Assembly: GCF_900170035.1 (NCBI RefSeq)
Contig: NZ_LT828542.1
Coordinates: 229,994-293,993 of the forward strand
Direction of reading: 5' to 3'
Source of the DNA: Desulfamplus magnetovallimortis
GTDB lineage: Bacteria; Desulfobacterota; Desulfobacteria; Desulfobacterales; Desulfobacteraceae
DNA length: 64,000 bases
The notes beneath the pieces were generated by a model, which was not told where the DNA came from, did not search any database, and was given only the letters and a program-made list of their open reading frames with translations. Positions 1 to 64,000 of the stretch are shown here, one piece after another. The stretch's first letter is position 1. Each line of letters begins with the position of its first letter. A program made the position numbers and the translations under genes.

Positions 1-27
1 AATCATATTTGTTTTTTCCTGCTTGAT

Positions 28-258
28 TTAATGACTTAGTAATTGATGAAGATATTCAAGGTAATCGGAGATATCCTTTTCATCTGCCAGCAAGGGATTT
101 GCCATTATAGCCATAATCTATGCTCTGGCTTCATCCTGTTCCAAAGTATAAAGATCAGGATACCTGAATTCCCACATAAATTTCGGAATAAATAAATTTG
201 CAACATCAAAGCAGCAGAAAATATCTCCAACATTAAACTGTGCAGAAATGGCTTCCTC
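28..258 (-). pseudogene. Degenerate ORF remnant downstream of the HigA-like antitoxin
   Basis: On the minus strand one frame stays open from about 258 to 28 except for a single TAG at 118-120. The upstream part reads as a plausible protein piece ending in PDLYTLEQDEARA. The part after the stop reads MANPLLADEKDISDYLEYLH. No start codon and no recognised family. It follows the antitoxin gene in the same orientation, so it may be the decayed third member of that small operon. The reading is tentative and the stretch could simply be non-coding. Confidence 0.2.
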
Positions 259-274
259 TCAGTGCCTGTATAAT

Positions 275-553
275 TCAGGCAATAGCAATCTTACAACCCA
301 AAGCATTGACTATTTTGATGATGGTATCAAACCTAGGATTACCGCTGTCTGACAAGGATTTGTATAAACTGGCTCGACTCACGCCTGTTTGCTTTGCTAT
401 TTCAGTCATTCCCTTGGCTCTCGTAGCAATATTCAAGGCGTGAATAAAATAAGATGCATCACCAGTAATTGCGGTTTCCTTAAGGAACTCACGGATGTCC
501 TCATCTGTTTTCAGATGTTCGGCAATATCAAAATGGAAAGTTTCAATCGGCAT
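275..553 (-). CDS. HigA-like addiction-module antidote protein
   Basis: A 92-residue DNA-binding protein of the putative addiction-module antidote family. The C-terminal half is a Cro/CI-type helix-turn-helix: MTEIAKQTGVSRASLYKSLS at about residues 48-67, followed by NPRFDTIIKIVNALG. Members bind their own operator and neutralise a RelE/ParE-fold toxin. The matching toxin gene lies directly upstream on the same strand with only a few bases between, as expected for a higBA-type operon. The length is normal for the family and the gene is intact although its partner is broken. It could now act only as a repressor or as an antitoxin against related toxins elsewhere. Confidence 0.85.
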   Translation of the reverse strand: MPIETFHFDIAEHLKTDEDIREFLKETAITGDASYFIHALNIATRAKGMTEIAKQTGVSRASLYKSLSDSGNPRFDTIIKIVNALGCKIAIA

Positions 554-558
554 AATAT

Positions 559-854
559 TTACTCCAATTCATCCAGAAGACTTTTGCTTTTTTTTATGTC
601 ATTTTGCTGGCTCGATTTGTCTCCGCCAACCAGTAAAAGGACAATCTGTTGATTACAGATGGTATAATAGACACGAAGCCACAGCCTAAGAAGTACCTAA
701 GTTCATATAGATTGCTGCCAAGTTGCTTAAAGTCGCCAAAATGACCATTTTCCATGAGAGCAAAGCGTGCCAGCATCTTTCTTTTAGCAACAACGTCTCT
801 TAACTTGCTGAACCATTTATTGAAATTTTTGGTACTTTTCAATTCATATTTCAT
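559..854 (-). pseudogene. HigB-like (RelE/ParE fold) toxin, frameshifted
   Basis: The N-terminal part (MKYELKSTKNFNKWFSKLRD, then NGHFGDFKQLGSNLYELRYF) matches the phage-derived Gp49-like/HigB killer proteins. The frame is lost near position 675, at the codons for GCGF. In the next frame the family C-terminus reappears as RVYYTICNQQIVLLLVGGDK and then SSQQNDIKKSKSLLDELE, stopping at 559-561, five bases before the antitoxin start. The initiator at 854 fits the family better than the upstream ATG at 881. A one-base insertion or two-base deletion explains the break. It may be a true inactivating mutation or a base-calling error. If real, the module has lost its toxin. Confidence 0.75.
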
Positions 855-956
855 GGCAAAATTGTATTTCACAGGAAACAATATGTCAATACAAGATATG
901 ATACTGCTCTGATAGATACTTAAAATCGAAACATATGATCTTTTGAGCCTTGTTAA

Positions 957-1154
957 TACTGTCTGAATCAGAATACCCAGGATTAACAGGATAAGGCAGG
1001 ATTATAACGCATTTGGATATGCATTTTCGGGGTTGGTTTTAATTTCGGCCAATGTTAATTTTTGTGAGGCTGTCTGAATCAGGATACCCAGGATTAACAG
1101 GATAAGGCAAGCATCCTAAATATCTTTTGTATCCTGTTTATCCTGATTCAGACA
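957..1154. repeat. Family A repeat: one full copy plus a partial copy
   Basis: At 1071-1154 the ends TGTCTGAATCAGGAT and ATCCTGATTCAGACA are perfect 15-bp inverted repeats around about 54 bases. A second left arm begins near 961 and breaks off into unrelated sequence. The left flank (AAATCGAAACATATGATCTTTTGAGCC, 926-953) resembles the outer arm of the longer copies near 37.6 and 39.8 kb. The sequence could form a long hairpin and looks like a MITE or REP-type element. No protein-coding gene is seen in the gap from about 855 to 1300. Confidence 0.8.
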
Positions 1155-1300
1155 AATGGCCGATATTAGAAGCAACCCTTTTTTTATTTTTGAAGCCAAT
1201 GCTGCTGAAGTGGCTTTTCCGATTCACTGAATTACATGAAAACAATCCGGAGAATGATAAGCATCGAGCCCCTTGCAAGTATATTAGTTTTGACAATGCA

Positions 1301-1579
1301 CTACCTCTCTATGAGAGAACCTGCAACATAACTATGAAGAACACTGGAGATAAAGGAGTGATATGGGATTCCATTTTGAGCAGCAAGGACTTGAATTTCT
1401 TCCAAAACTTTCGATGATATTTTAATATTTACTCTTTTATCGTTTCTAAGTGTGTTACTTGCAAATTGCTGATGTTCGTTTATCTTTGCCTTCACGTCTT
1501 GAACAGATTGCCATTCTCCCTTCTCAAAGGTTTCAAGATAATCCTGCTCATCTCTGTCAAGTTTTAAATTCCTGGTCAT
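1301..1579 (-). CDS. BrnA-like antitoxin (CopG-type)
   Basis: A 92-residue protein beginning MTRNLKLDRDEQDYLETFEK, followed by GEWQSV, the usual opening of small antitoxins paired with BrnT-like toxins. The C-terminal half (RVNIKISSKVLEEIQVLAAQ, then GIPYHSFISSVLHSYVAG) is a ribbon-helix-helix, the DNA-binding and dimerisation fold of CopG/MetJ antitoxins. Its start overlaps the end of the upstream toxin gene by 23 bases, so the two are translationally linked in the toxin-first order typical of brnTA. It should repress its own promoter and neutralise the toxin. The assignment rests on sequence pattern and context. Confidence 0.75.
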   Translation of the reverse strand: MTRNLKLDRDEQDYLETFEKGEWQSVQDVKAKINEHQQFASNTLRNDKRVNIKISSKVLEEIQVLAAQNGIPYHSFISSVLHSYVAGSLIER

Positions 1580-1880
1580 TATTTCTGCCTCCCAAATAAT
1601 CTCTCGTTGCTTTACGGCTTGGGATTATTGTCTTTAAAAATTTACCATTGTTATCCTCAATGAACGGTACAAGGTAAACATAATCATTCATCTCGACAAC
1701 AAGTATTTGCTGGTTTGGGTATTTTGACTGCTTTGGATGACTAACAACATCAAGCAAATCCCCTCTTTCAATATGCATAACAACCTGTTCAAAACAAAGA
1801 TTACGATCTATCTTAAGTTTTTTATTTTTATCATAATTCAATTTATAATATAATTCATAATTTATAATCAAGCATAGCAT
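1557..1880 (-). CDS. BrnT-like toxin
   Basis: The conserved part reads FEQVVMHIERGDLLDVVSHP, then YPNQQILVVEMNDYVYLVPF and FLKTIIPSRKATRDYLG. This is the pattern of small BrnT-like toxins, which have a RelE-like fold and probably act as ribonucleases. Family members usually start a few residues before the equivalent of NYDKNKKLK. Here the nearest in-frame starts are ATG at 1880, a TTG at 1841, or a longer form from 1928, and none has a convincing ribosome binding site. It is followed by, and overlaps, the antitoxin gene. No frameshift or missing core is evident, so the module looks functional. Confidence 0.7.
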   Translation of the reverse strand: MLCLIINYELYYKLNYDKNKKLKIDRNLCFEQVVMHIERGDLLDVVSHPKQSKYPNQQILVVEMNDYVYLVPFIEDNNGKFLKTIIPSRKATRDYLGGRNNDQEFKT

Positions 1881-1928
1881 GTGCTTAATGTTAATATCAA
1901 AAACAAAAGCACCTGCATCAATTCCCAT

Positions 1929-2327
1929 TCAAGCAGTTGCTGAATTTCCATCTACCAAATCTTAAAAAAAATTATTATACATGAGCATCTTTCTTAAGGA
2001 TTAACATGATAAAAAATCGCGAGAATCCTTTTATCAGAAAATCATGCTATAGATTATGCTTAAGCCATTATTTCTGCCCAAAGCCTGATAGTTTCCAAAG
2101 CATATCACCGTTACTTTAGCTTGCAAATTCAAAATTTACCCATAAATCCATAGCACAAAATGGGCTTTGATATTGAAGAAGAGGGATATGCAAATTCAAT
2201 TCAGGTAATATAGTGGCGGGATTTGATGATCCGTTTGAGCAATAGTCACAACCAGAATTGTAACCTTCTTGTCTTGCATTGTCTCAATCAGATTGAGTAT
2301 ATCCTCCGAGCCACCCGTTCACGCGGT
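1929..2327. other. Gap without an intact gene; possible ABC-ATPase scrap
   Basis: No complete gene is visible. On the minus strand 2196-2318 reads TGGSEDILNLIETMQDKKVT followed by ILVVT. This loosely resembles the end of a MacB/LolD-type ABC ATPase, where a 'GEEILNLI...KTIIIVTHD' segment is expected. There is no start codon, and the Walker motifs are absent. The stretch is probably a decayed fragment, or chance. Confidence 0.25.
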
Positions 2328-2660
2328 TTACAGATCAATATCATCATGTGGCCCATACCAAGCATCCACAATTTCACCAAAAATATACTTCTCAACATCT
2401 GAGCGGTAGCCTAACCAATGAATAATTCGCTTCAAAGCATTTTCCGGTTGGCTGCTCAGCCTACCCAACTCAATAAACCCCTCGAATTTTTCCTCTTTTC
2501 CACCACCACCGCAATAGCAATTATTTGCTTCAACTGCCTGCTCAAGAAAATCATCAAGAAAGGTGTCAAATTTATCTTTGGTATTTCTTTTTATTGCAAA
2601 TGATACTCCAAACTCTTTATACTCTCCAGTGTGTTTCTTTTTACGAAGGCGTTTTTTCAC
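2328..2660 (-). CDS. YggL-family (DUF469) protein
   Basis: A 110-residue protein of the YggL/DUF469 family, small ribosome-associated proteins known from gammaproteobacteria. The basic N-terminus (MKKRLRKKKHTGEYKEFGVS) matches the family opening, followed by a conserved alpha/beta region (KDKFDTFLDDFLEQAVEANN) and a C-terminal DVEKYIFGEIVDAWYG where E. coli YggL has EVRTSELFDVWWD. Length is normal. A CYCGGGG stretch in the middle is unusual. It lies just downstream of the transposase chimera on the same strand, in a region of transferred or decaying genes, so horizontal acquisition is plausible but unproven. Confidence 0.75.
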   Translation of the reverse strand: MKKRLRKKKHTGEYKEFGVSFAIKRNTKDKFDTFLDDFLEQAVEANNCYCGGGGKEEKFEGFIELGRLSSQPENALKRIIHWLGYRSDVEKYIFGEIVDAWYGPHDDIDL

Positions 2661-2687
2661 TTTGATCCTTTCTCACTTTGCATGAAG

Positions 2688-3719
2688 TTACAATACTTTG
2701 TGATTAGAATTTTCTATTTCTCGTTCTTCTGTCAGAAACAAATCATTTTTTGCTCTAACAAGATCAGATAGTTTTTTAAAACCGTAGTGTCTGGAATCAA
2801 AGTCAGGCTCTATTTTAGTCAAATAACTTCCAAAAGTTCCAAGTTGTGCCCATCCAGAATCATCAGTTGATTGCTCAAGTGCATTGAGGACAAATTCTTT
2901 AAGAAATTCAGTTTCAACCTTTCTCGATTCGTCATCAGCTTCTTTAAAAGATGTATTTTTTTCATTTCTTTCGTCTTGAACTGTTGGAGTAATCAATTCT
3001 TCTTGTTTATTTGTCCACTCTCCGGTGGCTTCATCATACGCTCCGCCGGGGATTACGCAATGAACATGGGGATGAACAGGAAGTTGCTGACCCCAGGTGT
3101 GCAGTACCATGAAAAAACCGGTTTTTCCTCCGGCCCATTTAGGATCATGTCCAAATGCCAGCAGCGTGTCTGCAAAGCTTCTGAACAAATGATCGTACAC
3201 CACCTTCTGATTGAAAAGACAAAAAGAAAAAATCCGGTTGGGAAGTGTAAACACACAATGAAAGTACGGCACAGGAAGAAGCTCATCCATGCGGACATCC
3301 ACCCACTTATGACGTTTTCGGCTCCGGCATTTCGGGCAATGGCTGTTGCTGCATGAATTGGGAAACAACTCCGTATGACCGCATGTGTCACACATATTGA
3401 CGCTGTAGCCAAAATCTCCGGTGCGGCAGTGCAGAGTATCAGAAAGAACCTTGTGCTGCCTCGGGGTAACACTGTTGTCTCGTTGATAATCACTCCAGTA
3501 GAGCCTCAAAATGTCCGCAAGCTCACACTCTCCATATTTATTACCCGGCGGAGAATCTTTACATATCAGCTCACCCGGCAGACTGCTGAGAGTCTCTTCC
3601 AGCGTCTTCTTCTTTGAAAGGGGAAGCTCCACACGAGGAGTCAGAACAGAATCCATATGGGGGAGGTTTATACTGTTTAAAACGTCATAGCATGATCTCT
3701 CTGGGGTACCATGTGGCAA
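2688..3719 (-). CDS. Chimeric ORF: truncated IS91-family transposase joined to a LOTUS/OST-HTH domain
   Basis: Residues about 65-235 are the N-terminal two thirds of an IS91/IS801-type rolling-circle transposase. They contain the zinc-binding module (CDTCGH, then CSNSHCPKCRSRKRHKW at 110-139), LLPVPYFHCVFTLPNRI, and the HUH metal site HPHVH at 216-220. After about residue 235 the transposase homology stops. The frame continues through a polar linker into DDSGWAQLGTFGSYLTKIEP, DFDSRHYGFKKLSDL, the pattern of the LOTUS/OST-HTH RNA-binding domain found at the C-terminus of NYN-domain (LabA-like) nucleases. The catalytic tyrosine region of IS91 is missing, so transposition is not expected. The junction is near nucleotide 3014. 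Either an insertion replaced the NYN nuclease half, or two relics were joined. Confidence 0.75.
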   Translation of the reverse strand: MPHGTPERSCYDVLNSINLPHMDSVLTPRVELPLSKKKTLEETLSSLPGELICKDSPPGNKYGECELADILRLYWSDYQRDNSVTPRQHKVLSDTLHCRTGDFGYSVNMCDTCGHTELFPNSCSNSHCPKCRSRKRHKWVDVRMDELLPVPYFHCVFTLPNRIFSFCLFNQKVVYDHLFRSFADTLLAFGHDPKWAGGKTGFFMVLHTWGQQLPVHPHVHCVIPGGAYDEATGEWTNKQEELITPTVQDERNEKNTSFKEADDESRKVETEFLKEFVLNALEQSTDDSGWAQLGTFGSYLTKIEPDFDSRHYGFKKLSDLVRAKNDLFLTEEREIENSNHKVL

Positions 3720-4138
3720 GGTGCCTCACAAAAAGGGTTATGTATGAAAAACAGAGTACTCCGAATATTTACCCCAAAAAAAACGATTTTCCTATGTTGT
3801 CAATTTTGTGTTTGGATTGGCTAAATAAAACATCTCTGCTTTTTGTGTAAGTCGATTAAAAAATACAAATGCTCTTGACTTTGGCTAAACTTTAATAAAA
3901 TACTTACATAGTCAATACGATATACTTCATAGTGTCTAATACCTCAAGGCCTGATGCTTTACAAAATATTATATATGTGGCGAGATACTACAAAGGAATG
4001 CAAGGGTACATCTCCATATCTACACATAAAGAGAAGGCCGCGGAGATGCCTTTGATGGACTGAGATTCCTGAAAAATATATTCTCCTTGCTGGATATCAG
4101 TTTAAAATGACCTGCCAGGCAGAAGAAAGAGAACTATT
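3720..4138. other. Gap without a gene
   Basis: AT-rich sequence between the divergent chimeric transposase and the spermidine-synthase-like gene. It probably holds the promoter regions of both. No coding frame, clear repeat family member or RNA gene is recognised. No IS91-type terminus could be identified by eye. Confidence 0.4.
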
Positions 4139-6550
4139 ATGATCAAAAAAACCCACGCTCCATCATACCAAAATATATCTCTATATATACTTTTTTTCTG
4201 TTCTGGATTTTGTAGTCTGGTATATGAAATTATATGGAGCAGAATGTTTGTGTTAGTCATGGGAAATACCATATTTTCCACAAGCACAATCCTTGCATCC
4301 TTTATGACAGGTCTGGCACTTGGAAGCATATATTGGGGATATAAAATAAGAAGACACAAACCTTTACATGCAATTAAATATTTCGCAATATTAGAAATAT
4401 CAACAGGTCTATATGGACTTCTGTTTCCACTAATATTCTATCTATTCCCATCTTTAGAAAATATGCTTACTCAATTTACATCAAAATCTTCACATACACA
4501 ACTATTCATTAGATACCTAACAAGCACTTCATTAATTATTATTCCGACCTTCATGATGGGAGGAACTTTTGCAATATTAAGTCATGCCATTATTCAAAAT
4601 TCCACACAATTTGCCCGTAAAGCGGCTCTCCTTTATGGAATAAATACCATAGGCGCTGTCACTGGAGCTTTATTCACAGGCTTTTTTTTAATAAAATCAT
4701 TGGGACATTTAAATACAATATATTTAGCAGCTTCAATAAATATTATTATTGGAATGGTTGCATTTGCTATCTGGAAAACAAAAAAACATCAACAATCAAA
4801 GACAACCACAAAAACAGTAATCAATACAAAAGAACAAAACAAAAACCAGTCTATCAATATCCCGGTCAAATATAAATATCCCATATTCTACGTCATATTC
4901 ATATCTGGTTTATGCAGCCTCTCCTATCAAATCATATGGACACGCCTTCTTATCTTAGTCATAGACAATTCAGTTTATTCATTCACGATGATATTAGCTA
5001 TTTTTCTTGTAGGAATCTCTTTGGGAAGTTTTTTGATATCATTACCTAATATAAAACCAGATAAAACCCTCATGGTATTTGGATGGATTAATATATCCAT
5101 TGCGATATCTTCATTTTGTGTACCATTTTTTATTAATATAAAATCCATCCCTGGCACAACAACATACTGGTATTTTTTAATCAGCACCATTCCCCTATTT
5201 ATCATAATACCAACGATTTTTATGGGAATGGCAGTTCCTGTTGCCATGAATTTATATAACTGCCTTTCAAAAAATAAAGCAGGAGATGCAGTAGGAAAAA
5301 TATTTGGTATTAATACAATTGGATCTGTAACAGGAATTTTACTATCAACATTTTGCCTTATTCCAATGTTAGGAATAAAAAATTCATTGACAGCCCTTTA
5401 TATTTCAAACTTTTCAGCAGGTTATCTTATAATCTTTTTAACGACCAATAAAAAATACTATAAAACTGCCCATGTCTTTATATTTATCCTAATTATCATA
5501 ACTATGCTTTTTATTCCTCCTGACAATTTTTTTGAAAAAAAATACTCCAACCTGGAACCTCAAAGCCAACTAATATATTATAAAGAAGAAACTGCTTCCA
5601 CAATCACAATTTTTCAACGTCCTGACAAACACCGCGTTCTTTATATCAATGGAATTCCAGAAGTTGATACGACTTTTCTTTCGGTCCAGACATTAAAACT
5701 CCTTGGAGTAATTTCAGGAGCACTGTCAAGAAACAATCAAAATGCCCTTATCATAACATTTGGAGCTGGCATTACTGCTAATGCTGCAACTCTATTTGCA
5801 GACAGAGTAGATTGTGTCGATCTTGTCAAGCATACAAAACCCATATCTAAATTTTTTTCTTTTGAAAATGATAACATCATAGAAAAAAACAATATATCAT
5901 TTCATGTTGATGATGCAAGGCACTATCTATTGTCAAACGATAAGCAATATTCGTTTATCATATCAGATGCAACCCATCCAAGATCCTATGATTCATGGGT
6001 ACTATATACCAAAGAATTTTATCAACTTGTAAAAACGAGATTGGACAAGGAGGGGATTTTTTGTCAGTGGCTACCGTTCCACGGAATCAATGAAGCACAA
6101 TTTCTATCAATCATTAAAACATTTAAATCTGTTTTTAAAGAAACATCATTATGGAGAATAGATAATGGTTATGTAATACTGCTCTCAACCCCATCCCCTT
6201 TTGAGATTGATTTTATTCACCTTTTCAATATATTACAACAAAATAGGAACCAATTAATAGCAACCGGGCTTGATAACCCTATTAAAATGCTAACATCCTT
6301 TTCAATGGCATCAAAGCAGATAGATAAAATGGTGAAAAATGGCAAAATCATATCAGACAACAGCCCTGTGCATCTATTTTTTCCATTTGATGGGACATTT
6401 GAAGAGCAATACAGTGAATGGCCAGAAAATAATTATAAGATAGTAAAACAATATGAAGAATCCATAATTCCCTATCTGACTTTTCCAAACATTTCTGACA
6501 TAAATAAAATTGACCAAATTAAAGAAATTATAAAAAAAGCAGAATTATAA
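4139..6550 (+). CDS. Membrane protein with spermidine-synthase-like domain
   Basis: An 803-residue protein with two copies of a membrane module followed by a methyltransferase-fold domain. The first module begins ILFFCSGFCSLVYEIIWSRM (about 16-35) and the second FISGLCSLSYQIIWTRLLIL (about 254-273). Each spans five or more hydrophobic helices and carries a conserved MGG- or MGMAVP-type segment. The cytoplasmic domain (about 470-800) contains an ITFGAGITANAATLF motif in place of the nucleotide-binding loop, and SDATHPRSYDSWVLYTKEFY and GIFCQWLPFHG, both typical of fused spermidine-synthase-like proteins. A role in polyamine or aminopropyl transfer is only inferred, because many members lack proof of this activity. 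It appears monocistronic. Confidence 0.8.
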   Translation: MIKKTHAPSYQNISLYILFFCSGFCSLVYEIIWSRMFVLVMGNTIFSTSTILASFMTGLALGSIYWGYKIRRHKPLHAIKYFAILEISTGLYGLLFPLIFYLFPSLENMLTQFTSKSSHTQLFIRYLTSTSLIIIPTFMMGGTFAILSHAIIQNSTQFARKAALLYGINTIGAVTGALFTGFFLIKSLGHLNTIYLAASINIIIGMVAFAIWKTKKHQQSKTTTKTVINTKEQNKNQSINIPVKYKYPIFYVIFISGLCSLSYQIIWTRLLILVIDNSVYSFTMILAIFLVGISLGSFLISLPNIKPDKTLMVFGWINISIAISSFCVPFFINIKSIPGTTTYWYFLISTIPLFIIIPTIFMGMAVPVAMNLYNCLSKNKAGDAVGKIFGINTIGSVTGILLSTFCLIPMLGIKNSLTALYISNFSAGYLIIFLTTNKKYYKTAHVFIFILIIITMLFIPPDNFFEKKYSNLEPQSQLIYYKEETASTITIFQRPDKHRVLYINGIPEVDTTFLSVQTLKLLGVISGALSRNNQNALIITFGAGITANAATLFADRVDCVDLVKHTKPISKFFSFENDNIIEKNNISFHVDDARHYLLSNDKQYSFIISDATHPRSYDSWVLYTKEFYQLVKTRLDKEGIFCQWLPFHGINEAQFLSIIKTFKSVFKETSLWRIDNGYVILLSTPSPFEIDFIHLFNILQQNRNQLIATGLDNPIKMLTSFSMASKQIDKMVKNGKIISDNSPVHLFFPFDGTFEEQYSEWPENNYKIVKQYEESIIPYLTFPNISDINKIDQIKEIIKKAEL

Positions 6551-6639
6551 AACAAACTACCTCACCCCCGGACACCTCCATGCTTCAAGCCTGTTTTGAT
6601 CATGGATTGTACTTGTATATTAAACTGTAGGGGGGTAGA

Positions 6640-6768
6640 GCCTACGTTTCGTTATTCGTTGTGGCCGTGGGCATGGCCGTTTTTTAAAAAAACCCCGTTT
6701 TTTAAGGTTCTTGAGGGCTTTCATCCTTCGTTGTGGCAGATAGGCATGCCATGGCCGTTATATCCTAC
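6640..6768 (-). repeat. Family B repeat (reverse orientation)
   Basis: Read on the minus strand, the element begins TATAACGGCCATGGCATGCC, continues with CCACAACGAAGGATGAAAGC and ends in CTTAAAAAACGGGG. The same order of motifs is seen near 37.5 kb. A second partial copy (AAACGGCCATGCCCACGGCC) is nested at its end. The gap 6551-6826 otherwise holds no gene. Confidence 0.7.
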
Positions 6769-6826
6769 CATGAACAAAGCTAACCTTAAAATTTAGTGCT
6801 GATGCTGACAAACCACTGATTTTAAA

Positions 6827-7351
6827 TCAAGGTTGAGAGATATTGTTTTTATTTGTCTTTGAGTTATATTCTTCAATTTTCTGCGTATATGACTCTCTTT
6901 TGAGCTGAAAAGCTTGTATTCTCTGGTTAATCTCTGTTATTTTTTTATTATATTCTTCCACAGCCTTTCTGTTATTTCTGTTTATCTTTTGACCTGCAAG
7001 TTCTGAAGCTTCAACAGTAAGTTCTTGATATTCCTTATCAAACTGTTCTTTCATTTTTTGAAGTTCTTCTGCTTTTTCATCAAGTGATTTTTTGTTTTCA
7101 TTCAAATGCTTGTTATTAATATTATCAGGCTCTTCATCTAAATTCTCTGTTTTGTTTTTGTTGGTTTGAGTTTCAATTCCTTTTGTTATTTGCAAATCGT
7201 CATATTTATCTCTCGGTATTTTGGAAAGATCATCTGTAAACAGAACATTCCCGTTCTCATCTACATAACGAAAATACTCAGCAGACACAAAACCAGCAAA
7301 GGTAGTGATCAATAAACAAATCACTACCAAAATATTAACTATAAATCGCAT
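6827..7351 (-). CDS. DUF4124 domain exported coiled-coil protein
   Basis: The start is placed at the second ATG (7351), because AAGGAG lies just before it and inside the longer reading frame. The product then begins MRFIVNILVVICLLITTFAG, followed by FVSA, a clean signal peptide. The next segment (EYFRYVDENGNVLFTDDLSK, then IPRDKYDDL) is the DUF4124 domain, common in secreted proteins of sulfate reducers and other Proteobacteria and of unknown function. The remaining 110 residues are charged, glutamine- and lysine-rich and probably form a long coiled coil. It is probably periplasmic. It stands downstream of the pilY1 block with a repeat-filled gap between, so no operon link is clear. Confidence 0.75.
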   Translation of the reverse strand: MRFIVNILVVICLLITTFAGFVSAEYFRYVDENGNVLFTDDLSKIPRDKYDDLQITKGIETQTNKNKTENLDEEPDNINNKHLNENKKSLDEKAEELQKMKEQFDKEYQELTVEASELAGQKINRNNRKAVEEYNKKITEINQRIQAFQLKRESYTQKIEEYNSKTNKNNISQP

Positions 7352-7659
7352 ATTGCTCCTTGACATCCATGTTATTATAAATACTTATTGCGACAATATA
7401 AATTATTTGAATTGACACCATATACCCTTTTTTTCGCTTCTTTTGTAAGGCTCTGCAATTTAATAATATGAATTGAAAACATGTTTTTATCACCTGCCTT
7501 TTCAATCGAAGATAAATATTCGGATTACTCCGTTTGTCATACAGTATATTGAGAGATGTTTATCTTTTTGTTGTATTAAAACAGAAGATATTGTGTAGCA
7601 ATATGGGACCGAATATTTACACAACAAAATATAAAAAAATTTTTAAAAAAAGCAATTAT

Positions 7660-7836
7660 GAAAATTTTCTAATAAACCATCATGATAGCGAGGGCATCAC
7701 AACGATGCATGAAAGCCATGACATATCAGTATTTTATGGAGACTTTCTAACAAACCGTCATGATGACCTGCTGATCACAACCATGCATAAAAACATTTGA
7801 ATTACAATACTTTTTTATGGTGACTTTCCAACAAAA
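7660..7836. repeat. Tandem array of a family B-like unit (about 75-79 bp, 2.5 copies)
   Basis: The segments TTTCTAATAAACCATCATGAT, TTTCTAACAAACCGTCATGAT and TTTCCAACAAAACT recur at a spacing of 75-79 bases. Each is linked to ATGCATGAAAGCC or ATGCATAAAAACA. The units contain the 'ATGGAGACTTTC' arm also found in family B copies near 32.1 and 62.3 kb. No gene is seen in the gap 7367-7856. Confidence 0.65.
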
Positions 7837-7856
7837 CTAAAAAAAATTGAGCCACA

Positions 7857-10800
7857 TCATGGGCACTCCTCACCACCCTCTTTCCAGGTAACTACACCTG
7901 AATAAATAACTCCGGGATTAATCTGCTTAATCGTAATAATATCTCCTGTACTGGTTTGAATATATGCTTTGGTACCGTCATCTTCGCCAGAGTGAATGTT
8001 AGGAGTTCCAGCAAGCCCTTTACCAAGAGGAAGCATTTTTTTCATTTTGCGTTCACCAATGTCAATAACCCCATCATCATTACCACTATTCTCATCTTCA
8101 TTGTCAAAACCCACAACCGATTCAAAATATGGTGTCCCTGTTTTATAATAAAGAGCATAAAGGTTACTGGTTCCCTCAAAAGAACACATCTCTCCAGATG
8201 GAGTATATGAAGAAAATGTCAAAATTTCACCAAATAGGGCAGGCTGGGACAAACTGCGCTCTTTTTCTGAAATATCAACAAAATTAGAAGCAGCGGTTCT
8301 AAAATCCATTAGCCAGCCACCACCCTCATCCGTAAATTTGTTGACTTCGTCAATCAAACCAACTTCACCTTCATCTGTGTCTGTCCAATCCCAACTCGTA
8401 ATACCTGTAATATTGTTTACTGTTTTGTCATCCAATATTTCAGCGGAAGAGACATCTATCAGCAATGTATCAACAACTTCATCCCAGTTAAAGGTTTCAT
8501 CTGTTGTTTTATACTGAAATCCGGGTTCATCTTCATCAGTTTCCAGGTCATCAAATGGCTCAACAATTCCGTAAAACGTCTGTTGGGTACTGATGGCTTC
8601 ATCACTTTTTACGTAGTATCTGCCAGTTCCGAAGTAAACCCACATTCTACCTCGGTCATCAATTGTTGCATTGGCCTCTGAAGTAATAGGTTGTCCCTCT
8701 GTCAATGCAGTTCTGGTACTTGTGTCAAAAAGAATGCTGTCTCCATCCCAGTTTGCAGTATCACTGTCATTGTCAATTACAAGTCTTCTGAGTTTACCAC
8801 CCCAACCGGATGTGTGATCACCCTCCACTGTGCCGAAATAGACAACATCTGCACTGTAATCAAGATCATAGTCCACAGTAACAGGATCAGAAATCATAGC
8901 ATCATCGTCAAGTTCCTGATAATAATGCGTTCCGGATGCAGCACTGACTCCCTGTAAAATTCCATTTCCGTCAAGAACTTTCAGCTCTCCGTCATGAACA
9001 AGTGCTTTAAGATCTACAACAAACAACTTTCCGGTCTGTTCACTGACAGCATGTGTTAATGCCTTGGAACCCGATGTTCCTGCTGCGGCATAACCTGAAC
9101 TGTCTGCTGGACCCGAACCAAATACCAGGTACCAGTCATTGGGAGTCTCTGAGTCCACTGATTTAATGGGTACAATTGTTGGATTACAAAGAGTATAGCC
9201 CATCTGGTTCAGCGAAATTTCTGCAATAAGAACAGGTTCTGTTTCAGGGTCGGTTATATCAAAAATATAATATGCCGAAGTCATGACCCGATCTCCATCA
9301 AGCTTACCGTTTCCATTGGTATCTTCACCTGCATCCAGAACACCATTGGCATTCAGGTCCTCGCTTTTGGGCAAAGCACCATCGGTTTTATTCATATCAG
9401 CTATGATTCTGCCTCCACCAAGGCGCATACCACCTACAAGAAATGTCCCCCAGTTGGGCTGTCCATCAGTATCAGTATAATGAGTACCATCAGGTAGTAT
9501 TTTAGCATCAAATATCTTGGGCTGAAGATCATTATAATATACATGGGGATAATCATCTTCAGTGAGCCAGTAGAGATGCGGGAGAAGATTATATGGAACA
9601 TATGCCCAAAGTTCTGAACCAAGAGCAAACTCAATGGCATCATCGACTCCATCACCATTCAGATCCTCCTTAGTGTCAAACTTTTTCAGAGTGCTGTCAT
9701 AAAAGCCAGCGTTAAATGCATGGAACAATCCATCATTGGAGCCAGCATATACAACCTGACGCCTTTTTAGAAACTTGGAAAGAAAAAATGCATAAGACTC
9801 ATCACCATAAAGAAGATGGTAATTTTCTGCCGGTCTTCCAACAACGGTAGGAGTGGAATAGACAATATCACCCAAACGCCAGGTATTAATATCACCATCT
9901 TCATCATAATCCGCCTGCCTGCTCCTGAAAGAGGGTAGAATATATGTGGCAGAAGTCCCGGTTGAAATATATTCTCCCTGATCTGCCCCTCTTATGTAAT
10001 TTACAAGTCTTTCTGACTGATGTTTCAAAAAATCATTAAAATCACTGGTCTCTGCCCTGAATGAATCAATGGATATAAAACTTCCATCATAAGCGATCAG
10101 AGGCTCATCTTCAAATGTTGGAAATAGGTTTAAATAAGGAAATATTTTTGTAACGTCTGTCAAGTCAGAATCCGATACCGTATCACATTCAAATGCAACT
10201 TTTTCTCCACTTTCCGCAACCATGTCAATATCTGTATTATCATCGGTTGTATCTGGGTTGTTATCTATAAATGTAAAAATATAACGATTGCTTGTGGGCT
10301 GGTTATAAAGTCTCTGTGTAATAGCCTGTGCAGGCGTCAATTCGTTGAGCCACTCAGTGGCCTTCCACAAAAATTTTACATCATCAATGGTTCCGGTAAA
10401 TTCAGGGATTCCGGTAAGATCAACCATCCCTTCCCCTTGGTGCTTGAACTTTTTAACAACGGTACCATCAAAAACGATAACCCTATCCGTATCTGGAGCA
10501 GATGCCAAATCAGGAGCACTATCAGGGGCTGTAATATCAAGGGTATCGTTTGAATTTGAATCTTCACGCATATTTCCGTAACTGTCAACAAACAATGCAT
10601 GGACAGACCCAACCCAACTTACTGTATTTGCAAGGCGATCTTTGTATTCAGGATAAAAAACAGCCTGATAGACAGCTCCTTCTCCTGATCTTGACTGGGA
10701 AATAACAGATGCAGCCGTACCTGAAGCGGTTCTTCTTAAAATATCCGAAAAAGATTGATTTAGCTGCTGTTCCAGCTTCAATGCATTTTGAACATAAAAA

Positions 10801-13730
10801 TAGGTATCTGGTTTCCCGTCTCCATCATCATCCCATTCATCCTGTTGATCTGGAAGATCATTATCATTATAATCCTGGAAACCACCCCATTTTGCTGCAT
10901 ACCAGAGAGGATTCTTTAAAAATGTAGCAGATGCGGAAGTCCCAGGATAAAAAGTCCTTGATGCAGTCAGGGGAAGAGCTGTTCCGTCATTCCAACTTCC
11001 ACCTGGTAAAACACCCGGAGGGGTGTCAAGGAAGTAATCTGGATCAGAACTTGCACCTGTATCCTCATCTCTCACTTCAAGATATGTCCCGTCCTGGGTT
11101 GAGCCTGAAACAATGTAGCCCATATGCTGTATAATACTACCAGCGGCATAAGCTGAGTTCAGTGAGACACGAACTTCAACGCCATTGGCAGGATCTCCAT
11201 CAACCGGAAGAGGGTCACCGTTTGCATCATATACCTGATATGTGTATTCTACAATAGCATCCATATCATGATCGGCACCTTGCTCCACGTCTTCATAGTT
11301 AATCCTGAATTTTCCTGAAGTTTTTCCAACACTCTCCACAAAAAAATCAACAATTGTATTAGTTGGCTGGAAACTGCCCTGACTTGCGGAAATACTATAA
11401 CCTCCAACTGATTTGGCAAAGGGAACCAGGGTTATGGTGCCGGTACCGACTTTGATATCAATAGTTGGAAGTGGAGATGCCAAACCTACGCAGTAAGTAG
11501 AAACTTTCTGTTCATTTGTTACGGAATGAAGATCTTCCTTGTTTCCATAATACGCTACAGCAGCAGAGTAGTAGCTACCCTGTTTTGTGGGTTCTTCAGG
11601 GCAAAGTCCACGGATACTGCCAAAACCGGCAACTGTTTTAGGGGTACATGCCCCGTCAAATGTAGAGGACTGACCAATAAAATGAGACCCTATCCCCCCC
11701 TCCTGGGTTGAGATAAGATCACCAAGAGTTGTCACATTCATTGTACCAAGGGAAGTAGTGACAGTTCCAAAAGCAGATCCTGGAAGTTGATTTGAGTCAA
11801 AGGTGGGGTTGATATCACTCAGTACAAGAACAAAGGGTTTTGCACAGTAATCAAAACCGTCCAGCAGGCCATTGCTATTAAGATCCTCTCCGGAATCCAG
11901 TACTCCGTCTGCATCAATATCCTCCATCAAATAAGGATCAATCCATGCCGGTTTCGGCAAGCCAAGCTCATTGTCATCATAGCTTGAGTCTGTCCCATAA
12001 GTGAATTCAGGTGTCGGTGCAGCTGACCCAGAAAAATAACGCATTGCTTCATACATCATTTCTGCTGTGGGATTGCCCCACATACGACACTCACCTTCGT
12101 TAACGGGACGGGTGGCTATCCATCCACAATTAGAATTGTACTGATGGTTACTATAAGTGAAATCCACAATCCTGAAAAGGTCTATTGTTTTTATTATACC
12201 CTCATTTGTGGCACTGTCTTTATAGATGAACTCACCGGTATCCGGATTAATTTCATCCCTTATTGAGCGAATATTCTTACGTAGAACACCGCCGGATGTA
12301 TTCTTTTTATATGATCCAGAAATAAGCCCAAAATACATACGATCTGTTTCACCATATTTCTGAAGTATGCCAACAGGTTTAAAAACAGGATTTGAGCCAT
12401 CTGACTCTGAATATAGCTGTGAATTGGATTCCAGACCAACTAAAGGATCACACACCTTAACATAGACCTTATAATCAGTAATGGTACTTGCGGATGTTTC
12501 AAGGCCGTAAAAATTTTGTGTCAAGCCGGAAGGAAATCTTGCAGCAGGAACAGACTCCCACGTATCTATGCTGTTGCCCTGATTCCATCGAAGATAATAG
12601 TTATCTCCCCCTGTCATCTCTTCGTGTCTGAATACAATCGTATGATCTCCGGCAGTCAGATCTATACTGCCCTGGTGGGTATTACAGGTGCATTTTCCAT
12701 GACCTCCATACCATCCGGCAACAACCGTTCCATCAATGATAACTTCCACTGCATCGTCACCATCAACTGCAAACTTGTAGGTATCGTCACTTAACACATT
12801 AATTGTACCCGTAAAAATAGTCAAATAGTTGTCATTATTGCTATCAAAAGGGTTGGTATCACTTAAATTATCATTATCTGTATCAATAACATTATTAGAC
12901 GTTGTTCCCTGAAAATGATCAGCATTGGCAAACATATCTACCATGTTTGTGAATTCCAGATGGTTTGCAGGATGGGAAGAATATACAGTTCCTGACGAGA
13001 CCAGAGAGCTGTCACAGACAGGCCTCTCTTTGGCTACCCACTCCCAAATTCTGTGGGTGTTGTTCGGCAATACTCTGAGAAGTGGGTCTCCATTGTCTGA
13101 AAGGGTTGTGCAGGCAAAAAGATGTCGGGTACCGGAAACAGGAAGTGACAACGGTGTATAATCTTCAATATTAAAGCCATTTACTGCTACGCTTTCATAT
13201 TCTTTGCCCCATGAATGGGCATCCTGCGGAATATATGCCCTTTTAAGAACAGTCTCAGTTGCAGTGTCAGTTGATCGAAATCCTCCGTACAAAACCTTTC
13301 TAAGGCAATCCATTCGACTCATGGTGAGATAGTTGAGAAAATCTCCACTCCAGTAAGCTCCGGCAGGGGCTTTTTTGTCTGCTGCGACACCCGCTGGTTC
13401 AAATCGTGAGTTGGTACTGGAATACGTATAATATTTATAAGAATCAAAGTATCCATAATACTCTATAGCAGGATTATAGCCAACATCCAGCACACCATCT
13501 TCATTGAGATCAGATGCGTCATTATATGCTTCATAGTAAAGCTTGTGGTTTTTACCCATAACAAGCATTACAAGCGGCGGTACTCCTGCTGTGACAAATG
13601 GTGGAGACGATGTATAATCAGTTGAGTTTGCAGCAAAAACCTTTTGTTCTCTCAAACTAAACAAGGAAGCAACAGTAATACCAATTACAAAAATGATGCT
13701 CCATTTAATTATTTTTGTTTTATTATACAT
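7857..13730 (-). CDS. pilY1: PilY1-like type IV pilus tip/assembly protein with PA14-like insertion
   Basis: A 1,957-residue secreted protein. A signal peptide (residues about 1-34) precedes a PilY1-type N-terminal region (VTAGVPPLVMLVMGKNHKLY). Residues about 295-400 form a PA14-like module, with IFTGTINVLSDDTYKFAVDG, then VEVIIDGTVVAGW and GDHTIVFRHE, which suggests glycan binding. The PilC/PilY1 beta-propeller lies at about 1290-1750, with VVYAGSNDGLFHAFNAG and LGSELWAYVPYNLLPHL. Several DxNxNGxxD calcium-loop motifs occur, for example DLNGDGVDDAIEF near residue 1357. PilY1 proteins sit at the pilus tip with the minor pilins and control extension, retraction and adhesion. It is the last gene of the fimT-pilW-pilV-pilX operon, as in pseudomonads. 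Confidence 0.93.
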   Translation of the reverse strand: MYNKTKIIKWSIIFVIGITVASLFSLREQKVFAANSTDYTSSPPFVTAGVPPLVMLVMGKNHKLYYEAYNDASDLNEDGVLDVGYNPAIEYYGYFDSYKYYTYSSTNSRFEPAGVAADKKAPAGAYWSGDFLNYLTMSRMDCLRKVLYGGFRSTDTATETVLKRAYIPQDAHSWGKEYESVAVNGFNIEDYTPLSLPVSGTRHLFACTTLSDNGDPLLRVLPNNTHRIWEWVAKERPVCDSSLVSSGTVYSSHPANHLEFTNMVDMFANADHFQGTTSNNVIDTDNDNLSDTNPFDSNNDNYLTIFTGTINVLSDDTYKFAVDGDDAVEVIIDGTVVAGWYGGHGKCTCNTHQGSIDLTAGDHTIVFRHEEMTGGDNYYLRWNQGNSIDTWESVPAARFPSGLTQNFYGLETSASTITDYKVYVKVCDPLVGLESNSQLYSESDGSNPVFKPVGILQKYGETDRMYFGLISGSYKKNTSGGVLRKNIRSIRDEINPDTGEFIYKDSATNEGIIKTIDLFRIVDFTYSNHQYNSNCGWIATRPVNEGECRMWGNPTAEMMYEAMRYFSGSAAPTPEFTYGTDSSYDDNELGLPKPAWIDPYLMEDIDADGVLDSGEDLNSNGLLDGFDYCAKPFVLVLSDINPTFDSNQLPGSAFGTVTTSLGTMNVTTLGDLISTQEGGIGSHFIGQSSTFDGACTPKTVAGFGSIRGLCPEEPTKQGSYYSAAVAYYGNKEDLHSVTNEQKVSTYCVGLASPLPTIDIKVGTGTITLVPFAKSVGGYSISASQGSFQPTNTIVDFFVESVGKTSGKFRINYEDVEQGADHDMDAIVEYTYQVYDANGDPLPVDGDPANGVEVRVSLNSAYAAGSIIQHMGYIVSGSTQDGTYLEVRDEDTGASSDPDYFLDTPPGVLPGGSWNDGTALPLTASRTFYPGTSASATFLKNPLWYAAKWGGFQDYNDNDLPDQQDEWDDDGDGKPDTYFYVQNALKLEQQLNQSFSDILRRTASGTAASVISQSRSGEGAVYQAVFYPEYKDRLANTVSWVGSVHALFVDSYGNMREDSNSNDTLDITAPDSAPDLASAPDTDRVIVFDGTVVKKFKHQGEGMVDLTGIPEFTGTIDDVKFLWKATEWLNELTPAQAITQRLYNQPTSNRYIFTFIDNNPDTTDDNTDIDMVAESGEKVAFECDTVSDSDLTDVTKIFPYLNLFPTFEDEPLIAYDGSFISIDSFRAETSDFNDFLKHQSERLVNYIRGADQGEYISTGTSATYILPSFRSRQADYDEDGDINTWRLGDIVYSTPTVVGRPAENYHLLYGDESYAFFLSKFLKRRQVVYAGSNDGLFHAFNAGFYDSTLKKFDTKEDLNGDGVDDAIEFALGSELWAYVPYNLLPHLYWLTEDDYPHVYYNDLQPKIFDAKILPDGTHYTDTDGQPNWGTFLVGGMRLGGGRIIADMNKTDGALPKSEDLNANGVLDAGEDTNGNGKLDGDRVMTSAYYIFDITDPETEPVLIAEISLNQMGYTLCNPTIVPIKSVDSETPNDWYLVFGSGPADSSGYAAAGTSGSKALTHAVSEQTGKLFVVDLKALVHDGELKVLDGNGILQGVSAASGTHYYQELDDDAMISDPVTVDYDLDYSADVVYFGTVEGDHTSGWGGKLRRLVIDNDSDTANWDGDSILFDTSTRTALTEGQPITSEANATIDDRGRMWVYFGTGRYYVKSDEAISTQQTFYGIVEPFDDLETDEDEPGFQYKTTDETFNWDEVVDTLLIDVSSAEILDDKTVNNITGITSWDWTDTDEGEVGLIDEVNKFTDEGGGWLMDFRTAASNFVDISEKERSLSQPALFGEILTFSSYTPSGEMCSFEGTSNLYALYYKTGTPYFESVVGFDNEDENSGNDDGVIDIGERKMKKMLPLGKGLAGTPNIHSGEDDGTKAYIQTSTGDIITIKQINPGVIYSGVVTWKEGGEECP

Positions 13731-13743
13731 ACTGCATCCCCCT

Positions 13744-14130
13744 TTATAATAAAATGATCTGATATATATCTTGCTGCCAGGCTTTTATCAGAATTTTCTG
13801 GTGTTTCATGATTGCATAAATAGAAACAAGATCTTCATTATATATACCTGAAGCTATTTCATGTCTGTAATAAATTGGTGTATCAGGCATTATTCTATAT
13901 AGAGTACCATCAATTTGAATAAAATAGACTGAATTAATCATCTCTGGAGTTCCTGTAACAGTTCCTTCAGACCATACTGCTGAAGGGCCTGAAGAAAAAA
14001 GAGGCAAAGAGATAAAAAACAGAAAAAAGGCAATCAAAACTATTTTTACCATAAAAAAATCACGACTCATTTTTATGCTTCGGGACGGCTGATGATGGCC
14101 TTGACGGTTAATTTTTATATTGTTATTCAT
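13744..14130 (-). CDS. Small exported protein of the minor-pilin operon
   Basis: A 128-residue protein between pilX and pilY1 on the same strand. The ATG at 14130 is preceded by AGGAG at good spacing. A basic N-terminus of about 27 residues leads into a hydrophobic helix (MVKIVLIAFFLFFISLPLFS), a signal sequence or membrane anchor. The mature part contains GTVTGTPEMINSVYFIQIDG, then TLYRIMPDTPIYY, with no family recognised. Thirteen bases separate it from pilY1. By position it may help export or dock PilY1 or belong to the minor-pilin tip complex, but this is inference from context only. Confidence 0.7.
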   Translation of the reverse strand: MNNNIKINRQGHHQPSRSIKMSRDFFMVKIVLIAFFLFFISLPLFSSGPSAVWSEGTVTGTPEMINSVYFIQIDGTLYRIMPDTPIYYRHEIASGIYNEDLVSIYAIMKHQKILIKAWQQDIYQIILL

Positions 14131-14227
14131 TATTTTTCTCCTGTTTATAAATCCCCAAAAGAAGGAATTATTTATTTTCAGTTTACACTTTTTGGAGAAT
14201 CATTTTCATCTATTCCCACGGAAAAAA

Positions 14228-14926
14228 TTAATATTCACAATCACCTTGTGTCCCGATAATATGACGATATTCAATAATTATATTGGCACAGCTTCTTCTG
14301 CTTCTATGCTCAAACTGGGAATGAATATCATATATTTTCTGAGCACCGCCAGAACCTGAGCCTTTGCCCATACCAGAATAGCCTTCGGCCATTAACATTG
14401 AGTTTCCGGCAATAAACTTGACCGTTTTTTCTTCAGCCGTGATGTTTGTATGGGGACCGGTATCGCTTGGTGGAAAATGAATATCCCTTTGAGTTAAGCC
14501 GTCAACAACGGATGTGGATTCACTGGGTGTCTTATCAAGAATCCCATCTCCATCTTGATCCTCTCCGGAATCAAGAGCATTATTGCCGTTAGCGTCTTCA
14601 ATTCCAGGATTTATGCCATCCATGGCAAACCTTGGCCTGACAACTGTCAAGCCTCCAAATGTCAGTTGGGTAAAACCCTGTGGACATGCAATATTTTGCT
14701 CAATAAGCTCCCTGCCAAGCTCGGTGCCGCTGTCCGCAGTATAGAAGGCAGTCTTGTACTGCCTGTCATTAACTGCAATCTGATATTCAGTGGTTGAATT
14801 ATTCATTGCAGATATGCCGATTACGGTCAGAATCACCAGAATCAACATAACCGCAAGTATGGTGGAGCCATCATTATTTTTTAACTTCTTATTATAATAC
14901 GCCATCTTTTCTTTCATCCGGATCAC
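14228..14926 (-). CDS. pilX: PilX-like minor pilin
   Basis: The N-terminal segment GSTILAVMLILVILTVIGIS, followed by AMNNSTTEYQIAVNDRQ and AFYTADSGTELGRELIEQN, is the PilX_N pattern. A single long hydrophobic helix follows the prepilin cleavage glycine. As usual for PilX it lacks the glutamate five residues after the cleavage site. Residues about 105-130 hold two calcium-loop-like repeats (DANGNNALDSGEDQDGDGIL). The GTG at 14926 overlaps the pilV stop codon; the ATG at 14917, with GAGGTGAT before it, is an equally good start. PilX primes pilus assembly and helps take PilY1 to the tip. Confidence 0.85.
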   Translation of the reverse strand: MIRMKEKMAYYNKKLKNNDGSTILAVMLILVILTVIGISAMNNSTTEYQIAVNDRQYKTAFYTADSGTELGRELIEQNIACPQGFTQLTFGGLTVVRPRFAMDGINPGIEDANGNNALDSGEDQDGDGILDKTPSESTSVVDGLTQRDIHFPPSDTGPHTNITAEEKTVKFIAGNSMLMAEGYSGMGKGSGSGGAQKIYDIHSQFEHRSRRSCANIIIEYRHIIGTQGDCEY

Positions 14927-15354
14927 CTCTTGAGCTTATATGTTTTATAATAAGTAGATTCAAATTTTGACGTTTTTCCTTTATTATCCCAGGTAACCAG
15001 AACATCTATCTGTTTTGTATTCTTCAATGTGACAAGATTTGGATCAGTATTGTTTACTGCATCCGACACTTTCCAGTTAATGGTATATTCTTCTGAAGAT
15101 GAGTGATCATGAAATACTTCAGTAACATCCGTCCCATCATCCAAAAGAGAATCCCTGTAGCTTAAGCCCAGTAGCTGTTCAATTTTCTCAGCACCAAAAG
15201 TAGCAGATTCAGTTATGAGTCTGGAATTTCTGTTTTCACCTGTGGACATCAACTGCATATTGGCTACAGCAAGAATACCAAAGGTCAAAATTGCAAGGGC
15301 AATCATTACCTCCAGTATTGTAAAACCTTTTGAATTCAAGTTTGCAGATATCAT
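14923..15354 (-). CDS. pilV: PilV-like minor pilin
   Basis: A 143-residue prepilin with the class III signal KGFTILEVMIALAILTFGIL. It has glycine before the cleavage point and glutamate at +5, followed by the PilV motif AVANMQLMSTGENRNSRLIT, then ESATFGAEKIEQLL. It is short for the family. The start at 15354 has GAGG upstream. The 3' end overlaps the pilX start, which suggests coupled translation. It should be processed by PilD and enter the minor-pilin priming complex with PilW, PilX, FimT and PilY1. Confidence 0.9.
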   Translation of the reverse strand: MISANLNSKGFTILEVMIALAILTFGILAVANMQLMSTGENRNSRLITESATFGAEKIEQLLGLSYRDSLLDDGTDVTEVFHDHSSSEEYTINWKVSDAVNNTDPNLVTLKNTKQIDVLVTWDNKGKTSKFESTYYKTYKLKR

Positions 15355-15418
15355 AAAGAATTCCTCACGTTGTTTTTTAATTTACATAAATTTTTTGATT
15401 TAGGCTGCAAAATAGAAA

Positions 15419-16363
15419 TCACAACGCCGCATTCCTGCACATCACAGTATTTACCATCAGGCGACGCATATACTCATCGTCATCCGGCGGAACCGGAGCA
15501 ACCCGTTTGTTACCCACGACATAAGTCTGGCCTGAGCAAGAATACCCTTCTGTTTTTTTTATTGCTTTGGCAAGAATCCATATTTTAACGGCCATAATCC
15601 TCTTAATATCTACCTTGTTACCGATCTCTGTAAGGTCGTATGTTGTAACCGAATTTATTGCAATGCCTCCGGGGGTGTCGGACATATCGATATCACCATC
15701 CGCATCTGTATCCAGAGCCTTGTCCAGAAACTGATCATTATCAGAATCAATTGCCCATATGATGTTATTAGAGGCATCCATATCAATGCTTCCATTACCA
15801 TATGTATCCGTAGCGCCATCGCCATCTGTATCAACAGGGTCTGAATCAAAGGCATAGGCAAATCCTATGGCTTCAATTCCTTGAGCCAGTAACTGTCGTC
15901 CTGCGCCCTCATCTTTATAAAGATCAACAATGGTGTTTGGTGAAGAGACAGGATAGTCATACAGACCATAAATTATGGTTTCTCCGGAGTCAACGATTCC
16001 ATCTTCACTATCATCACGGATAAACGTGAGAGTGGAAAAAGCGGTTAAATCATCATAGGCATATCCATCAGTATCATCAAGATTACCATCCAGATCTTCA
16101 AAATCAACATAGGTTATACCTGCAACAGCAGCACTACCTGTAGGATTAAAGCCTGCCATCCTGATGTCCCGTGTTATGTGATACATTGCATTTCTAAGAT
16201 TCTGCTGCATCTCAATAACTCTTTGCTGGGTCTCATAGGATTTGTTTTGAGAAAGATAGGATACATAAACACCTGACATCAAAATACCGGAAATTGCCAG
16301 GGATATTAGAATCTCGATTAATGTAAAACCAGCAATAGCACTTTTTTTTATGTTTGAATCCAT
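15419..16363 (-). CDS. pilW: PilW-like minor pilin
   Basis: A 314-residue prepilin with AGFTLIEILISLAISGILMS at residues about 10-29, then SYETQQRVIEMQQNLRNAMY and HITRDIRMAGFNP, the PilW signature. The body is unusually acidic and contains several calcium-loop-like segments (VDTDGDGATDTYGNGSIDMD and LDTDADGDIDMSD). It starts ten bases after the fimT stop, with GAGG upstream of the ATG. It should be part of the minor-pilin complex capping type IV pili. The gap to pilV (about 64 bases) has no gene. Confidence 0.9.
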   Translation of the reverse strand: MDSNIKKSAIAGFTLIEILISLAISGILMSGVYVSYLSQNKSYETQQRVIEMQQNLRNAMYHITRDIRMAGFNPTGSAAVAGITYVDFEDLDGNLDDTDGYAYDDLTAFSTLTFIRDDSEDGIVDSGETIIYGLYDYPVSSPNTIVDLYKDEGAGRQLLAQGIEAIGFAYAFDSDPVDTDGDGATDTYGNGSIDMDASNNIIWAIDSDNDQFLDKALDTDADGDIDMSDTPGGIAINSVTTYDLTEIGNKVDIKRIMAVKIWILAKAIKKTEGYSCSGQTYVVGNKRVAPVPPDDDEYMRRLMVNTVMCRNAAL

Positions 16364-16373
16364 AGGTTTAACC

Positions 16374-16943
16374 TCAATCCCAGTCCGTTCCGTTCCATTT
16401 TTTCATGATAATCATTCCCGTAGAAAATGTTCCTGCACAGTAGCTACGATCATTTTTAGCATTGTCAAGATAGATATAACCACTATTAGAAGTCCCTCGT
16501 GAATTAAGTGTCAGAACTGGATTGGGGGTATAACTTACAAGCTCAGCTAATGGCGGCGGGCTTGACGACCAGGCAGAACCAGAAACGTTTTTAGTGGAAC
16601 TCCCCTTTCCATACTTTATACCATGCTCAAAAATAACTGACCTTGCAACAATGTTATCCACTCTATCCGCTGGAGTACTATCTCCCCAAAGGCCATCTGG
16701 TCCAGGGTCAGAGCAAATCTCATAGCCACCGGCATCAAAAAAAATCTTCCATGTTTTATTCTCTTTTACTGCACTTAATTTTGCAAACTGCATATTGCTG
16801 TAAAGCTCTCTCACCGCAACTTTTAAGCGGTGATCTGGTAACCAATCAATAATATTGGGGACTGCCATGGCAGTTACAATACTTATTATTGCCACTACAA
16901 CCATTACTTCAATGAGTGTAAAAGCACTGTTTTGATCTTTCAT
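16374..16943 (-). CDS. fimT: FimT/GspH-like pseudopilin
   Basis: The start is set at 16943 (MKDQNSAFTLIEVMVVVAII), where AAGGA stands nine bases upstream; a longer frame from 16976 lacks this. AFTLIEV is a prepilin cleavage site, with alanine in place of the usual glycine. Residues about 45-65 (RLKVAVRELYSNMQFAKLSA) match the GspH/FimT family. The C-terminal domain ends CAGTFSTGMIIMKKW. It is first in the minor-pilin operon. FimT in some bacteria binds DNA during uptake, but that role cannot be assigned here. Confidence 0.85.
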   Translation of the reverse strand: MKDQNSAFTLIEVMVVVAIISIVTAMAVPNIIDWLPDHRLKVAVRELYSNMQFAKLSAVKENKTWKIFFDAGGYEICSDPGPDGLWGDSTPADRVDNIVARSVIFEHGIKYGKGSSTKNVSGSAWSSSPPPLAELVSYTPNPVLTLNSRGTSNSGYIYLDNAKNDRSYCAGTFSTGMIIMKKWNGTDWD

Positions 16944-16976
16944 AAATTTTATTCCTTTTAGAACTAAAATAAGCAA

Positions 16977-17561
16977 CTTTCATGCCCCATTTTGGAAGCA
17001 TCAATAGTTCAATTCTCAGAGCTTTTTACTTGAATCAATTATTATATTTCCATATCCACAACAGCAACTTCAAGTTTTATAGGCTTCATTGTCTGGCATC
17101 CCTCATCATTAAAACTGTATATGAGAGTCAATTATTTGCAAATAAAAACCTTGATCTGAACAAACAATAGATACAAAATGAATGTTTAAAAATCACTGTA
17201 TTTTAGCTACCAATAATCATTTTGGTTATTTATCAACAGCACTAAACGGCCATGCCTGAGATGTAGCCCTCAAAGATGAGAATTGTTATCCATTTCCATG
17301 GTAAATGGACATGGCTGTGATTCAGCCACCCCCGAATATGAAAATTTGTATCCATTTTCACGGTAAAGAAATTATGTTGTTCTTCAGCGACTACTTTGAT
17401 TATAAATTGGATGTTGATATGAATCAAAACTAACGAACGATAAATAGCTTTATTGAAATGCTTTTTGTTACTGAATTTCGAATCAATATACTGCTCAATA
17501 TCAGTTAAAGACCCTTGTTTGAGTATATACTACTTTAAATCAAGCAAAATAGGATCAAAGT
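16977..17561. repeat. Gap with two family C repeat copies (17251-17370)
   Basis: Two adjacent family C units are recognised by GGACATGGCTGTGATTCAGC, then CACCCCCGAATATGAAAATT and CATTTTCACGGTAAA, with a more diverged unit just before. The rest of the gap, upstream of the minor-pilin operon, is AT-rich and shows no gene. The fimT promoter must lie within 16944-17250 but no clear box is identified. Confidence 0.65.
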
Positions 17562-18112
17562 GGTGGCGGGAGTGCACCGAGGAGCAGCTAACCGTGACAA
17601 AACAGTTGTGGAAAAAATCCGTTACCAAATTATTTCTGTTGAAAAAGAGGAATAAAAATTTACAGATGAAAAAAAAATCGATTCGGCTGGACAACAATTA
17701 TAACAAATCGTGACCTGGAGAAGCTTTCTTTTCATGATGCTATTTTGTCATATCGAAATGAAACCGGGTAGAACGTATTTTCAGCAGGCTAAAAGGCCGG
17801 CTCAACATAGCTCCATTGTTTGTCAAAAAGGATGACCAGATTTAAGAAATGACATACCTACTTACCCTATGTGTCAGGGTTATAGCTCTTATAGAATTTG
17901 TTGTTAAGCGCTCATTAAAAGAAAAAATGCGGAACTTTCTGATATGCATCCTGAAACCCCTAGAAAACCACAACAAAGCCTTCTGCAGAGAGAATCAATA
18001 CTGAACGCATTTTCTAAAATTAATCTTACTCTTACAAATAATACAGCAGACAATATTGCAATTAGTTCATTCAAACTGTTGTCGTGCTGCCAAAGAAAAT
18101 TCTTCATAAAGT
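17562..18112 (+). pseudogene. Decayed IS1634-family (IS4-like) transposase C-terminus
   Basis: Conceptual translation across frames on the plus strand gives NRDKTVVEKIRYQIISVEKE, then DLEKLSFHDAILSYRNE, NRVERIFSRLKGRLNIAPLF, VKKDDQI, LTLCVRVIALIEFVVKRSLK and ILNAFSKINLTLTN. This is the order seen in IS1634-type transposases, ending with the conserved RLKG region and the 'LLEAF' tail. At least two frameshifts and internal stops (TAG near 17769, TAA near 17844) break it, so it is dead. No intact ends could be defined. It separates the minor-pilin operon from the Ig-repeat gene. Confidence 0.7.
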
Positions 18113-18479
18113 AAAAGTAAGATACTTTTATTTTTAATCGACTAAAAAATTATAAACACTTTATTATAAAGACTTTCATGCATCTTTGTGATGCCCTTAC
18201 AAAGATGAAGTTTTTTGTGAAATGATCGAATGGAGATTAACAACTTGTGAAATCCGGCTTTTTAATAGAGCATCAAAATTCACAATAACATTTTTGGGCA
18301 TTTATAATCATTTCGACCATATTTTGGGTAGGGGCGGATATGGAATCCGCCCTTATAGTTTGGATCAACCGATGATCAATGCCATTTTTTTGACGGCTAA
18401 AGAAAATGCAGATAGCCATCCATAATCTGACCTTTCTTATATACACACATAAAAAACAAATACATACTAAATGGAATAT
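18113..18479. repeat. Gap with family B-like arm and a GC-rich hairpin
   Basis: Near 18172-18212 GACTTTCATGCATCTTTGTG and ATGCCCTTACAAAGATGAAG resemble family B arms. At 18333-18352 a perfect inverted repeat (GGGCGGAT, five-base loop, ATCCGCCC) forms a strong hairpin. It lies about 130 bases past the stop of the 1,896-residue gene and lacks an obvious U tract, so a terminator role is uncertain. No gene is seen. Confidence 0.5.
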
Positions 18480-21400
18480 CTATTGAATAATAATTTTCAA
18501 TGGAAATGTTGTGTTGCCTAATGCATCTGAAACACTCACATAATCATAGTATATAGTTCCAGAAACAGAACCGACATCATTAAACTGATAGTTGTATGCC
18601 CTATAATCAGGATCTCCATCTCCATCAGTATCAGGACCCTCCGATCCAGGAACCACAGAGACAATGCCAACTATTGGGATAAAAGTATCGTCAGATGCAG
18701 CACTGCCAAACGAAGGCAATCTAAAAGATACATTTCCCCCTGAAGGACAGTGCAACACATACGGGTAAGCCGAATCAGGCAGATAGCCCGCCTCTGCCTC
18801 TGCCTTTTCAGCAGGCAATGTAAAGCGCATAATCGATTTTGTTTCAGTTCCAAAGACCATGGTTGTTGCAATAATCCTTACATAAATCCACATTGCGCTC
18901 GATTTGAGATAGACAAGATCAAATTCCGCCAATCCGCCAGAATCAGTTGTTAATATAGTAGGAATATTTCCTGCAGCAGAATTGGGAGGTGTCAATATGG
19001 AATCACTATTAGTATCTTCCCCAGGGTCAAGAAAAGTGTTTTCATTTTCATCCTCATTATAAAATGTCCCTGTAAAATAAGGTACATAATGATCACTAAC
19101 TCTGTCATTATAATCGTACCAGACTCCTGTATTGTAAAATTCAGGCCATAGATTAAGAGAAACCTTTGCTCCTGGAACAGGATTTCCGTTCAAATCAGAA
19201 ACAAGCACTGACATATATAATGAGTATGTAGTGGGATTTAATATCTGAATTGAATCACCTGCCCCACGTCCTATGACTACCGAACCTGAAGTGCCACCTA
19301 TTACAATAGTAGTTGAGTGAAGAAGTGCGGTTATGACCACATCAGCACCAGCTCCTTCTGCAAAAACATCATTATCCGAATCCAATGTAAGAGTATTTGC
19401 AGTAACATTTTCTACAAAAAAATAACCATCATTGTAAATAGAGCCTTGAACCTTAATCTGTTGATTATTTTGAAATCCGTCTGCAAGGAAAGATCCACTT
19501 GATCTTTGAATAATATTAGGCTCGACAAAAGAAATATTTGTCATGTTGCCAGTAGTTCCCGAATCAGCCACCCTTGCATTAATTGTAACACCTTCTGCAT
19601 CAGATCCAAGAGACCCTGCCGTAAAAGTGGTTTTTGCCTCTCCTGCTTCATTGGTATATACAATGACAGGAGAAACCCTTTCTCCGCTTCCGGTAGAATC
19701 CGTAATTGAAAAGACAACAGGAACACCTGCAACTGCCTGATTTCCTGTGTCTCCACTGGTTTTTACATAAGCAGTGAGTTCAGCCACAGATTCATTATCC
19801 CCAACAGTTGGTGCTATAACAGAAGTATTGGACTGTAACAGTATTGTGGCTGCATCGTAATCAGGCCTTGTAAATACTATTAATACACGATCAACAGTGT
19901 CAGGATTATCATTATCAGAGACCTCAACAGTAGCAAGACCAGCAAGATCTGAAGTAAGCTGAACAGAAACATAGCCTTCAACAACATTTTTTACTAACAC
20001 CTGCAAATCACCACCATCCAGTCCACCTATGGATGTAGCAAATTTTACCTGAGATTGATTGGGTGCCCGAACCAAAACAGTAACACTTTCGTCTGTTGAC
20101 CAGCTTGTCAAATCTTCTGATGGCGTTACTATTCCAAAGGAATCTGCAAGGACAGCAATAGAATAGGTTTTGGTAGCAATTACCCCAACCCCCTCAACTA
20201 TAATTTGAGCGGAACCTGCCCTTTCACCTTGTACAGTTAATTTTAACTGACCATTTATATCCGTTGTATATGGCCCCAAAGGAGTCCATGTAACTGAACC
20301 AGTCTGGCTTGGAGGAAGTGTTATGGAAAGAGATGCATCATAAATAGGATTTCCTCCAGCATCTTTTACAGTAATCGTTAACTCTGAACTATTTGATTCA
20401 TCAGCATCCGTAGTTTCATCGTCCAATATCAAATCTGTACCATTATCAGCAAGAGATATTGTGGAGCCAACGACCTGAACAGGAATCGTTCTGGGATCAA
20501 GCTGGGAAACATCCGCTGTAACAGTAACTATTCGGTTTGATTTATCAAACGTTCCGGAGGAAAATGTGACTGCGGCCTCACCATTCTCATCGGTTTCAAC
20601 AAGGGAAGAACTCAACTGCCCCCCATCTGCAGTAAAAGAGACAGGAATTCCCTCCATTACAGCATAGTCGGCATCAAGAACAGTTGCAGTAATCGTGGTA
20701 CTGTCTGAATTATCCGTTTTGACAGAAATTTGAGATAGAGCAAGGGTTAGATATGCCGGGGTCTGATTGTCGGAAGAGCCACCGGTGAAAACAACCGTAG
20801 TCGCCTGGGTAATGCCGTTAGAGGTACAGACAACCCTTGCAGTGCCGGCTTCCGTACCTGATATCAAGGCCACGGAGACAACACCGGTATCATCTACAGT
20901 AGCAACATTAGTAGATGAAAGAGAACCAAGGGTCGTCGTCAACGTCATAGAAGTTCCCTGTAACACCGGTTGACCTGTACTGTCTGTCAAGGTAACCGTG
21001 ATTGTCGAGGAACTTTGGCCATCAGCAGGAATAGATGTAGGGGATGCTGAAAGGCTTATTGACGTCGTGGAGCCAATGCCGGTATCTGAACCTGTAAAAA
21101 ATACTGTGGTCAATTGACTTACATTGTTGGACGTACATGAAATATCAGCACTTCCAGATGCAGTAGAGGAAATCAGCGAAACATACAGTACTCCCGAATC
21201 ATCTAAAGTTGAAAGGGTATATGATGTGGATCCGTTTAAAAATATACCACTACTTGTTCTAAAGGTTGCCTCGGTTCCATTTGGCATCACCTTTCCTGTA
21301 CTGTCATAAAGTGTTGCCTTAATTATCAGTGAACTCTTTCCATCAGCAGGAATCTGTTCGGGAGATGCGGAAAGCTCTATATAAGCTGTCTCACTCTCCT

Positions 21401-24170
21401 GATAGTCTCCTTCAAAAATAATTAGAATTGTCTGGGTTGCACCACTTGAATTGGCAACGATTCTTGCATAACCTGCCGATGTTGCAGATATCAAGGGTAC
21501 TGTAATTCTACCAGCCTCTCCTGATGTTGTGAGGGTAATGGTTTTGGTTCCATTGGAAAATTTACCGGCACTTGTTGTAAAGGTTATGGAAGTACCTGAA
21601 GGTACCGGATTTCCGGCAGTATCTTTAATCTCTGCTGTTATGGATGTAGAGCTTGAACCATCAGCCGGAATTGACTCCGGATCAGCGGAAAGAGTTACAG
21701 TTCCTATTATTGTGTCCACATCAGTGCTTTCAAAGGCAACATTAGTTAATTGAAATATGCCATCTGAATAACACCAGACTTCAACTGTGCCTGCTGTTGT
21801 TGAAGAGATAAGAGCTGCATAGACCTTTCCTGAATCATCTGTTGTTGCTGCTGCAAATTCAAGAAGGCCATTTGAGAACTTTCCGCTTGATGCATAAAAA
21901 ATAACTTCTGTTCCCTGAGGTACAGGTGTATTTGCACTGGTAAGAAGCTCTGCCGAAACCATCAATGAACTTTTGCCATCTGCCGGAATTGATGCAGGCG
22001 CAGCAGACAAGTTTATGAAGGCAGTATTATCTTCAACTGCAGTACCGTCAGCATTTACTTCTGTAAATACAATCTGAAGAGACTGAACAAGCCCACCTGA
22101 TGAACAGGTAATAGTTGTCCTGCCGGTCTTTCCAATCTCTGAAACAAGAGCAAGTTTTACAGTACCACCTGCTGGCATGCTTCCGTTGAATTTCCTTGTT
22201 GCATTTGGGAAAAAGCCCCTAACAATACCCTGATCATCCGGCAGAATCTCAAATTTGACAGGGGTTCCGGCAGCTACAAATTTTCCGGCACTGTCTGTAA
22301 GGGTTGCAGTCAATATTATGGAACTTGTGCCATTAGCAGGAATGGTATTGCTCTCTGATTCAAAAAGTATTGAAGCTGTTGTGCTTCCTGTTCCATCTCC
22401 ATAGAACTCAACAGGGGTTTCAAGTTCAACAGTTCCATAGCTTGCTGTTACCATGCATCTTCCTGGTTCAAAAGGTGCAACCAAATCTACTTTAGCCACT
22501 CCTTTAATAGAAGCAGGCTTCTCTTCAGTTTCTTCAGCAGTTTCCTCAGCAGTATTCACAATATTAGTTTGAAGAAAACCACAGGTTGTCTGGAATTCTA
22601 TAGGTTCTCCACCAATTGCCATTCCATCACTGTCGCTTAAACGAACACTTATGGTAGAAACGGTTTTACCATCTGCCAAAACATATGCAGGTTGAGCCAT
22701 AATATTGCTTAGAGTAATATTATTGAATTTCAGGGTCAATGTATCATTGACATCACTATCGCCTGAAACACTTGCCGTAAGTGTATATTCAACATCCCTT
22801 GAAGCTGAAACAGTAAATTTGGCCGTACCATTTTTTGTTTCAGCAGTAAAATCATTTAGCTTTAAAGTAGTATTGGTGACACTATCCTTGCTTGATACCA
22901 AATTTATTACAGTACCGTCCTCAACGGAATTATTATTCTTATCTGTTACCATGACATTAATTTGATATTCCCTATTTATATATAGAAGATCATTTTCAGG
23001 GTCTTCTACCAATTCACGAATATCAATTTTTGCAGGTGCGCCAGCAGTTTGTTCAATTAGAAAAGTATCATAATCATTTCCAAAAGATGCTATAATTGTG
23101 AATTCACCTTTTTTTTCACTGCTTTTATACGAAAGTTGTGCTTTACCATCCTCATCAGTAGTAATGGTTTTTAAAACTTTAGGCGTATTGGTAGTATCCG
23201 AAGTTGTTGTATCTGAGGTTGTATCAGAGCCTTTGTCTTGTATAGTTATTGTCCAGGATGCTTGATCTCCACCATTAATTTCTAAAAAATAATCCGATGA
23301 AACATCAAAAGTTTCGATACTTTTTTCACCTTCAACAGGATCATATGTCCAATAAATAAGATCTTTATCTTGCGTCTCCATATTAACAAGATAGACATCA
23401 AGATAAAGTTCTCCCTTATAAGTATAAACAAATTCTTTGATACCACTTGTAATTTCAAAAACCTGGGTTGTATCCTGTCCATTACCTGTAAAGGTTTTAC
23501 TATAACTTGTAGTAATATCAGAACCAGTATCTGAATCTGTCGCAGTCAAATCTCCTTCAATAACACTAAATATAACTGGAGCACCATAAACAGGGTCTCC
23601 ATCCTCATCAAGAACAAGTGCAGTTATGGTTGCAGTAGATTCCTCATCTGCTGCAATCTTTACAGAATCTTCCTCATTAAGGATTTTAACACCTGCATTT
23701 TCTCCACCACCCTGGGACATCGTAATGTAGTACCTGTCTCGTCTAAAATTATCCGTATTTGGACAATGCACTACAATATAATAGGTACCGGAACCTGGAA
23801 TATTTATATCTCTTATATAAGGTGGAGTTTGATCTTCAAAATCAACATAAAAGTCAGAAATTACTGTATTTGCCCCATTTCTTAATTCAATGTATAAAGC
23901 CTGATTTTTTACTACCGAGCCATCAGGAAATTCATAATAGGCTGTCAAACTGACAAGACCTGAACCAGGTATTTTTACTGAATACCAGTCATAATCAAGA
24001 GCATGCCACATGCTGCCCACAATCTTGTCTCCAAAAGTAACCGATGTGGCAGTCTCTTTGGTTTCATTTGGTTCGCTCTCATATTTTGATGCACTGTACA
24101 CATTTGCCCCTGACAGTGCGACAGCAAATAATATCAGGCAATAAAAGAATACCCTTAACGGTTGTTTCAT
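18480..24170 (-). CDS. Giant exported protein with tandem bacterial Ig-like (Big_1) domains
   Basis: A 1,896-residue protein with a signal peptide (cleavage near ANVYSA). Residues about 30-150 look like a pre-peptidase/PPC-type beta domain (YDWYSVKIPGSGLVSLTAYY). About ten tandem Ig-like group 1 (invasin/intimin type) domains follow, each with the pattern ISLSASPTSIPADGQSSSTI, TVTLTDSTGQPV, GTARVVCTSNG and TTVVFTG. Near residue 1710 is a calcium-loop pair (DENENTFLDPGEDTNSDSIL). No LPXTG, outer-membrane barrel or type I secretion signal is seen. It is the last gene of the pilMNOPQ strand run, about 320 bases beyond the Asp-box lipoprotein gene. A role as a surface adhesin or pilus-associated stalk is inferred. 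Confidence 0.85.
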   Translation of the reverse strand: MKQPLRVFFYCLILFAVALSGANVYSASKYESEPNETKETATSVTFGDKIVGSMWHALDYDWYSVKIPGSGLVSLTAYYEFPDGSVVKNQALYIELRNGANTVISDFYVDFEDQTPPYIRDINIPGSGTYYIVVHCPNTDNFRRDRYYITMSQGGGENAGVKILNEEDSVKIAADEESTATITALVLDEDGDPVYGAPVIFSVIEGDLTATDSDTGSDITTSYSKTFTGNGQDTTQVFEITSGIKEFVYTYKGELYLDVYLVNMETQDKDLIYWTYDPVEGEKSIETFDVSSDYFLEINGGDQASWTITIQDKGSDTTSDTTTSDTTNTPKVLKTITTDEDGKAQLSYKSSEKKGEFTIIASFGNDYDTFLIEQTAGAPAKIDIRELVEDPENDLLYINREYQINVMVTDKNNNSVEDGTVINLVSSKDSVTNTTLKLNDFTAETKNGTAKFTVSASRDVEYTLTASVSGDSDVNDTLTLKFNNITLSNIMAQPAYVLADGKTVSTISVRLSDSDGMAIGGEPIEFQTTCGFLQTNIVNTAEETAEETEEKPASIKGVAKVDLVAPFEPGRCMVTASYGTVELETPVEFYGDGTGSTTASILFESESNTIPANGTSSIILTATLTDSAGKFVAAGTPVKFEILPDDQGIVRGFFPNATRKFNGSMPAGGTVKLALVSEIGKTGRTTITCSSGGLVQSLQIVFTEVNADGTAVEDNTAFINLSAAPASIPADGKSSLMVSAELLTSANTPVPQGTEVIFYASSGKFSNGLLEFAAATTDDSGKVYAALISSTTAGTVEVWCYSDGIFQLTNVAFESTDVDTIIGTVTLSADPESIPADGSSSTSITAEIKDTAGNPVPSGTSITFTTSAGKFSNGTKTITLTTSGEAGRITVPLISATSAGYARIVANSSGATQTILIIFEGDYQESETAYIELSASPEQIPADGKSSLIIKATLYDSTGKVMPNGTEATFRTSSGIFLNGSTSYTLSTLDDSGVLYVSLISSTASGSADISCTSNNVSQLTTVFFTGSDTGIGSTTSISLSASPTSIPADGQSSSTITVTLTDSTGQPVLQGTSMTLTTTLGSLSSTNVATVDDTGVVSVALISGTEAGTARVVCTSNGITQATTVVFTGGSSDNQTPAYLTLALSQISVKTDNSDSTTITATVLDADYAVMEGIPVSFTADGGQLSSSLVETDENGEAAVTFSSGTFDKSNRIVTVTADVSQLDPRTIPVQVVGSTISLADNGTDLILDDETTDADESNSSELTITVKDAGGNPIYDASLSITLPPSQTGSVTWTPLGPYTTDINGQLKLTVQGERAGSAQIIVEGVGVIATKTYSIAVLADSFGIVTPSEDLTSWSTDESVTVLVRAPNQSQVKFATSIGGLDGGDLQVLVKNVVEGYVSVQLTSDLAGLATVEVSDNDNPDTVDRVLIVFTRPDYDAATILLQSNTSVIAPTVGDNESVAELTAYVKTSGDTGNQAVAGVPVVFSITDSTGSGERVSPVIVYTNEAGEAKTTFTAGSLGSDAEGVTINARVADSGTTGNMTNISFVEPNIIQRSSGSFLADGFQNNQQIKVQGSIYNDGYFFVENVTANTLTLDSDNDVFAEGAGADVVITALLHSTTIVIGGTSGSVVIGRGAGDSIQILNPTTYSLYMSVLVSDLNGNPVPGAKVSLNLWPEFYNTGVWYDYNDRVSDHYVPYFTGTFYNEDENENTFLDPGEDTNSDSILTPPNSAAGNIPTILTTDSGGLAEFDLVYLKSSAMWIYVRIIATTMVFGTETKSIMRFTLPAEKAEAEAGYLPDSAYPYVLHCPSGGNVSFRLPSFGSAASDDTFIPIVGIVSVVPGSEGPDTDGDGDPDYRAYNYQFNDVGSVSGTIYYDYVSVSDALGNTTFPLKIIIQ

Positions 24171-24494
24171 AATTTCCCCCTAATGCAACACAGTAGTTTT
24201 CGAATCAACACAAATATAAATTATGTAAAAATAAAAATTTAATTTTTATAACTCAAAATCGACACATATAAGCTCCTGAGCCTTGTCAATCATGTCTGAT
24301 TCAGGAACTGCAAAAAACATACCCTTAAATTGAGGTGTTTTTTTGCAATATGCATAAGAACATTAGCAAACTGGGCTTTAATCCCTCTTTTTCAGTAAAA
24401 TAGAAGAAAGACCAAGCCCAGTTCAGCACTACATTAAATATTCACAATGTTGATGGTTTGAGAATCTCAACAGAGACAAAGAAGATAACTTAAT
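24171..24494. repeat. Gap with a partial family A repeat
   Basis: At 24247-24310 the sequence CTCAAAATCGACACATATAA, then GCTCCTGAGCCTTGTCAATC and TGTCTGATTCAGGA is the outer left arm of family A; no right arm is present. The start of the 1,896-residue gene is close to this arm, so its promoter may overlap the repeat. Otherwise nothing is recognised. Confidence 0.6.
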
Positions 24495-27400
24495 TTAGAA
24501 ATTAATTGTCTCAGTAACCTCAACTCCACCTCCTGAACAACCAGCCTCTCTATCTTCTCCTTCACCATCATTGCACTGCAGCATATATGTAATTGTAATG
24601 GTATCACCTGACCCTACAAGAAGCCTGTAATTATAGGGATTATTGGTATAACCATTTCCGGGATCCCTGAATGTGCCTGTGTAGGTATATGTGTCTGGGT
24701 ATTCAATATCTATCCATGTGTAGTCCTCACTTGCCGCTTCACTGTGATACTCAACCTTGAAAGTTGAGCCGGCAATTGGTGGATTTCCATTGATATCGTG
24801 AAGGTATATACTTAGGAAAACAAGCTCCTCATACTGGATATATTTGTACTCTATAAATGTCAGACCTGAAAAAAGTACCGGTATTCTTGCCATGATAAGG
24901 TTTGACAATCCATCACTGCTATCTTCCCATAAAGGTTGACCATTTGTAAGGCCTGTCACTGCCCTGTTTAACGCAATGCCGTCTCCACCAACATAGAGCT
25001 CGGACGTAAGATCTGTGTTATCAATGGCAATTGCATAAAGGGCATCGCCGGAAAGTCCTTCATTGGCCTCAGACCATGAGGTTGAGGGAACCATTGTGAA
25101 ATCAGAGCTAACTGGATAAGAAAAAACCTTGCCCGTATTGCCACTGCCTGAAGAGTACCAAGCCACAGAATAAAGGGTATGATTATATCTGTCCAGCAGG
25201 ATATCCTTTATATTGGTACCTTTTTCCATGCCGTCGGCATACTGTTTCCAGGTCACGCCGCTGTCTTCACTTACCCAGACAGCACCATTTTGGGTGCCTG
25301 CATAGATTATATCAGAACCTGTAGATGGATGATAAAGTTCAAGGCAGGTGATATAATCGCCTGTAAACCTGCCGGTTGAGTTCCATGTTTTGCCGCCATT
25401 AAGGCTTTTGTAAAGACCTGTAGCTGTTGCAGCATAAAGATGAGCAATGCTTCCATTTGTCCCGGGAACCTTGACAATATCCCAAACTGTCCATCCATGA
25501 CCTACCTTGTTTGCATCAACAGTGATTTTTATTACATCTCCATCCTGAAATGAAGAACCCCTCTCATCAATGGTAAAGACAATCTCATCATTATCAGATC
25601 TAAAGACCTGGCCTGTCTGGGCAATGCCGGACTGCATTCCTGATACGCTTCCTGAAACTGTCCAGTATGCCGGACGTGCTTCATAGGTCTGGAAAGTAAA
25701 GATGTCCCCATGACTAAATGGTATCTCGCCTTCTGAAATCCTGAAACCAATTTCCCCATTATCGGAAGTATAGCCAACACCTGTATCAGCGACGTTAGCC
25801 TGTTGACCAGAAATGGTTCCTTTTACCTGCCAATAGGAGTTCTGGACAGTATCAAATTCAATTACATCACCAACAAGAAAAGGAATCTGTCCCGCAATAA
25901 TTTCAAAACTAATTCTTTCGGAGCTATAGGGAGTATTGAGTTCAGCATCTTTCTGGCGGCCAACAACTGAGCTTTCCACAGTAAAAATTGCCGCAGACTC
26001 ACCTAAAAGAGGAACAGCTTCTGTATCCACATAGATACAGGTTAAAGTCCAGTGTTCCAATGTGGCACTTTCAAAGGCTTCAATATCAACAACGGTACCT
26101 TTACCCTCTTCTGATTCAATATTTAGAGATTCTATGCCCTGAAGGATATATTTTACAGTCCAGGTTTCAGTTTTAGTTGTAGATGAAGTTCTAAAACCTC
26201 CGATTCGTCCATCTGTATCAGGATTTGATGAAATCAGCTCTGGTGCAGGAGCATAGGGGTTATCATCAATGGTTACAGGATCAAGATCAGTAAAAATTGA
26301 TTGGGCATTAACAGTGGCAGTTGGTACAAAGCATGTGAGTGTCCATATTTCCGATTTTGCGCTGTAACCTACAATTATACCATCTTCATCAATATTGCCC
26401 CTGCCTGAAGGAGTTGAAACATCTGCAGTTCCGCCGGAGGGCTGAAAATTCTCTCCATCAGTCGAATATAAAATCCCCTGCCCTTCTGTTCCCATCCAGA
26501 CATAATCGCTTCTATTATCATCACAAAGCACTGTAAGAACAGCAGTATTTGTACTGTAAAGGCCGTTCCACTCTTCAACATCATTACTGTTCCAGTTCAT
26601 GCCGCCGTCAAGGGAACGAAAAAGATTACCCTGACCAAGATATCCTGTGCCAACATAAACAGTGTTATGATCATCAGGATCAATGGCAATGGCGCTATTA
26701 CCTTTTATATAAGGGTCAATCCAGTTCTGTCCGGATCTAGGATTCAGGGTTGAACGGCTGACATTTTCCCAGTGGCGCCCGCTATCAGTTGATTTATAGA
26801 CACCGCCTCCATTTGTTCCTGCATACATTATGTGTGTATCATATAGAGGAGTCACTGCAATTGAAGTAACATGTGTGGTTGCCCCGCCATCTGTTTCCGC
26901 TGTTACGGAAACCATTCCCTGGGCTGGGGTGGGATTTGGAGATGTATAGAGAGTACTTGAAGCTGTCCCAGGACCATACATGGTGGTGTCATCAATCATA
27001 CCTGCTGTCACTGCAACATCGGGATCAAAAAAGCCTCCGGTATTGTAGGTTTTAAACGCTACAGGAATTCCATCTTCAACAGCATTTCCGTACTCATCAC
27101 CAAGATGGGCATTGACAGTATCCTGAAGTCCTGCAAGCCAAAGGCCTGAGATATTATGATACTGTACAGAGAGGCCAAACTCTTCTCCAACCGGAAGACC
27201 TGTATTGTCATGGTGCAGAAAATCAATTCTGATTGATTGTGTAACACCACTGGATGAGCATGTAATTTCTGCAATACCAGGAGAAGTTGAAGCAATCAAA
27301 GAGACAGTAACGCTTCCTGACTCATCAAGTGTAGATACCTGATATGTCTGGGAACCATTTTTAAATCGTCCATTGGTGGTCTTAAAAAGAACATCAGTAT

Positions 27401-27611
27401 ATGACCTCACCGGAGTACCAGAGACATCGGTTACAGATGCCGTAATGGAAACGGAACTTGCACCATCAGCACTTATGGCAACAGAGTCAGAAGAAAGATT
27501 TATGGATGCCGTATCATCAAGGCCTCCGGAAGATCCACAACCTGCGATCAAAAAAAATGTTCCACAAAATAATGTTACCAAAGCCACAAATACCGTATGC
27601 TTCAATTTCAT
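24495..27611 (-). CDS. Lipoprotein with Ig-like domain and Asp-box (BNR/sortilin-like) propeller
   Basis: A 1,038-residue protein. The N-terminus has a lipoprotein signal (LFCGTFFLIAGCGSSGG), so it is anchored at about Cys25. A Big_1 Ig-like domain follows (INLSSDSVAISADGASSVSI). Then a beta-propeller with repeated Asp-box motifs appears: STDSGRHW, SLDGGMNW, STDGENF, SLNGGKTW and SEDSGVTW, with YAGTNGGGVYKS and YVGTGYLGQGN between. An extra beta-rich insert lies between the propeller blades. It begins 39 bases after pilQ, so it is probably co-transcribed with the secretin. Asp-box propellers often bind glycans or proteins. A pilus or secretin partner role is inferred. Confidence 0.8.
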   Translation of the reverse strand: MKLKHTVFVALVTLFCGTFFLIAGCGSSGGLDDTASINLSSDSVAISADGASSVSITASVTDVSGTPVRSYTDVLFKTTNGRFKNGSQTYQVSTLDESGSVTVSLIASTSPGIAEITCSSSGVTQSIRIDFLHHDNTGLPVGEEFGLSVQYHNISGLWLAGLQDTVNAHLGDEYGNAVEDGIPVAFKTYNTGGFFDPDVAVTAGMIDDTTMYGPGTASSTLYTSPNPTPAQGMVSVTAETDGGATTHVTSIAVTPLYDTHIMYAGTNGGGVYKSTDSGRHWENVSRSTLNPRSGQNWIDPYIKGNSAIAIDPDDHNTVYVGTGYLGQGNLFRSLDGGMNWNSNDVEEWNGLYSTNTAVLTVLCDDNRSDYVWMGTEGQGILYSTDGENFQPSGGTADVSTPSGRGNIDEDGIIVGYSAKSEIWTLTCFVPTATVNAQSIFTDLDPVTIDDNPYAPAPELISSNPDTDGRIGGFRTSSTTKTETWTVKYILQGIESLNIESEEGKGTVVDIEAFESATLEHWTLTCIYVDTEAVPLLGESAAIFTVESSVVGRQKDAELNTPYSSERISFEIIAGQIPFLVGDVIEFDTVQNSYWQVKGTISGQQANVADTGVGYTSDNGEIGFRISEGEIPFSHGDIFTFQTYEARPAYWTVSGSVSGMQSGIAQTGQVFRSDNDEIVFTIDERGSSFQDGDVIKITVDANKVGHGWTVWDIVKVPGTNGSIAHLYAATATGLYKSLNGGKTWNSTGRFTGDYITCLELYHPSTGSDIIYAGTQNGAVWVSEDSGVTWKQYADGMEKGTNIKDILLDRYNHTLYSVAWYSSGSGNTGKVFSYPVSSDFTMVPSTSWSEANEGLSGDALYAIAIDNTDLTSELYVGGDGIALNRAVTGLTNGQPLWEDSSDGLSNLIMARIPVLFSGLTFIEYKYIQYEELVFLSIYLHDINGNPPIAGSTFKVEYHSEAASEDYTWIDIEYPDTYTYTGTFRDPGNGYTNNPYNYRLLVGSGDTITITYMLQCNDGEGEDREAGCSGGGVEVTETINF

Positions 27612-27650
27612 TCAAAACCTCCGGAAATATAAAATTTTCTTCAGTGAAAA

Positions 27651-30317
27651 CTAAAAGAGATTATCCTTTTGAGCAAGCTCAATGATCGTAGGAGTAATAA
27701 AAATAAGCAACTCATTCCTTACGCTGCTCTCTGAATCAGTTCTGAAAAGATGACCAAGATAGGGGATATCTGACAAAAACGGAAAAGCAGTTCTGCCTTC
27801 CAGTATGGAATTTTTAACAACACCACCTATTACTATTGTTTCTCCATTATTAACCAGAAGTTCTGTCTCTGCTTCATTGGTTGATATGGTGGGAACTCCA
27901 TCTGCTGCCATACCAACAAGGTCATTTTTAGTAATTTTGATCTTCATGTTTATCCGCTTATCTGGTGTTACACTTGGTTCAACCTCAAGCATCAAGTCTA
28001 TCTTTTTAAACGATGTCGTGACTGTTGAATTTCCTCCCGAACCGGATACAGTATCATAAGGAACCTCAATACCCTGATTTATTTTTGCCTGTTTATTATC
28101 AAGGGTCATTATTTTGGGAGAAGAGATAATCTTGGAACTTCCTTTAGTTTCAGAGGCCGTAAGCCTTGCATCCAGAAGGAATGGGGTTCCGGCAAGGCGG
28201 CTGAAGGTGTAACCTATGCTTGAACTTGATGCAGCAGGGTAGTTGAATGCAGCATCAAACCCATATAAGCCTCCAAGATCATCACGATAAACATTTTGGC
28301 TCTCTCCACCCCATGCCACGCCAATCTCCTTTGCAAAGTCACGACTTGCCTCAACAACCTTTGCAGAAATCAGAACCTGGGGAGTAACCTTGTCAAGTTT
28401 AAAAATCAAATCCTTTGCCATATCGAGACTATTCTGTACATCAGTCATGATAATCAGCCGACTTCTCTTATCTACACTTATCTTGCCTCTTTCTGTCTTT
28501 ATCTCCTCAAGGTGAGGTTTTATGTCTGTGTCGGGATCAGCATAGTTAACACGCAGGTATGCTGTTACCAGGGGTTCCAGTTCTTTCTGTTGCTCCAGCT
28601 CCTTTTTACGAGCTTCAAGCCTCGCCTGCTTCTGGGCTGCCTCTTTTTGCAATGTCTCCTGGGTGGCAATCCTGATAATTGATCCCTCTTTTACTTTACC
28701 AAGGCCATTCATTTTTAGCACAAGATCAAGAATCTGATCCCACGGTACAGGCTTGTCAAGTGTCAGGGTGACATTCCCTGTGACATCCTTGTCTATGGCA
28801 AAATTATCGCCACTTACTGTTCGAAGTATTCTGAAAACATTTTTTATATCGGTCTCATAAAAATCAAGGCTTATCTTTTCTCCAGTATAGACAGGAGTTT
28901 CATCGTAAAGAGTATCTGCTGTGACAGGAACTGCCTCAATGGGCATATTTTCATTTTCATAATTGTACTCAATCTCATTTTCTGGAAATTCAACACTGCC
29001 CGCAGATGCTGCAAAGTTAACCTCATCAGAAGATGCATTTGGCTGTGAAGCAACAGAAGGCATAGAAGAAGAAAAAGATAAATTATCTGAATCATATTTT
29101 AAAGGGGCAGAAGATGAGGCTTTTTGAGGATTAACAGGCTGTTGATATGGAATTGAAATCGATGAAGGCTGGCCGTTTGCAACACTACCATGGTTCAGCG
29201 GTGGCTCAAGAAAAAGCTTAATCATGCTTCCTTGCTGCTCGACATGATATGGAACTCTTTCTCTTAACTGAAAAACAATTCGTGATGGTTCTGAAGCATC
29301 AAGTCTGTTAACAGGAAGCATTTCATTAACAGCAGAATCAAAATGTGTTGTTACAAGACGCATCTGGCTCTCTTCTGGAATATCAGTATTAAAAAGATTA
29401 AGCTGAAGCTCCATTTGATTCAATCTGCTGTTTTTAATTTTGTACCTTACCGGAGATGATGTCTGAACAACAATGGAAGTTTTGCCATCAGCACTGCTTT
29501 GAAAGTCAATTTTTTTCAGCTTTGCCGTTGCCTGAAAGTCAGTAGCTTCAAAAATTTCCTCTTGTGATAAAGGCTCAGTATTTTTTTCAATTGAAGCAGC
29601 AGATGAGAGATTTTTTGCCCCGTTAGAAGAGGTCTCTGCATTAACAGCAATTTGATGCTCATCTTCAGCAACATCTGAAGAAAAAATATCATTACTTAAA
29701 GCTCTATCTTCCTGAGAAGAAGATGCGTCACCCGCAAAAAGAGTATCAGAGCCAATGTCAGCCTTATCAGATCCAGATTGTTGCAATAAGGGATTTTCAT
29801 CTATGTTATTTAAAGTAGTACTTTGAGAATCTATATCCTGAGAAGAGACAGTGGATTGTCCTGATTTTTTATAAAAAACAAGTCTTAGGAGATCACCTTC
29901 TTCCTCAACACGATAATCAAGATCACTCTTTAAGAGGATATTGACGCCTGCTGTCTGTTTTTCATCATCAACATAGGATGGTAAAATTGAAGCAATTGCA
30001 GCCTCTGGGGGAATCACAGGTGGAGTTAAATTTTCAGAAAGGGAAGTTGAATGGAGATAAACCATTACCCCAAGAGGAAAATCCTGCTTGACAGAAGAGT
30101 ATTTCATCTCAGCATTTCCCTTAAGCAGAACATCCACTGAATCAGGGTGGCTTTCAAAGGAGAGGCTTTCAAGCACTCTTTGCCCGGAACTGTTCCCTGA
30201 ATGCAGGGAATTCCCTTGCCAGGCAGGAGAGAGACATCCTGAGAAACACAAAACAAATAACAAACCACTCATCCATCGACAGGCCGCTTTAAATTCAATA
30301 AAAAATAAATGAGACAT
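27651..30317 (-). CDS. pilQ: PilQ secretin
   Basis: An 888-residue secretin forming the outer-membrane channel for type IV pili. The N-terminus has a lipobox-like LLFVLCFSGC. Two AMIN-like segments, one of them about residues 265-375, precede a short low-complexity linker. The N0/STN domain is at KISLDFYETDIKNVFRILRT and an N1/KH-like domain at AYLRVNYADPDTDIKPHLEE. The secretin core holds VLISAKVVEASRDFAKEIGV, then KIISSPKIMTLDNKQAKINQ and TELLVNNGETIVIGGVVKNS, ending with PFLSDIPYLGHLFR and NELLIFITPTII. It starts three bases after pilP, in the standard pilMNOPQ order. Confidence 0.95.
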   Translation of the reverse strand: MSHLFFIEFKAACRWMSGLLFVLCFSGCLSPAWQGNSLHSGNSSGQRVLESLSFESHPDSVDVLLKGNAEMKYSSVKQDFPLGVMVYLHSTSLSENLTPPVIPPEAAIASILPSYVDDEKQTAGVNILLKSDLDYRVEEEGDLLRLVFYKKSGQSTVSSQDIDSQSTTLNNIDENPLLQQSGSDKADIGSDTLFAGDASSSQEDRALSNDIFSSDVAEDEHQIAVNAETSSNGAKNLSSAASIEKNTEPLSQEEIFEATDFQATAKLKKIDFQSSADGKTSIVVQTSSPVRYKIKNSRLNQMELQLNLFNTDIPEESQMRLVTTHFDSAVNEMLPVNRLDASEPSRIVFQLRERVPYHVEQQGSMIKLFLEPPLNHGSVANGQPSSISIPYQQPVNPQKASSSAPLKYDSDNLSFSSSMPSVASQPNASSDEVNFAASAGSVEFPENEIEYNYENENMPIEAVPVTADTLYDETPVYTGEKISLDFYETDIKNVFRILRTVSGDNFAIDKDVTGNVTLTLDKPVPWDQILDLVLKMNGLGKVKEGSIIRIATQETLQKEAAQKQARLEARKKELEQQKELEPLVTAYLRVNYADPDTDIKPHLEEIKTERGKISVDKRSRLIIMTDVQNSLDMAKDLIFKLDKVTPQVLISAKVVEASRDFAKEIGVAWGGESQNVYRDDLGGLYGFDAAFNYPAASSSSIGYTFSRLAGTPFLLDARLTASETKGSSKIISSPKIMTLDNKQAKINQGIEVPYDTVSGSGGNSTVTTSFKKIDLMLEVEPSVTPDKRINMKIKITKNDLVGMAADGVPTISTNEAETELLVNNGETIVIGGVVKNSILEGRTAFPFLSDIPYLGHLFRTDSESSVRNELLIFITPTIIELAQKDNLF

Positions 30318-30320
30318 ATA

Positions 30321-31184
30321 TCAACCCTTATCATCCAGCTTGTTGAGTTTCATTTCCTGGAAACGATCAATAACGTTTCCTTTATAATCCTTTACCTGCT
30401 CCTGTATGACTACTTTATCCCTTTCAATTCTCACAACCTGACCGGAGTTTCGACCAATGTAGGTTCCTATATTTACAAGGTATCCCTTGCCACTGCTCTC
30501 CTCAACCATTGCAACGTCACCTGAAGCCTTGCTGATAACAGCCACAAGCTTTATCTGACTGAAATCAAGCTTTTCAAGGGGAGTTAAAATCCTTCTGGGT
30601 ACCTCTTCCTCAATATCAACCTTCTCTTCGGCAACAGCCGGAGTATCTTTAAGAAGTGGTTCAAAAGGATCTATCTTTCCTTCACCTGAATAATATTTGC
30701 CATCCTCACCGATTTCTATAAGACTCTGGTATGTAATATCTCCCAAACCAGAATCTGATGGTGAGTCTAAATAATTTCCTTCAAGGTCAACATCTATAGT
30801 ATCTGTCAGCGGATTTTTCAACGGAATGTCGGTCAAAGCAAGATCATTTTTCTGATCATCTACAGATGCGACCTTAACCGCACTTTCATCTTCTATGCCT
30901 CCATCAACTGCTGTGCCGCCAGATGCCAATAGGTCTGAATCGCTAATTTCCTTTTTAACATTTCCAGATACCTGATGCACATCCGTGGATTCTGCCGGGG
31001 TAGATTCAGAGTCGGTCTCCTCTGATTCGATATTTTTAAGATCGCCAGCAGGAGGAATCTTAATTGATACAACCTCCTGTACCACCTGTTCTGGGATTTC
31101 TTTTCTCTGTTCACAGGCAGTTAGATATATTGCTAAAAAAGTTGAGACAATAGATAACAACACTTTATTTCTGAAATTTATCAT
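30321..31184 (-). CDS. pilP: PilP pilotin-like lipoprotein
   Basis: A 287-residue inner-membrane lipoprotein with lipobox LAIYLTAC near residue 24. A long, acidic, disordered linker (about 25-190) precedes the PilP C-terminal beta domain (RILTPLEKLDFSQIKLVAVI, then GYLVNIGTYIGRNSGQVVRI and VVIQEQVKDYKGNV). PilP bridges the PilN/PilO inner-membrane complex to the N0 domain of PilQ. Its start overlaps the pilO stop by four bases. The family is usually about 175 residues, so the linker is unusually long. Confidence 0.9.
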   Translation of the reverse strand: MINFRNKVLLSIVSTFLAIYLTACEQRKEIPEQVVQEVVSIKIPPAGDLKNIESEETDSESTPAESTDVHQVSGNVKKEISDSDLLASGGTAVDGGIEDESAVKVASVDDQKNDLALTDIPLKNPLTDTIDVDLEGNYLDSPSDSGLGDITYQSLIEIGEDGKYYSGEGKIDPFEPLLKDTPAVAEEKVDIEEEVPRRILTPLEKLDFSQIKLVAVISKASGDVAMVEESSGKGYLVNIGTYIGRNSGQVVRIERDKVVIQEQVKDYKGNVIDRFQEMKLNKLDDKG

Positions 31185-31855
31185 TTACCCCGCCTTCTTT
31201 TGTCTTTTGTAGGCTTTGGCTGCTCTGCTTCCGCATCCTTTTGTTCTATAAATGTATATGTTACAGCCGTACATGATACTTCAAGAGCTTCATCTCCCGC
31301 CTTAGCATAGCTCATAACAATATCTCTTATATTTACAAGCCGCGACAATTGCGAAACCCTGTCAAAAAACTCTGCAAGCTGATGGTACCCTCCTTCTACT
31401 TTAATTGAGACAGGGACTTCTGCGTAAAAATCTTTTTTCACTACAGCTTCGGGCTTAAATAAAACAAATTCAAGCCCAGCATCATTACCTGACTTTGAAA
31501 CTGCTGTCAAAAGAGAATTTATCTCTTTTTTATCAGGAAGAGCAAGAAGGGCAGTATGAAAGTCATCCTCTTTTTCTTTAAGCTCTGTCTCAACCTTTTC
31601 AAGTTTAGCTGCTTTAATTTTGTACGTTGATAGCTGAGAGTTCAATGAAGCATACTCATTTTCAAGGCTGACAATTTTTTCAAGACGGGGGGCAAGGAAA
31701 AAATAGTAAAAGCCACCTCCCATGACAGCCAGGGTTGCAACACATATAAGCAGTCGCTGTTTCCTGGACAACTTTCCCACTTTTTCAAAAAAAGGGGCTG
31801 TCTTTTCCTTGAATTGACTGACGATTGACTTAACTTGCTTTTTTTCTTTGCTCAT
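31181..31855 (-). CDS. pilO: PilO inner-membrane alignment protein
   Basis: A 224-residue protein with a basic cytoplasmic N-terminus, one transmembrane helix (LLICVATLAVMGGGFYYFFL, about 34-53), a coiled coil (about 55-100) and the ferredoxin-like PilO domain. The latter includes ALPDKKEINSLLTAVSKSGN and GGYHQLAEFFDRVSQLSRLV. It pairs with PilN. Unlike the other gene junctions of this operon, the one with pilN is separated by a 366-base gap containing a family B repeat. Confidence 0.92.
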   Translation of the reverse strand: MSKEKKQVKSIVSQFKEKTAPFFEKVGKLSRKQRLLICVATLAVMGGGFYYFFLAPRLEKIVSLENEYASLNSQLSTYKIKAAKLEKVETELKEKEDDFHTALLALPDKKEINSLLTAVSKSGNDAGLEFVLFKPEAVVKKDFYAEVPVSIKVEGGYHQLAEFFDRVSQLSRLVNIRDIVMSYAKAGDEALEVSCTAVTYTFIEQKDAEAEQPKPTKDKRRRGK

Positions 31856-32221
31856 TTTATATCATCCGGCTGTTGCATTGTCAGTAACAAATCACATACA
31901 AACTCTCTTAAAACAATCTATAATTTTAAGTAGTTAGACTAATATTTCTTCCGGTTAAACCTTAGTGGATAATGGAAAAAATTTAAGTCCACCGACTTAT
32001 AAGCTCTTAAAAAGAGTCAGAAGCCTGATTGTAAGCATCTACAACGCTCTAAATTTTTTTTGGGCACCATTGAAAATTTTCAAATCAATCTCTCAAGCAA
32101 ATGCAAACTTTTTGATATAACGTACATGGCGGATTACCGCCACAATCGAAGGGATGAAAGTCGTTTTTAAAACAGGCTGTTACGGAGACTTTCATATAAA
32201 ACTACAAATCAAAAAAGTTCA
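31856..32221. repeat. Family B repeat inside the pil operon (copy at 32115-32206)
   Basis: The gap between pilN and pilO contains ATAACGTACATGGCGGATTA, then CCGCCACAATCGAAGGGATG, AAAGTCGTTTTTAAAACAGG and GACTTTCATATAA. GGCGGATTACCGCC forms one hairpin, and ATGAAAGTC...GACTTTCAT a second. It is almost identical to the tandem pair near 62.3 kb. The remainder (31856-32110) has no gene. An insertion here is the simplest explanation for a gap in an otherwise tightly packed operon. Confidence 0.75.
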
Positions 32222-32785
32222 TCACTTTTTAGGTGCAACATTTGACTTTGCGCAAACAAGCTCAAATTCCCTGACCTTGGCATCTTTAATGCTTTTTAAC
32301 TGAATTGTTTTCAAATCAACTCCTTCAGAATTAAACAACTCAGAACTTTTCACATTTGTCATAAAATCAGCCACGGTCTGCTGATCAAAAGCAACTCCTT
32401 TTAATGTTACTGAGTTGCCTGCTGACTTAAGGTAGGTTATCCACATCCTCTCTGGAATAACAAGCTGTGTAAGGTTATCCATAAGCACCACAGGTTCTTT
32501 TCGAATGTTATTGAGAGAATCGATGGCATCAAGTTTCTGCTGAAGGAGAGCAAGCTCTTTCTCAATTTTAGTAACCCTGTCTGCTTTTGCCTTATATATT
32601 GATATCTCCTGCTTTACACTTGCAATCTTACTTTCATGCTCTTTGATCTTATCATCATAATGGAGAATCACATACCAAAAAACAAATAACAATAAAAGAG
32701 CCATCAAAGAAAAAATTGAGACCTGCCTTCGAATATTTTCTTTTGCTCGGGCTGCCCTGAAGGGGAGTAAATTGATTCTTATCAT
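32222..32785 (-). CDS. pilN: PilN inner-membrane protein
   Basis: A 187-residue protein beginning MIRINLLPFRAARAKENIRR. The INLLP motif binds the groove of PilM. A transmembrane helix (SLMALLLLFVFWYVILHY, about 26-43), a coiled coil (about 50-95) and a ferredoxin-like domain (KEPVVLMDNLTQLVIPERMW, then VTLKGVAFDQQTVADFM) complete the family architecture. Its start overlaps the pilM stop by four bases. It forms the inner-membrane alignment platform with PilM, PilO and PilP. Confidence 0.93.
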   Translation of the reverse strand: MIRINLLPFRAARAKENIRRQVSIFSLMALLLLFVFWYVILHYDDKIKEHESKIASVKQEISIYKAKADRVTKIEKELALLQQKLDAIDSLNNIRKEPVVLMDNLTQLVIPERMWITYLKSAGNSVTLKGVAFDQQTVADFMTNVKSSELFNSEGVDLKTIQLKSIKDAKVREFELVCAKSNVAPKK

Positions 32786-33840
32786 TTGTCGTCAACCCTC
32801 CTTAATGCCAGTCCAAGAGCAATTGATGCAAATGGCACTGCCCGCTGAATAAAAGCGTCAGAAAAATCCTTAGGATTAACCTTTATCACATCAAATGGAT
32901 TCAATATTGAAACAGGAATTCCAAGATCAGTGGAGAGTTTTTCAGTAAAACCATCCATCAGTGAACCGCCACCACCAAGGTAAATGTTCTGAACATTACC
33001 ATGTACTGATTTGGCCTGAAATGTTTTAACAACATTCTGGATTTCCACACTCCATCTCTGGGAAAAACCTTCGGAGATCTCTTTTAAATCAGCAGCACTC
33101 ATTGATGCAGTATCAATTTTTGACATAATTCTTTCTGCTTCCTCAAGGGTACACTCCTGTTCGGAAGAGATCATCTCCCTTACCTGACCGATTCCTGAAG
33201 AAGAGTCTCTCATCATCAGAGAGTTAAATCCTTTGACTATATTCATGGTTGTCTTGGTGACTCCCACATCAATGATCATGTCAAGGGTGTCAGTTTTTTT
33301 CCTGCAGAAAACCTCATAAATATTCTGAAATGCAAAGCTGTCAACATCAATAATGCTTGGATTCAGGCCGGCAAGATCAATCAGATCAATGTATTCTGCC
33401 ACAAGGTCTTTTTTGGCAGCAACAAGAAGGACATTCATTTGATCTGCAGCAACATCACTATCATCCATGATCTGAAAATCAATATTCATATCATCAATAT
33501 CATATGGAATGTACTGTTCAGCCTCAAAGCGTATTGAATCCACAAGAGCACTTTCAGAAACAGCGGGAACGGTAATAGTTTTAACAACAACCGACGAGCC
33601 ACCTGTGGCTATAGCAACATTCTTTGTCTTTATTTTATGGGTTTTAAAAAGGTTTTTTATGATCCCGGCCAGTTGTTCAATCTCAATAATCTCGCCATCT
33701 TCAATCAGGCCAGGCGGTATGGGAGTCATTCCGAACTTAACCAGAGAAATATCCTTGCCGCTTGTTTTGAGTTCTGCCACCTTAATCACAGATGAACCGA
33801 TGTCCAGTCCCACAAGGTGACCTTTTTTGCTGAGTAACAT
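32782..33840 (-). CDS. pilM: PilM actin-like pilus assembly ATPase
   Basis: A 352-residue cytoplasmic protein of the FtsA/PilM actin-like fold. VGLDIGSSVIKVAELKTSGK (about 11-30) is phosphate-binding loop 1, DMIIDVGVTKTTMNIVKG (about 187-204) loop 2, and NIYLGGGGSLMDGFTEKLST (about 290-309) the adenosine motif. Also visible are RFEAEQYIPYDIDDMNIDFQ and FASIALGLALRRV, both typical of PilM. It binds the N-terminal tail of PilN. It is first in the operon, and the promoter should lie upstream of 33840. Confidence 0.95.
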   Translation of the reverse strand: MLLSKKGHLVGLDIGSSVIKVAELKTSGKDISLVKFGMTPIPPGLIEDGEIIEIEQLAGIIKNLFKTHKIKTKNVAIATGGSSVVVKTITVPAVSESALVDSIRFEAEQYIPYDIDDMNIDFQIMDDSDVAADQMNVLLVAAKKDLVAEYIDLIDLAGLNPSIIDVDSFAFQNIYEVFCRKKTDTLDMIIDVGVTKTTMNIVKGFNSLMMRDSSSGIGQVREMISSEQECTLEEAERIMSKIDTASMSAADLKEISEGFSQRWSVEIQNVVKTFQAKSVHGNVQNIYLGGGGSLMDGFTEKLSTDLGIPVSILNPFDVIKVNPKDFSDAFIQRAVPFASIALGLALRRVDDK

Positions 33841-34552
33841 AGCTATTTACGATACCTTCCTTTTAACAGAGATTTTAAGGAGTCGCCAGTAATAAGCCCT
33901 CTAAAAATGGCACCACATATTGATGAATCTTCAAATTCAATTTTTTCAAAGCATAAAAGCTCGAATTATTAACACAAAACCTACAGATATGGGGCTATTT
34001 ACCATACCATCAAGTATTATGTACAATCAAAAGATAGACGGAGATAGCTGCGATGCAGTCACACCCAAAGATGAAAATCTGTATCCTTTTCCAAATAAAC
34101 GGTCATGGTCGACATTCAGCCACCCACGGATATGGAAATTTGTATCTATTTTCGGCATGCTTCATTTTCCAGTTTACACTTTCCTGAGAGAAAGCTCTGA
34201 GTGGTGGGGATCTCTCACAAAAAAGTGTAAAGTACTGTTGGGTTCATATGAAGGATGCCCTATTTTCACGGTAAACGGTCATGACTGCCATCCAGCCACC
34301 CCCGAATATGGAAATTTGTATCCATTTCCACGGTAAAAAAACATTCTGCATTTTCATTGCCATGCAAACCCGTTATAACTATACTGACAGCATGCTTATA
34401 TAAGTACTGTTATCGTCATCAAGTCAAGTATTTTAATACAATTAAGCAAAAAAAATTCACTTTGACAGACTGTTTAATACAACCCCATTGCAAATACCTC
34501 TTTCACAATGGCCGTTATATAAAAAAATTAATATATTACAACAAAAACACAA
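33841..34552. repeat. Divergent intergenic region with C-D-C repeat cluster
   Basis: Between pilM (minus) and the kinase gene (plus) three elements are packed together: family C at about 34038-34150, family D at 34154-34259 and family C again at 34265-34337. The D copy has ends GGCATGCTTCAT and ATGAAGGATGCC and inner arms TTTACACTTT and AAAGTGTAAA. The promoters of both transcription units must lie in this region. No gene is seen. Confidence 0.75.
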
Positions 34553-36004
34553 ATGGAATACAAAAGTATGACAAATCAATCAATTGGGGAAAAAAAACCC
34601 TTTAGATTTGTAAAATTTTTTACATTTTCAAGTTTAATAGTAATGTTTGCAGCAACCATTGTAATGTCTGCAATGAATGCTCACTGGGTCAAAAGCATTT
34701 TACAGCAAAAAAGTGAAGAGTATGCACATCTGTTAGTTGAAAATCTCAATCATCAGGTATTTTTGCAGTTTATAATACCAACAGTCCTGAAATACGGTAA
34801 AATCAAATTAAGGGAACAGCAGCAATATGAAAGAATGGAGCGTGTTGTAAGAACCACCCTTCACAGCTTTAATGTTGAGATGGTAAATATTTACGACATG
34901 AAAAACACAATTTCATACAGCTTTGATAAAGATAAAATCGGAAGCAAAGACGAAAACAGCAAGGGATATGCCCAGGCGATTCAAAACGTGTCAACAAGCA
35001 GGCTGATTCAAAAAGGAAACCCTTTTGAGATCCTTATGGGTTTTCCACACACAACAAAAATCGCTACGTTCGCTCCACTCAGAGCAGAAAAGCCACTTTC
35101 TTCTATCTCCGGACCTGTTCTTGGTGTAGTGGAGATAGTTCAAGACATTTCTGAAGATTACCTTAAAATATTCCAACTGCAACTTCTGACCATCATTACA
35201 TGTTTTCTTGTTATGGGAATTCTGTTCGCTATTCTTATTTTTGTGGTACGACAGGGTGAACGCATTATTGAAGCAAGGGCAGAGGAGAGACTCAAACTTG
35301 AAGAGAAACTCCAGCAGGCAGAACATCTTTCTGCAATTGGAGAGATGACAGCCGGCGTTTCACATGAAATACGCAACCCCCTTGGGATTATCAAAAGCTC
35401 TGCAGAACTTCTCAAAAAGAAAATGGGGCGTCTGAATCAACCCACAAACATTGTTGACATAATAGTAGAAGAGTCTGTCCGTTTAAATAACATCATCACC
35501 GATTTCCTTGACTTTGCAAAACCAATGAATCTTGTGCTAAAACCCTGTAGTATTGAAGCTATAATTGACAAAAACACCCACTATATATCCCAACAGCTTA
35601 ATGACAACAATATCATCATAAAAAAGATAATAACAGATGAAATTCCAGAAATTATGTTGGACCCTGAAAAAATATATCAGGCATTCCTGAATATTATGCT
35701 AAATTCATGCCAGGCAATGCAAAACGGCGGAACAATAACTGTATCTGTTTATTTAAAAAAAACTGACCAACACACGTTTGTAACAATTATTTTTGAAGAC
35801 AATGGTTCAGGTATTCCCGAAGAAACCATAAAAAAAATATGGAATCCATTTTTTACAACCAAGGAAAAAGGTACAGGTCTTGGACTTGGTATTGTCAAAA
35901 ACATCATTGAGTCGCACCATGGAGAGATTCAAATTTCCAGCAGTAAGAATGCCGGTGCAAAAGTAGAAATCACGCTACCATCCAGGGAGATGCAACAGAC
36001 ATGA
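34553..36004 (+). CDS. Membrane histidine kinase, NtrB-like
   Basis: A 483-residue sensor kinase. Transmembrane helices are at about 21-44 and 209-233, enclosing a periplasmic sensor domain of about 160 residues. After a short coiled coil, the dimerisation domain carries the H-box SAIGEMTAGVSHEIRNPLGI with phosphoacceptor His271. The ATPase domain contains an N box (NIMLNSCQAMQNGG), DNGSGIP, NPFFTTKEKGTGLGLGI and a final NAGAKVEITLPS. The following response-regulator gene overlaps it by four bases, so the two form a two-component system. The signal is unknown. Its position beside pilM suggests a PilS-like role, but this is only an inference from neighbourhood. Confidence 0.88.
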   Translation: MEYKSMTNQSIGEKKPFRFVKFFTFSSLIVMFAATIVMSAMNAHWVKSILQQKSEEYAHLLVENLNHQVFLQFIIPTVLKYGKIKLREQQQYERMERVVRTTLHSFNVEMVNIYDMKNTISYSFDKDKIGSKDENSKGYAQAIQNVSTSRLIQKGNPFEILMGFPHTTKIATFAPLRAEKPLSSISGPVLGVVEIVQDISEDYLKIFQLQLLTIITCFLVMGILFAILIFVVRQGERIIEARAEERLKLEEKLQQAEHLSAIGEMTAGVSHEIRNPLGIIKSSAELLKKKMGRLNQPTNIVDIIVEESVRLNNIITDFLDFAKPMNLVLKPCSIEAIIDKNTHYISQQLNDNNIIIKKIITDEIPEIMLDPEKIYQAFLNIMLNSCQAMQNGGTITVSVYLKKTDQHTFVTIIFEDNGSGIPEETIKKIWNPFFTTKEKGTGLGLGIVKNIIESHHGEIQISSSKNAGAKVEITLPSREMQQT

Positions 36005-37365
36005 AAACCATCCTCATTGTTGATGATGAAAAAAACTACCCAAGAATCCTGGCAGAGGTGATCAAAGAAGAAGGTTTCCTAGCCATAACTGCCTCAAGCG
36101 CCCTTGAGGCAATAGAAACATTCAGGTCAGAAAGCGTGGATCTTATCCTTACAGATGTAATGATGCCGGGTATGAACGGCATTGAACTTATGGAGGAGAT
36201 CAAAAAAGAGAGCCCTGACCTTCCGGTGCTTGTAATGACAGCCCACGGCAGCGTTGAAAAAGCAGTAGAGGCAATGCAGAAAGGTGCATACACCTATATA
36301 CTGAAACCATTTGACAACGACACCCTTATAGCACATATCGGCAAAGCCATCTCCATACATGACATTGTAAAAGAGAACTGCATTCTTCGGGAAGCCATTA
36401 CATCTCAATATAATTTTTGCAATATTATCGGAAAAAGCCAGCCAATGCAAGAGCTATACAGCATAATAAGAAAAGCTGCTCCAACCAATGCAACCATTCT
36501 TATTGAAGGAGAAAGCGGAACAGGAAAAGAGCTTGTTGCAAAATCCATCCACTACAACAGCCTTAGGAAAAATGAGCCTTTAATATCCGTCAATTGCACA
36601 GCACTTTCAGAAAGCCTTCTTGAAAGCGAGCTTTTTGGACACGAAAAGGGGGCATTTACAGGAGCTGTTTCTTTGAAAAAAGGAAGATTTGAAATTGCCC
36701 ATAACGGAAGCCTTTTCCTTGATGAAGTAGGAGAACTTCCCATGAGCATGCAGGTAAAACTATTGAGAGTTCTCCAGGAGAAGACCATTGAGAGAGTCGG
36801 AGGTACAACACCTGTCAAGGTTGATTTCCGTTTAATTGCGGCCACCAATCGTAACCTTGAAGATGAGGTAAAGAGGGGTAATTTCCGAGAAGATCTTTAT
36901 TACAGGTTAAATGTGGTAAGAACAGTTATGCCGCCTTTAAGGGAAAGGCAGGAGGATATTCCCCTTCTCATCAACCACTTTATAGAAAAATATGCTGGGG
37001 AAATAGACGGAAAAAGCAACCATAAAGAGATAAGTCCGGATGCAGCACGCCTTCTATTTGATTATCCGTGGCCTGGAAATGTCAGGGAGCTTGAAAATGT
37101 AATTGAAAGAAGTGTCATTCTATCCACAGGGAGCCAAATTATGCCCTCTGACCTTCCCCTTAAAATGAGAAAACATAACGTAAACCAGCTTCAGTTAGAT
37201 GGGATTCCCGATAACGCAGGGCTTTATGAAACACTTGCAGCGGTTGAAAAACGCATGATTCAGAGGGCAATGTCCATGTCGGATAATGTGCAGACAAAAG
37301 CTGCTGAAATACTCGGAATAGGCAAAAGCGGATTAAACCAGAAATTGAAAAAATATGGACTTTAG
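36001..37365 (+). CDS. NtrC-family sigma-54 response regulator
   Basis: A 454-residue regulator. The receiver domain (1-120) has the phosphorylatable Asp52 in LILTDVMMPGMNG and the conserved Lys102. The AAA+ domain has Walker A GESGTGKE (about 170-177), the sigma-54 contact loop GAFTGA (217-222), GSLFLDEVGELP and the arginine finger region NFREDLYYRLNV. The C-terminal Fis-type helix-turn-helix (NVQTKAAEILGIGKSGLNQK) binds DNA. It activates sigma-54 promoters when phosphorylated by the upstream kinase. Sigma-54-dependent control of pilus genes is known for PilR in other bacteria and is a reasonable but untested hypothesis here. Confidence 0.92.
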   Translation: MKTILIVDDEKNYPRILAEVIKEEGFLAITASSALEAIETFRSESVDLILTDVMMPGMNGIELMEEIKKESPDLPVLVMTAHGSVEKAVEAMQKGAYTYILKPFDNDTLIAHIGKAISIHDIVKENCILREAITSQYNFCNIIGKSQPMQELYSIIRKAAPTNATILIEGESGTGKELVAKSIHYNSLRKNEPLISVNCTALSESLLESELFGHEKGAFTGAVSLKKGRFEIAHNGSLFLDEVGELPMSMQVKLLRVLQEKTIERVGGTTPVKVDFRLIAATNRNLEDEVKRGNFREDLYYRLNVVRTVMPPLRERQEDIPLLINHFIEKYAGEIDGKSNHKEISPDAARLLFDYPWPGNVRELENVIERSVILSTGSQIMPSDLPLKMRKHNVNQLQLDGIPDNAGLYETLAAVEKRMIQRAMSMSDNVQTKAAEILGIGKSGLNQKLKKYGL

Positions 37366-37831
37366 ACGTCCTTCATATCTACCTATAGATTTCCAGATAA
37401 ATAACTTTCTTGTAAGGTCAAGGAGCGCCGTACTCCTAACATTCATACCGGGAAATATATTAATCTGGAATGCTATATAACGGCCATGGCAGACACACCT
37501 GCCACAAAGAAGCATGAAAGTCCTTAGAACCTTAAAAGACGGGGACTTTCTTATAAATTTTCAAAGTCGATACCTATGATATTGCAACCCTTGTCAACAC
37601 TGTCTGAATCAGGATTCCCAAGATTAACAAAGATAAGGCAGGATTATCTATCCTGAACATCCTATCCATCCTGGTTATCCTGGTTCAGACAACTGCAATA
37701 ACTTCTGAAAAAGCAATAAAATGTCGATTTTGAGTATAGTAGTATTTTACACTTCCCTAATTGAGATTTCCAAACAAGCAAGATGGTGTTTCGGAAAATG
37801 TAAACGTAAAAATGGAGGATGCAGTAAAAGC
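37366..37831. repeat. Gap with consecutive family B, A and D repeats
   Basis: Family B lies at 37478-37558 (ATAACGGCCATGGCAGACAC to GGGGACTTTCTTATAA). Family A lies at about 37559-37735, with core 37601-37691, where outer arms TCAAAGTCGATA and TGTCGATTTTGAG surround inner ends TGTCTGAATC and GGTTCAGACA. A family D-like unit follows at about 37746-37822. They fill the space between two convergent genes and may end transcription from either side by hairpin formation. No gene is seen. Confidence 0.75.
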
Positions 37832-38524
37832 CTATATATCCGCAGAGTCTGTGGATGCCACAATGGTCTCTGCCATCTCCTTATACATGGATTGCTCTTC
37901 CCCTGCAATTTTTTTCATGAACTCAACACCCTTTGATTGTTCCCCACTATTTATGGCAATCATGCCAAGATGAAAAAGAGCATCTTCTTTCATTAATGAT
38001 GATTCCTGTTCTGCAAGAGCAGCAAAATATTTTTCTGCATCAGCGCTTTTTTTCTGAGCCTGGCAAGTATGTCCAAGACCCAGCAAAATAACATCATGAA
38101 CAGTACCTTTACTGAAATCCTCAAGGGCAGTTTTATAAAGATCAAATGCCTTGTCATACAGCCCTGCATTATAGCAGATATCTGCAAAAATAACCCTTCC
38201 AATCCTGCCGGAAGATGTATTGGGATACTCATCAAGAAGCATCATGAAATTTTCACTTACAGCATCATACCCTTCTGAAGGTTCAACTGCTTCATAACTC
38301 TCAATGGAACTTGCCAGAAGTTCAGATGCCTTTATATCTGAAGAGTGTATTGAGTAGAGAGTTACAGATGCAACACATATGATTGATGCCACAATAGCAG
38401 AGGCTATTAGCAGTTGCTTTTTATAGTTTTTCATAACATCCATCCCCCTATATAATGACTCAAGGAAGGGGTCAGGCTGTTCAAGTTCTTTTCTACGATC
38501 TTTTGATATTTGTACTTTATTCAT
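37832..38524 (-). CDS. Membrane-anchored TPR protein (YfgM-like)
   Basis: A 230-residue protein with a cytoplasmic N-terminus of about 38 residues, one transmembrane helix (LLIASAIVASIICVASVTLY) and TPR-like repeats in the rest. Examples are VILLGLGHTCQAQKKSADAE and DALFHLGMIAINSGEQSKGV. The layout resembles YfgM, an inner-membrane TPR protein that associates with the Sec translocon and periplasmic chaperones, but similarity is structural only. It begins 28 bases after the SH3 gene on the same strand, so the pair is probably co-transcribed. Confidence 0.75.
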   Translation of the reverse strand: MNKVQISKDRRKELEQPDPFLESLYRGMDVMKNYKKQLLIASAIVASIICVASVTLYSIHSSDIKASELLASSIESYEAVEPSEGYDAVSENFMMLLDEYPNTSSGRIGRVIFADICYNAGLYDKAFDLYKTALEDFSKGTVHDVILLGLGHTCQAQKKSADAEKYFAALAEQESSLMKEDALFHLGMIAINSGEQSKGVEFMKKIAGEEQSMYKEMAETIVASTDSADI

Positions 38525-38552
38525 TTAACTGTTCCTTAAAACTATCCATCGT

Positions 38553-39062
38553 TCACCAGACAAGGGAGTCATAAATCCAGCCGACATCCCCGTCTCCATG
38601 CTCAATATTAAGCCATCTGCCTTTTTTTTCAAGAACTTTGAAAGGTACTCCCCTCTCCACAGTAAAGGCAACATCATAATCAGTACCAGGTCCTTTTCGG
38701 ACATTACAGTTATCCTTAATACTTATTACAGAATTGGTCTTGTCCGCCAGAGATGAGTGTATCCATGCAACATCATTTTCAAAATCCTTAAATTTAATCC
38801 ATCCAGACTTTTTTTCCAGCACCAAAATGGGATGGTACTTTTCGACCTGCCAAAGGACATCATTGTCAAGTGCCGGCCCTGATCTCACATTGGCAAGCTT
38901 TGATGTTACAGAGAGGCGTTCTTCACAAAATGCTGGGGTCTGAAAAAAAATAAATGCAAGCAAAAGCAACCCAAGGATTTTTAAAAAGTGCACCCTGAAG
39001 AATATGCCTGACAGTTCACATTTACCTTCACATCCTGATCTGTTTAAATTCACAAAGCACAT
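38553..39062 (-). CDS. Secreted protein with two bacterial SH3 domains
   Basis: A signal peptide (VHFLKILGLLLLAFIFFQTP, then AFC) precedes two SH3b domains. The first is SVTSKLANVRSGPALDNDVL, then GWIKFKDFENDVAWIHSSL. The second is DNCNVRKGPGTDYDVAFTVE, then RGVPFKVLEKKGRWLNIEHG and GWIYDSL. Such proteins usually bind peptidoglycan or other periplasmic partners. The frame extends upstream to 39167, but that extension is translated family B repeat, so it is excluded. The ATG at 39062 is used here; a GTG at 38993, next to the signal peptide, is another candidate. Confidence 0.8.
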   Translation of the reverse strand: MCFVNLNRSGCEGKCELSGIFFRVHFLKILGLLLLAFIFFQTPAFCEERLSVTSKLANVRSGPALDNDVLWQVEKYHPILVLEKKSGWIKFKDFENDVAWIHSSLADKTNSVISIKDNCNVRKGPGTDYDVAFTVERGVPFKVLEKKGRWLNIEHGDGDVGWIYDSLVW

Positions 39063-40136
39063 TCTTCCTATATTCCTCCTTGTTAAAACATTTGTTAATG
39101 GTTTATGCGAAAGCCCCTGTGTTTTAGGGTTCTTTAGGACTTTCATCTCTTCAATTGTGGCGGTCATTAACCATGCACACTACATAAAAAAAGTATCTAT
39201 AAGCTCTTGTTTTTATGAAGACTTTCATACCCTCAATGATGAGGGGCATCCGCCATGTACGTTATTGAGACATCAAGGATTTGAGATATCACGGCTAATG
39301 TTGAAATATCACTATTTCCACCCCATCAAGTCAATTTTATGATAACCTATTACAGACAGAAAACAATGTCAATAAAAGCAATATAGCCAAAGCATATGAA
39401 AGCTCTGTGGCAATCCCCAAAATATACATTTTCATTTTACCAGGAATCTGATAAAAATCCTGAAATCTTTGGCATCTTTCATATCAAACTAAAAGTAGTT
39501 TACACTTTTTTGAAAATTTTGAACCATGTTAAGGAATTTAAGGATTAACATGATAAACGGACATGGCTGCGACTCAGCCACCCCCGAATATGAAAATTTG
39601 TATCCATTTTCACGGTAAAAAACTCAAAGTTGACTACTATGATCTTGTAAGCCTTGTTGACTACTATGATCTTGTAAAAGCCTTGTTGACTACTATGATC
39701 TTGTAAAAGCCTTGTTGACTACTATGATCTTGTAAAAGCCTTGTTGACTACTATGATCTTGTAAAAGCCTTGTTGACTACTATGATCTTGTAAAAGCCTT
39801 GTTGACTACTATGATCTTTTAAGCATTGTCAACACTGTCTGAATCAGGATTCCCAAGATTAACAAGATAAGGCAGGATTATCTATCCTGAGCATCCTATA
39901 CATCCTGGTTATCCTGGTTCAGACAACTGCAATAACTTCTGAAAAAGCAATAAGATATCGTTTTTGAGTAAACGGGCATGATTGCGTATCAATCACCCCC
40001 AAATATAAAAATGATAGTCATTTCCACGGTAAAAAATCAGGCAAATCCCTTAATCTATAAAATCATGGTTAAAAAAAGCATAACCCTACAAATGAAACAT
40101 GCCAAAAAAAGTAAACTTTTTTAAGAGGCAGAAATA
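39063..40136. repeat. 1.1-kb repeat-rich gap: families B, C, A, C and a 29-bp tandem array
   Basis: Family B arms lie at about 39097-39170 (reverse) and 39213-39263. Family C follows at 39550-39620. Seven copies of a 29-base unit fill 39629-39829, family A is at 39836-39925 plus its outer arm to about 39969, and another C unit is at 39968-40034. A TTTACACTTTTTTGAAAATTT piece near 39490 is a D fragment. No protein gene or RNA gene is recognised. The dihydrouridine synthase start at 40137 has AAGAGG just upstream. Confidence 0.8.
39629..39829. repeat. 29-bp tandem repeat array, seven copies
   Basis: The unit is GTTGACTACTATGATCTTGT followed by AAAAGCCTT. Copies start at 39629, 39656, 39685, 39714, 39743, 39772 and 39801. 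The first lacks two A bases, copies two to six are identical, and the seventh diverges as GATCTTTTAAGCATT and runs straight into family A. The unit is the inner left arm of family A (ATGATCTTTTGAGCCTTGTT at the copy near 930), so the array arose by expansion inside that element. There are no spacers, so it is not CRISPR. Confidence 0.95.
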
Positions 40137-41405
40137 ATGGATTCAAGAGCAATACAAGACACCCACCCAAAAAGATTTTCATATATTGAAAAACAGAACT
40201 CATATATTGAAAAAAAGAATACAGATCCAAAAAACTTTCCAGATACTAAAAAAAATATTGATTATTCAAACCAAGCCTGTGATGCCAATACAAAACTACA
40301 TAATAGCATCATCATAGGCGGTAAACACGTTAACAACAGAATGTTTCTTGCCCCCATGGCAGGACTTGGCCATGTGGCATTCAGGGAGCTTTTGGCAGAA
40401 TTCGGAGGTTTCGGGCTCCTTTTTACCGGTATGTGCAGTGCAAAGGCAGTTCCAACCGAAAATCCTGACCACTCCACTGTTTTTAAATGGAGAGAAGAGG
40501 AGCTTCCATGGCTTGTCTGTCAATTATTTGGTTCAGAACCCAAAAGCATGGTCAATGCTGCAAAAAGAATCCAGAGGGAAGGTTTTTTTGGAGTTGATCT
40601 CAATTTTGGATGCTGTGCAGCAGCAATATGCAAAAAAGGCAGCGGAGCAGCCCTGCTCAGAAACCAGACACTATCAATGGAAATAGTATCCAGAGTCAGG
40701 GATGCAGTTTCAATTCCGCTTTTTGTAAAATTCAGGACAGGTTGGGAAAACAACCCTGACCAGTCAGCCCAAATGGCTGCAATGTTCCAGAAAAGTGGAG
40801 CAGATGCACTTGTGTTTCACCCTCGTGTTGCCCCTGACAGAAGAGCACGCCCCCCGAAATGGGAGCACATAAAATATATCAAGAATGCTGTTTCCATACC
40901 TGTATTTGGGAACGGAAATATTTTTGATGAAAATGATTGTAAAAAAATGCTGCACATAAGCGGATGCGATGGCGTATCAATTGGCAGAATGGCTGTTGCA
41001 AAACCATGGATATTTGCACATCTAAACCTTCATAGCCGGACTCCGGCTCTCTCTGACCATGAAAATGATATGACTGTTTTCAAGACAAACAATAATATAG
41101 CAATTTCTCACCAACCTGAAAATTTCACAGCTTTTCAAGCCCCCAACATAGACAGCCCCAATATTTACCACTACACGCTATCAAGATTTATTACACTGCT
41201 TCTGAAACATCATGATGAAAAAACATCTATCAAATTTTTTAAAAAGTTTGTACCTTATTTTGCAGCAGGATTTAAATTTGGCCACAAACTCTCTCAAAAA
41301 TTGCTTAAATGTGAGAATACTGACGAGATTCGTCAAAATATTGACTCTCTTTTTATTCCCCTTCCAGAAACAATTTCAAGACCCAACCTTAACCTTTTTT
41401 CGTGA
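40137..41405 (+). CDS. tRNA-dihydrouridine synthase family protein
   Basis: A 422-residue flavoprotein of the Dus family, which reduces uridine to dihydrouridine in tRNA loops using FMN and NADPH. The TIM-barrel begins at about residue 66 with RMFLAPMAGLGHVAFRELLA. The catalytic region is VDLNFGCCAAAICKKGSGAA, where most relatives have GCP rather than GCC. FMN-phosphate contacts lie in VSIPVFGNGNIFDENDC and GVSIGRMAVAKPWIF. The first 60 residues are a polar extension with a duplicated SYIEKxN motif and no counterpart in typical Dus proteins. A second unusual insertion (about 305-340) precedes the C-terminal helical domain. AAGAGG stands upstream of the ATG. Confidence 0.85.
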   Translation: MDSRAIQDTHPKRFSYIEKQNSYIEKKNTDPKNFPDTKKNIDYSNQACDANTKLHNSIIIGGKHVNNRMFLAPMAGLGHVAFRELLAEFGGFGLLFTGMCSAKAVPTENPDHSTVFKWREEELPWLVCQLFGSEPKSMVNAAKRIQREGFFGVDLNFGCCAAAICKKGSGAALLRNQTLSMEIVSRVRDAVSIPLFVKFRTGWENNPDQSAQMAAMFQKSGADALVFHPRVAPDRRARPPKWEHIKYIKNAVSIPVFGNGNIFDENDCKKMLHISGCDGVSIGRMAVAKPWIFAHLNLHSRTPALSDHENDMTVFKTNNNIAISHQPENFTAFQAPNIDSPNIYHYTLSRFITLLLKHHDEKTSIKFFKKFVPYFAAGFKFGHKLSQKLLKCENTDEIRQNIDSLFIPLPETISRPNLNLFS

Positions 41406-41521
41406 TACTGGATTGATAGTCTTGCAAAATGTCGAAAAGGGCAAAAACAATATAAATAATTTCAGCTATCCACAACTGAAACAATCCTGCAATCGGACTT
41501 TTTTTACAGTTTCATCATGAA

Positions 41522-42364
41522 TCACAAATCCATAAGCAAACATGCATTTTCCCCAAGAATTTTCCGCTTGTTCTCCTTTGACACATTAGACTCATTCAAA
41601 TCTTTATAGTATCTTGAGGGTTTAAGAAGAGGATAGTCACTTCCGAACAGCACCTTGTCAATCACACCTGCCTCATATGCCACCCTGTAGATTGAAGATC
41701 TGTAAAGAAAAGGTGATGCTGCTGTATCGTACCATACATTTTTAAGCACATCGCCTGCCTCTTTTTTAAGAAGATTATAAAACAGAATCCCCCCTCCCCA
41801 ATGCGCAAGAACTATTCTGTTGTCAGGAAAAGTTGCTGCAAGTTTATAAATCTGCTCCAAAGTATTAGGTGTCTTACCAGGATATATGTGACCAACAGGC
41901 TCATTGGTATGTATCATAACCGGAAGGTTTCCTGCCCCAAAACATACCTCCATCACAGGTGCAAGCTTTAAGAGAGCCTCATCGTCAATACCTGAAAGAT
42001 AAAAGGCAAGCTCTCCAACACCGCACAGCCCGCCTGCAATGCAGCGCTCCACCTCATATGGTGCTCCAGACCACTCCATGTCAAAACAGGCAAAACCCTT
42101 AAGGCGGCCTGGAAATTTTGCAACTGACGCCATTATATAATCATTGTTTCTCTTAGCAGTCTCTCCGTTTTTCCATGGAAATCCAAATACCATGGAAAAC
42201 GCAACTTCATTTTCATCCATTGTGCTGATAAGCTCATCAACCCCCGATATTCTGGCATTGGGTGAACTGTAAAGCATTTTAAAAGCTGGTTCATTGTCAA
42301 AAAAATTTTCCCGATCCTTTTTTATCTTGTCAGGAAAAATGTGTGTGTGAAAATCTACAATCAT
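41522..42364 (-). CDS. Amidohydrolase-family metal hydrolase
   Basis: A TIM-barrel hydrolase of the amidohydrolase-2 group. MIVDFHTHIFPDKIKKDREN opens the barrel with the HxH metal ligands. Other metal or active-site segments are NLPVMIHTNEPVGH, RIVLAHWGGG and DKVLFGSDYPLLKPSRYY, with the final aspartate. The start is set at 42364, where GGAG precedes the ATG; a longer frame from 42481 has no support. The substrate is unknown; decarboxylases of aromatic acids and related lactonases share this fold. The downstream gene is convergent and the upstream gene divergent, so it is probably transcribed alone. Confidence 0.85.
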   Translation of the reverse strand: MIVDFHTHIFPDKIKKDRENFFDNEPAFKMLYSSPNARISGVDELISTMDENEVAFSMVFGFPWKNGETAKRNNDYIMASVAKFPGRLKGFACFDMEWSGAPYEVERCIAGGLCGVGELAFYLSGIDDEALLKLAPVMEVCFGAGNLPVMIHTNEPVGHIYPGKTPNTLEQIYKLAATFPDNRIVLAHWGGGILFYNLLKKEAGDVLKNVWYDTAASPFLYRSSIYRVAYEAGVIDKVLFGSDYPLLKPSRYYKDLNESNVSKENKRKILGENACLLMDL

Positions 42365-42505
42365 AATTGAATCTCCGGAAAACAAATAAAACATTGAAAA
42401 AATCCAATTTTTTATTTTATAATATATGATTTTGTTAAACAAGAAGATTGTCATATATTTTTTGGAACACTTCATTCTCAAGTTTTAAATTTATCCAGGC
42501 CAAAT

Positions 42506-43234
42506 ATGAAATATTATCCTGTTCTGCTTGACATCAACATGAAAAACTGCCTTGTAGTGGGTGGGGGAAAAGTAGGGGCAAGAAAAGCTGCCACACTTGC
42601 AGAAGCAGGTGGAGTTGTGACAGTTGTAAGTCCTGACTTCTCAAACTCATTTTACAGACATCCGCTTAACAGCTATGGCAACATAAAAAAAATTGAAAGA
42701 AGCTATCAAACCTCGGATTTAGATACAATGTTCCTTGTGATTTGTGCCACAAATCATGAAAGCACCAACATCAAAGTTACTGCTGATGCAAATACAAAAG
42801 GTATCCTTTGCAATATTGCTGACAATCCTGAATCAAGTCACTTTATCCTCCCTGCCATAATAAACAGAGGAGATCTTATGATAACAGTATCAACATCCGG
42901 CAGCAGTCCAGCTTTTGCCAAAAAGATCAAAAATGAACTGGAACAAAAATTTGGAAAAGAGTACGAATTTTTTCTGGATTTGATGGGATTAATAAGAAAA
43001 AGGCTTTTGAATTTTTCAAAAACAAAAGAGGGCATGCAATCTGAGCTTACCCAGAAACAGCATGCAGCAATTTTCAGAAAGCTTGTAAATTCCGATATTC
43101 TGAACAGAATTGCTGAGAATGATGAATCTGCTGTTTACACTATTCTTAAAGAGATATTAAATGGGTTTCCAGAGGAAATATACCTTAATCCTGACTCTGG
43201 AAACATATTTTCATTTTCGGAGGATTGCTCATGA
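42506..43234 (+). CDS. Met8-like precorrin-2 dehydrogenase / sirohydrochlorin ferrochelatase
   Basis: A 242-residue sirohaem-pathway enzyme. MKYYPVLLDINMKNCLVVGG, then GKVGARKAATLAEAGGVVTV is the NAD-binding Rossmann start. Later come ICATNHESTN, CNIADNPESSHFILPAIINR and GDLMITVSTSGSSPAFAKKI, all typical of the CysG N-terminal/Met8 family. It oxidises precorrin-2 to sirohydrochlorin and may insert iron. Its stop overlaps the start of the ccsA-like gene (ATGA), and hemA follows, so the three form a tetrapyrrole/cytochrome maturation block. Confidence 0.9.
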   Translation: MKYYPVLLDINMKNCLVVGGGKVGARKAATLAEAGGVVTVVSPDFSNSFYRHPLNSYGNIKKIERSYQTSDLDTMFLVICATNHESTNIKVTADANTKGILCNIADNPESSHFILPAIINRGDLMITVSTSGSSPAFAKKIKNELEQKFGKEYEFFLDLMGLIRKRLLNFSKTKEGMQSELTQKQHAAIFRKLVNSDILNRIAENDESAVYTILKEILNGFPEEIYLNPDSGNIFSFSEDCS

Positions 43235-44066
43235 CACTGGAACAAAGCACCACACTGCTCTTTTCCGGAGCAACTTTACTGTATGCTGCTTCAATGACAG
43301 CATATCTGTTATTTTTTTTAAAACAACAGAACAAACTGGAGAGCCATGCGTATATTATGCTATGCATTGGTTCACTGCTTCACTTTATGGCAATTGCCTC
43401 CACTGCTTTCAGCATGGGAACCCTGCCTTCCCACAATCTTCAACAGACCCTTTACACAGCATCCCTTGCTCTGTCATGGGTTTTTATTCTTCTTAAACAA
43501 AAATTTAACCTGAAAATATTAGGGCTTTTTGCTTCTCCTTTGATACTTTTAATGATGATATGGGCTATGCTTCTGCCTGACACACCACCTGCCCAGGAAT
43601 CATTTTTAAAGGGATTCTGGCTTGTTGCTCACATAGTATTGATTTTTGCAGGAGAGGCAGCCCTTGCCCTTGCATGTGGTGCAGGGATTCTATACCTTGT
43701 ACAGGAAAAAGCCATAAAAGAAAAAAGAGGGGCTTTTTTTACAAGAGGCTTCCTTCCCTTGATCTTCTTGACAACACAAGCTACACAAGCGTTATTACAG
43801 GATTTACAATGCTTACAATGGGTCTTATCACAGGACTTATCTATGCAAAAACAGTATGGGGAACATTCTGGCGCTGGGATCCCAAGGAGATATGGTCAGC
43901 GGTCACATGGCTTGTCTATGCAGCACTGCTCCACGGACGCCTTACATCCGGATGGAGAGGGAAAAAATCTGCAATGATGACAATTATTGGCTTTGCTGTT
44001 ATGCTTTTCACTTTTTTTGGTGTCAACATGCTCATTGGCGGCCATCATCAGAATTTTACAAGGTAA
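43231..44066 (+). pseudogene. CcsA/HemX-like cytochrome c assembly protein, frameshifted at a T7 run
   Basis: The ATG at 43231 follows GGAGG and overlaps the met8 stop. The first frame encodes 170 codons of hydrophobic helices, ending GILYLVQEKAIKEKRGAFFT. Beyond the seven-T run at 43734-43740 the homology continues only in the -1 frame: KRLPSLDLLDNTSYTSVITG, then GLIYAKTVWGTFWRWDPKEI and IWSAVTWLVYAALLHGRL, ending at 44066. WxWDPKE is the haem-handling signature of the family. Joined, the protein is about 278 residues, the usual length. A -1 slip on GCT TTT TTT leaves codon pairing unchanged, so programmed slippage, polymerase slippage, a sequencing error and a true lesion are all possible. 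Confidence 0.8.
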
Positions 44067-44378
44067 TTTTTACCGTGGAAATAGATACATTGTTTCCATA
44101 GTCGGGGGTGGCCGGACTCCGGTCATGACGGTTTACCGTGAAAACGGATACAAATTTTCATATTCGGGGGTGGCTGAGTCACAGCCATGTCCGATTACAT
44201 GCTTAATTTACCAGTTTACACTTTTCTGAGAGAAAGATGTTAGTGGTGGGAATCTCTCACAACAAAGTGTAAAGTACTTTTGGGTTCATATGAAGGATGC
44301 CGTAATTTTTTATTGAATCGACACCTGTAACCTCTTGAGCATACAAAAAAAATCAATATTCAGCATTAATGGCTAACA
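44067..44378. repeat. Gap with two family C units and one family D element before hemA
   Basis: Reverse-oriented family C units lie at 44067-44135 and 44136-44192 (TTTACCGTGAAAACGGATAC, then AAATTTTCATATTCGGGGGT). A family D element is at 44198-44301 (inner arms TTTACACTTTTCTGAGAG and AAAGTGTAAAG, right end ATGAAGGATGCC). An AATCGACACC motif like the outer arm of A follows. The last 70 bases before hemA are AT-rich and may hold its promoter. Confidence 0.75.
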
Positions 44379-45731
44379 ATGTCTAACATAATACTTATTG
44401 GAATTAACCACAACACAGCGTCAGTAGAGCTTCGGGAAGCCCTTGCATTTACAAGGGAAGAGATCATTGCAACCTTGCAAACACTCAAACAGAACAACAG
44501 AGTAAAAGAGGCACTGATTTTTTCCACATGCAACCGCATGGAAATACTGTTTATTCCGGAACAATCCTGCAATCCAGAATGCTCATGCAATATGGATAGT
44601 GACAGAGATGCCAGAAGCATAACTGATACAGACTCAATGATAAGTTTTCTTGGTGAGACCAAAAAGATATCACCAGAAAAATTCAGGAGTTCACTTTATA
44701 TTTACAGCAACAGTGAGGCTGTAAAACACATTTTCAGGGTCGCATCAAGTCTGGACTCCATGATTGTCGGTGAACCTCAGATACTTGGACAGGTCAAATC
44801 CGCATATCGAGACACTGTTGAAGCCAATGCATCAGGTGTTATCATAAACCGCCTTATGCACAAGGCATTCAGCATTGCAAAAAAAATAAGACGGGAGACA
44901 GGTATTGGTGATAACGCTGTTTCCATAAGTTATGCAGCAGTTGAACTTGCCAGCAAAATTTTCAGTGATCTCAGTCAGCGCTCTGTCATGCTACTTGGTG
45001 CAGGTGAGATGGCCGAAATTGCAATTGAACATCTGATTTCCCACGGAGTCGAAAGCATAATTGTAGCAAACAGGACTTTTAAAAATGGAGTTGCTGTTGC
45101 AGAAAAGTTCAATGGAAAGGCAATAACCTTTGACGAGCGTCTTGATGCACTAAAGGATGTTGACATAATAGTAAGCTCAACCGGCGCAACTGACTATGTT
45201 CTCACAAAAGCACATCTTAAAAAAGCCATGCAGCTTAGAAAACATCGTCCTCTTTTTTTGATTGACATTGCAGTACCAAGGGACATTGATCCCGGAATCA
45301 ATAAAATAGACAATGTCTATCTTTATGATATTGATGATCTTCAAAATATTGTTGACGACAATATGGATGAAAGAAAAAAGGAGGCTGTCAAAGGTGAAAG
45401 ACTGGTTGAAGAGGCTGTTATAAAATTTCAGAAATGGATTGACAGCCTTGATGTGGTTCCCACCATTGTTGACATAAAAAACAAAATTGATACGATTGCT
45501 AAATCAGAAGCAGAAAAAACCCTTGCTTCCCTTGACCTTAATGATTGGCAAAAGGAGGCCATTGAGCGGATGCTCCAGGCTGTAAGCAGCAAAATAATGC
45601 ATGACCCCATACGTTTTCTGAAAAACACCGGCTGCCATCGGGATGACTCATTTTACATTAATGCAGCAAGGCAGTTATTCAACTTAGACAATGGCCTTGC
45701 CCTTCCGGATACAACCAAAACTGAAATATAA
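44379..45731 (+). CDS. hemA: Glutamyl-tRNA reductase
   Basis: A 450-residue enzyme that reduces glutamyl-tRNA to glutamate-1-semialdehyde, the first committed step of C5 tetrapyrrole synthesis. The catalytic segment is ALIFSTCNRMEIL with nucleophile Cys51. The tRNA/catalytic domain continues with VFRVASSLDSMIVGEPQILG, a family signature. The NADPH domain contains SVMLLGAGEMAEIAIEHLIS, and the C-terminal dimerisation helix follows. A short hydrophilic insert (about 65-90, CNPECSCNMDSDRDARS) is rich in cysteine and charged residues and is unusual. It sits downstream of met8 and the ccsA-like gene, a common grouping. Confidence 0.95.
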   Translation: MSNIILIGINHNTASVELREALAFTREEIIATLQTLKQNNRVKEALIFSTCNRMEILFIPEQSCNPECSCNMDSDRDARSITDTDSMISFLGETKKISPEKFRSSLYIYSNSEAVKHIFRVASSLDSMIVGEPQILGQVKSAYRDTVEANASGVIINRLMHKAFSIAKKIRRETGIGDNAVSISYAAVELASKIFSDLSQRSVMLLGAGEMAEIAIEHLISHGVESIIVANRTFKNGVAVAEKFNGKAITFDERLDALKDVDIIVSSTGATDYVLTKAHLKKAMQLRKHRPLFLIDIAVPRDIDPGINKIDNVYLYDIDDLQNIVDDNMDERKKEAVKGERLVEEAVIKFQKWIDSLDVVPTIVDIKNKIDTIAKSEAEKTLASLDLNDWQKEAIERMLQAVSSKIMHDPIRFLKNTGCHRDDSFYINAARQLFNLDNGLALPDTTKTEI

Positions 45732-46045
45732 CATATATGATAGATACCCTATCTTTACCGTGAAAATGACTATCATTTTTATATTTGGGGGTGCTTGATA
45801 CGTAATCAATCATGCCCGTTTAAACATTTCATCAATTGGTTTACTCTAAAATTGGTGTACTCTAAAACACAACATACATGACGGATACCTGCTGCATTCA
45901 AATGGATCAACCATGAGGGTTTAGACTTTTGGCATACAATCGAATTTAATCTTTACATTTACACTTTCGACGTGTAAAATCAGAAAATTTTTTTCCAAAC
46001 AGGCTCAACACCAATGGGCTGTCAATTAAAGTGAAGGACAAAAAA
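45732..46045. repeat. Gap with a family C unit (45758-45822)
   Basis: A reverse family C unit of the same subtype as 39968-40034 (TTACCGTGAAAATGACTATC to CAATCATGCCCGTTT). Near 45957 TTTACACTTTCGACGTGTAAA is a compact hairpin similar to the D core. The ribosome binding site of the DksA gene (AAGGA) is at about 46034-46038. Confidence 0.65.
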
Positions 46046-46408
46046 ATGGAACAAAAAGATCTGGATTTTTTTAAAGCACTCTTAACTGAAAGACTCAGCG
46101 ATCTCCTTTCTCATGCGGATTCCACTGTGACCGGCATGACCGCTCCCAAAGATAATTTTGCAGATCCAACGGACAGAGCTTCCCACGAAGCGGAAAGAAA
46201 TTTTGAACTGCGGATCAGGGACAGGGAGCATAAGTTGATCAAAAAAGTAAAACAGGCTTTGATGCGTATTGAAAACAACACCTTTGGAATATGCGAGACC
46301 TGTGGTGAGGATATTTCCACGCCAAGGCTGAAAGCAAGACCTGTCACTACCCAATGCATTGAATGCAAAACACGGGAAGAGATGATGGAAAAAGCTCTTG
46401 GCATATAA
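46046..46408 (+). CDS. DksA/TraR-type C4 zinc-finger protein
   Basis: A 120-residue protein, starting at the ATG at 46046 with AAGGA eight bases before; a GTG at 46031 is less likely. An N-terminal coiled-coil region (MEQKDLDFFKALLTERLSDL to REHKLIKKVKQALMRIE) carries the DxxDxA-like tip FADPTDRASHEAE. The C-terminal finger is CETCGEDISTPRLKARPVTT, then QCIEC, with four cysteines. Such proteins bind the secondary channel of RNA polymerase and modulate rRNA and biosynthetic promoters, often with ppGpp. Confidence 0.9.
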   Translation: MEQKDLDFFKALLTERLSDLLSHADSTVTGMTAPKDNFADPTDRASHEAERNFELRIRDREHKLIKKVKQALMRIENNTFGICETCGEDISTPRLKARPVTTQCIECKTREEMMEKALGI

Positions 46409-46827
46409 CAGCCATGGCGGATACTCACTGCAATGGTAATAATGGATACCCACTGCAATGGCAACAATGGATACCCCTGCAATGGCAACAATGGATATCC
46501 ACTGCAATGGCAACAATGGATACCCACTGCAATGGCAATATAGGAAGTCGTTTTAAAAACAGGCCGTTACGGAAACTTAGAATTTTTTTATTAACGTGGC
46601 CCTTTTTAATCCTGGAATGCGGGCGTCCAGCCCGCTTCGTTTAAATCAAAATATAAATAGCGTTCTTTCAAGGTTTGATTGTCGGGTATAAAATGCCTTG
46701 AACCTTTGAAAAGCCTTAAAAGTCACCCGACAGTTTAAACTTGAAGAAGCAATAGTTATTTCGTGCTCACCCCTTAACTGCGTAACTTTGCGGTTCCATA
46801 TTATTTTTTTAAGGAAACTCTTTCAGC
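46405..46827. repeat. Family B element with internal 24-25-bp tandem repeats, then GC hairpin
   Basis: Family B begins ATAACAGCCATGGCGGATAC at 46405 and ends AGTCGTTTTAAAAACAGGCC GTTACGG near 46570. Its middle is expanded into about five copies of a unit like CACTGCAATGGCAACAATGG ATACC (46425-46540). At 46620-46637 GCGGGCGTCCAGCCCGC forms a strong hairpin. Further on, TGTCGGGT (46691) and ACCCGACA (46728) are inverted ends of another short unit. TTATTTCGTGCTCACCCCTT is shared with the segment near 59.5 kb. No gene is seen. Confidence 0.75.
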
Positions 46828-48552
46828 GTGATTGATCTGCACATTCATTCAACTGCTTCAGATGGCTCATATTCACCACCGGAAATTCTACAGATGGCTG
46901 TAAAATCTGGCCTGACAGCCATTTCAATTACAGACCATGATACCACAGATGGTGTCAGAGAAGCCATTGAGTATGGAATTCCTCACCAGCTTGAATTTAT
47001 TACAGGTGTGGAGATAAGTGCTCATCCTCCGGCAGAATATTCTGATATGGGAACCCTTCACATTCTTGGCTACGGGTTTAGCATTTATGACCGCAATATG
47101 ATAAAAACCCTACGGAAACTGAAGAGTGCACGTCTCCATCGAAATCCCCGGATAATTGAAAAGCTGAACGATCTTGGCTTTTCCCTTTCAATTCAAGAGG
47201 TGGAAAATATCTGTGGGCCGGGCCAGATAGGACGTCCACACATTGCAAGGGCAATGCTGAAAAAAGGTTACGTATCCACTTTTGACGAAGCATTTGATCT
47301 CTACCTTGGCAAGGATAAAGCAGCTTATGTTGACAAATTCAGACTGTCGGCAAAAGAGGCCATTGATTTGATCCTTGGCGCTGGTGGACTTCCTGTACTT
47401 GCCCACCCCGGTATTATTGAACATTATTACCAGGAACATAATGACAAAACTTTATCCCTGAATAATACCTTTGAAAAAAGAGACAAACCCGTTTCCCAAG
47501 ATAATAAACCTGGAAAAAGAGACAGCTCATTACCCCCGAACAATAGTGATCTCTGCCGTCAAAATTGCCTACCACGCATAGAAAACCTTATATCGCGCCT
47601 CTCAGCCCTGGGATTGGCAGGCATTGAAGTACATCATACAGACCACACTGCCGCACAGACACAGATGTTTGAAAAAATAGCAACAAAAAAAGCACTTGTC
47701 ATGAGTGGTGGTTCTGATTTTCATGGTGATATAAAACCGGAAATATCCATGGGCAAAGGAAACGGTTCACTTAACATTGATCATGAGCTTTACAGAAACC
47801 TCTATATCTCGGTTGATCGCCAAAAACAGGAAAACCCAGCAACTGAAAAACTTGAAATCAATCTTAATCACACTTTCAAGTCAAAATCCCTGTTTCACAA
47901 TGCCCTCTACCACAGCTCCTATGTAAATGAGATGCAAAATCCTGATATTATTGATAACCAGCGCCTTGAATTTCTTGGAGATGCAGTTCTGGGACTGGCT
48001 GTCGGTCATATTCTAATGGAGAAATTTCCAGATATGAAAGAGGGAGATCTATCAAAACTTCGAGCTTCCCTTGTAAGCGAACCTGCCTTGGCATCCATGG
48101 CAAGAAAGATGGATCTGGGGCGATTTATATACCTTGGCAAAGGTGAGCGTCTCTCAAGGGGTGGTGAAAAAAACTCAATTCTTGCTGATACATTTGAGGC
48201 AATAATTGCTGCCATCTATCTTGAAACCGGATTCAAGAACACATATCAGCTTGTTGAAAACTACTTTGAACCCCAAATTGTCCAGCTCTCACTTAACAAC
48301 GAAACTGAGGATTACAAAAGCATGCTTCAGGAAATTGTTCAGGAGATGGGTGATTTCACACCATTTTATTCTGTTTCTGGAGAAAGTGGTCCTGATCATG
48401 ATAAGACCTTTGAGGTAACCCTCAAAGTATGTGGCATTGAGACACGGGGACAAGGCAAAAATAAAAAAACTGCAGAACAGAGCGCGGCTGCAATGGCCAT
48501 AGATCTCCTCAGACATGACAGCAACACCAATGAAACTGCCATTGACAAATGA
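46828..48552 (+). CDS. PHP-domain phosphoesterase fused to ribonuclease III
   Basis: A 574-residue two-enzyme fusion, GTG start with AAGGA upstream. Residues 1-330 are a PHP domain of the TrpH/YciV type: DLHIHSTASDGS (HxH), ITDHDTTDG, GVEIS, LPVLAHPG and GGSDFHG supply the metal ligands. A hydrophilic insert of about 45 residues sits at 203-247. Residues 341-574 are a complete RNase III: signature QRLEFLGDAVLGLAVG (Glu381, Asp385), catalytic ADTFEAIIAAIYLETG (Asp454, Glu457), and a double-stranded RNA-binding domain (DYKSMLQEIVQEMGDFTPFY to KTAEQSAAAMAIDLL). The frame is continuous through the linker. The next gene overlaps by four bases. RNase III processes rRNA precursors, and TrpH-type PHP enzymes act on nucleotides or as 5'-3' exonucleases. 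Confidence 0.9.
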   Translation: MIDLHIHSTASDGSYSPPEILQMAVKSGLTAISITDHDTTDGVREAIEYGIPHQLEFITGVEISAHPPAEYSDMGTLHILGYGFSIYDRNMIKTLRKLKSARLHRNPRIIEKLNDLGFSLSIQEVENICGPGQIGRPHIARAMLKKGYVSTFDEAFDLYLGKDKAAYVDKFRLSAKEAIDLILGAGGLPVLAHPGIIEHYYQEHNDKTLSLNNTFEKRDKPVSQDNKPGKRDSSLPPNNSDLCRQNCLPRIENLISRLSALGLAGIEVHHTDHTAAQTQMFEKIATKKALVMSGGSDFHGDIKPEISMGKGNGSLNIDHELYRNLYISVDRQKQENPATEKLEINLNHTFKSKSLFHNALYHSSYVNEMQNPDIIDNQRLEFLGDAVLGLAVGHILMEKFPDMKEGDLSKLRASLVSEPALASMARKMDLGRFIYLGKGERLSRGGEKNSILADTFEAIIAAIYLETGFKNTYQLVENYFEPQIVQLSLNNETEDYKSMLQEIVQEMGDFTPFYSVSGESGPDHDKTFEVTLKVCGIETRGQGKNKKTAEQSAAAMAIDLLRHDSNTNETAIDK

Positions 48553-49640
48553 CCTCTACTCCTGATTCATCTGGGTCCAAATCCTCACCCCCGCTTATTA
48601 TTCCTTTTTTTATTCCCCATGCAGGATGCCCCCACCAATGTGCTTTTTGCAACCAGTCTATAATTACAAACAAATCACAAAACTCCGGAATAACTGCAAC
48701 ATGCAGTTCAGAAGATATTAACAGAACTGTTAAAGAATTTCTTGCATATAGAGGGTCAAGGCAAAAAGTTGAACTTGCTTTTTTCGGGGGGAACTTTCTT
48801 GGCCTTAATGAACCTGAAATTAAATCCATTCTGCAGACAGGGCAAAAACTTTTCAATGAAGGCAAAATAGATGGGATACGCTTCTCCACAAGGCCTGACA
48901 CAATCACAAAAAGAACCCTTGATTTAATAACAGGGTACCCTGTCTCCACAATTGAGATAGGGGTTCAATCAATGGATAACCATGTTCTCAGAAAATCCCA
49001 ACGTGGCCACTCTTCTGAAAATACAGTCAGGGCAGCAGAGCTTTTAAAAGACTATACCCCTAATATCTCAATGGGAATGCAGATGATGGTAGGGCTTCCC
49101 GGGGACAATGATGCAACAGCCATTAATACAGCAGAAAGAATTGCTGGTCTTGAGCCGGATTTCATAAGGATCTATCCATTAGTAGTACTTGAGGGCAGCA
49201 TGATTGCCAGATGGTTTCGTCAGGGTAAGTATTATCCCATGTCACTAAAAGAGAGTGTGAACCTTGTTAAAAAAATATTTCTCATATTTGAGCAAAATGA
49301 CATAGATGTCATACGAATGGGCCTTCAGTCTTCAGATATCATGCAGGATGAAAGTATGATGATTGCAGGGCCTTGGCATCCTGCATTCGGGCATCTTGTC
49401 CACTCTGAACTATTTTTTGATCATGTCGTTGAAATAATCCAGAAAAAATTGAGTACCAGCTTTTCTGATGCAACCCACCTTAAATTAGCTGTTCACCCAT
49501 CTTCAATTTCACGTCTTCAGGGAAACAGAAAAGAGAATATAAAAAGATTAGAGACAATGTTTCCTTCAACAACCTTTCAGATAATAACTGATAAAGCCCT
49601 TGATAGAAGCAGGCACGGAATAAATGTTAATTTTTTTTGA
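48549..49640 (+). CDS. Elp3-like radical SAM protein
   Basis: A 363-residue radical SAM enzyme. HAGCPHQCAFCNQ (Cys27, Cys31, Cys34) binds the 4Fe-4S cluster. VELAFFGGNFLGLN and IEIGVQSMDNHVLRKSQRGH, then MGMQMMVGLPGDN and RIYPLVVLEGS follow the Elp3/YhcC-like order. No Elp3 acetyltransferase domain is attached. It overlaps the PHP-RNase III gene by ATGA, so the two are translated together. Related genes are commonly found next to rnc in deltaproteobacteria. The substrate is unknown; tRNA or another RNA is a plausible guess. Confidence 0.85.
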   Translation: MTSTPDSSGSKSSPPLIIPFFIPHAGCPHQCAFCNQSIITNKSQNSGITATCSSEDINRTVKEFLAYRGSRQKVELAFFGGNFLGLNEPEIKSILQTGQKLFNEGKIDGIRFSTRPDTITKRTLDLITGYPVSTIEIGVQSMDNHVLRKSQRGHSSENTVRAAELLKDYTPNISMGMQMMVGLPGDNDATAINTAERIAGLEPDFIRIYPLVVLEGSMIARWFRQGKYYPMSLKESVNLVKKIFLIFEQNDIDVIRMGLQSSDIMQDESMMIAGPWHPAFGHLVHSELFFDHVVEIIQKKLSTSFSDATHLKLAVHPSSISRLQGNRKENIKRLETMFPSTTFQIITDKALDRSRHGINVNFF

Positions 49641-49941
49641 CCATTAAAGGCATGTTTCATCTACGGCTTTACAATTTTTTAGTTGAACAGATTAAAAATA
49701 TTCCAGGCAACATCTTAACATCTTCCAATCCCAAACATCTTACCTTGCATATTCCAAAGGCATTTCCAAATCTTCTGTTTGACCACCATAAATAATAGTG
49801 CTAAAAAAGAGTGGTATTACACTACATAATGACCATAAACTCATAGACACAAACACGTCCTGGATGATATAAAAATTCCACATGATCTCTTCATATCCTC
49901 TGTGGAATTGCCCATCAGGCAAAGATAAGGCAAATTATCGA
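49641..49941. other. Gap without a gene
   Basis: Sequence between the radical SAM gene and the MoaD-like gene. It holds no recognised repeat family member, RNA or protein gene. The frame from 49882 runs into the MoaD-like gene, but its first 20 codons do not match the family. Confidence 0.4.
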
Positions 49942-50235
49942 ATGATAACAATAACATTCAACGCATTTTCCTTTTTGCAGAAAAAACTATCCAGACACAA
50001 TATACCATTTTCTAATGTCACCCTGGAAATTCCTCAAAATACAACAGTTACACAGCTTATTTCAAGGTTAAAACTTCTCAGGGAAGATGTTGAAGGTGTT
50101 TTTGTAAATGGTTCTGTTGTTCCCTTTGACACTGTAATTCAGGATGGAGACAGGGTAGGTTTTGTACCACCCGGAACCCCAGGTCCTTACAGAGTTTTGC
50201 TGGGAATTGTAAAAAAAAAGAATGAATATTCATAG
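49942..50235 (+). CDS. MoaD/ThiS-like ubiquitin-fold protein
   Basis: A 97-residue beta-grasp protein. MITITFNAFSFLQKKLSRHN opens the fold, then LEIPQNTTVTQLISRL, VEGVFVNGSVVPFDTVIQDG and DRVGFVPPGTPGPYRVLLGI follow the MoaD/ThiS pattern. The expected C-terminal Gly-Gly, which is adenylated and carries sulfur, is absent; the chain ends NEYS, so it may not be a sulfur carrier. ATG at 49942 is chosen because an AAGG lies upstream and the fold starts there. Eight bases separate it from the Spo0M gene. Confidence 0.75.
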   Translation: MITITFNAFSFLQKKLSRHNIPFSNVTLEIPQNTTVTQLISRLKLLREDVEGVFVNGSVVPFDTVIQDGDRVGFVPPGTPGPYRVLLGIVKKKNEYS

Positions 50236-50243
50236 GAGCACAA

Positions 50244-51038
50244 ATGTCTTTGTTCAAAAAAATGCTCTCCAGCGTAGGAATTGGAGCAGCAACGGTTAAT
50301 ACAGAATTATTCAATGAATCCTATACCCCCGGAGAGTCGCTTACGGGCATAATAAACATTAAGGGAGGAAGTGTTGAACAGCAGATTGATGCAATCTATC
50401 TAAAAATCAAAAGCACATTTGAAGATGAGATTGAGGTGGAGAACGAGGATGGAGAAGAGAACGAGATCAATATAACAAGAAATGCCCTTGTTGCTGAATA
50501 TAAGATATCTGAGCCATTTACTATTGGTAAAAATGAGTCTATTTCATTTGATCTTGATTTTATCCTTCCTGAAGATACTCCGGTCACAGTGGGTAAAACC
50601 CGTACCTGGGTTGAAACTGGACTTGATATCAAAATGGCTCTTGATCCTTCAGACAAGGATTATATACACGTACTTCCCCACCCTATGGTGGACGCTGTCC
50701 TCACAAGTACCATGGATATGGGTTTTGAAATATCAGAGGTTGTTTGTGAGCCTGCCCCTCCATTCATGCAGATGAGGCTCCCATTTATACAGGAATTTGA
50801 ATTAAAGCCTGTTGAGGGTCATTTTAAAACAAGACTTGACGAAATTGAACTTGTTTTCAGACCAGAGAAAGATAGAGTCGAAATATTCATGGAAGTGGAC
50901 AGAAAAGCCAGAGGTCTCTTAGGAAGCCTTTCCGAAATGATGGGCACAGATGAAAGTATGCTCCGCTTTACTCTCCACCAAAGTGATCTTGACACTATAA
51001 TCCTGAAATTAAATGATCTGATAGAAGAACATTGCTAA
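50244..51038 (+). CDS. Spo0M-family (SpoOM) protein
   Basis: A 264-residue cytoplasmic arrestin-like protein. MSLFKKMLSSVGIGAATVNT, then GESLTGIINIKGGSVEQQID and EYKISEPFTIGKNESISFDL, followed by VGKTRTWVETGLDIKMALDP, match the sporulation-control protein Spo0M. The family is widespread in bacteria that do not sporulate and its role there is unknown. AGGAG lies before the ATG. It is likely co-transcribed with the MoaD-like gene. Confidence 0.85.
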   Translation: MSLFKKMLSSVGIGAATVNTELFNESYTPGESLTGIINIKGGSVEQQIDAIYLKIKSTFEDEIEVENEDGEENEINITRNALVAEYKISEPFTIGKNESISFDLDFILPEDTPVTVGKTRTWVETGLDIKMALDPSDKDYIHVLPHPMVDAVLTSTMDMGFEISEVVCEPAPPFMQMRLPFIQEFELKPVEGHFKTRLDEIELVFRPEKDRVEIFMEVDRKARGLLGSLSEMMGTDESMLRFTLHQSDLDTIILKLNDLIEEHC

Positions 51039-51117
51039 AGCAAACAATGTAATCATAGTTATAAACGGGTGAGTTACTAAATATAAATTCCTTAACACTA
51101 TTGGAGAATTAAATTTT

Positions 51118-52668
51118 ATGAAAAATGTATTTATTGTGGCAGGGCTTGCAATATTTCTGTCCATGGGAATCATTCACCATATCCCGTGTGCCGAGGCAAA
51201 AGAGAAAGTTCTAAGAATCGGCATGGCAAAGGAGCCTGCAAAACTCAATCCGGTTTTTATCCCGGGGATTTACGGAGAAGCTGTGGCTGGCAATATTTTT
51301 GACACATTGGTATCCTACAAAGAAAATGCTTCAATGCCAACTCCACTGCTTGCTTCAAAATGGGAAATATCCGAAGATGGAAAAGAGTACACTTTCCATT
51401 TAAGGGAAGATGTAAAATTCCACAACAACGAAAAATTAACAGCAAAAGATGTAAAGTTCACCCTTGAAGCCATCATGGATACTGCCAATGCATCCCCAAG
51501 CAAAGAGTTTTTTGAACCTGTGGAACGCATTGAAACAGATGGTGATTTCATCATAAAGCTCCATCTTAAAAATCCATATGCCCCATTGATGCTGGCTCTG
51601 GGAAGCCACACAGCAGGCATTATGCCGGCAGATCATGTAAAACAAGTCGGCATGGATGCTTTTGACAGCCACCCTGTTGGAACAGGCCCTTTTATCTTTG
51701 TTGAGTGGCTTCCTGATGAACGAATTGTTCTTAAAAAAAACCCAGGCTATTTTCTTGCAGAACCGGCCATTGACAAGGTCATTTTTCGGCCAATTCCAAA
51801 ACCTGAAGTCATGGCAGCAGAAATTGAATCAGGCGGGATCGACATTGCCCAGAATCTTTTGCCACAGGATATCAGCCGCCTTGAAAAAGAGGGGAACCTC
51901 AATGTCATGACCATTGCGGGCCTTGGCAACTCATACCTTGGCTTTTCCTATAAAAAGGCACCCTTTTCAGATCCCCGTTTCCGAAAGGCTGTATATCATG
52001 CAGTTCCTTTTGATGCTGCCATAAAAGGCATATGGAAGGGGGTAGGAGAACGAAGCTACTCATGGATTCCAGATGGCGTCTTCCCATTTGATACTGAATA
52101 CATGAAATCAAGGGCACTGCCCCATGACAAGGAAAAGGCTGAAGAGTATTTCAATGAGCTTAAAAAAGAGGGAATTTTACAAGATGGATTTGAATTTTCT
52201 ATCTATACATCCCAGAATCCCCATCGTGTAAAAATAGCAACAGTCGTTGCAACTGAACTTAGAAAATATGGCCTTAAAGCAAAGGTGGAATCCCTGGAAT
52301 GGGGAACTCTGTTTCCTATCCTCAAAAATGACTCGGGCTGCTATATTATGGGCTGGGGATCTGTACCTGATCCTGATCGCTGGACATACAAAATTTTTCA
52401 CAGCGGCTCCACAATGAATTTTTCAAAATATGAGCTGCCTGAAATAGATGAGGCACTTGACCTTGGACGAAGCCTTGTCAGCAGCAAACAGAGGGGTGAA
52501 CAGTACATAAAGGTTATGAGAAAGGCACTTGGAGAAGATTACATCCATATTCCCCTGGTATTTAAAAGCGTTACTGTGGTAACTGGCAAAAATATTGAAG
52601 GATTCACACCGTCTCCACAGGATTATTTTCACCTTGTAACCGAAAAACGCAATGTAACTGTAAATTAA
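51118..52668 (+). CDS. dppA: Peptide ABC transporter substrate-binding protein
   Basis: A 516-residue periplasmic binding protein of family 5 (DppA/OppA). The signal peptide ends near PCAEAKEK. The mature protein has LRIGMAKEPAKLNPVF, then LLASKWEISEDGKEYTFHLR, EDVKFHNNEKLTAKDVKFTL and HPVGTGPFIFVEWLPDERIV, the classical pattern. It delivers di- or oligopeptides, or possibly nickel or sugar peptides, to the permeases encoded next. The gene is separated from dppB by 224 bases containing a palindrome. Confidence 0.88.
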   Translation: MKNVFIVAGLAIFLSMGIIHHIPCAEAKEKVLRIGMAKEPAKLNPVFIPGIYGEAVAGNIFDTLVSYKENASMPTPLLASKWEISEDGKEYTFHLREDVKFHNNEKLTAKDVKFTLEAIMDTANASPSKEFFEPVERIETDGDFIIKLHLKNPYAPLMLALGSHTAGIMPADHVKQVGMDAFDSHPVGTGPFIFVEWLPDERIVLKKNPGYFLAEPAIDKVIFRPIPKPEVMAAEIESGGIDIAQNLLPQDISRLEKEGNLNVMTIAGLGNSYLGFSYKKAPFSDPRFRKAVYHAVPFDAAIKGIWKGVGERSYSWIPDGVFPFDTEYMKSRALPHDKEKAEEYFNELKKEGILQDGFEFSIYTSQNPHRVKIATVVATELRKYGLKAKVESLEWGTLFPILKNDSGCYIMGWGSVPDPDRWTYKIFHSGSTMNFSKYELPEIDEALDLGRSLVSSKQRGEQYIKVMRKALGEDYIHIPLVFKSVTVVTGKNIEGFTPSPQDYFHLVTEKRNVTVN

Positions 52669-52709
52669 AATAATGCACTGTCAAGACTTAATTTAGGATT
52701 ATCTGCAAC

Positions 52710-52737
52710 GTAGAGACAAGGCATGCCTTGTCTCTAC
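52710..52737. repeat. Perfect 28-bp palindrome (family E)
   Basis: Both arms read GTAGAGACAAGGCA and its complement, with no central loop. Related copies are at 58228-58251 (with one mismatch and shorter left arm) and 60362-60386. It lies between dppA and dppB and may act as a transcription attenuator that lowers expression of the permeases relative to the binding protein. Confidence 0.9.
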
Positions 52738-52892
52738 AATTAAACGAACCCTAATTGGTAGTGTCATAAAAGTGTTGATATCTTTTTGTGAAAGCCCTAC
52801 TGAATCAAGGTTTGTGAAGAGTTCATCAACATATTTGGGACACCACCCCCTAATTTTTAGCTTTGACAATGCACTAAGCTCATGGAGAGACA

Positions 52893-53831
52893 ATGCTGAA
52901 CTACACAATCAGGAGGCTTCTGCTGCTGATACCGCTCCTGTTTTTTATTTCAGTCATGATTTTCGGTATTTTAAAACTGACGCCCGGAGATCCGGCTGTT
53001 GTGCTTCTTGGAGAGAGAGCAACTGAAGAGGCACTGGAGCTTACGAGGGAAAAATATGCATTAAACAGCCCCTTTTACGTTCAGTATGTCAAAATGATGG
53101 GCAACTTTTTCACAGGTGAGCTTAAATCCATCTATTACAAAGAAAATGTCATAATGGTGGTGCTTAAAAAAATGATCCCGACACTGGAACTTGGATTAAC
53201 AGCATTGATGCTTGCAATCGCCGTTTCCATTCCAGCAGGGATCATTTCATCTGTGAAGAGAAATTCCATTTTTGATTATACATCCATGACAACTGCACTT
53301 TTTGGAATATCAATCCCTGTATTTTTTACAGGGATTTTGCTCATTTATCTCTTTGCAGTAAAACTTAAGGTGCTGCCTGCATCCGGATATGGTGGAAGTA
53401 TGTTTACAATTGAAGGATTGCGACATCTTGTCATGCCTGCTTTTGTACTCTCTTTTACAATGATGGCATCCACAACCCGCATTACCCGTTCATCCATGCT
53501 TGATCTTCTTCAGGAAGACTATATAAGAACAGCAAGAGCTAAAGGTGTCAAAGAGAACCAAGTTATTTTAAAACACGCCTTTAAAAATGCTCTTATGCCA
53601 ATTGCAACCAATGTGGGCAACCAGATTGCAAGATTGTTTGCAGGTGCAGTTTTAACGGAAACTGTATTTGCCTGGCCAGGTGTCGGACGACTTGCTGTCA
53701 ATGCAATCTTCAGGAGGGATGAGCCACTTGTTTTCGGATGTGTTCTGATTCTCTCGGTAATATATGTGGTTGTAAATCTTATGGTTGATCTCTTTTATGG
53801 AATCATAAACCCCCGGATACGATATGAATAA
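52893..53831 (+). CDS. dppB: Peptide ABC transporter permease DppB
   Basis: A 312-residue inner-membrane permease with six predicted helices. MLNYTIRRLLLLIPLLFFIS is the usual N-terminus. The EAA loop is DYIRTARAKGVKENQVILKH, then AFKNALMPI. The C-terminus has VFAWPGVGRLAVNAIFRRDE and VYVVVNLMVDLFYGIINPRI. GGAG precedes the ATG. It overlaps dppC by eight bases. With DppC it forms the channel for peptide uptake. Confidence 0.92.
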   Translation: MLNYTIRRLLLLIPLLFFISVMIFGILKLTPGDPAVVLLGERATEEALELTREKYALNSPFYVQYVKMMGNFFTGELKSIYYKENVIMVVLKKMIPTLELGLTALMLAIAVSIPAGIISSVKRNSIFDYTSMTTALFGISIPVFFTGILLIYLFAVKLKVLPASGYGGSMFTIEGLRHLVMPAFVLSFTMMASTTRITRSSMLDLLQEDYIRTARAKGVKENQVILKHAFKNALMPIATNVGNQIARLFAGAVLTETVFAWPGVGRLAVNAIFRRDEPLVFGCVLILSVIYVVVNLMVDLFYGIINPRIRYE

Positions 53832-54852
53832 TATCTTGAAAATAAAAACATTTTACCTTTTCATAATATCCGCACTTTTGCTTGCAGTAATTTCCCCAAA
53901 AGCAGAGATCGACTATATATCCTATGGAATCTTTGCACTTCTTACGCTTATTATCCTCCTGATATCCCTTGCCATTTACCGACACAAAAAGATCAATGCC
54001 ACCACAATAATAAAAGGGACAGGGGAACTTGTATGGCGTCGCCTGGCAAAGAACCGCACAGCAACAGCATCCATGATTATTCTCATTCTGCTTTCATTCC
54101 TTGCAATACTTGCTCCATTCATAACACCCCATGATCCACTTGAAACTGACTGGGGAGCACTCTCACAGGGCATATCATCAAGCCACTGGCTTGGGACAGA
54201 TGATATGGGACGCGATATCTTTGCAAGAAATCTCTTTGGAATCAGGGTTGCAATGGGGATAGGTGTAACTGCCGTAGTTCTGAACACACTCATCGGCACA
54301 TTGCTCGGGCTTCTGGCAGGCTATTATGGCGGTAAAACCGATAATGTGATCATGCGGCTGCTTGAGATATGGAATGCCATACCATTTATCCTCCTTGCCA
54401 TTGCAGTCATGGCTGCCCTTGGAACAGGAATCGGCAAACTTATACTGATTGTAAGCCTCTCCAACCTCATGGCATTTGCAAGAATCATAAGAGGATCGGT
54501 GATGACTGTTCGGGAATTTGACTATGTTGCTGCCGCAAAAGTAATCGGCATAAAGGATTTTCATATCATTATCCGCCATATAATTCCCAACTGCATATCC
54601 CCCATACTTGTGCTTGCAAGTCTCAGCATAGGAGAAACCATTCTTGTAATTGCAGGACTTTCCTTTCTCGGGCTTGGGATTCAGCCACCAATGCCAAGCC
54701 TTGGAGGAATGCTATCCAACGGCCAGCAGTTTCTCCATGAAAATCTTCTTATGTCCATTGTTCCAGGAGTGACCATTCTTCTTATCGTGCTATCATTCAA
54801 CCTTTTTGGAGATGGAGTAAGGGATGCCCTTGACAGTCGGCTTGAATCATAA
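53824..54852 (+). CDS. dppC: Peptide ABC transporter permease DppC
   Basis: A 342-residue permease. Two or three N-terminal hydrophobic helices not found in the shorter DppC proteins (about 9-50) precede the family start VWRRLAKNRTATASMIILIL. HDPLETDWGALSQGISSSHW, then LGTDDMGRDIFARNLFGIRV, and the EAA loop REFDYVAAAKVIGIKDFHII identify the family. The end reads FLGLGIQPPMPSLGGMLSNG. It overlaps dppB at its start and dppD at its end. Confidence 0.92.
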   Translation: MNNILKIKTFYLFIISALLLAVISPKAEIDYISYGIFALLTLIILLISLAIYRHKKINATTIIKGTGELVWRRLAKNRTATASMIILILLSFLAILAPFITPHDPLETDWGALSQGISSSHWLGTDDMGRDIFARNLFGIRVAMGIGVTAVVLNTLIGTLLGLLAGYYGGKTDNVIMRLLEIWNAIPFILLAIAVMAALGTGIGKLILIVSLSNLMAFARIIRGSVMTVREFDYVAAAKVIGIKDFHIIIRHIIPNCISPILVLASLSIGETILVIAGLSFLGLGIQPPMPSLGGMLSNGQQFLHENLLMSIVPGVTILLIVLSFNLFGDGVRDALDSRLES

Positions 54853-55942
54853 AAAAATAACAAATGAGAGTGGTGCTCCGAATAACGGCCATGTCAGACC
54901 AGCTGACACAACAAATCTTAAAAATCCTTTAAAAACAAAGATTTACAAAGATTTTCCAACAAAATGTACAGATAATGATGATCTACTGCTTCAGATAGAG
55001 AATCTTAAAACCTTTTTCCACACAGAAGACGGATTAATCCGCGGTTGTGATGGTGTAAGCTACAGCGTCAAAAAAGGTCAGACCCTTGCTGTGGTGGGAG
55101 AATCAGGTTCCGGCAAATCAGTTACTGCCATGTCAATACTGAAACTCATACCCGATCCGCCAGGTAAAATTGCAGGTGGCAGAATACTTTTCAAGGGAAA
55201 TGATCTTCTCTCCTTTACTCCTGATGAGATGCGCAAAATCAGAGGCAATGAAATTGCCATGATATTTCAGGAGCCAATGACATCCCTTAACCCTGTCATG
55301 ACTGCCGGAGAACAGATAAGTGAAAGCCTCATTCTTCATCGGGGCTTTAACAAAAAAGAGGCTATGTCAAATGCTGTTGAGCTTCTATCACTTGTTGGCA
55401 TTCCGGCTCCGGAAACCCGTGCCGGGGAGTATCCACACCAGTTGAGCGGTGGAATGCGCCAGAGGGTGATGATAGCAATTGCCCTTGCCTGCCGTCCGGA
55501 TCTACTTATTGCTGATGAACCAACAAGCGCACTTGATGTAACAATACAGGCACAGATCCTGCGTCTTATAAAAAAACTGCAAAAACAGTTCGGTATGGCA
55601 GTCATCCTTATTACCCATGACATGGGTGTGGTTGCTGAAACAGCAGATATGGTTGCAGTCATGTACTGCGGCAGGATTGTGGAGTATGGAACCAGCCACG
55701 ATATTTTTTTCAGCCCAAGACATCCATATCTTAAGGGACTTCTTCGCTCTGTTCTTAATATTGATAATGAGGAAGATGATCTCTACATAATTGAAGGCAA
55801 CATTCCAGATCCACTTAACCTTCCTGAAGGTTGCCCCTTTGAACCAAGATGCCCTGAAAAAATGGATATATGCACAAAACAGCGCCCTGAACCCTTTTTC
55901 TTTGGCAATGTACATTATGCCTGCTGCTGGCTCCATGCATAA
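54824..55942 (+). CDS. dppD: Peptide ABC transporter ATPase DppD
   Basis: A 372-residue ATP-binding subunit. [20 protein letters not shown] at about 50-69 is the normal family start. Walker A is GESGSGKS, signature [10 protein letters not shown], Walker [15 protein letters not shown] and the H-loop ITHDMGV. The C-terminal oligopeptide/dipeptide motif ([20 protein letters not shown]) carries the four-cysteine region. The first 48 residues have no family match; their DNA (54883-54930) resembles family B (ATAACGGCCATGTCAGACC). The ATG at 54824 overlaps dppC; another start nearer to LLLQ would have to be non-ATG. Confidence 0.9.
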
Positions 55943-55990
55943 AAAAGGCTGTAATTGGCAATGTCAGAGACCATCAATAAATGAAAAGTA

Positions 55991-57178
55991 ATGACAAAAA
56001 ACATGAACTCCCAAAATAACACTGAAAAAGTACTTTCTGTAAGGGGTCTTAAAGTCTATTTTCCCGTAAAAAAAGGAATCTTCAAAAAAACAGTCGGCCA
56101 TGTCAAAGCTGTTGATGGTGTCTCTTTTGATATCTACAGAGGAAAAACTCTGGGGCTTGTGGGCGAATCCGGCTGCGGCAAAACAACTGTTGCCAAGGCA
56201 ATTGTAAAACTTGTCCATGCCCATGAAGGTGAAGTGATATGCAAGGGGACAGACCTATTAACAGCTAAACCGTCAAAGCTCAGGGAGCTTAGAAAGCATA
56301 TCCAGATGATATTTCAGGATCCGTTCTCATCCCTTGATCCTAAAATGACTGTGGGCAATATTATAGGAGAAGCTGTAAAATTTCACAGACCAGATGAAGA
56401 TACGGAAAAACTGGTACTGAATTATATGGAGATCACAGGACTTAGGGGAGAGTATTATAAGCGTTATCCCCATGAATTCTCCGGCGGGCAGCGCCAAAGA
56501 ATTGGTATTGCAAGGGCACTTGCAACAGAGCCTTCTATTGTGGTTGCAGATGAACCGGTCTATGCCCTTGATGTCTCTGTTCAGGCAAAGGCGTTGAATC
56601 TTATGAAGAACCTTCAGCAACGCCTTGATCTTTCATATCTTTTTATCACCCACGATCTTTCAGTTGTAAAGCACATTTCCCATCAAATTGCTGTTATGTA
56701 TCTTGGGAGTATTGTGGAAATTTTCAATTCAAAAGATCTTAAAAATAAAACAGTTCACCCTTACACCAGGGCACTGATTTCAAGCATACCATCTTCGACT
56801 CCTGGACAAAAACGCGAAGAGATTATTCTTCAAGGAGAAATTCCCTCTCCCATGAATGCTCCGCCGGGCTGTAAATTCCAGACAAGATGTCAATATAAAA
56901 CTTCCATATGCGAAAAGGTGAAACCGGAACTTGAACCGATCAACTCATCTTCAATCTCCAGCGCGCAAAAATCACCACTGGGAGCATCAAACCTACCACC
57001 GGTGCAATCACACAATTCAGTTTCAACCATGCCAAACAGAAATAAACATTTACAGGGAAATATACCAGCCTCTGAATTAACCCATCTTGTTGCATGCCAC
57101 AACTGGCGATCTCTGCCCTTCAATATAGACAATCTGCACTTCAATATAGACAAAAAAGCTGGAAACATTGCTCCATGA
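55991..57178 (+). CDS. dppF: Peptide ABC transporter ATPase DppF
   Basis: A 395-residue ATP-binding subunit. VRGLKVYFPVKKGIFKKTVG opens the domain, Walker A is GESGCGKT, the Q-loop MIFQDPFSSLDPKMTV, signature HEFSGGQRQR and H-loop ITHDLSV. Walker B reads VVADEPVYALDVS, with tyrosine where most have serine. The four-cysteine motif GCKFQTRCQYKTSICEKVKP is interrupted by a low-complexity insert of about 50 residues before the final HLVACHNW. It is co-transcribed with dppD and overlaps the C26 hydrolase gene (ATGA). Confidence 0.9.
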   Translation: MTKNMNSQNNTEKVLSVRGLKVYFPVKKGIFKKTVGHVKAVDGVSFDIYRGKTLGLVGESGCGKTTVAKAIVKLVHAHEGEVICKGTDLLTAKPSKLRELRKHIQMIFQDPFSSLDPKMTVGNIIGEAVKFHRPDEDTEKLVLNYMEITGLRGEYYKRYPHEFSGGQRQRIGIARALATEPSIVVADEPVYALDVSVQAKALNLMKNLQQRLDLSYLFITHDLSVVKHISHQIAVMYLGSIVEIFNSKDLKNKTVHPYTRALISSIPSSTPGQKREEIILQGEIPSPMNAPPGCKFQTRCQYKTSICEKVKPELEPINSSSISSAQKSPLGASNLPPVQSHNSVSTMPNRNKHLQGNIPASELTHLVACHNWRSLPFNIDNLHFNIDKKAGNIAP

Positions 57179-57894
57179 AACCTGTAATCGGTATTACAAC
57201 CCATCTTGATAACAGCCGCCCCCAAAAGATATATGCTGCTGTCAGCAACAGTTATGTTCAATCAATTTTAATGGCAGGTGGGATTCCTGTAATGCTCCCT
57301 GTGGTTGAAGATCAGGATATGGCAGCAGAATACCTTTCTGTTATTGACGGACTGCTTCTGTCAGGTGGAGAAGATGTATGCACAATGGTCTATGGAGAGA
57401 ACCCCATAAAAGAGGTTGAGATGTTCTGCCCCCAGCGGGACAGCTTTGAAATAAATCTTTTTGCTGCGGCAATTGAACAGAACATGCCGGTACTTGGAAT
57501 ATGTAGGGGACTTCAGGTTATGAATACAGCACTTGGCGGGACTTTATATCAGGATATCTTCACCCAGTGCAAAAATATCCTTGGGCACCTGCCAAGACGA
57601 CTTCCTGTTGATACTCTCTACCACACAATAAGCATCAAAGAGGATTCCATACTCTTTGATATTTTCGGCAAAAATGAGCTTCGGGTAAACTCATACCACC
57701 ATCAGGCAGCAAAAGATGTGGCTGATGCCTTCAGACCAACTGCTTTTTCAACGGATAATATCATTGAAGGAATTGAACATTTAAGCAGAACATTTGTAAT
57801 AGGAGTGCAGTGGCATCCGGAGGATCTGACTGTCAAGCACCCCCATTTTATAAAACTTTTTAAAGCTCTTGTTGATGCTGCATCCCGGGACTGA
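57175..57894 (+). CDS. Class C26 gamma-glutamyl hydrolase / PuuD-like
   Basis: A 239-residue glutamine-amidotransferase-fold hydrolase. MKPVIGITTHLDNSRPQKIY, then VIDGLLLSGGEDVCTMVYGE and PVLGICRGLQVMNTALGGTL (nucleophile Cys in GICRG) and FVIGVQWHPED (His, Glu) complete the triad. PuuD-type enzymes cleave gamma-glutamyl bonds, for instance gamma-glutamyl-GABA. The start overlaps the stop of dppF, so it is translationally coupled to the peptide transporter and may act on imported gamma-glutamyl peptides. Confidence 0.88.
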   Translation: MKPVIGITTHLDNSRPQKIYAAVSNSYVQSILMAGGIPVMLPVVEDQDMAAEYLSVIDGLLLSGGEDVCTMVYGENPIKEVEMFCPQRDSFEINLFAAAIEQNMPVLGICRGLQVMNTALGGTLYQDIFTQCKNILGHLPRRLPVDTLYHTISIKEDSILFDIFGKNELRVNSYHHQAAKDVADAFRPTAFSTDNIIEGIEHLSRTFVIGVQWHPEDLTVKHPHFIKLFKALVDAASRD

Positions 57895-57951
57895 TAGAAA
57901 AGACAAAAGACTTCAACATCAACAGTGCCTTCGGTTCAAAATTTCTTGAAC

Positions 57952-58125
57952 CTACTTGATTATGTTTTCTGGTTTAATTCCAGTGGAATCAGATTTTTCT
58001 ACCTGTTTTCCCGTCACCTGACAGGAATTTCTCATTCATGTTGAAATTCCCATTTTGGGAAGAATATAGAGCTGCATCAACAGATACACTCCAATAATAA
58101 CAATAAAAAGGACTATTTCCTGCAT
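57952..58125 (-). CDS. Small membrane selenoprotein candidate (in-frame UGA at 58036-58038)
   Basis: The ATG at 58125 has a perfect AAGGAGG nine bases upstream. Twenty-nine codons encode MQEIVLFIVIIGVYLLMQLY, then ILPKMGIST, one transmembrane helix. A TGA follows, and the frame stays open for 27 more codons (MRNSCQVTGKQVEKSDSTGI, then KPENIIK) to a TAG at 57952. Immediately after the UGA is a hairpin matching a bacterial SECIS element. If UGA is selenocysteine, the 57-residue protein has a U-x4-C motif (Sec30, Cys35) just past the membrane helix, suggesting a redox role at the membrane. If UGA stops translation, a 29-residue membrane peptide results. Genes for SelA, SelB, SelC and SelD are not in this window. 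Confidence 0.75.
58008..58038 (-). promoter_or_regulatory. Candidate bacterial SECIS element
   Basis: On the minus strand, after TGA (58038-58036) and eight bases, TTCCTGTC pairs with GACGGGAA around the loop AGGT (58019-58016). The stem is eight pairs, one of them G-U. The loop begins 16 bases after the UGA; in E. coli fdhF the equivalent loop AGGUCU begins 17 bases after. A guanine in the first two loop positions, which SelB reads, is present. Confidence 0.75.
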
Positions 58126-58418
58126 TATGGGTGACCTCCTTCTATTATGAAATAAATTATTTTTATTTATCCTGACTTTACCGTGAAAATACCCCTCATC
58201 ATTTTCATAATCGGGGGTGGCACTGCAAAGACAAGGCATTCCTTGTCTCTACTGCCATGATGGTTTAATCCATTCAACCAGATGCTGTTAAATTCAATAA
58301 CCATCTTATGATCACTCAAGTTCATGAAAGTCAGAATATGTTTTAACGCTAAATGTATGCACTACAAATAAGGATACAAGGGCACAAATCATATTTTTCA
58401 ACAATTTAAAGGATTAAA
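58126..58418. repeat. Gap with family C fragment and family E palindrome
   Basis: TTTACCGTGAAAATACCCCT (58176 on) to TAATCGGGGGTGGCA is a reverse, shortened family C unit. AAGACAAGGCATTCCTTGTC, then TCTAC at 58227-58251 is a family E copy. They separate the selenoprotein start from the divergent Cys-rich gene. The region also holds the promoters of both. Confidence 0.65.
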
Positions 58419-58625
58419 ATGCAAATGGGTAAATGCCGAAACCACCCGGACAGGGAGACACCATACCAGTGCATGAAACACAACTATTTTCTATGTAACG
58501 AATGCCTTCAATGCAGTGACCCCGATATTTACTGCAAATTCAGATCATCATGCCCTATTCACTTCTCTTCCAAAAAAGGCTTTGACAAGGAAGAAGAGAA
58601 AGAAAAGACAGAGATCAACGGATAG
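58419..58625 (+). CDS. Cys/His-rich small zinc-binding protein
   Basis: A 68-residue protein with seven cysteines and several histidines: CRNHPDRETPYQCMKHNYFL, then CNECLQCSDPDIYCKFRSSC and PIHF. The spacing CxxH...CxxH...CxxC resembles a B-box-like zinc finger. Small proteins of this pattern are familiar in sulfate-reducing deltaproteobacteria but have no assigned role. The tail is a charged run (KEEEKEKTEING). It precedes the Nudix gene by about 40 bases on the same strand, so they are likely co-transcribed. Confidence 0.7.
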   Translation: MQMGKCRNHPDRETPYQCMKHNYFLCNECLQCSDPDIYCKFRSSCPIHFSSKKGFDKEEEKEKTEING

Positions 58626-58664
58626 ATCATTGATGAAAACAATGACAGATTGACGAGGAAAAAG

Positions 58665-59207
58665 ATGACTATTAATTTCTGTTCCAACTGTGGCGGTCCA
58701 ATGGAACAACGTATTCCCGAAGCAGATGACCACATAAGATCTGTTTGCAAACACTGCGGATTTATACACTATCTAAACCCCAAAACAGTGGTTGGGACAA
58801 TTCCTGAATATAAGGATAAAATCCTTTTATGCCGCAGAAATATTGAACCACAAAAAGGTAAATGGACTTTACCGGCAGGTTATCTTGAAAACGGCGAAAG
58901 CGTTCAGGACGGTGCGGCAAGAGAAACCCTTGAGGAGACCCTTGCAAACGTTAAAATAATTGAGCCATACCGAATGTTCAACATTGTACATGTTAACCAG
59001 ATCTATGTTATGTTCAGAGCCACTCTTCCCTCACCGGAATTTGGCCCCACAAAGGAGAGCATGGATGTTCGTCTCTTCCATGAAAAAGATATTCCATGGG
59101 AAAACATAGCATTCAAGGTCATAAAAGAGACCCTTAGAAATTATTACTGTGACAAAAAGAAAGGTATATACCCATTCAAGGTTGGGGATATTCATCGACA
59201 CAGTTGA
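58665..59207 (+). CDS. Nudix hydrolase with zinc ribbon
   Basis: A 180-residue protein. MTINFCSNCGGPMEQRIPEA, then VCKHCGFIHYLNPK is an N-terminal CxxC...CxxC zinc ribbon. The Nudix box is GYLENGESVQDGAARETLEE, then TLA, with the catalytic RExxEE glutamates in place. This domain order resembles NudC-like and ADP-ribose or NAD(H) pyrophosphatases. The substrate is not known. ATG at 58665 is preferred to 58650 since the zinc ribbon starts there and an AGGAAA lies upstream. It follows the Cys-rich mini-protein gene. Confidence 0.85.
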   Translation: MTINFCSNCGGPMEQRIPEADDHIRSVCKHCGFIHYLNPKTVVGTIPEYKDKILLCRRNIEPQKGKWTLPAGYLENGESVQDGAARETLEETLANVKIIEPYRMFNIVHVNQIYVMFRATLPSPEFGPTKESMDVRLFHEKDIPWENIAFKVIKETLRNYYCDKKKGIYPFKVGDIHRHS

Positions 59208-59716
59208 AATTTTCTGCTTCATTTTTTAGCATCCTTCATATGACCTCAAAAGTACTTTACACTTTGAAAATGATACTCCCTTAAAAATGGGTCTATCTTT
59301 CTGAAAAGTGTAAAGAGGTGAATGAAGCATGCCCATTTTTTTAAGGAGCATTTCCTGTTCAATTTTCTGCCTGCACATCTGGCAACATCTTTTATAAGAA
59401 AGTCCATGTCTTTTAAGGCTCTAAATAACTTGCCCATTTAAACCAGAGAACCCGGGCATCCCGCCCGCTTCATTAATCAAAATGGGAATGTTATTTCGTG
59501 CTCATTCCTTATTGCAAACATTATGACAGAGTTTATCACTTTAGCCACCTTTGTGAATAAAAAATTGATAAATCATTAACAGTCAAAAGTGTTTGGAATT
59601 TGTTTGAAATCATATTTGCTTTATGGTTAAATACCAGCAATCTTTTAACAAAGAGGTACCCATTAATAACCTTTCTATTCAACTTTTTAATCCAAATACA
59701 AAACAAGGAGAATTTA
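59208..59716. repeat. Gap with family D element (59228-59333) and a GC hairpin
   Basis: Family D has ends AGCATCCTTCAT and ATGAAGCATGCC and inner arms TTTACACTTTGA and AAAAGTGTAAA. At about 59449-59468 CCGGGCATCCCGCCCGC, followed by TTCATTAATCAAAAT and TTATTTCGTGCTCATTCCTT, repeats the segment seen at 46.62-46.79 kb. The rubrerythrin ribosome binding site AAGGAG is at 59705-59710. Confidence 0.7.
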
Positions 59717-60238
59717 ATGAGCAAGACAACCGAAAATCTCAAAGCAGCATTTGCAGGTGAATCCCAGGCACGGAATAAATATACCTATTTTGCAGAAGTT
59801 GCAAAAAAAGAGGGCTACCATTACATTGCAAAGGTCTTTGAAGAGAGTGCAGATAATGAGAAACGACATGCAAAGGATCATTTCAAGCTGCTTGGAGGGA
59901 TAGGTGATACAGTTGCAAACCTTAAGGAGGCAATTGCAGGTGAGGATTATGAAACTGTTACCATGTACCCTGATTTTGCAAAAGATGCAGAAGAAGAGGG
60001 AAACAAGGAGGCTGCCAACCTTTTCAAACAGATAGGCAAAATTGAAGCACTTCACAGAGACCGCTATAAAAGATGCCTTGAAATGGTAGAAAAAGGGACA
60101 GTCTTTAAGAGGGAAAAACCCATAAAATGGAAATGCAGCCTTTGCGGATATACCCATGAAGGAACAGAGCCACCTCCGCAATGCCCAAGCTGCAAACATC
60201 CTAAAGAGTATTATGAACCTGCAAGTATGGATATTTAA
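59717..60238 (+). CDS. Rubrerythrin
   Basis: A 173-residue di-iron peroxidase. MSKTTENLKAAFAGESQARN, then KYTYFAEVAKKEGYHYIAKV and FEESADNEKRHAKDHFKLLG carry the ExxxAR and ExxH iron ligands. LFKQIGKIEALHRDRYKRCL is the second half. The C-terminal rubredoxin-like domain is KWKCSLCGYTHEGTEPPPQC, then PSCKHPKEYY. It reduces hydrogen peroxide in strict anaerobes. The ATG at 59717 has a perfect AAGGAG. It fits with the Nudix and Cys-rich genes as a stress-response neighbourhood. Confidence 0.95.
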   Translation: MSKTTENLKAAFAGESQARNKYTYFAEVAKKEGYHYIAKVFEESADNEKRHAKDHFKLLGGIGDTVANLKEAIAGEDYETVTMYPDFAKDAEEEGNKEAANLFKQIGKIEALHRDRYKRCLEMVEKGTVFKREKPIKWKCSLCGYTHEGTEPPPQCPSCKHPKEYYEPASMDI

Positions 60239-60361
60239 AAACACTTTTGGCACCTTCATTTCTTGCTTGACGCTTTCATAAACTATTGCATTGTCAGCAC
60301 TTGATTTTAGGGTAGCACTTGATTTTAGGGTTCTCAGATAAAATCATCAGATGAAAACCCG

Positions 60362-60386
60362 GTAGAGACAAGGCATGCCTTGTCTC
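60362..60386. repeat. Family E palindrome copy
   Basis: GAGACAAGGCATGCCTTGTC and TC form a 22-base perfect palindrome at 60365-60386, preceded by GTA as in the copy at 52.7 kb. It lies between rubrerythrin and the SWIM gene, where it may end the rubrerythrin transcript. Confidence 0.85.
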
Positions 60387-60415
60387 TCAAAAAAACGCAA
60401 CACATGAAATGAAGG

Positions 60416-62245
60416 ATGCCGGAACTATTCATTGAAATGGACAACGATATGATAATCAACGGATTAAATGACTCTTTGATCAAGCGCCACTCCACCGCAT
60501 CATCTTATAAAAAAGGTGAGAAGTATTTCAAAAAAGAACAAATTCTTTCCATGGAACGTCACGGAAACCGTCTCATTTCAATAATACAGGGAGAAGATCC
60601 AACGCCCAGAAAAACAGACATCAGCTTTGATGAAGGCGGACTTCTGAAACTCTCCTGCAACTGCAATGCAGAAAAAGGCTACTGGTGTGATCATATTGTG
60701 GCAACCCTGCTGGGAGCGTTTCATGACCCTGACAAAATAGTTCATCGCCCTGCCCTAAAAGAACTTCTTCAAAAAAAAGATGGCAATACACTTAAAAAAA
60801 TAATCCATAAAATCGCAGAAAACAACAGCGATATGGAACACCTTTTCATACGTTATTTAATAGAATCAGACGATAACGATCTCTTGTCTGATACCAACAC
60901 CATGAACGATCCTGGTTCTGGCTTATCCCTTCCTGCCAATCCTTTGGTTGATCCCGCTCCATTTGCAAGTAAGGTAACCTATATTATAAAAAAATATGAG
61001 GGGCAACACAGGGATTATGAAGGCCTTGAACAGATTTCAGAAGTAATGAATGAAGCTCTAGATTTCATAAAACAGGGAGATGGCAGAAGTGCAATTTCAG
61101 TTATGGAAGGAATTATAGAAGGTTATGTTAAACAGTGGTTTAACCTTGACGGATCTTACGGAGATACAGGGCTTTTTTTTGAAGACCTTGATATGGGTAT
61201 GGCCAAAGCAATTCTTTGCACTGCCATTACAAAAGACGACAGGAAAAAATTGAACAAAAAAATAGCTGTCTGGGAAGACAATGTTACGGGATATGGCATT
61301 GAACACCCCTTTGTGTTGAGCAAAAGTGCCCTTCAACAGGGATGGGATGATCCAATATTACAAAAAATTCTTGATGGCGAAACCGTAACAGAATCCCTGT
61401 GGCCGGTCAAGATACCTGAACATGCTCCTATTTTTACACTTATACGCCTTGAAATTCTTGAAATCCGTAAACAATATTCAGAATATCTTAATCTTGCCCT
61501 TCACGAGAAATGTTATTTTGAATACCTTATGATGCTCACCAAAACAGGCCAATGCAAAGAAGCTATAAAAAATGCAGACAAAATGCTGCGTAGCGGCCGC
61601 GAAGCATTGACTCTTGCAGAAGCTCTCAGGGAACAAGGCCTTCTTGAGTATGCAATGGAGATAGCACGCATTGGAATATCACTTGATAAACCTCCAAGTG
61701 CACAACTTGCACTCTGGTTAAGCGAAAGGTGTGATGCTGTGGGAGATAGGGAAGAGGCTGTCAACTATATGATTGTGGCGTTTAAAAGTGCTCCATCCTT
61801 TAATGATTTCCTTAGAATCCGAGAAATGTGTGAAAATGAAAAGTGGCCTGCAATAAGAAATCAACTGCTTAAAAATCTGGGTAAAGGAAATTCATTCTTC
61901 TCTCTGTCTGATATTATTGACATTTTCATTCACGAAAACATGATCAACAGGGCAATATCCCTTGTGGACAAAGAGACATACTGTTACAGAGAGGTAATCC
62001 GCGTTCTGGAAGCTGCAATAAAGGAAAAACCCGAATGGGTAATAGAAAATGCATCAAAAAGAGCTGAGGAGATTTTGGACTCTGCCAATGCAAAACATTA
62101 TAACAAGGCTGTTAATTTTCTCAAAAAAGCCCGAAAAGCTTATAAAGAGACAAAAGCTGTGGATATATGGAATGACTACAAAGACAACCTCTTAAAGAAA
62201 CACTCCAGAAAATCAAAATTCAAGGGTTTGATGGAAAAATTATAA
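60416..62245 (+). CDS. SWIM zinc-finger protein
   Basis: A 609-residue protein with an N-terminal SWIM finger (LSCNCNAEKGYWCDHIVATL; ligands Cys81, Cys83, Cys91, His93), normally associated with DNA or protein binding. The remaining 450 residues are helical, with TPR/HEAT-like segments (ISDIFIHENMINRAISLVDK, then AKHYNKAVNFLKKARKAYKE), similar to the C-terminus of many uncharacterised SWIM proteins. The ATG at 60416 lies within an ATGAAGGATGCC sequence, the family D end motif, so a start at 60437 or 60449 is possible. Role unknown. Confidence 0.75.
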   Translation: MPELFIEMDNDMIINGLNDSLIKRHSTASSYKKGEKYFKKEQILSMERHGNRLISIIQGEDPTPRKTDISFDEGGLLKLSCNCNAEKGYWCDHIVATLLGAFHDPDKIVHRPALKELLQKKDGNTLKKIIHKIAENNSDMEHLFIRYLIESDDNDLLSDTNTMNDPGSGLSLPANPLVDPAPFASKVTYIIKKYEGQHRDYEGLEQISEVMNEALDFIKQGDGRSAISVMEGIIEGYVKQWFNLDGSYGDTGLFFEDLDMGMAKAILCTAITKDDRKKLNKKIAVWEDNVTGYGIEHPFVLSKSALQQGWDDPILQKILDGETVTESLWPVKIPEHAPIFTLIRLEILEIRKQYSEYLNLALHEKCYFEYLMMLTKTGQCKEAIKNADKMLRSGREALTLAEALREQGLLEYAMEIARIGISLDKPPSAQLALWLSERCDAVGDREEAVNYMIVAFKSAPSFNDFLRIREMCENEKWPAIRNQLLKNLGKGNSFFSLSDIIDIFIHENMINRAISLVDKETYCYREVIRVLEAAIKEKPEWVIENASKRAEEILDSANAKHYNKAVNFLKKARKAYKETKAVDIWNDYKDNLLKKHSRKSKFKGLMEKL

Positions 62246-62246
62246 T

Positions 62247-62671
62247 CATATAACGTACATGGCTGATTACCGCCACAATCGAAGGGATGAAAGTCTTTTT
62301 TAAAACAGGCTGTTACCGAGACTTTCATATAACGTACATGGCTGATGATAGCCACAATCGAAAAGATGAAAGTCGTTTTAAAAACAGGCTGTTACCGAGA
62401 CTTTCATATAAAACCTTTCAATAGCATATATTGGCATCCTTCATATCATACAAAAAAAGACTTTACACTTTCCGTAACAAGATCCCCGAAAAACGGAGAT
62501 TATGTTCGGGAAAGTGTAAATTGGCAAATGAAAGATGCCCATATTTTTTTGATAATCATAAAAATGCCTCACACACAAGGATTAACTATGATTGCAATGG
62601 CAGGGATATAGTAGTGGTAAGGATACTTTTAAAGATGCCCCCAACCGTAAAGTTGAGGGTATCTTTAGATA
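62247..62671. repeat. Tandem family B pair (62247-62410) and family D element (62433-62539)
   Basis: Two B copies of about 83 bases follow one another: ATAACGTACATGGCTGATTA and ATAACGTACATGGCTGATGA, both continuing to TTTTAAAACAGGCTGTTACC, GAGACTTTCATATAA. They closely match the copy between pilN and pilO. The D element has ends GGCATCCTTCAT and ATGAAAGATGCC and arms TTTACACTTT and AAAGTGTAAA. No gene is seen. Confidence 0.8.
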
Positions 62672-63076
62672 TTATCCATTACTTACCGTGATTTTTCTGG
62701 GTACAGCTTTGGCTACCTTGGGCAGAATAACCTTGAGCACACCATCGTTAAAATTTGCCTCTATGCTATCCTGCTGAATGGCTTCTGAAAGGGTAAACTG
62801 CCTGTAATATTTGCCTATCCCAAATTCGATAAGCACATTAGATTCTTTGCCGTCCTCCCAAGGTTTGATATCTCCGGTAAGTGTTAAAATTCCCTCTTTT
62901 AAGTCAATTCCAATTCCGTCTGTTGAAACTCCCGGCATATCGGCCAGCATAATGATTTCCCTGTCATTTTCATATATATCAACGGATGGAGTAAAAACAG
63001 GTCCTGGTCTTGTATGTTCTGTGGAAGAAGAGACCTCCTGCTTTTCCTTTACCTGTAACTCTTTTGTCTCGACCAT
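62672..63076 (-). CDS. Hsp20 small heat-shock protein
   Basis: A 134-residue alpha-crystallin-type chaperone. The start is set at 63076, because GGAGG lies eight bases upstream and inside the longer frame from 63091. The domain (TPSVDIYENDREIIMLADMP, then GVSTDGIGIDLKEGILTLTG and YYRQFTLSEAIQQDSIEANF) ends NDGVLKVILPKVAKAVPRKI, with the expected GVLxxxLPK. The C-terminal IxI motif is not obvious (ITVSNG). It lies just after the second Hsp20 gene on the same strand. Confidence 0.9.
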   Translation of the reverse strand: MVETKELQVKEKQEVSSSTEHTRPGPVFTPSVDIYENDREIIMLADMPGVSTDGIGIDLKEGILTLTGDIKPWEDGKESNVLIEFGIGKYYRQFTLSEAIQQDSIEANFNDGVLKVILPKVAKAVPRKITVSNG

Positions 63077-63183
63077 TTTATTTTCCTCCATTATATTTTA
63101 GTATCTTCATATTGATTCTTGCTCAAAAAAAGAATTTGATGAGAGGTTCATGGGTTGCGCTATAGAGTTGCGGTTTTCCCACG

Positions 63184-63657
63184 TTAATTTACATTAATCT
63201 TTCTGGGTTTTGCAGCTTCACTTTTGCCCGCTGTTACAGTAAGAAGTCCGTTTACCATTGAAGCTGTAACCTTTTCCGGGTCAACATCCCCTGGAAGAAC
63301 AATTCCCCGTGAAAATTTGCCGCCCTCCCTCTCTCTTCTGTGATATTTTATATTTTCCTCACAGCAGGCAGTATTTCTCTCTCCGGATATTGTAAGATTT
63401 CTTCCGTTAACCTGTATGTCAAGCTCTTCTGCCTTTATACCCGGCAACTCGGCACGTACAAAATATTTCTCTTCATTCTCTGTAATATTCAATGCCGGAA
63501 AAACTCCTGCCTTAAAAAAATGAGGCAAATATGAAGAACCGGAACTATCAAACAACCGATTCAAACGATCCATATCTTTCCTTAACTCATCCATCCCGAA
63601 AAAAGGATGACTCCAACCTGTTGCTGCCGGAAAATTCAACATTCTTCTTGTTATCAT
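63184..63657 (-). CDS. Hsp20 small heat-shock protein
   Basis: A 157-residue alpha-crystallin-type chaperone. ATG at 63657 has AAGGAGG seven bases upstream. The N-terminal arm (MITRRMLNFPAATGWSHPFF, then GMDELRKDMDRLNRLFDSSG) is typical. The domain is FPALNITENEEKYFVRAELP, GIKAEELDIQVNGRNLTISG, and GKFSRGIVLPGDVDPEKVTA, then MVNGLLTVTAGKSEAAKPRK, with IxI-like INVN at the end. It is the first of a two-gene heat-shock pair; the promoter lies at 63660-63800. No CIRCE element is recognised. Confidence 0.92.
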   Translation of the reverse strand: MITRRMLNFPAATGWSHPFFGMDELRKDMDRLNRLFDSSGSSYLPHFFKAGVFPALNITENEEKYFVRAELPGIKAEELDIQVNGRNLTISGERNTACCEENIKYHRREREGGKFSRGIVLPGDVDPEKVTASMVNGLLTVTAGKSEAAKPRKINVN

Positions 63658-63932
63658 GGCATATCCTCCTTCTTTTACGTTCAGGGGCGTATTAAAAGCA
63701 CAGTTAATCTCTTTTGACTATCTTATAAGCCCCTTTATATTATTAATTAAACTGACTCAACAACGTATTACAATTTGTTTTATTACTTAATCTCAACTTG
63801 TGCAAAAAGTAATGAGTCTTTTTTAATAGTCAAGGGTAATTGAATAATTTTTTGTTAAAAAAGGATGGGAAAAGAGTCTCGAATGAAATTTTGAGTTGCT
63901 TGTTTTGGGGAGAATATAGCGAGAGGAAAATG
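63658..63932. other. Intergenic region upstream of the hsp20 pair
   Basis: AT-rich, non-coding, with no repeat family member. It should hold the heat-shock promoter; no confident -10/-35 or sigma-32 box is assigned. Confidence 0.3.
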
Positions 63933-64000
63933 CTATCCAGATTCAGCGACATCAGCAAGGGCATCAGGATCCACAATAGTTATGACATTTCGATCAATAT
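63933..64000 (-). CDS. C-terminal tail of a possible Crp/Fnr-type regulator (partial)
   Basis: The minus-strand frame entering from the right edge reads IDRNVITIVDPDALADVAES, then G and a TAG at 63933-63935. This resembles the end of Crp/Fnr regulators, where a wing strand and 'ITILDREALEALA' close the helix-turn-helix domain. Only 21 to 22 codons are visible, so the family is a tentative guess. Confidence 0.4.
   Translation of the reverse strand, partial: IDRNVITIVDPDALADVAESG

Follow-up and report, generated by a model that had tools for sequence, protein, structure and literature searches.

The window, a stretch of 64,000 nucleotides from Desulfamplus magnetovallimortis, carries on its minus strand a 57-residue reading frame interrupted by a TGA codon, and by every available computational test this is almost certainly a true selenoprotein gene, although no protein or 75Se data are available. 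The explanation we consider best for the whole, namely a membrane selenoprotein with the topology, redox role and operon context described below, is given a probability of about 0.88. According to this explanation, SelB and tRNA-Sec would decode the UGA at codon 30 as selenocysteine, directed by a SECIS hairpin, and translation would run on to the TAG, yielding 57 residues.

The gene and its SECIS hairpin

The original prediction proposed a 57-residue frame with an in-frame TGA followed by 27 open codons and a cysteine five residues further on (U-x4-C). This frame is borne out on the minus strand (58125..57952), where it encodes MQEIVLFIVIIGVYLLMQLYILPKMGISTUMRNSCQVTGKQVEKSDSTGIKPENIIK, with TGA at codon 30 (58038..58036), Cys at codon 35, and 27 codons between the TGA and the TAG stop. 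The plus-strand reading of 57952-58125 does not yield the 57-residue protein. The ribosome binding site that had been proposed is found just 5' of the ATG and is a strong one, and a Shine-Dalgarno-like core is present in 114 of 157 family copies. The features of the gene are presented in Table 1.

Table 1. Positions of the predicted selenoprotein gene and its parts in the window.
Feature	Position	Strand	Basis
CDS, predicted 57-residue selenoprotein	57952..58125	minus	ATG 58125..58123, TAG 57954..57952; conserved in relatives
Ribosome binding site AAGGAGGT, 8 nt 5' of the ATG	58134..58141	minus	sequence
Single transmembrane helix, about residues 4-22, ending in an LPK break	58060..58116	minus	sequence, AlphaFold2
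In-frame UGA, predicted to be read as selenocysteine (U30)	58036..58038	minus	TGA conservation in relatives
Cys35 codon (U-x4-C)	58021..58023	minus	spacing kept in 150/157 copies
SECIS hairpin	58008..58027	minus	8-bp stem, 58027..58020 with 58015..58008; loop AGGU, 58019..58016
Hydrophilic, fast-evolving C-terminal tail, translated 3' of the hairpin	57955..58005	minus	codon-periodic substitutions; disordered in the model

Mechanical calling of open reading frames produces a 67-residue ORF, which begins at an earlier ATG and is terminated by the UGA. When the conserved start with its ribosome binding site is used and the UGA is taken as the stop, a 29-residue peptide results, as had been anticipated for a conventional reading. 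Given that both neighbours lie on the opposite strand, the gene appears to stand alone in the window. A 68-residue Cys-rich ORF with no Pfam match (MQMGKCRNHPDRETPYQCMKHNYFLCNECLQ...) is located at 58419-58625 on the plus strand; relatives of this ORF occur near the selenoprotein gene in four loci, the window included.

An eight-pair stem (TTCCTGTC with GACGGGAA) closing an AGGT loop 16 nt past the UGA had been described, and it is present exactly as described, with the stem starting 8 nt past the UGA. The fold has a predicted energy of -14.2 kcal/mol, which alone is only mildly unusual (z = -1.85, with 7 of 200 shuffles as stable). The bSECIS model, as quoted in PMC13188914, demands a loop of 3-9 nt, a stem of 4-16 bp, a G in the first two loop positions, a distance of 16-37 nt from the UGA and a minimum free energy at or below -7.5 kcal/mol. 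The window hairpin, with a 4-nt AGGU loop, 8 bp, 16 nt and -14.2 kcal/mol, meets this published model.

Chance is excluded by conservation with compensatory base changes (i.e., changes that keep the stem paired) rather than by the fold. Over 97 distinct sequences, pairing holds in 87.1% of cells (82.8 ± 0.6 in shuffles), and covariation scores 0.204 where shuffles give 0.129 ± 0.009, none of the 500 being as high. Control hairpins slid along the sequence all score lower than the true register. The count of pairs changed on both sides, taken alone, is not unusual (132 of 500 shuffles). One telling pair, between base 3 of the Cys codon and base 1 of a Thr or Ala codon, covaries: U-A in TGT...ACA and C-G in TGC...GCA. 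The loops of the family are AGGU or AGUU, and those of distant members fit the SECIS core less uniformly. An Rfam search around the gene returned only sub-threshold chance matches and no SECIS family.

Distribution, probable topology and gene neighbourhood of the family

When the 57-residue product was used as a query against 193 related genomes, about 156 matched at E < 1e-4 and 169 at E <= 1, with one internal TGA read through in nearly all. A profile of 33 members, applied to 394 genomes across the phylum, found the family in 159, with TGA in all matches listed. The family occurs in most of the Desulfobacterales genomes sampled and in some 40% of those sampled across the phylum. A pattern scan of 84,980 prokaryote species, with one genome per species, gave 580 matches, 498 of which are confirmed relatives; the best 80 of these 498 loci hold 81 copies, and TGA occupies the Sec position in all 81. 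This combination of frame, UGA, hairpin and Cys is found in well over a hundred species; among the named carriers are Desulfonema magnum, Desulfosarcina widdelii, D. alkanivorans and Desulfobotulus alkaliphilus.

Family members were also found in Eisenbacteria (6 of 47 genomes at E <= 1e-4, with TGA in all those read) and in one Margulisbacteria bin; mis-binning is not excluded in either case. Two matches that seemed to lack the stop were rejected: L223, from the Margulisbacteria search, is an unrelated longer protein with a similar helix, and G625, from the Eisenbacteria search, has the TGA just past the matched part. A search of plasmids for the family gave no match.

The core motif is [IV]LP[KR]xG[IV]xTU-x4-C. 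P, G and U are invariant in the 157 distinct copies, T precedes U in 153 of them, and U-x4-C is kept in 150, the remaining seven having a Cys after Sec at a longer in-frame spacing (e.g., L116, L119, L124 and L133). In these four loci, insertions of one to many codons lie between Sec and the next Cys, where the SECIS is located. Two loci (L062:4657-5043 and L159:5776-6162) contain tandem diverged copies of the gene, each with its own UGA and hairpin.

The one-helix membrane segment that had been predicted is supported by the AlphaFold2 model, which presents a helix over residues 2-26, with a pLDDT of about 92 over residues 1-20, the remainder being disordered or of low confidence. Positive residues average 4.4 on the C-terminal side of the helix and 0.5 on the N-terminal side, and the former is higher in 156 of 157 copies. 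From this charge distribution alone, it is probable that the N-terminal helix is an anchor and that the C-terminal side is cytoplasmic, which would hold Sec and Cys, within LPKxGxxTU-x4-C, at the cytoplasmic membrane surface, followed by a disordered cationic tail. A reversible selenenylsulfide may link Sec30 and Cys35, in which case the protein would act at the membrane, to which it is tethered, as a selenol redox relay or a peroxide/disulfide reductase; this is a tentative proposal, inferred from the motif alone, and the function is untested.

The gene neighbours in relatives vary, and most loci, the window included, are without operon partners. In 34 of 156 loci the gene is followed at once by a co-oriented ECF sigma gene, which is found at no other place in those stretches; in 23 a zinc-finger anti-sigma gene is also there. 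A Tat-type Fe-S protein is encoded nearby in 22 loci and a small multi-helix protein in 19, with the same orientation and immediately upstream in nearly every case; 11 loci have the complete set. The recurring operon, seen in L056, L062, L063, L143, L148 and others, runs from the Fe-S protein through a 4-helix membrane protein, which has no Pfam family, to the selenoprotein, the ECF sigma factor and a zf-HC2 anti-sigma factor. In L149, L152, L160, L165, L195 and L199, from Desulfosarcina and relatives, the selenoprotein gene and its ECF sigma gene are preceded by genes for a histidine kinase, an NtrC-type regulator and a lipoprotein-like protein. Part of the Desulfobacterales would make the selenoprotein from a shared operon, alongside a small multi-helix membrane protein, an Fe-S protein exported by Tat and an ECF sigma factor with its anti-sigma factor; this company suggests a role in membrane redox or envelope stress.

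A different use of the same two residues has to be weighed. Sec30 and Cys35 could instead be ligands, at the membrane surface, for a metal or metalloid (Cu, Hg, As or Ni), the protein being a membrane-bound soft-metal chaperone or sink. The selenoprotein gene shares its strand with a copper-exporting P-type ATPase gene in 8 of 156 loci, and lies near it in 5, yet the association is limited to these eight. Such binding would be favoured by the FeoB and DtxR-type regulator genes that flank L056 and its relatives, and by the linkage of other predicted selenoproteins to metals (PMC13188914); however, a few members depart from the usual U-to-C distance, and a second invariant Cys or His is lacking. 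We regard metal binding as rather unlikely, though not negligible. Together, the operon partners and the copper ATPases point to membrane redox, envelope stress or metals, without deciding among them.

Relation to known selenoproteins

Searches of Pfam and NCBIfam (June 2026) gave no match to the window protein and none that was convincing for the members of two alignments. A PHROG match was weak and was rejected as not convincing. Neither this motif nor any U-x4-C family is listed among the 119 prokaryotic selenoprotein families catalogued in 2026. The family is apparently unannotated, although an earlier mention in supplementary alignments or in the 2007 Olavius study is not excluded. Since that study and supplementary tables fall outside the comparison, the protein might still belong to a family already described, such as a hypothetical protein of the Olavius symbionts or an entry in a supplementary table. 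This is improbable: NCBIfam of June 2026 has models for many such families, none of which matches, the catalogue contains no U-x4-C family, and the motifs of OS_HP3 and DW are RxU and GxU, not STU.

Like bacterial selenoprotein genes at large, of which E. coli fdhF is an example, the gene presents an in-frame UGA, a complete SelA/SelB/SelC/SelD machinery in its genome, and, 16 nt past the UGA, a hairpin with a G in the first two loop positions. It differs in encoding a single-pass membrane protein of about 50-60 residues with no known domain, in its U-x4-C motif, and in that Cys homologues, which are usual but not required, were not found. OS_HP3 (dual CXXC) and hypothetical protein DW, both covered by NF041197, are likewise small predicted selenoproteins of related bacteria, and DW is reported in Desulfosarcina widdelii PP31, which also carries the small selenoprotein (L160). 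Unlike the present family, they have an RxU or GxU motif, and Cys homologues are reported for DW; the NF041197 model matches none of 43 small-selenoprotein members.

The eukaryotic proteins SELENOK and SELENOS have one transmembrane helix, a cytosolic C-terminal side and Sec in a disordered tail. The predicted architecture of the window protein may resemble this, judged only from the modelled helix over residues 2-26, the low-confidence tail and the positive-inside charge bias; their Sec, however, is near the extreme C-terminus and their SECIS is eukaryotic, and no sequence relation is evident. The FeoB-associated Cys-rich small membrane proteins (PF12669) consist of an N-terminal helix and a short metal- or redox-active tail. 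The window protein resembles them in having a single N-terminal helix followed by a short tail, yet it has no Pfam match, and it has one Sec and one Cys in place of a Cys cluster.

Evidence for reading through the UGA and the search for a Cys form

The original prediction would have been refuted if no homologue continued past the UGA, if the genome had no Sec machinery, or if conservation were confined to the 29 residues 5' of the TGA. None of these is the case, and the candidate selenoprotein is supported: relatives read on past the UGA, conservation is strong across it, and selA, selB, selC and selD are all present in the host genome (6.68 Mb, 97.3% complete, with the window in contig C3). 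The respective matches score 595.6 bits for selA, 361.5 for selB, 76.6 for tRNA-Sec (selC, against a cut-off of 47) and 370.4 for selD, which lies at C7:116941-117864 (L217) and has one TGA read through. Given tRNA-Sec is found in 364 of the 394 genomes across the phylum, its co-occurrence with the small selenoprotein has no power as a test. Ten carriers lack a strong tRNA-Sec match, and these are mostly fragmented assemblies. Seven genomes without the gene retain selA, the gene being absent there and not converted; hence, the gene is dispensable.

Because the hairpin overlaps the conserved codons that follow the UGA, coding was tested 3' of the hairpin. Frame 0 is open for at least 12 codons past the UGA in all 157 copies, against 37 and 93 for the other two frames. 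In ungapped tails of equal length (41 independent pairs), changes at codon positions 1, 2 and 3 number 281, 227 and 324 (p = 2e-4), whereas past the final stop the pattern is different (480, 437 and 391). The pN/pS ratio is 0.23 5' of the UGA and 0.59 in the tail, the latter being biased low since the tail was aligned as protein. That the UGA is a true stop, ending a 29-residue membrane peptide, with the hairpin as a conserved regulatory RNA or mRNA-stability element, can scarcely be maintained: such a peptide is plausible, and RNA constraint accounts for part of the conservation where the hairpin overlaps the most conserved post-UGA codons, but frame 0 is never closed, the tails change codon-periodically 3' of the hairpin, Cys is retained at longer in-frame spacings, and the stop is always UGA, never UAA or UAG, in a host with Sec machinery.

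Under the selenoprotein reading, the U position has Sec, never Cys, in the copies examined. A scan of 84,980 species with the Cys-codon pattern LPK[ML]G[IV]STC gave five matches, none of them a relative, and no Cys form was present in any of the fetched loci. It is possible that a Cys form exists that is too diverged for these searches. The deep-Sep study of 2025 (PMC12013277) states that every known selenoprotein now seems to have a Cys homologue, and it admits that its filter may drop any selenoprotein without one; Desulfosarcina widdelii PP31 was among the genomes scanned. As this strain carries the small selenoprotein, the family appears to be a case dropped by such a filter. Annotation and selenoprotein finders may have passed over the family because it always has Sec and not Cys.

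The family spans hundreds of sulfate-reducer-type bacterial species. With somewhat less than even confidence, we suggest it is an old, widespread Sec-only family in which selenium is chemically irreplaceable, invisible to finders based on Cys homologues, and that it may be a selenol sensor at the membrane surface that feeds into an ECF sigma response. If true, genomes either keep the Sec gene or lack the gene altogether, and such a Sec-only family would be a direct test of when sulfur cannot replace selenium. The family also suggests that further small selenoproteins are hidden behind UGA "stops".
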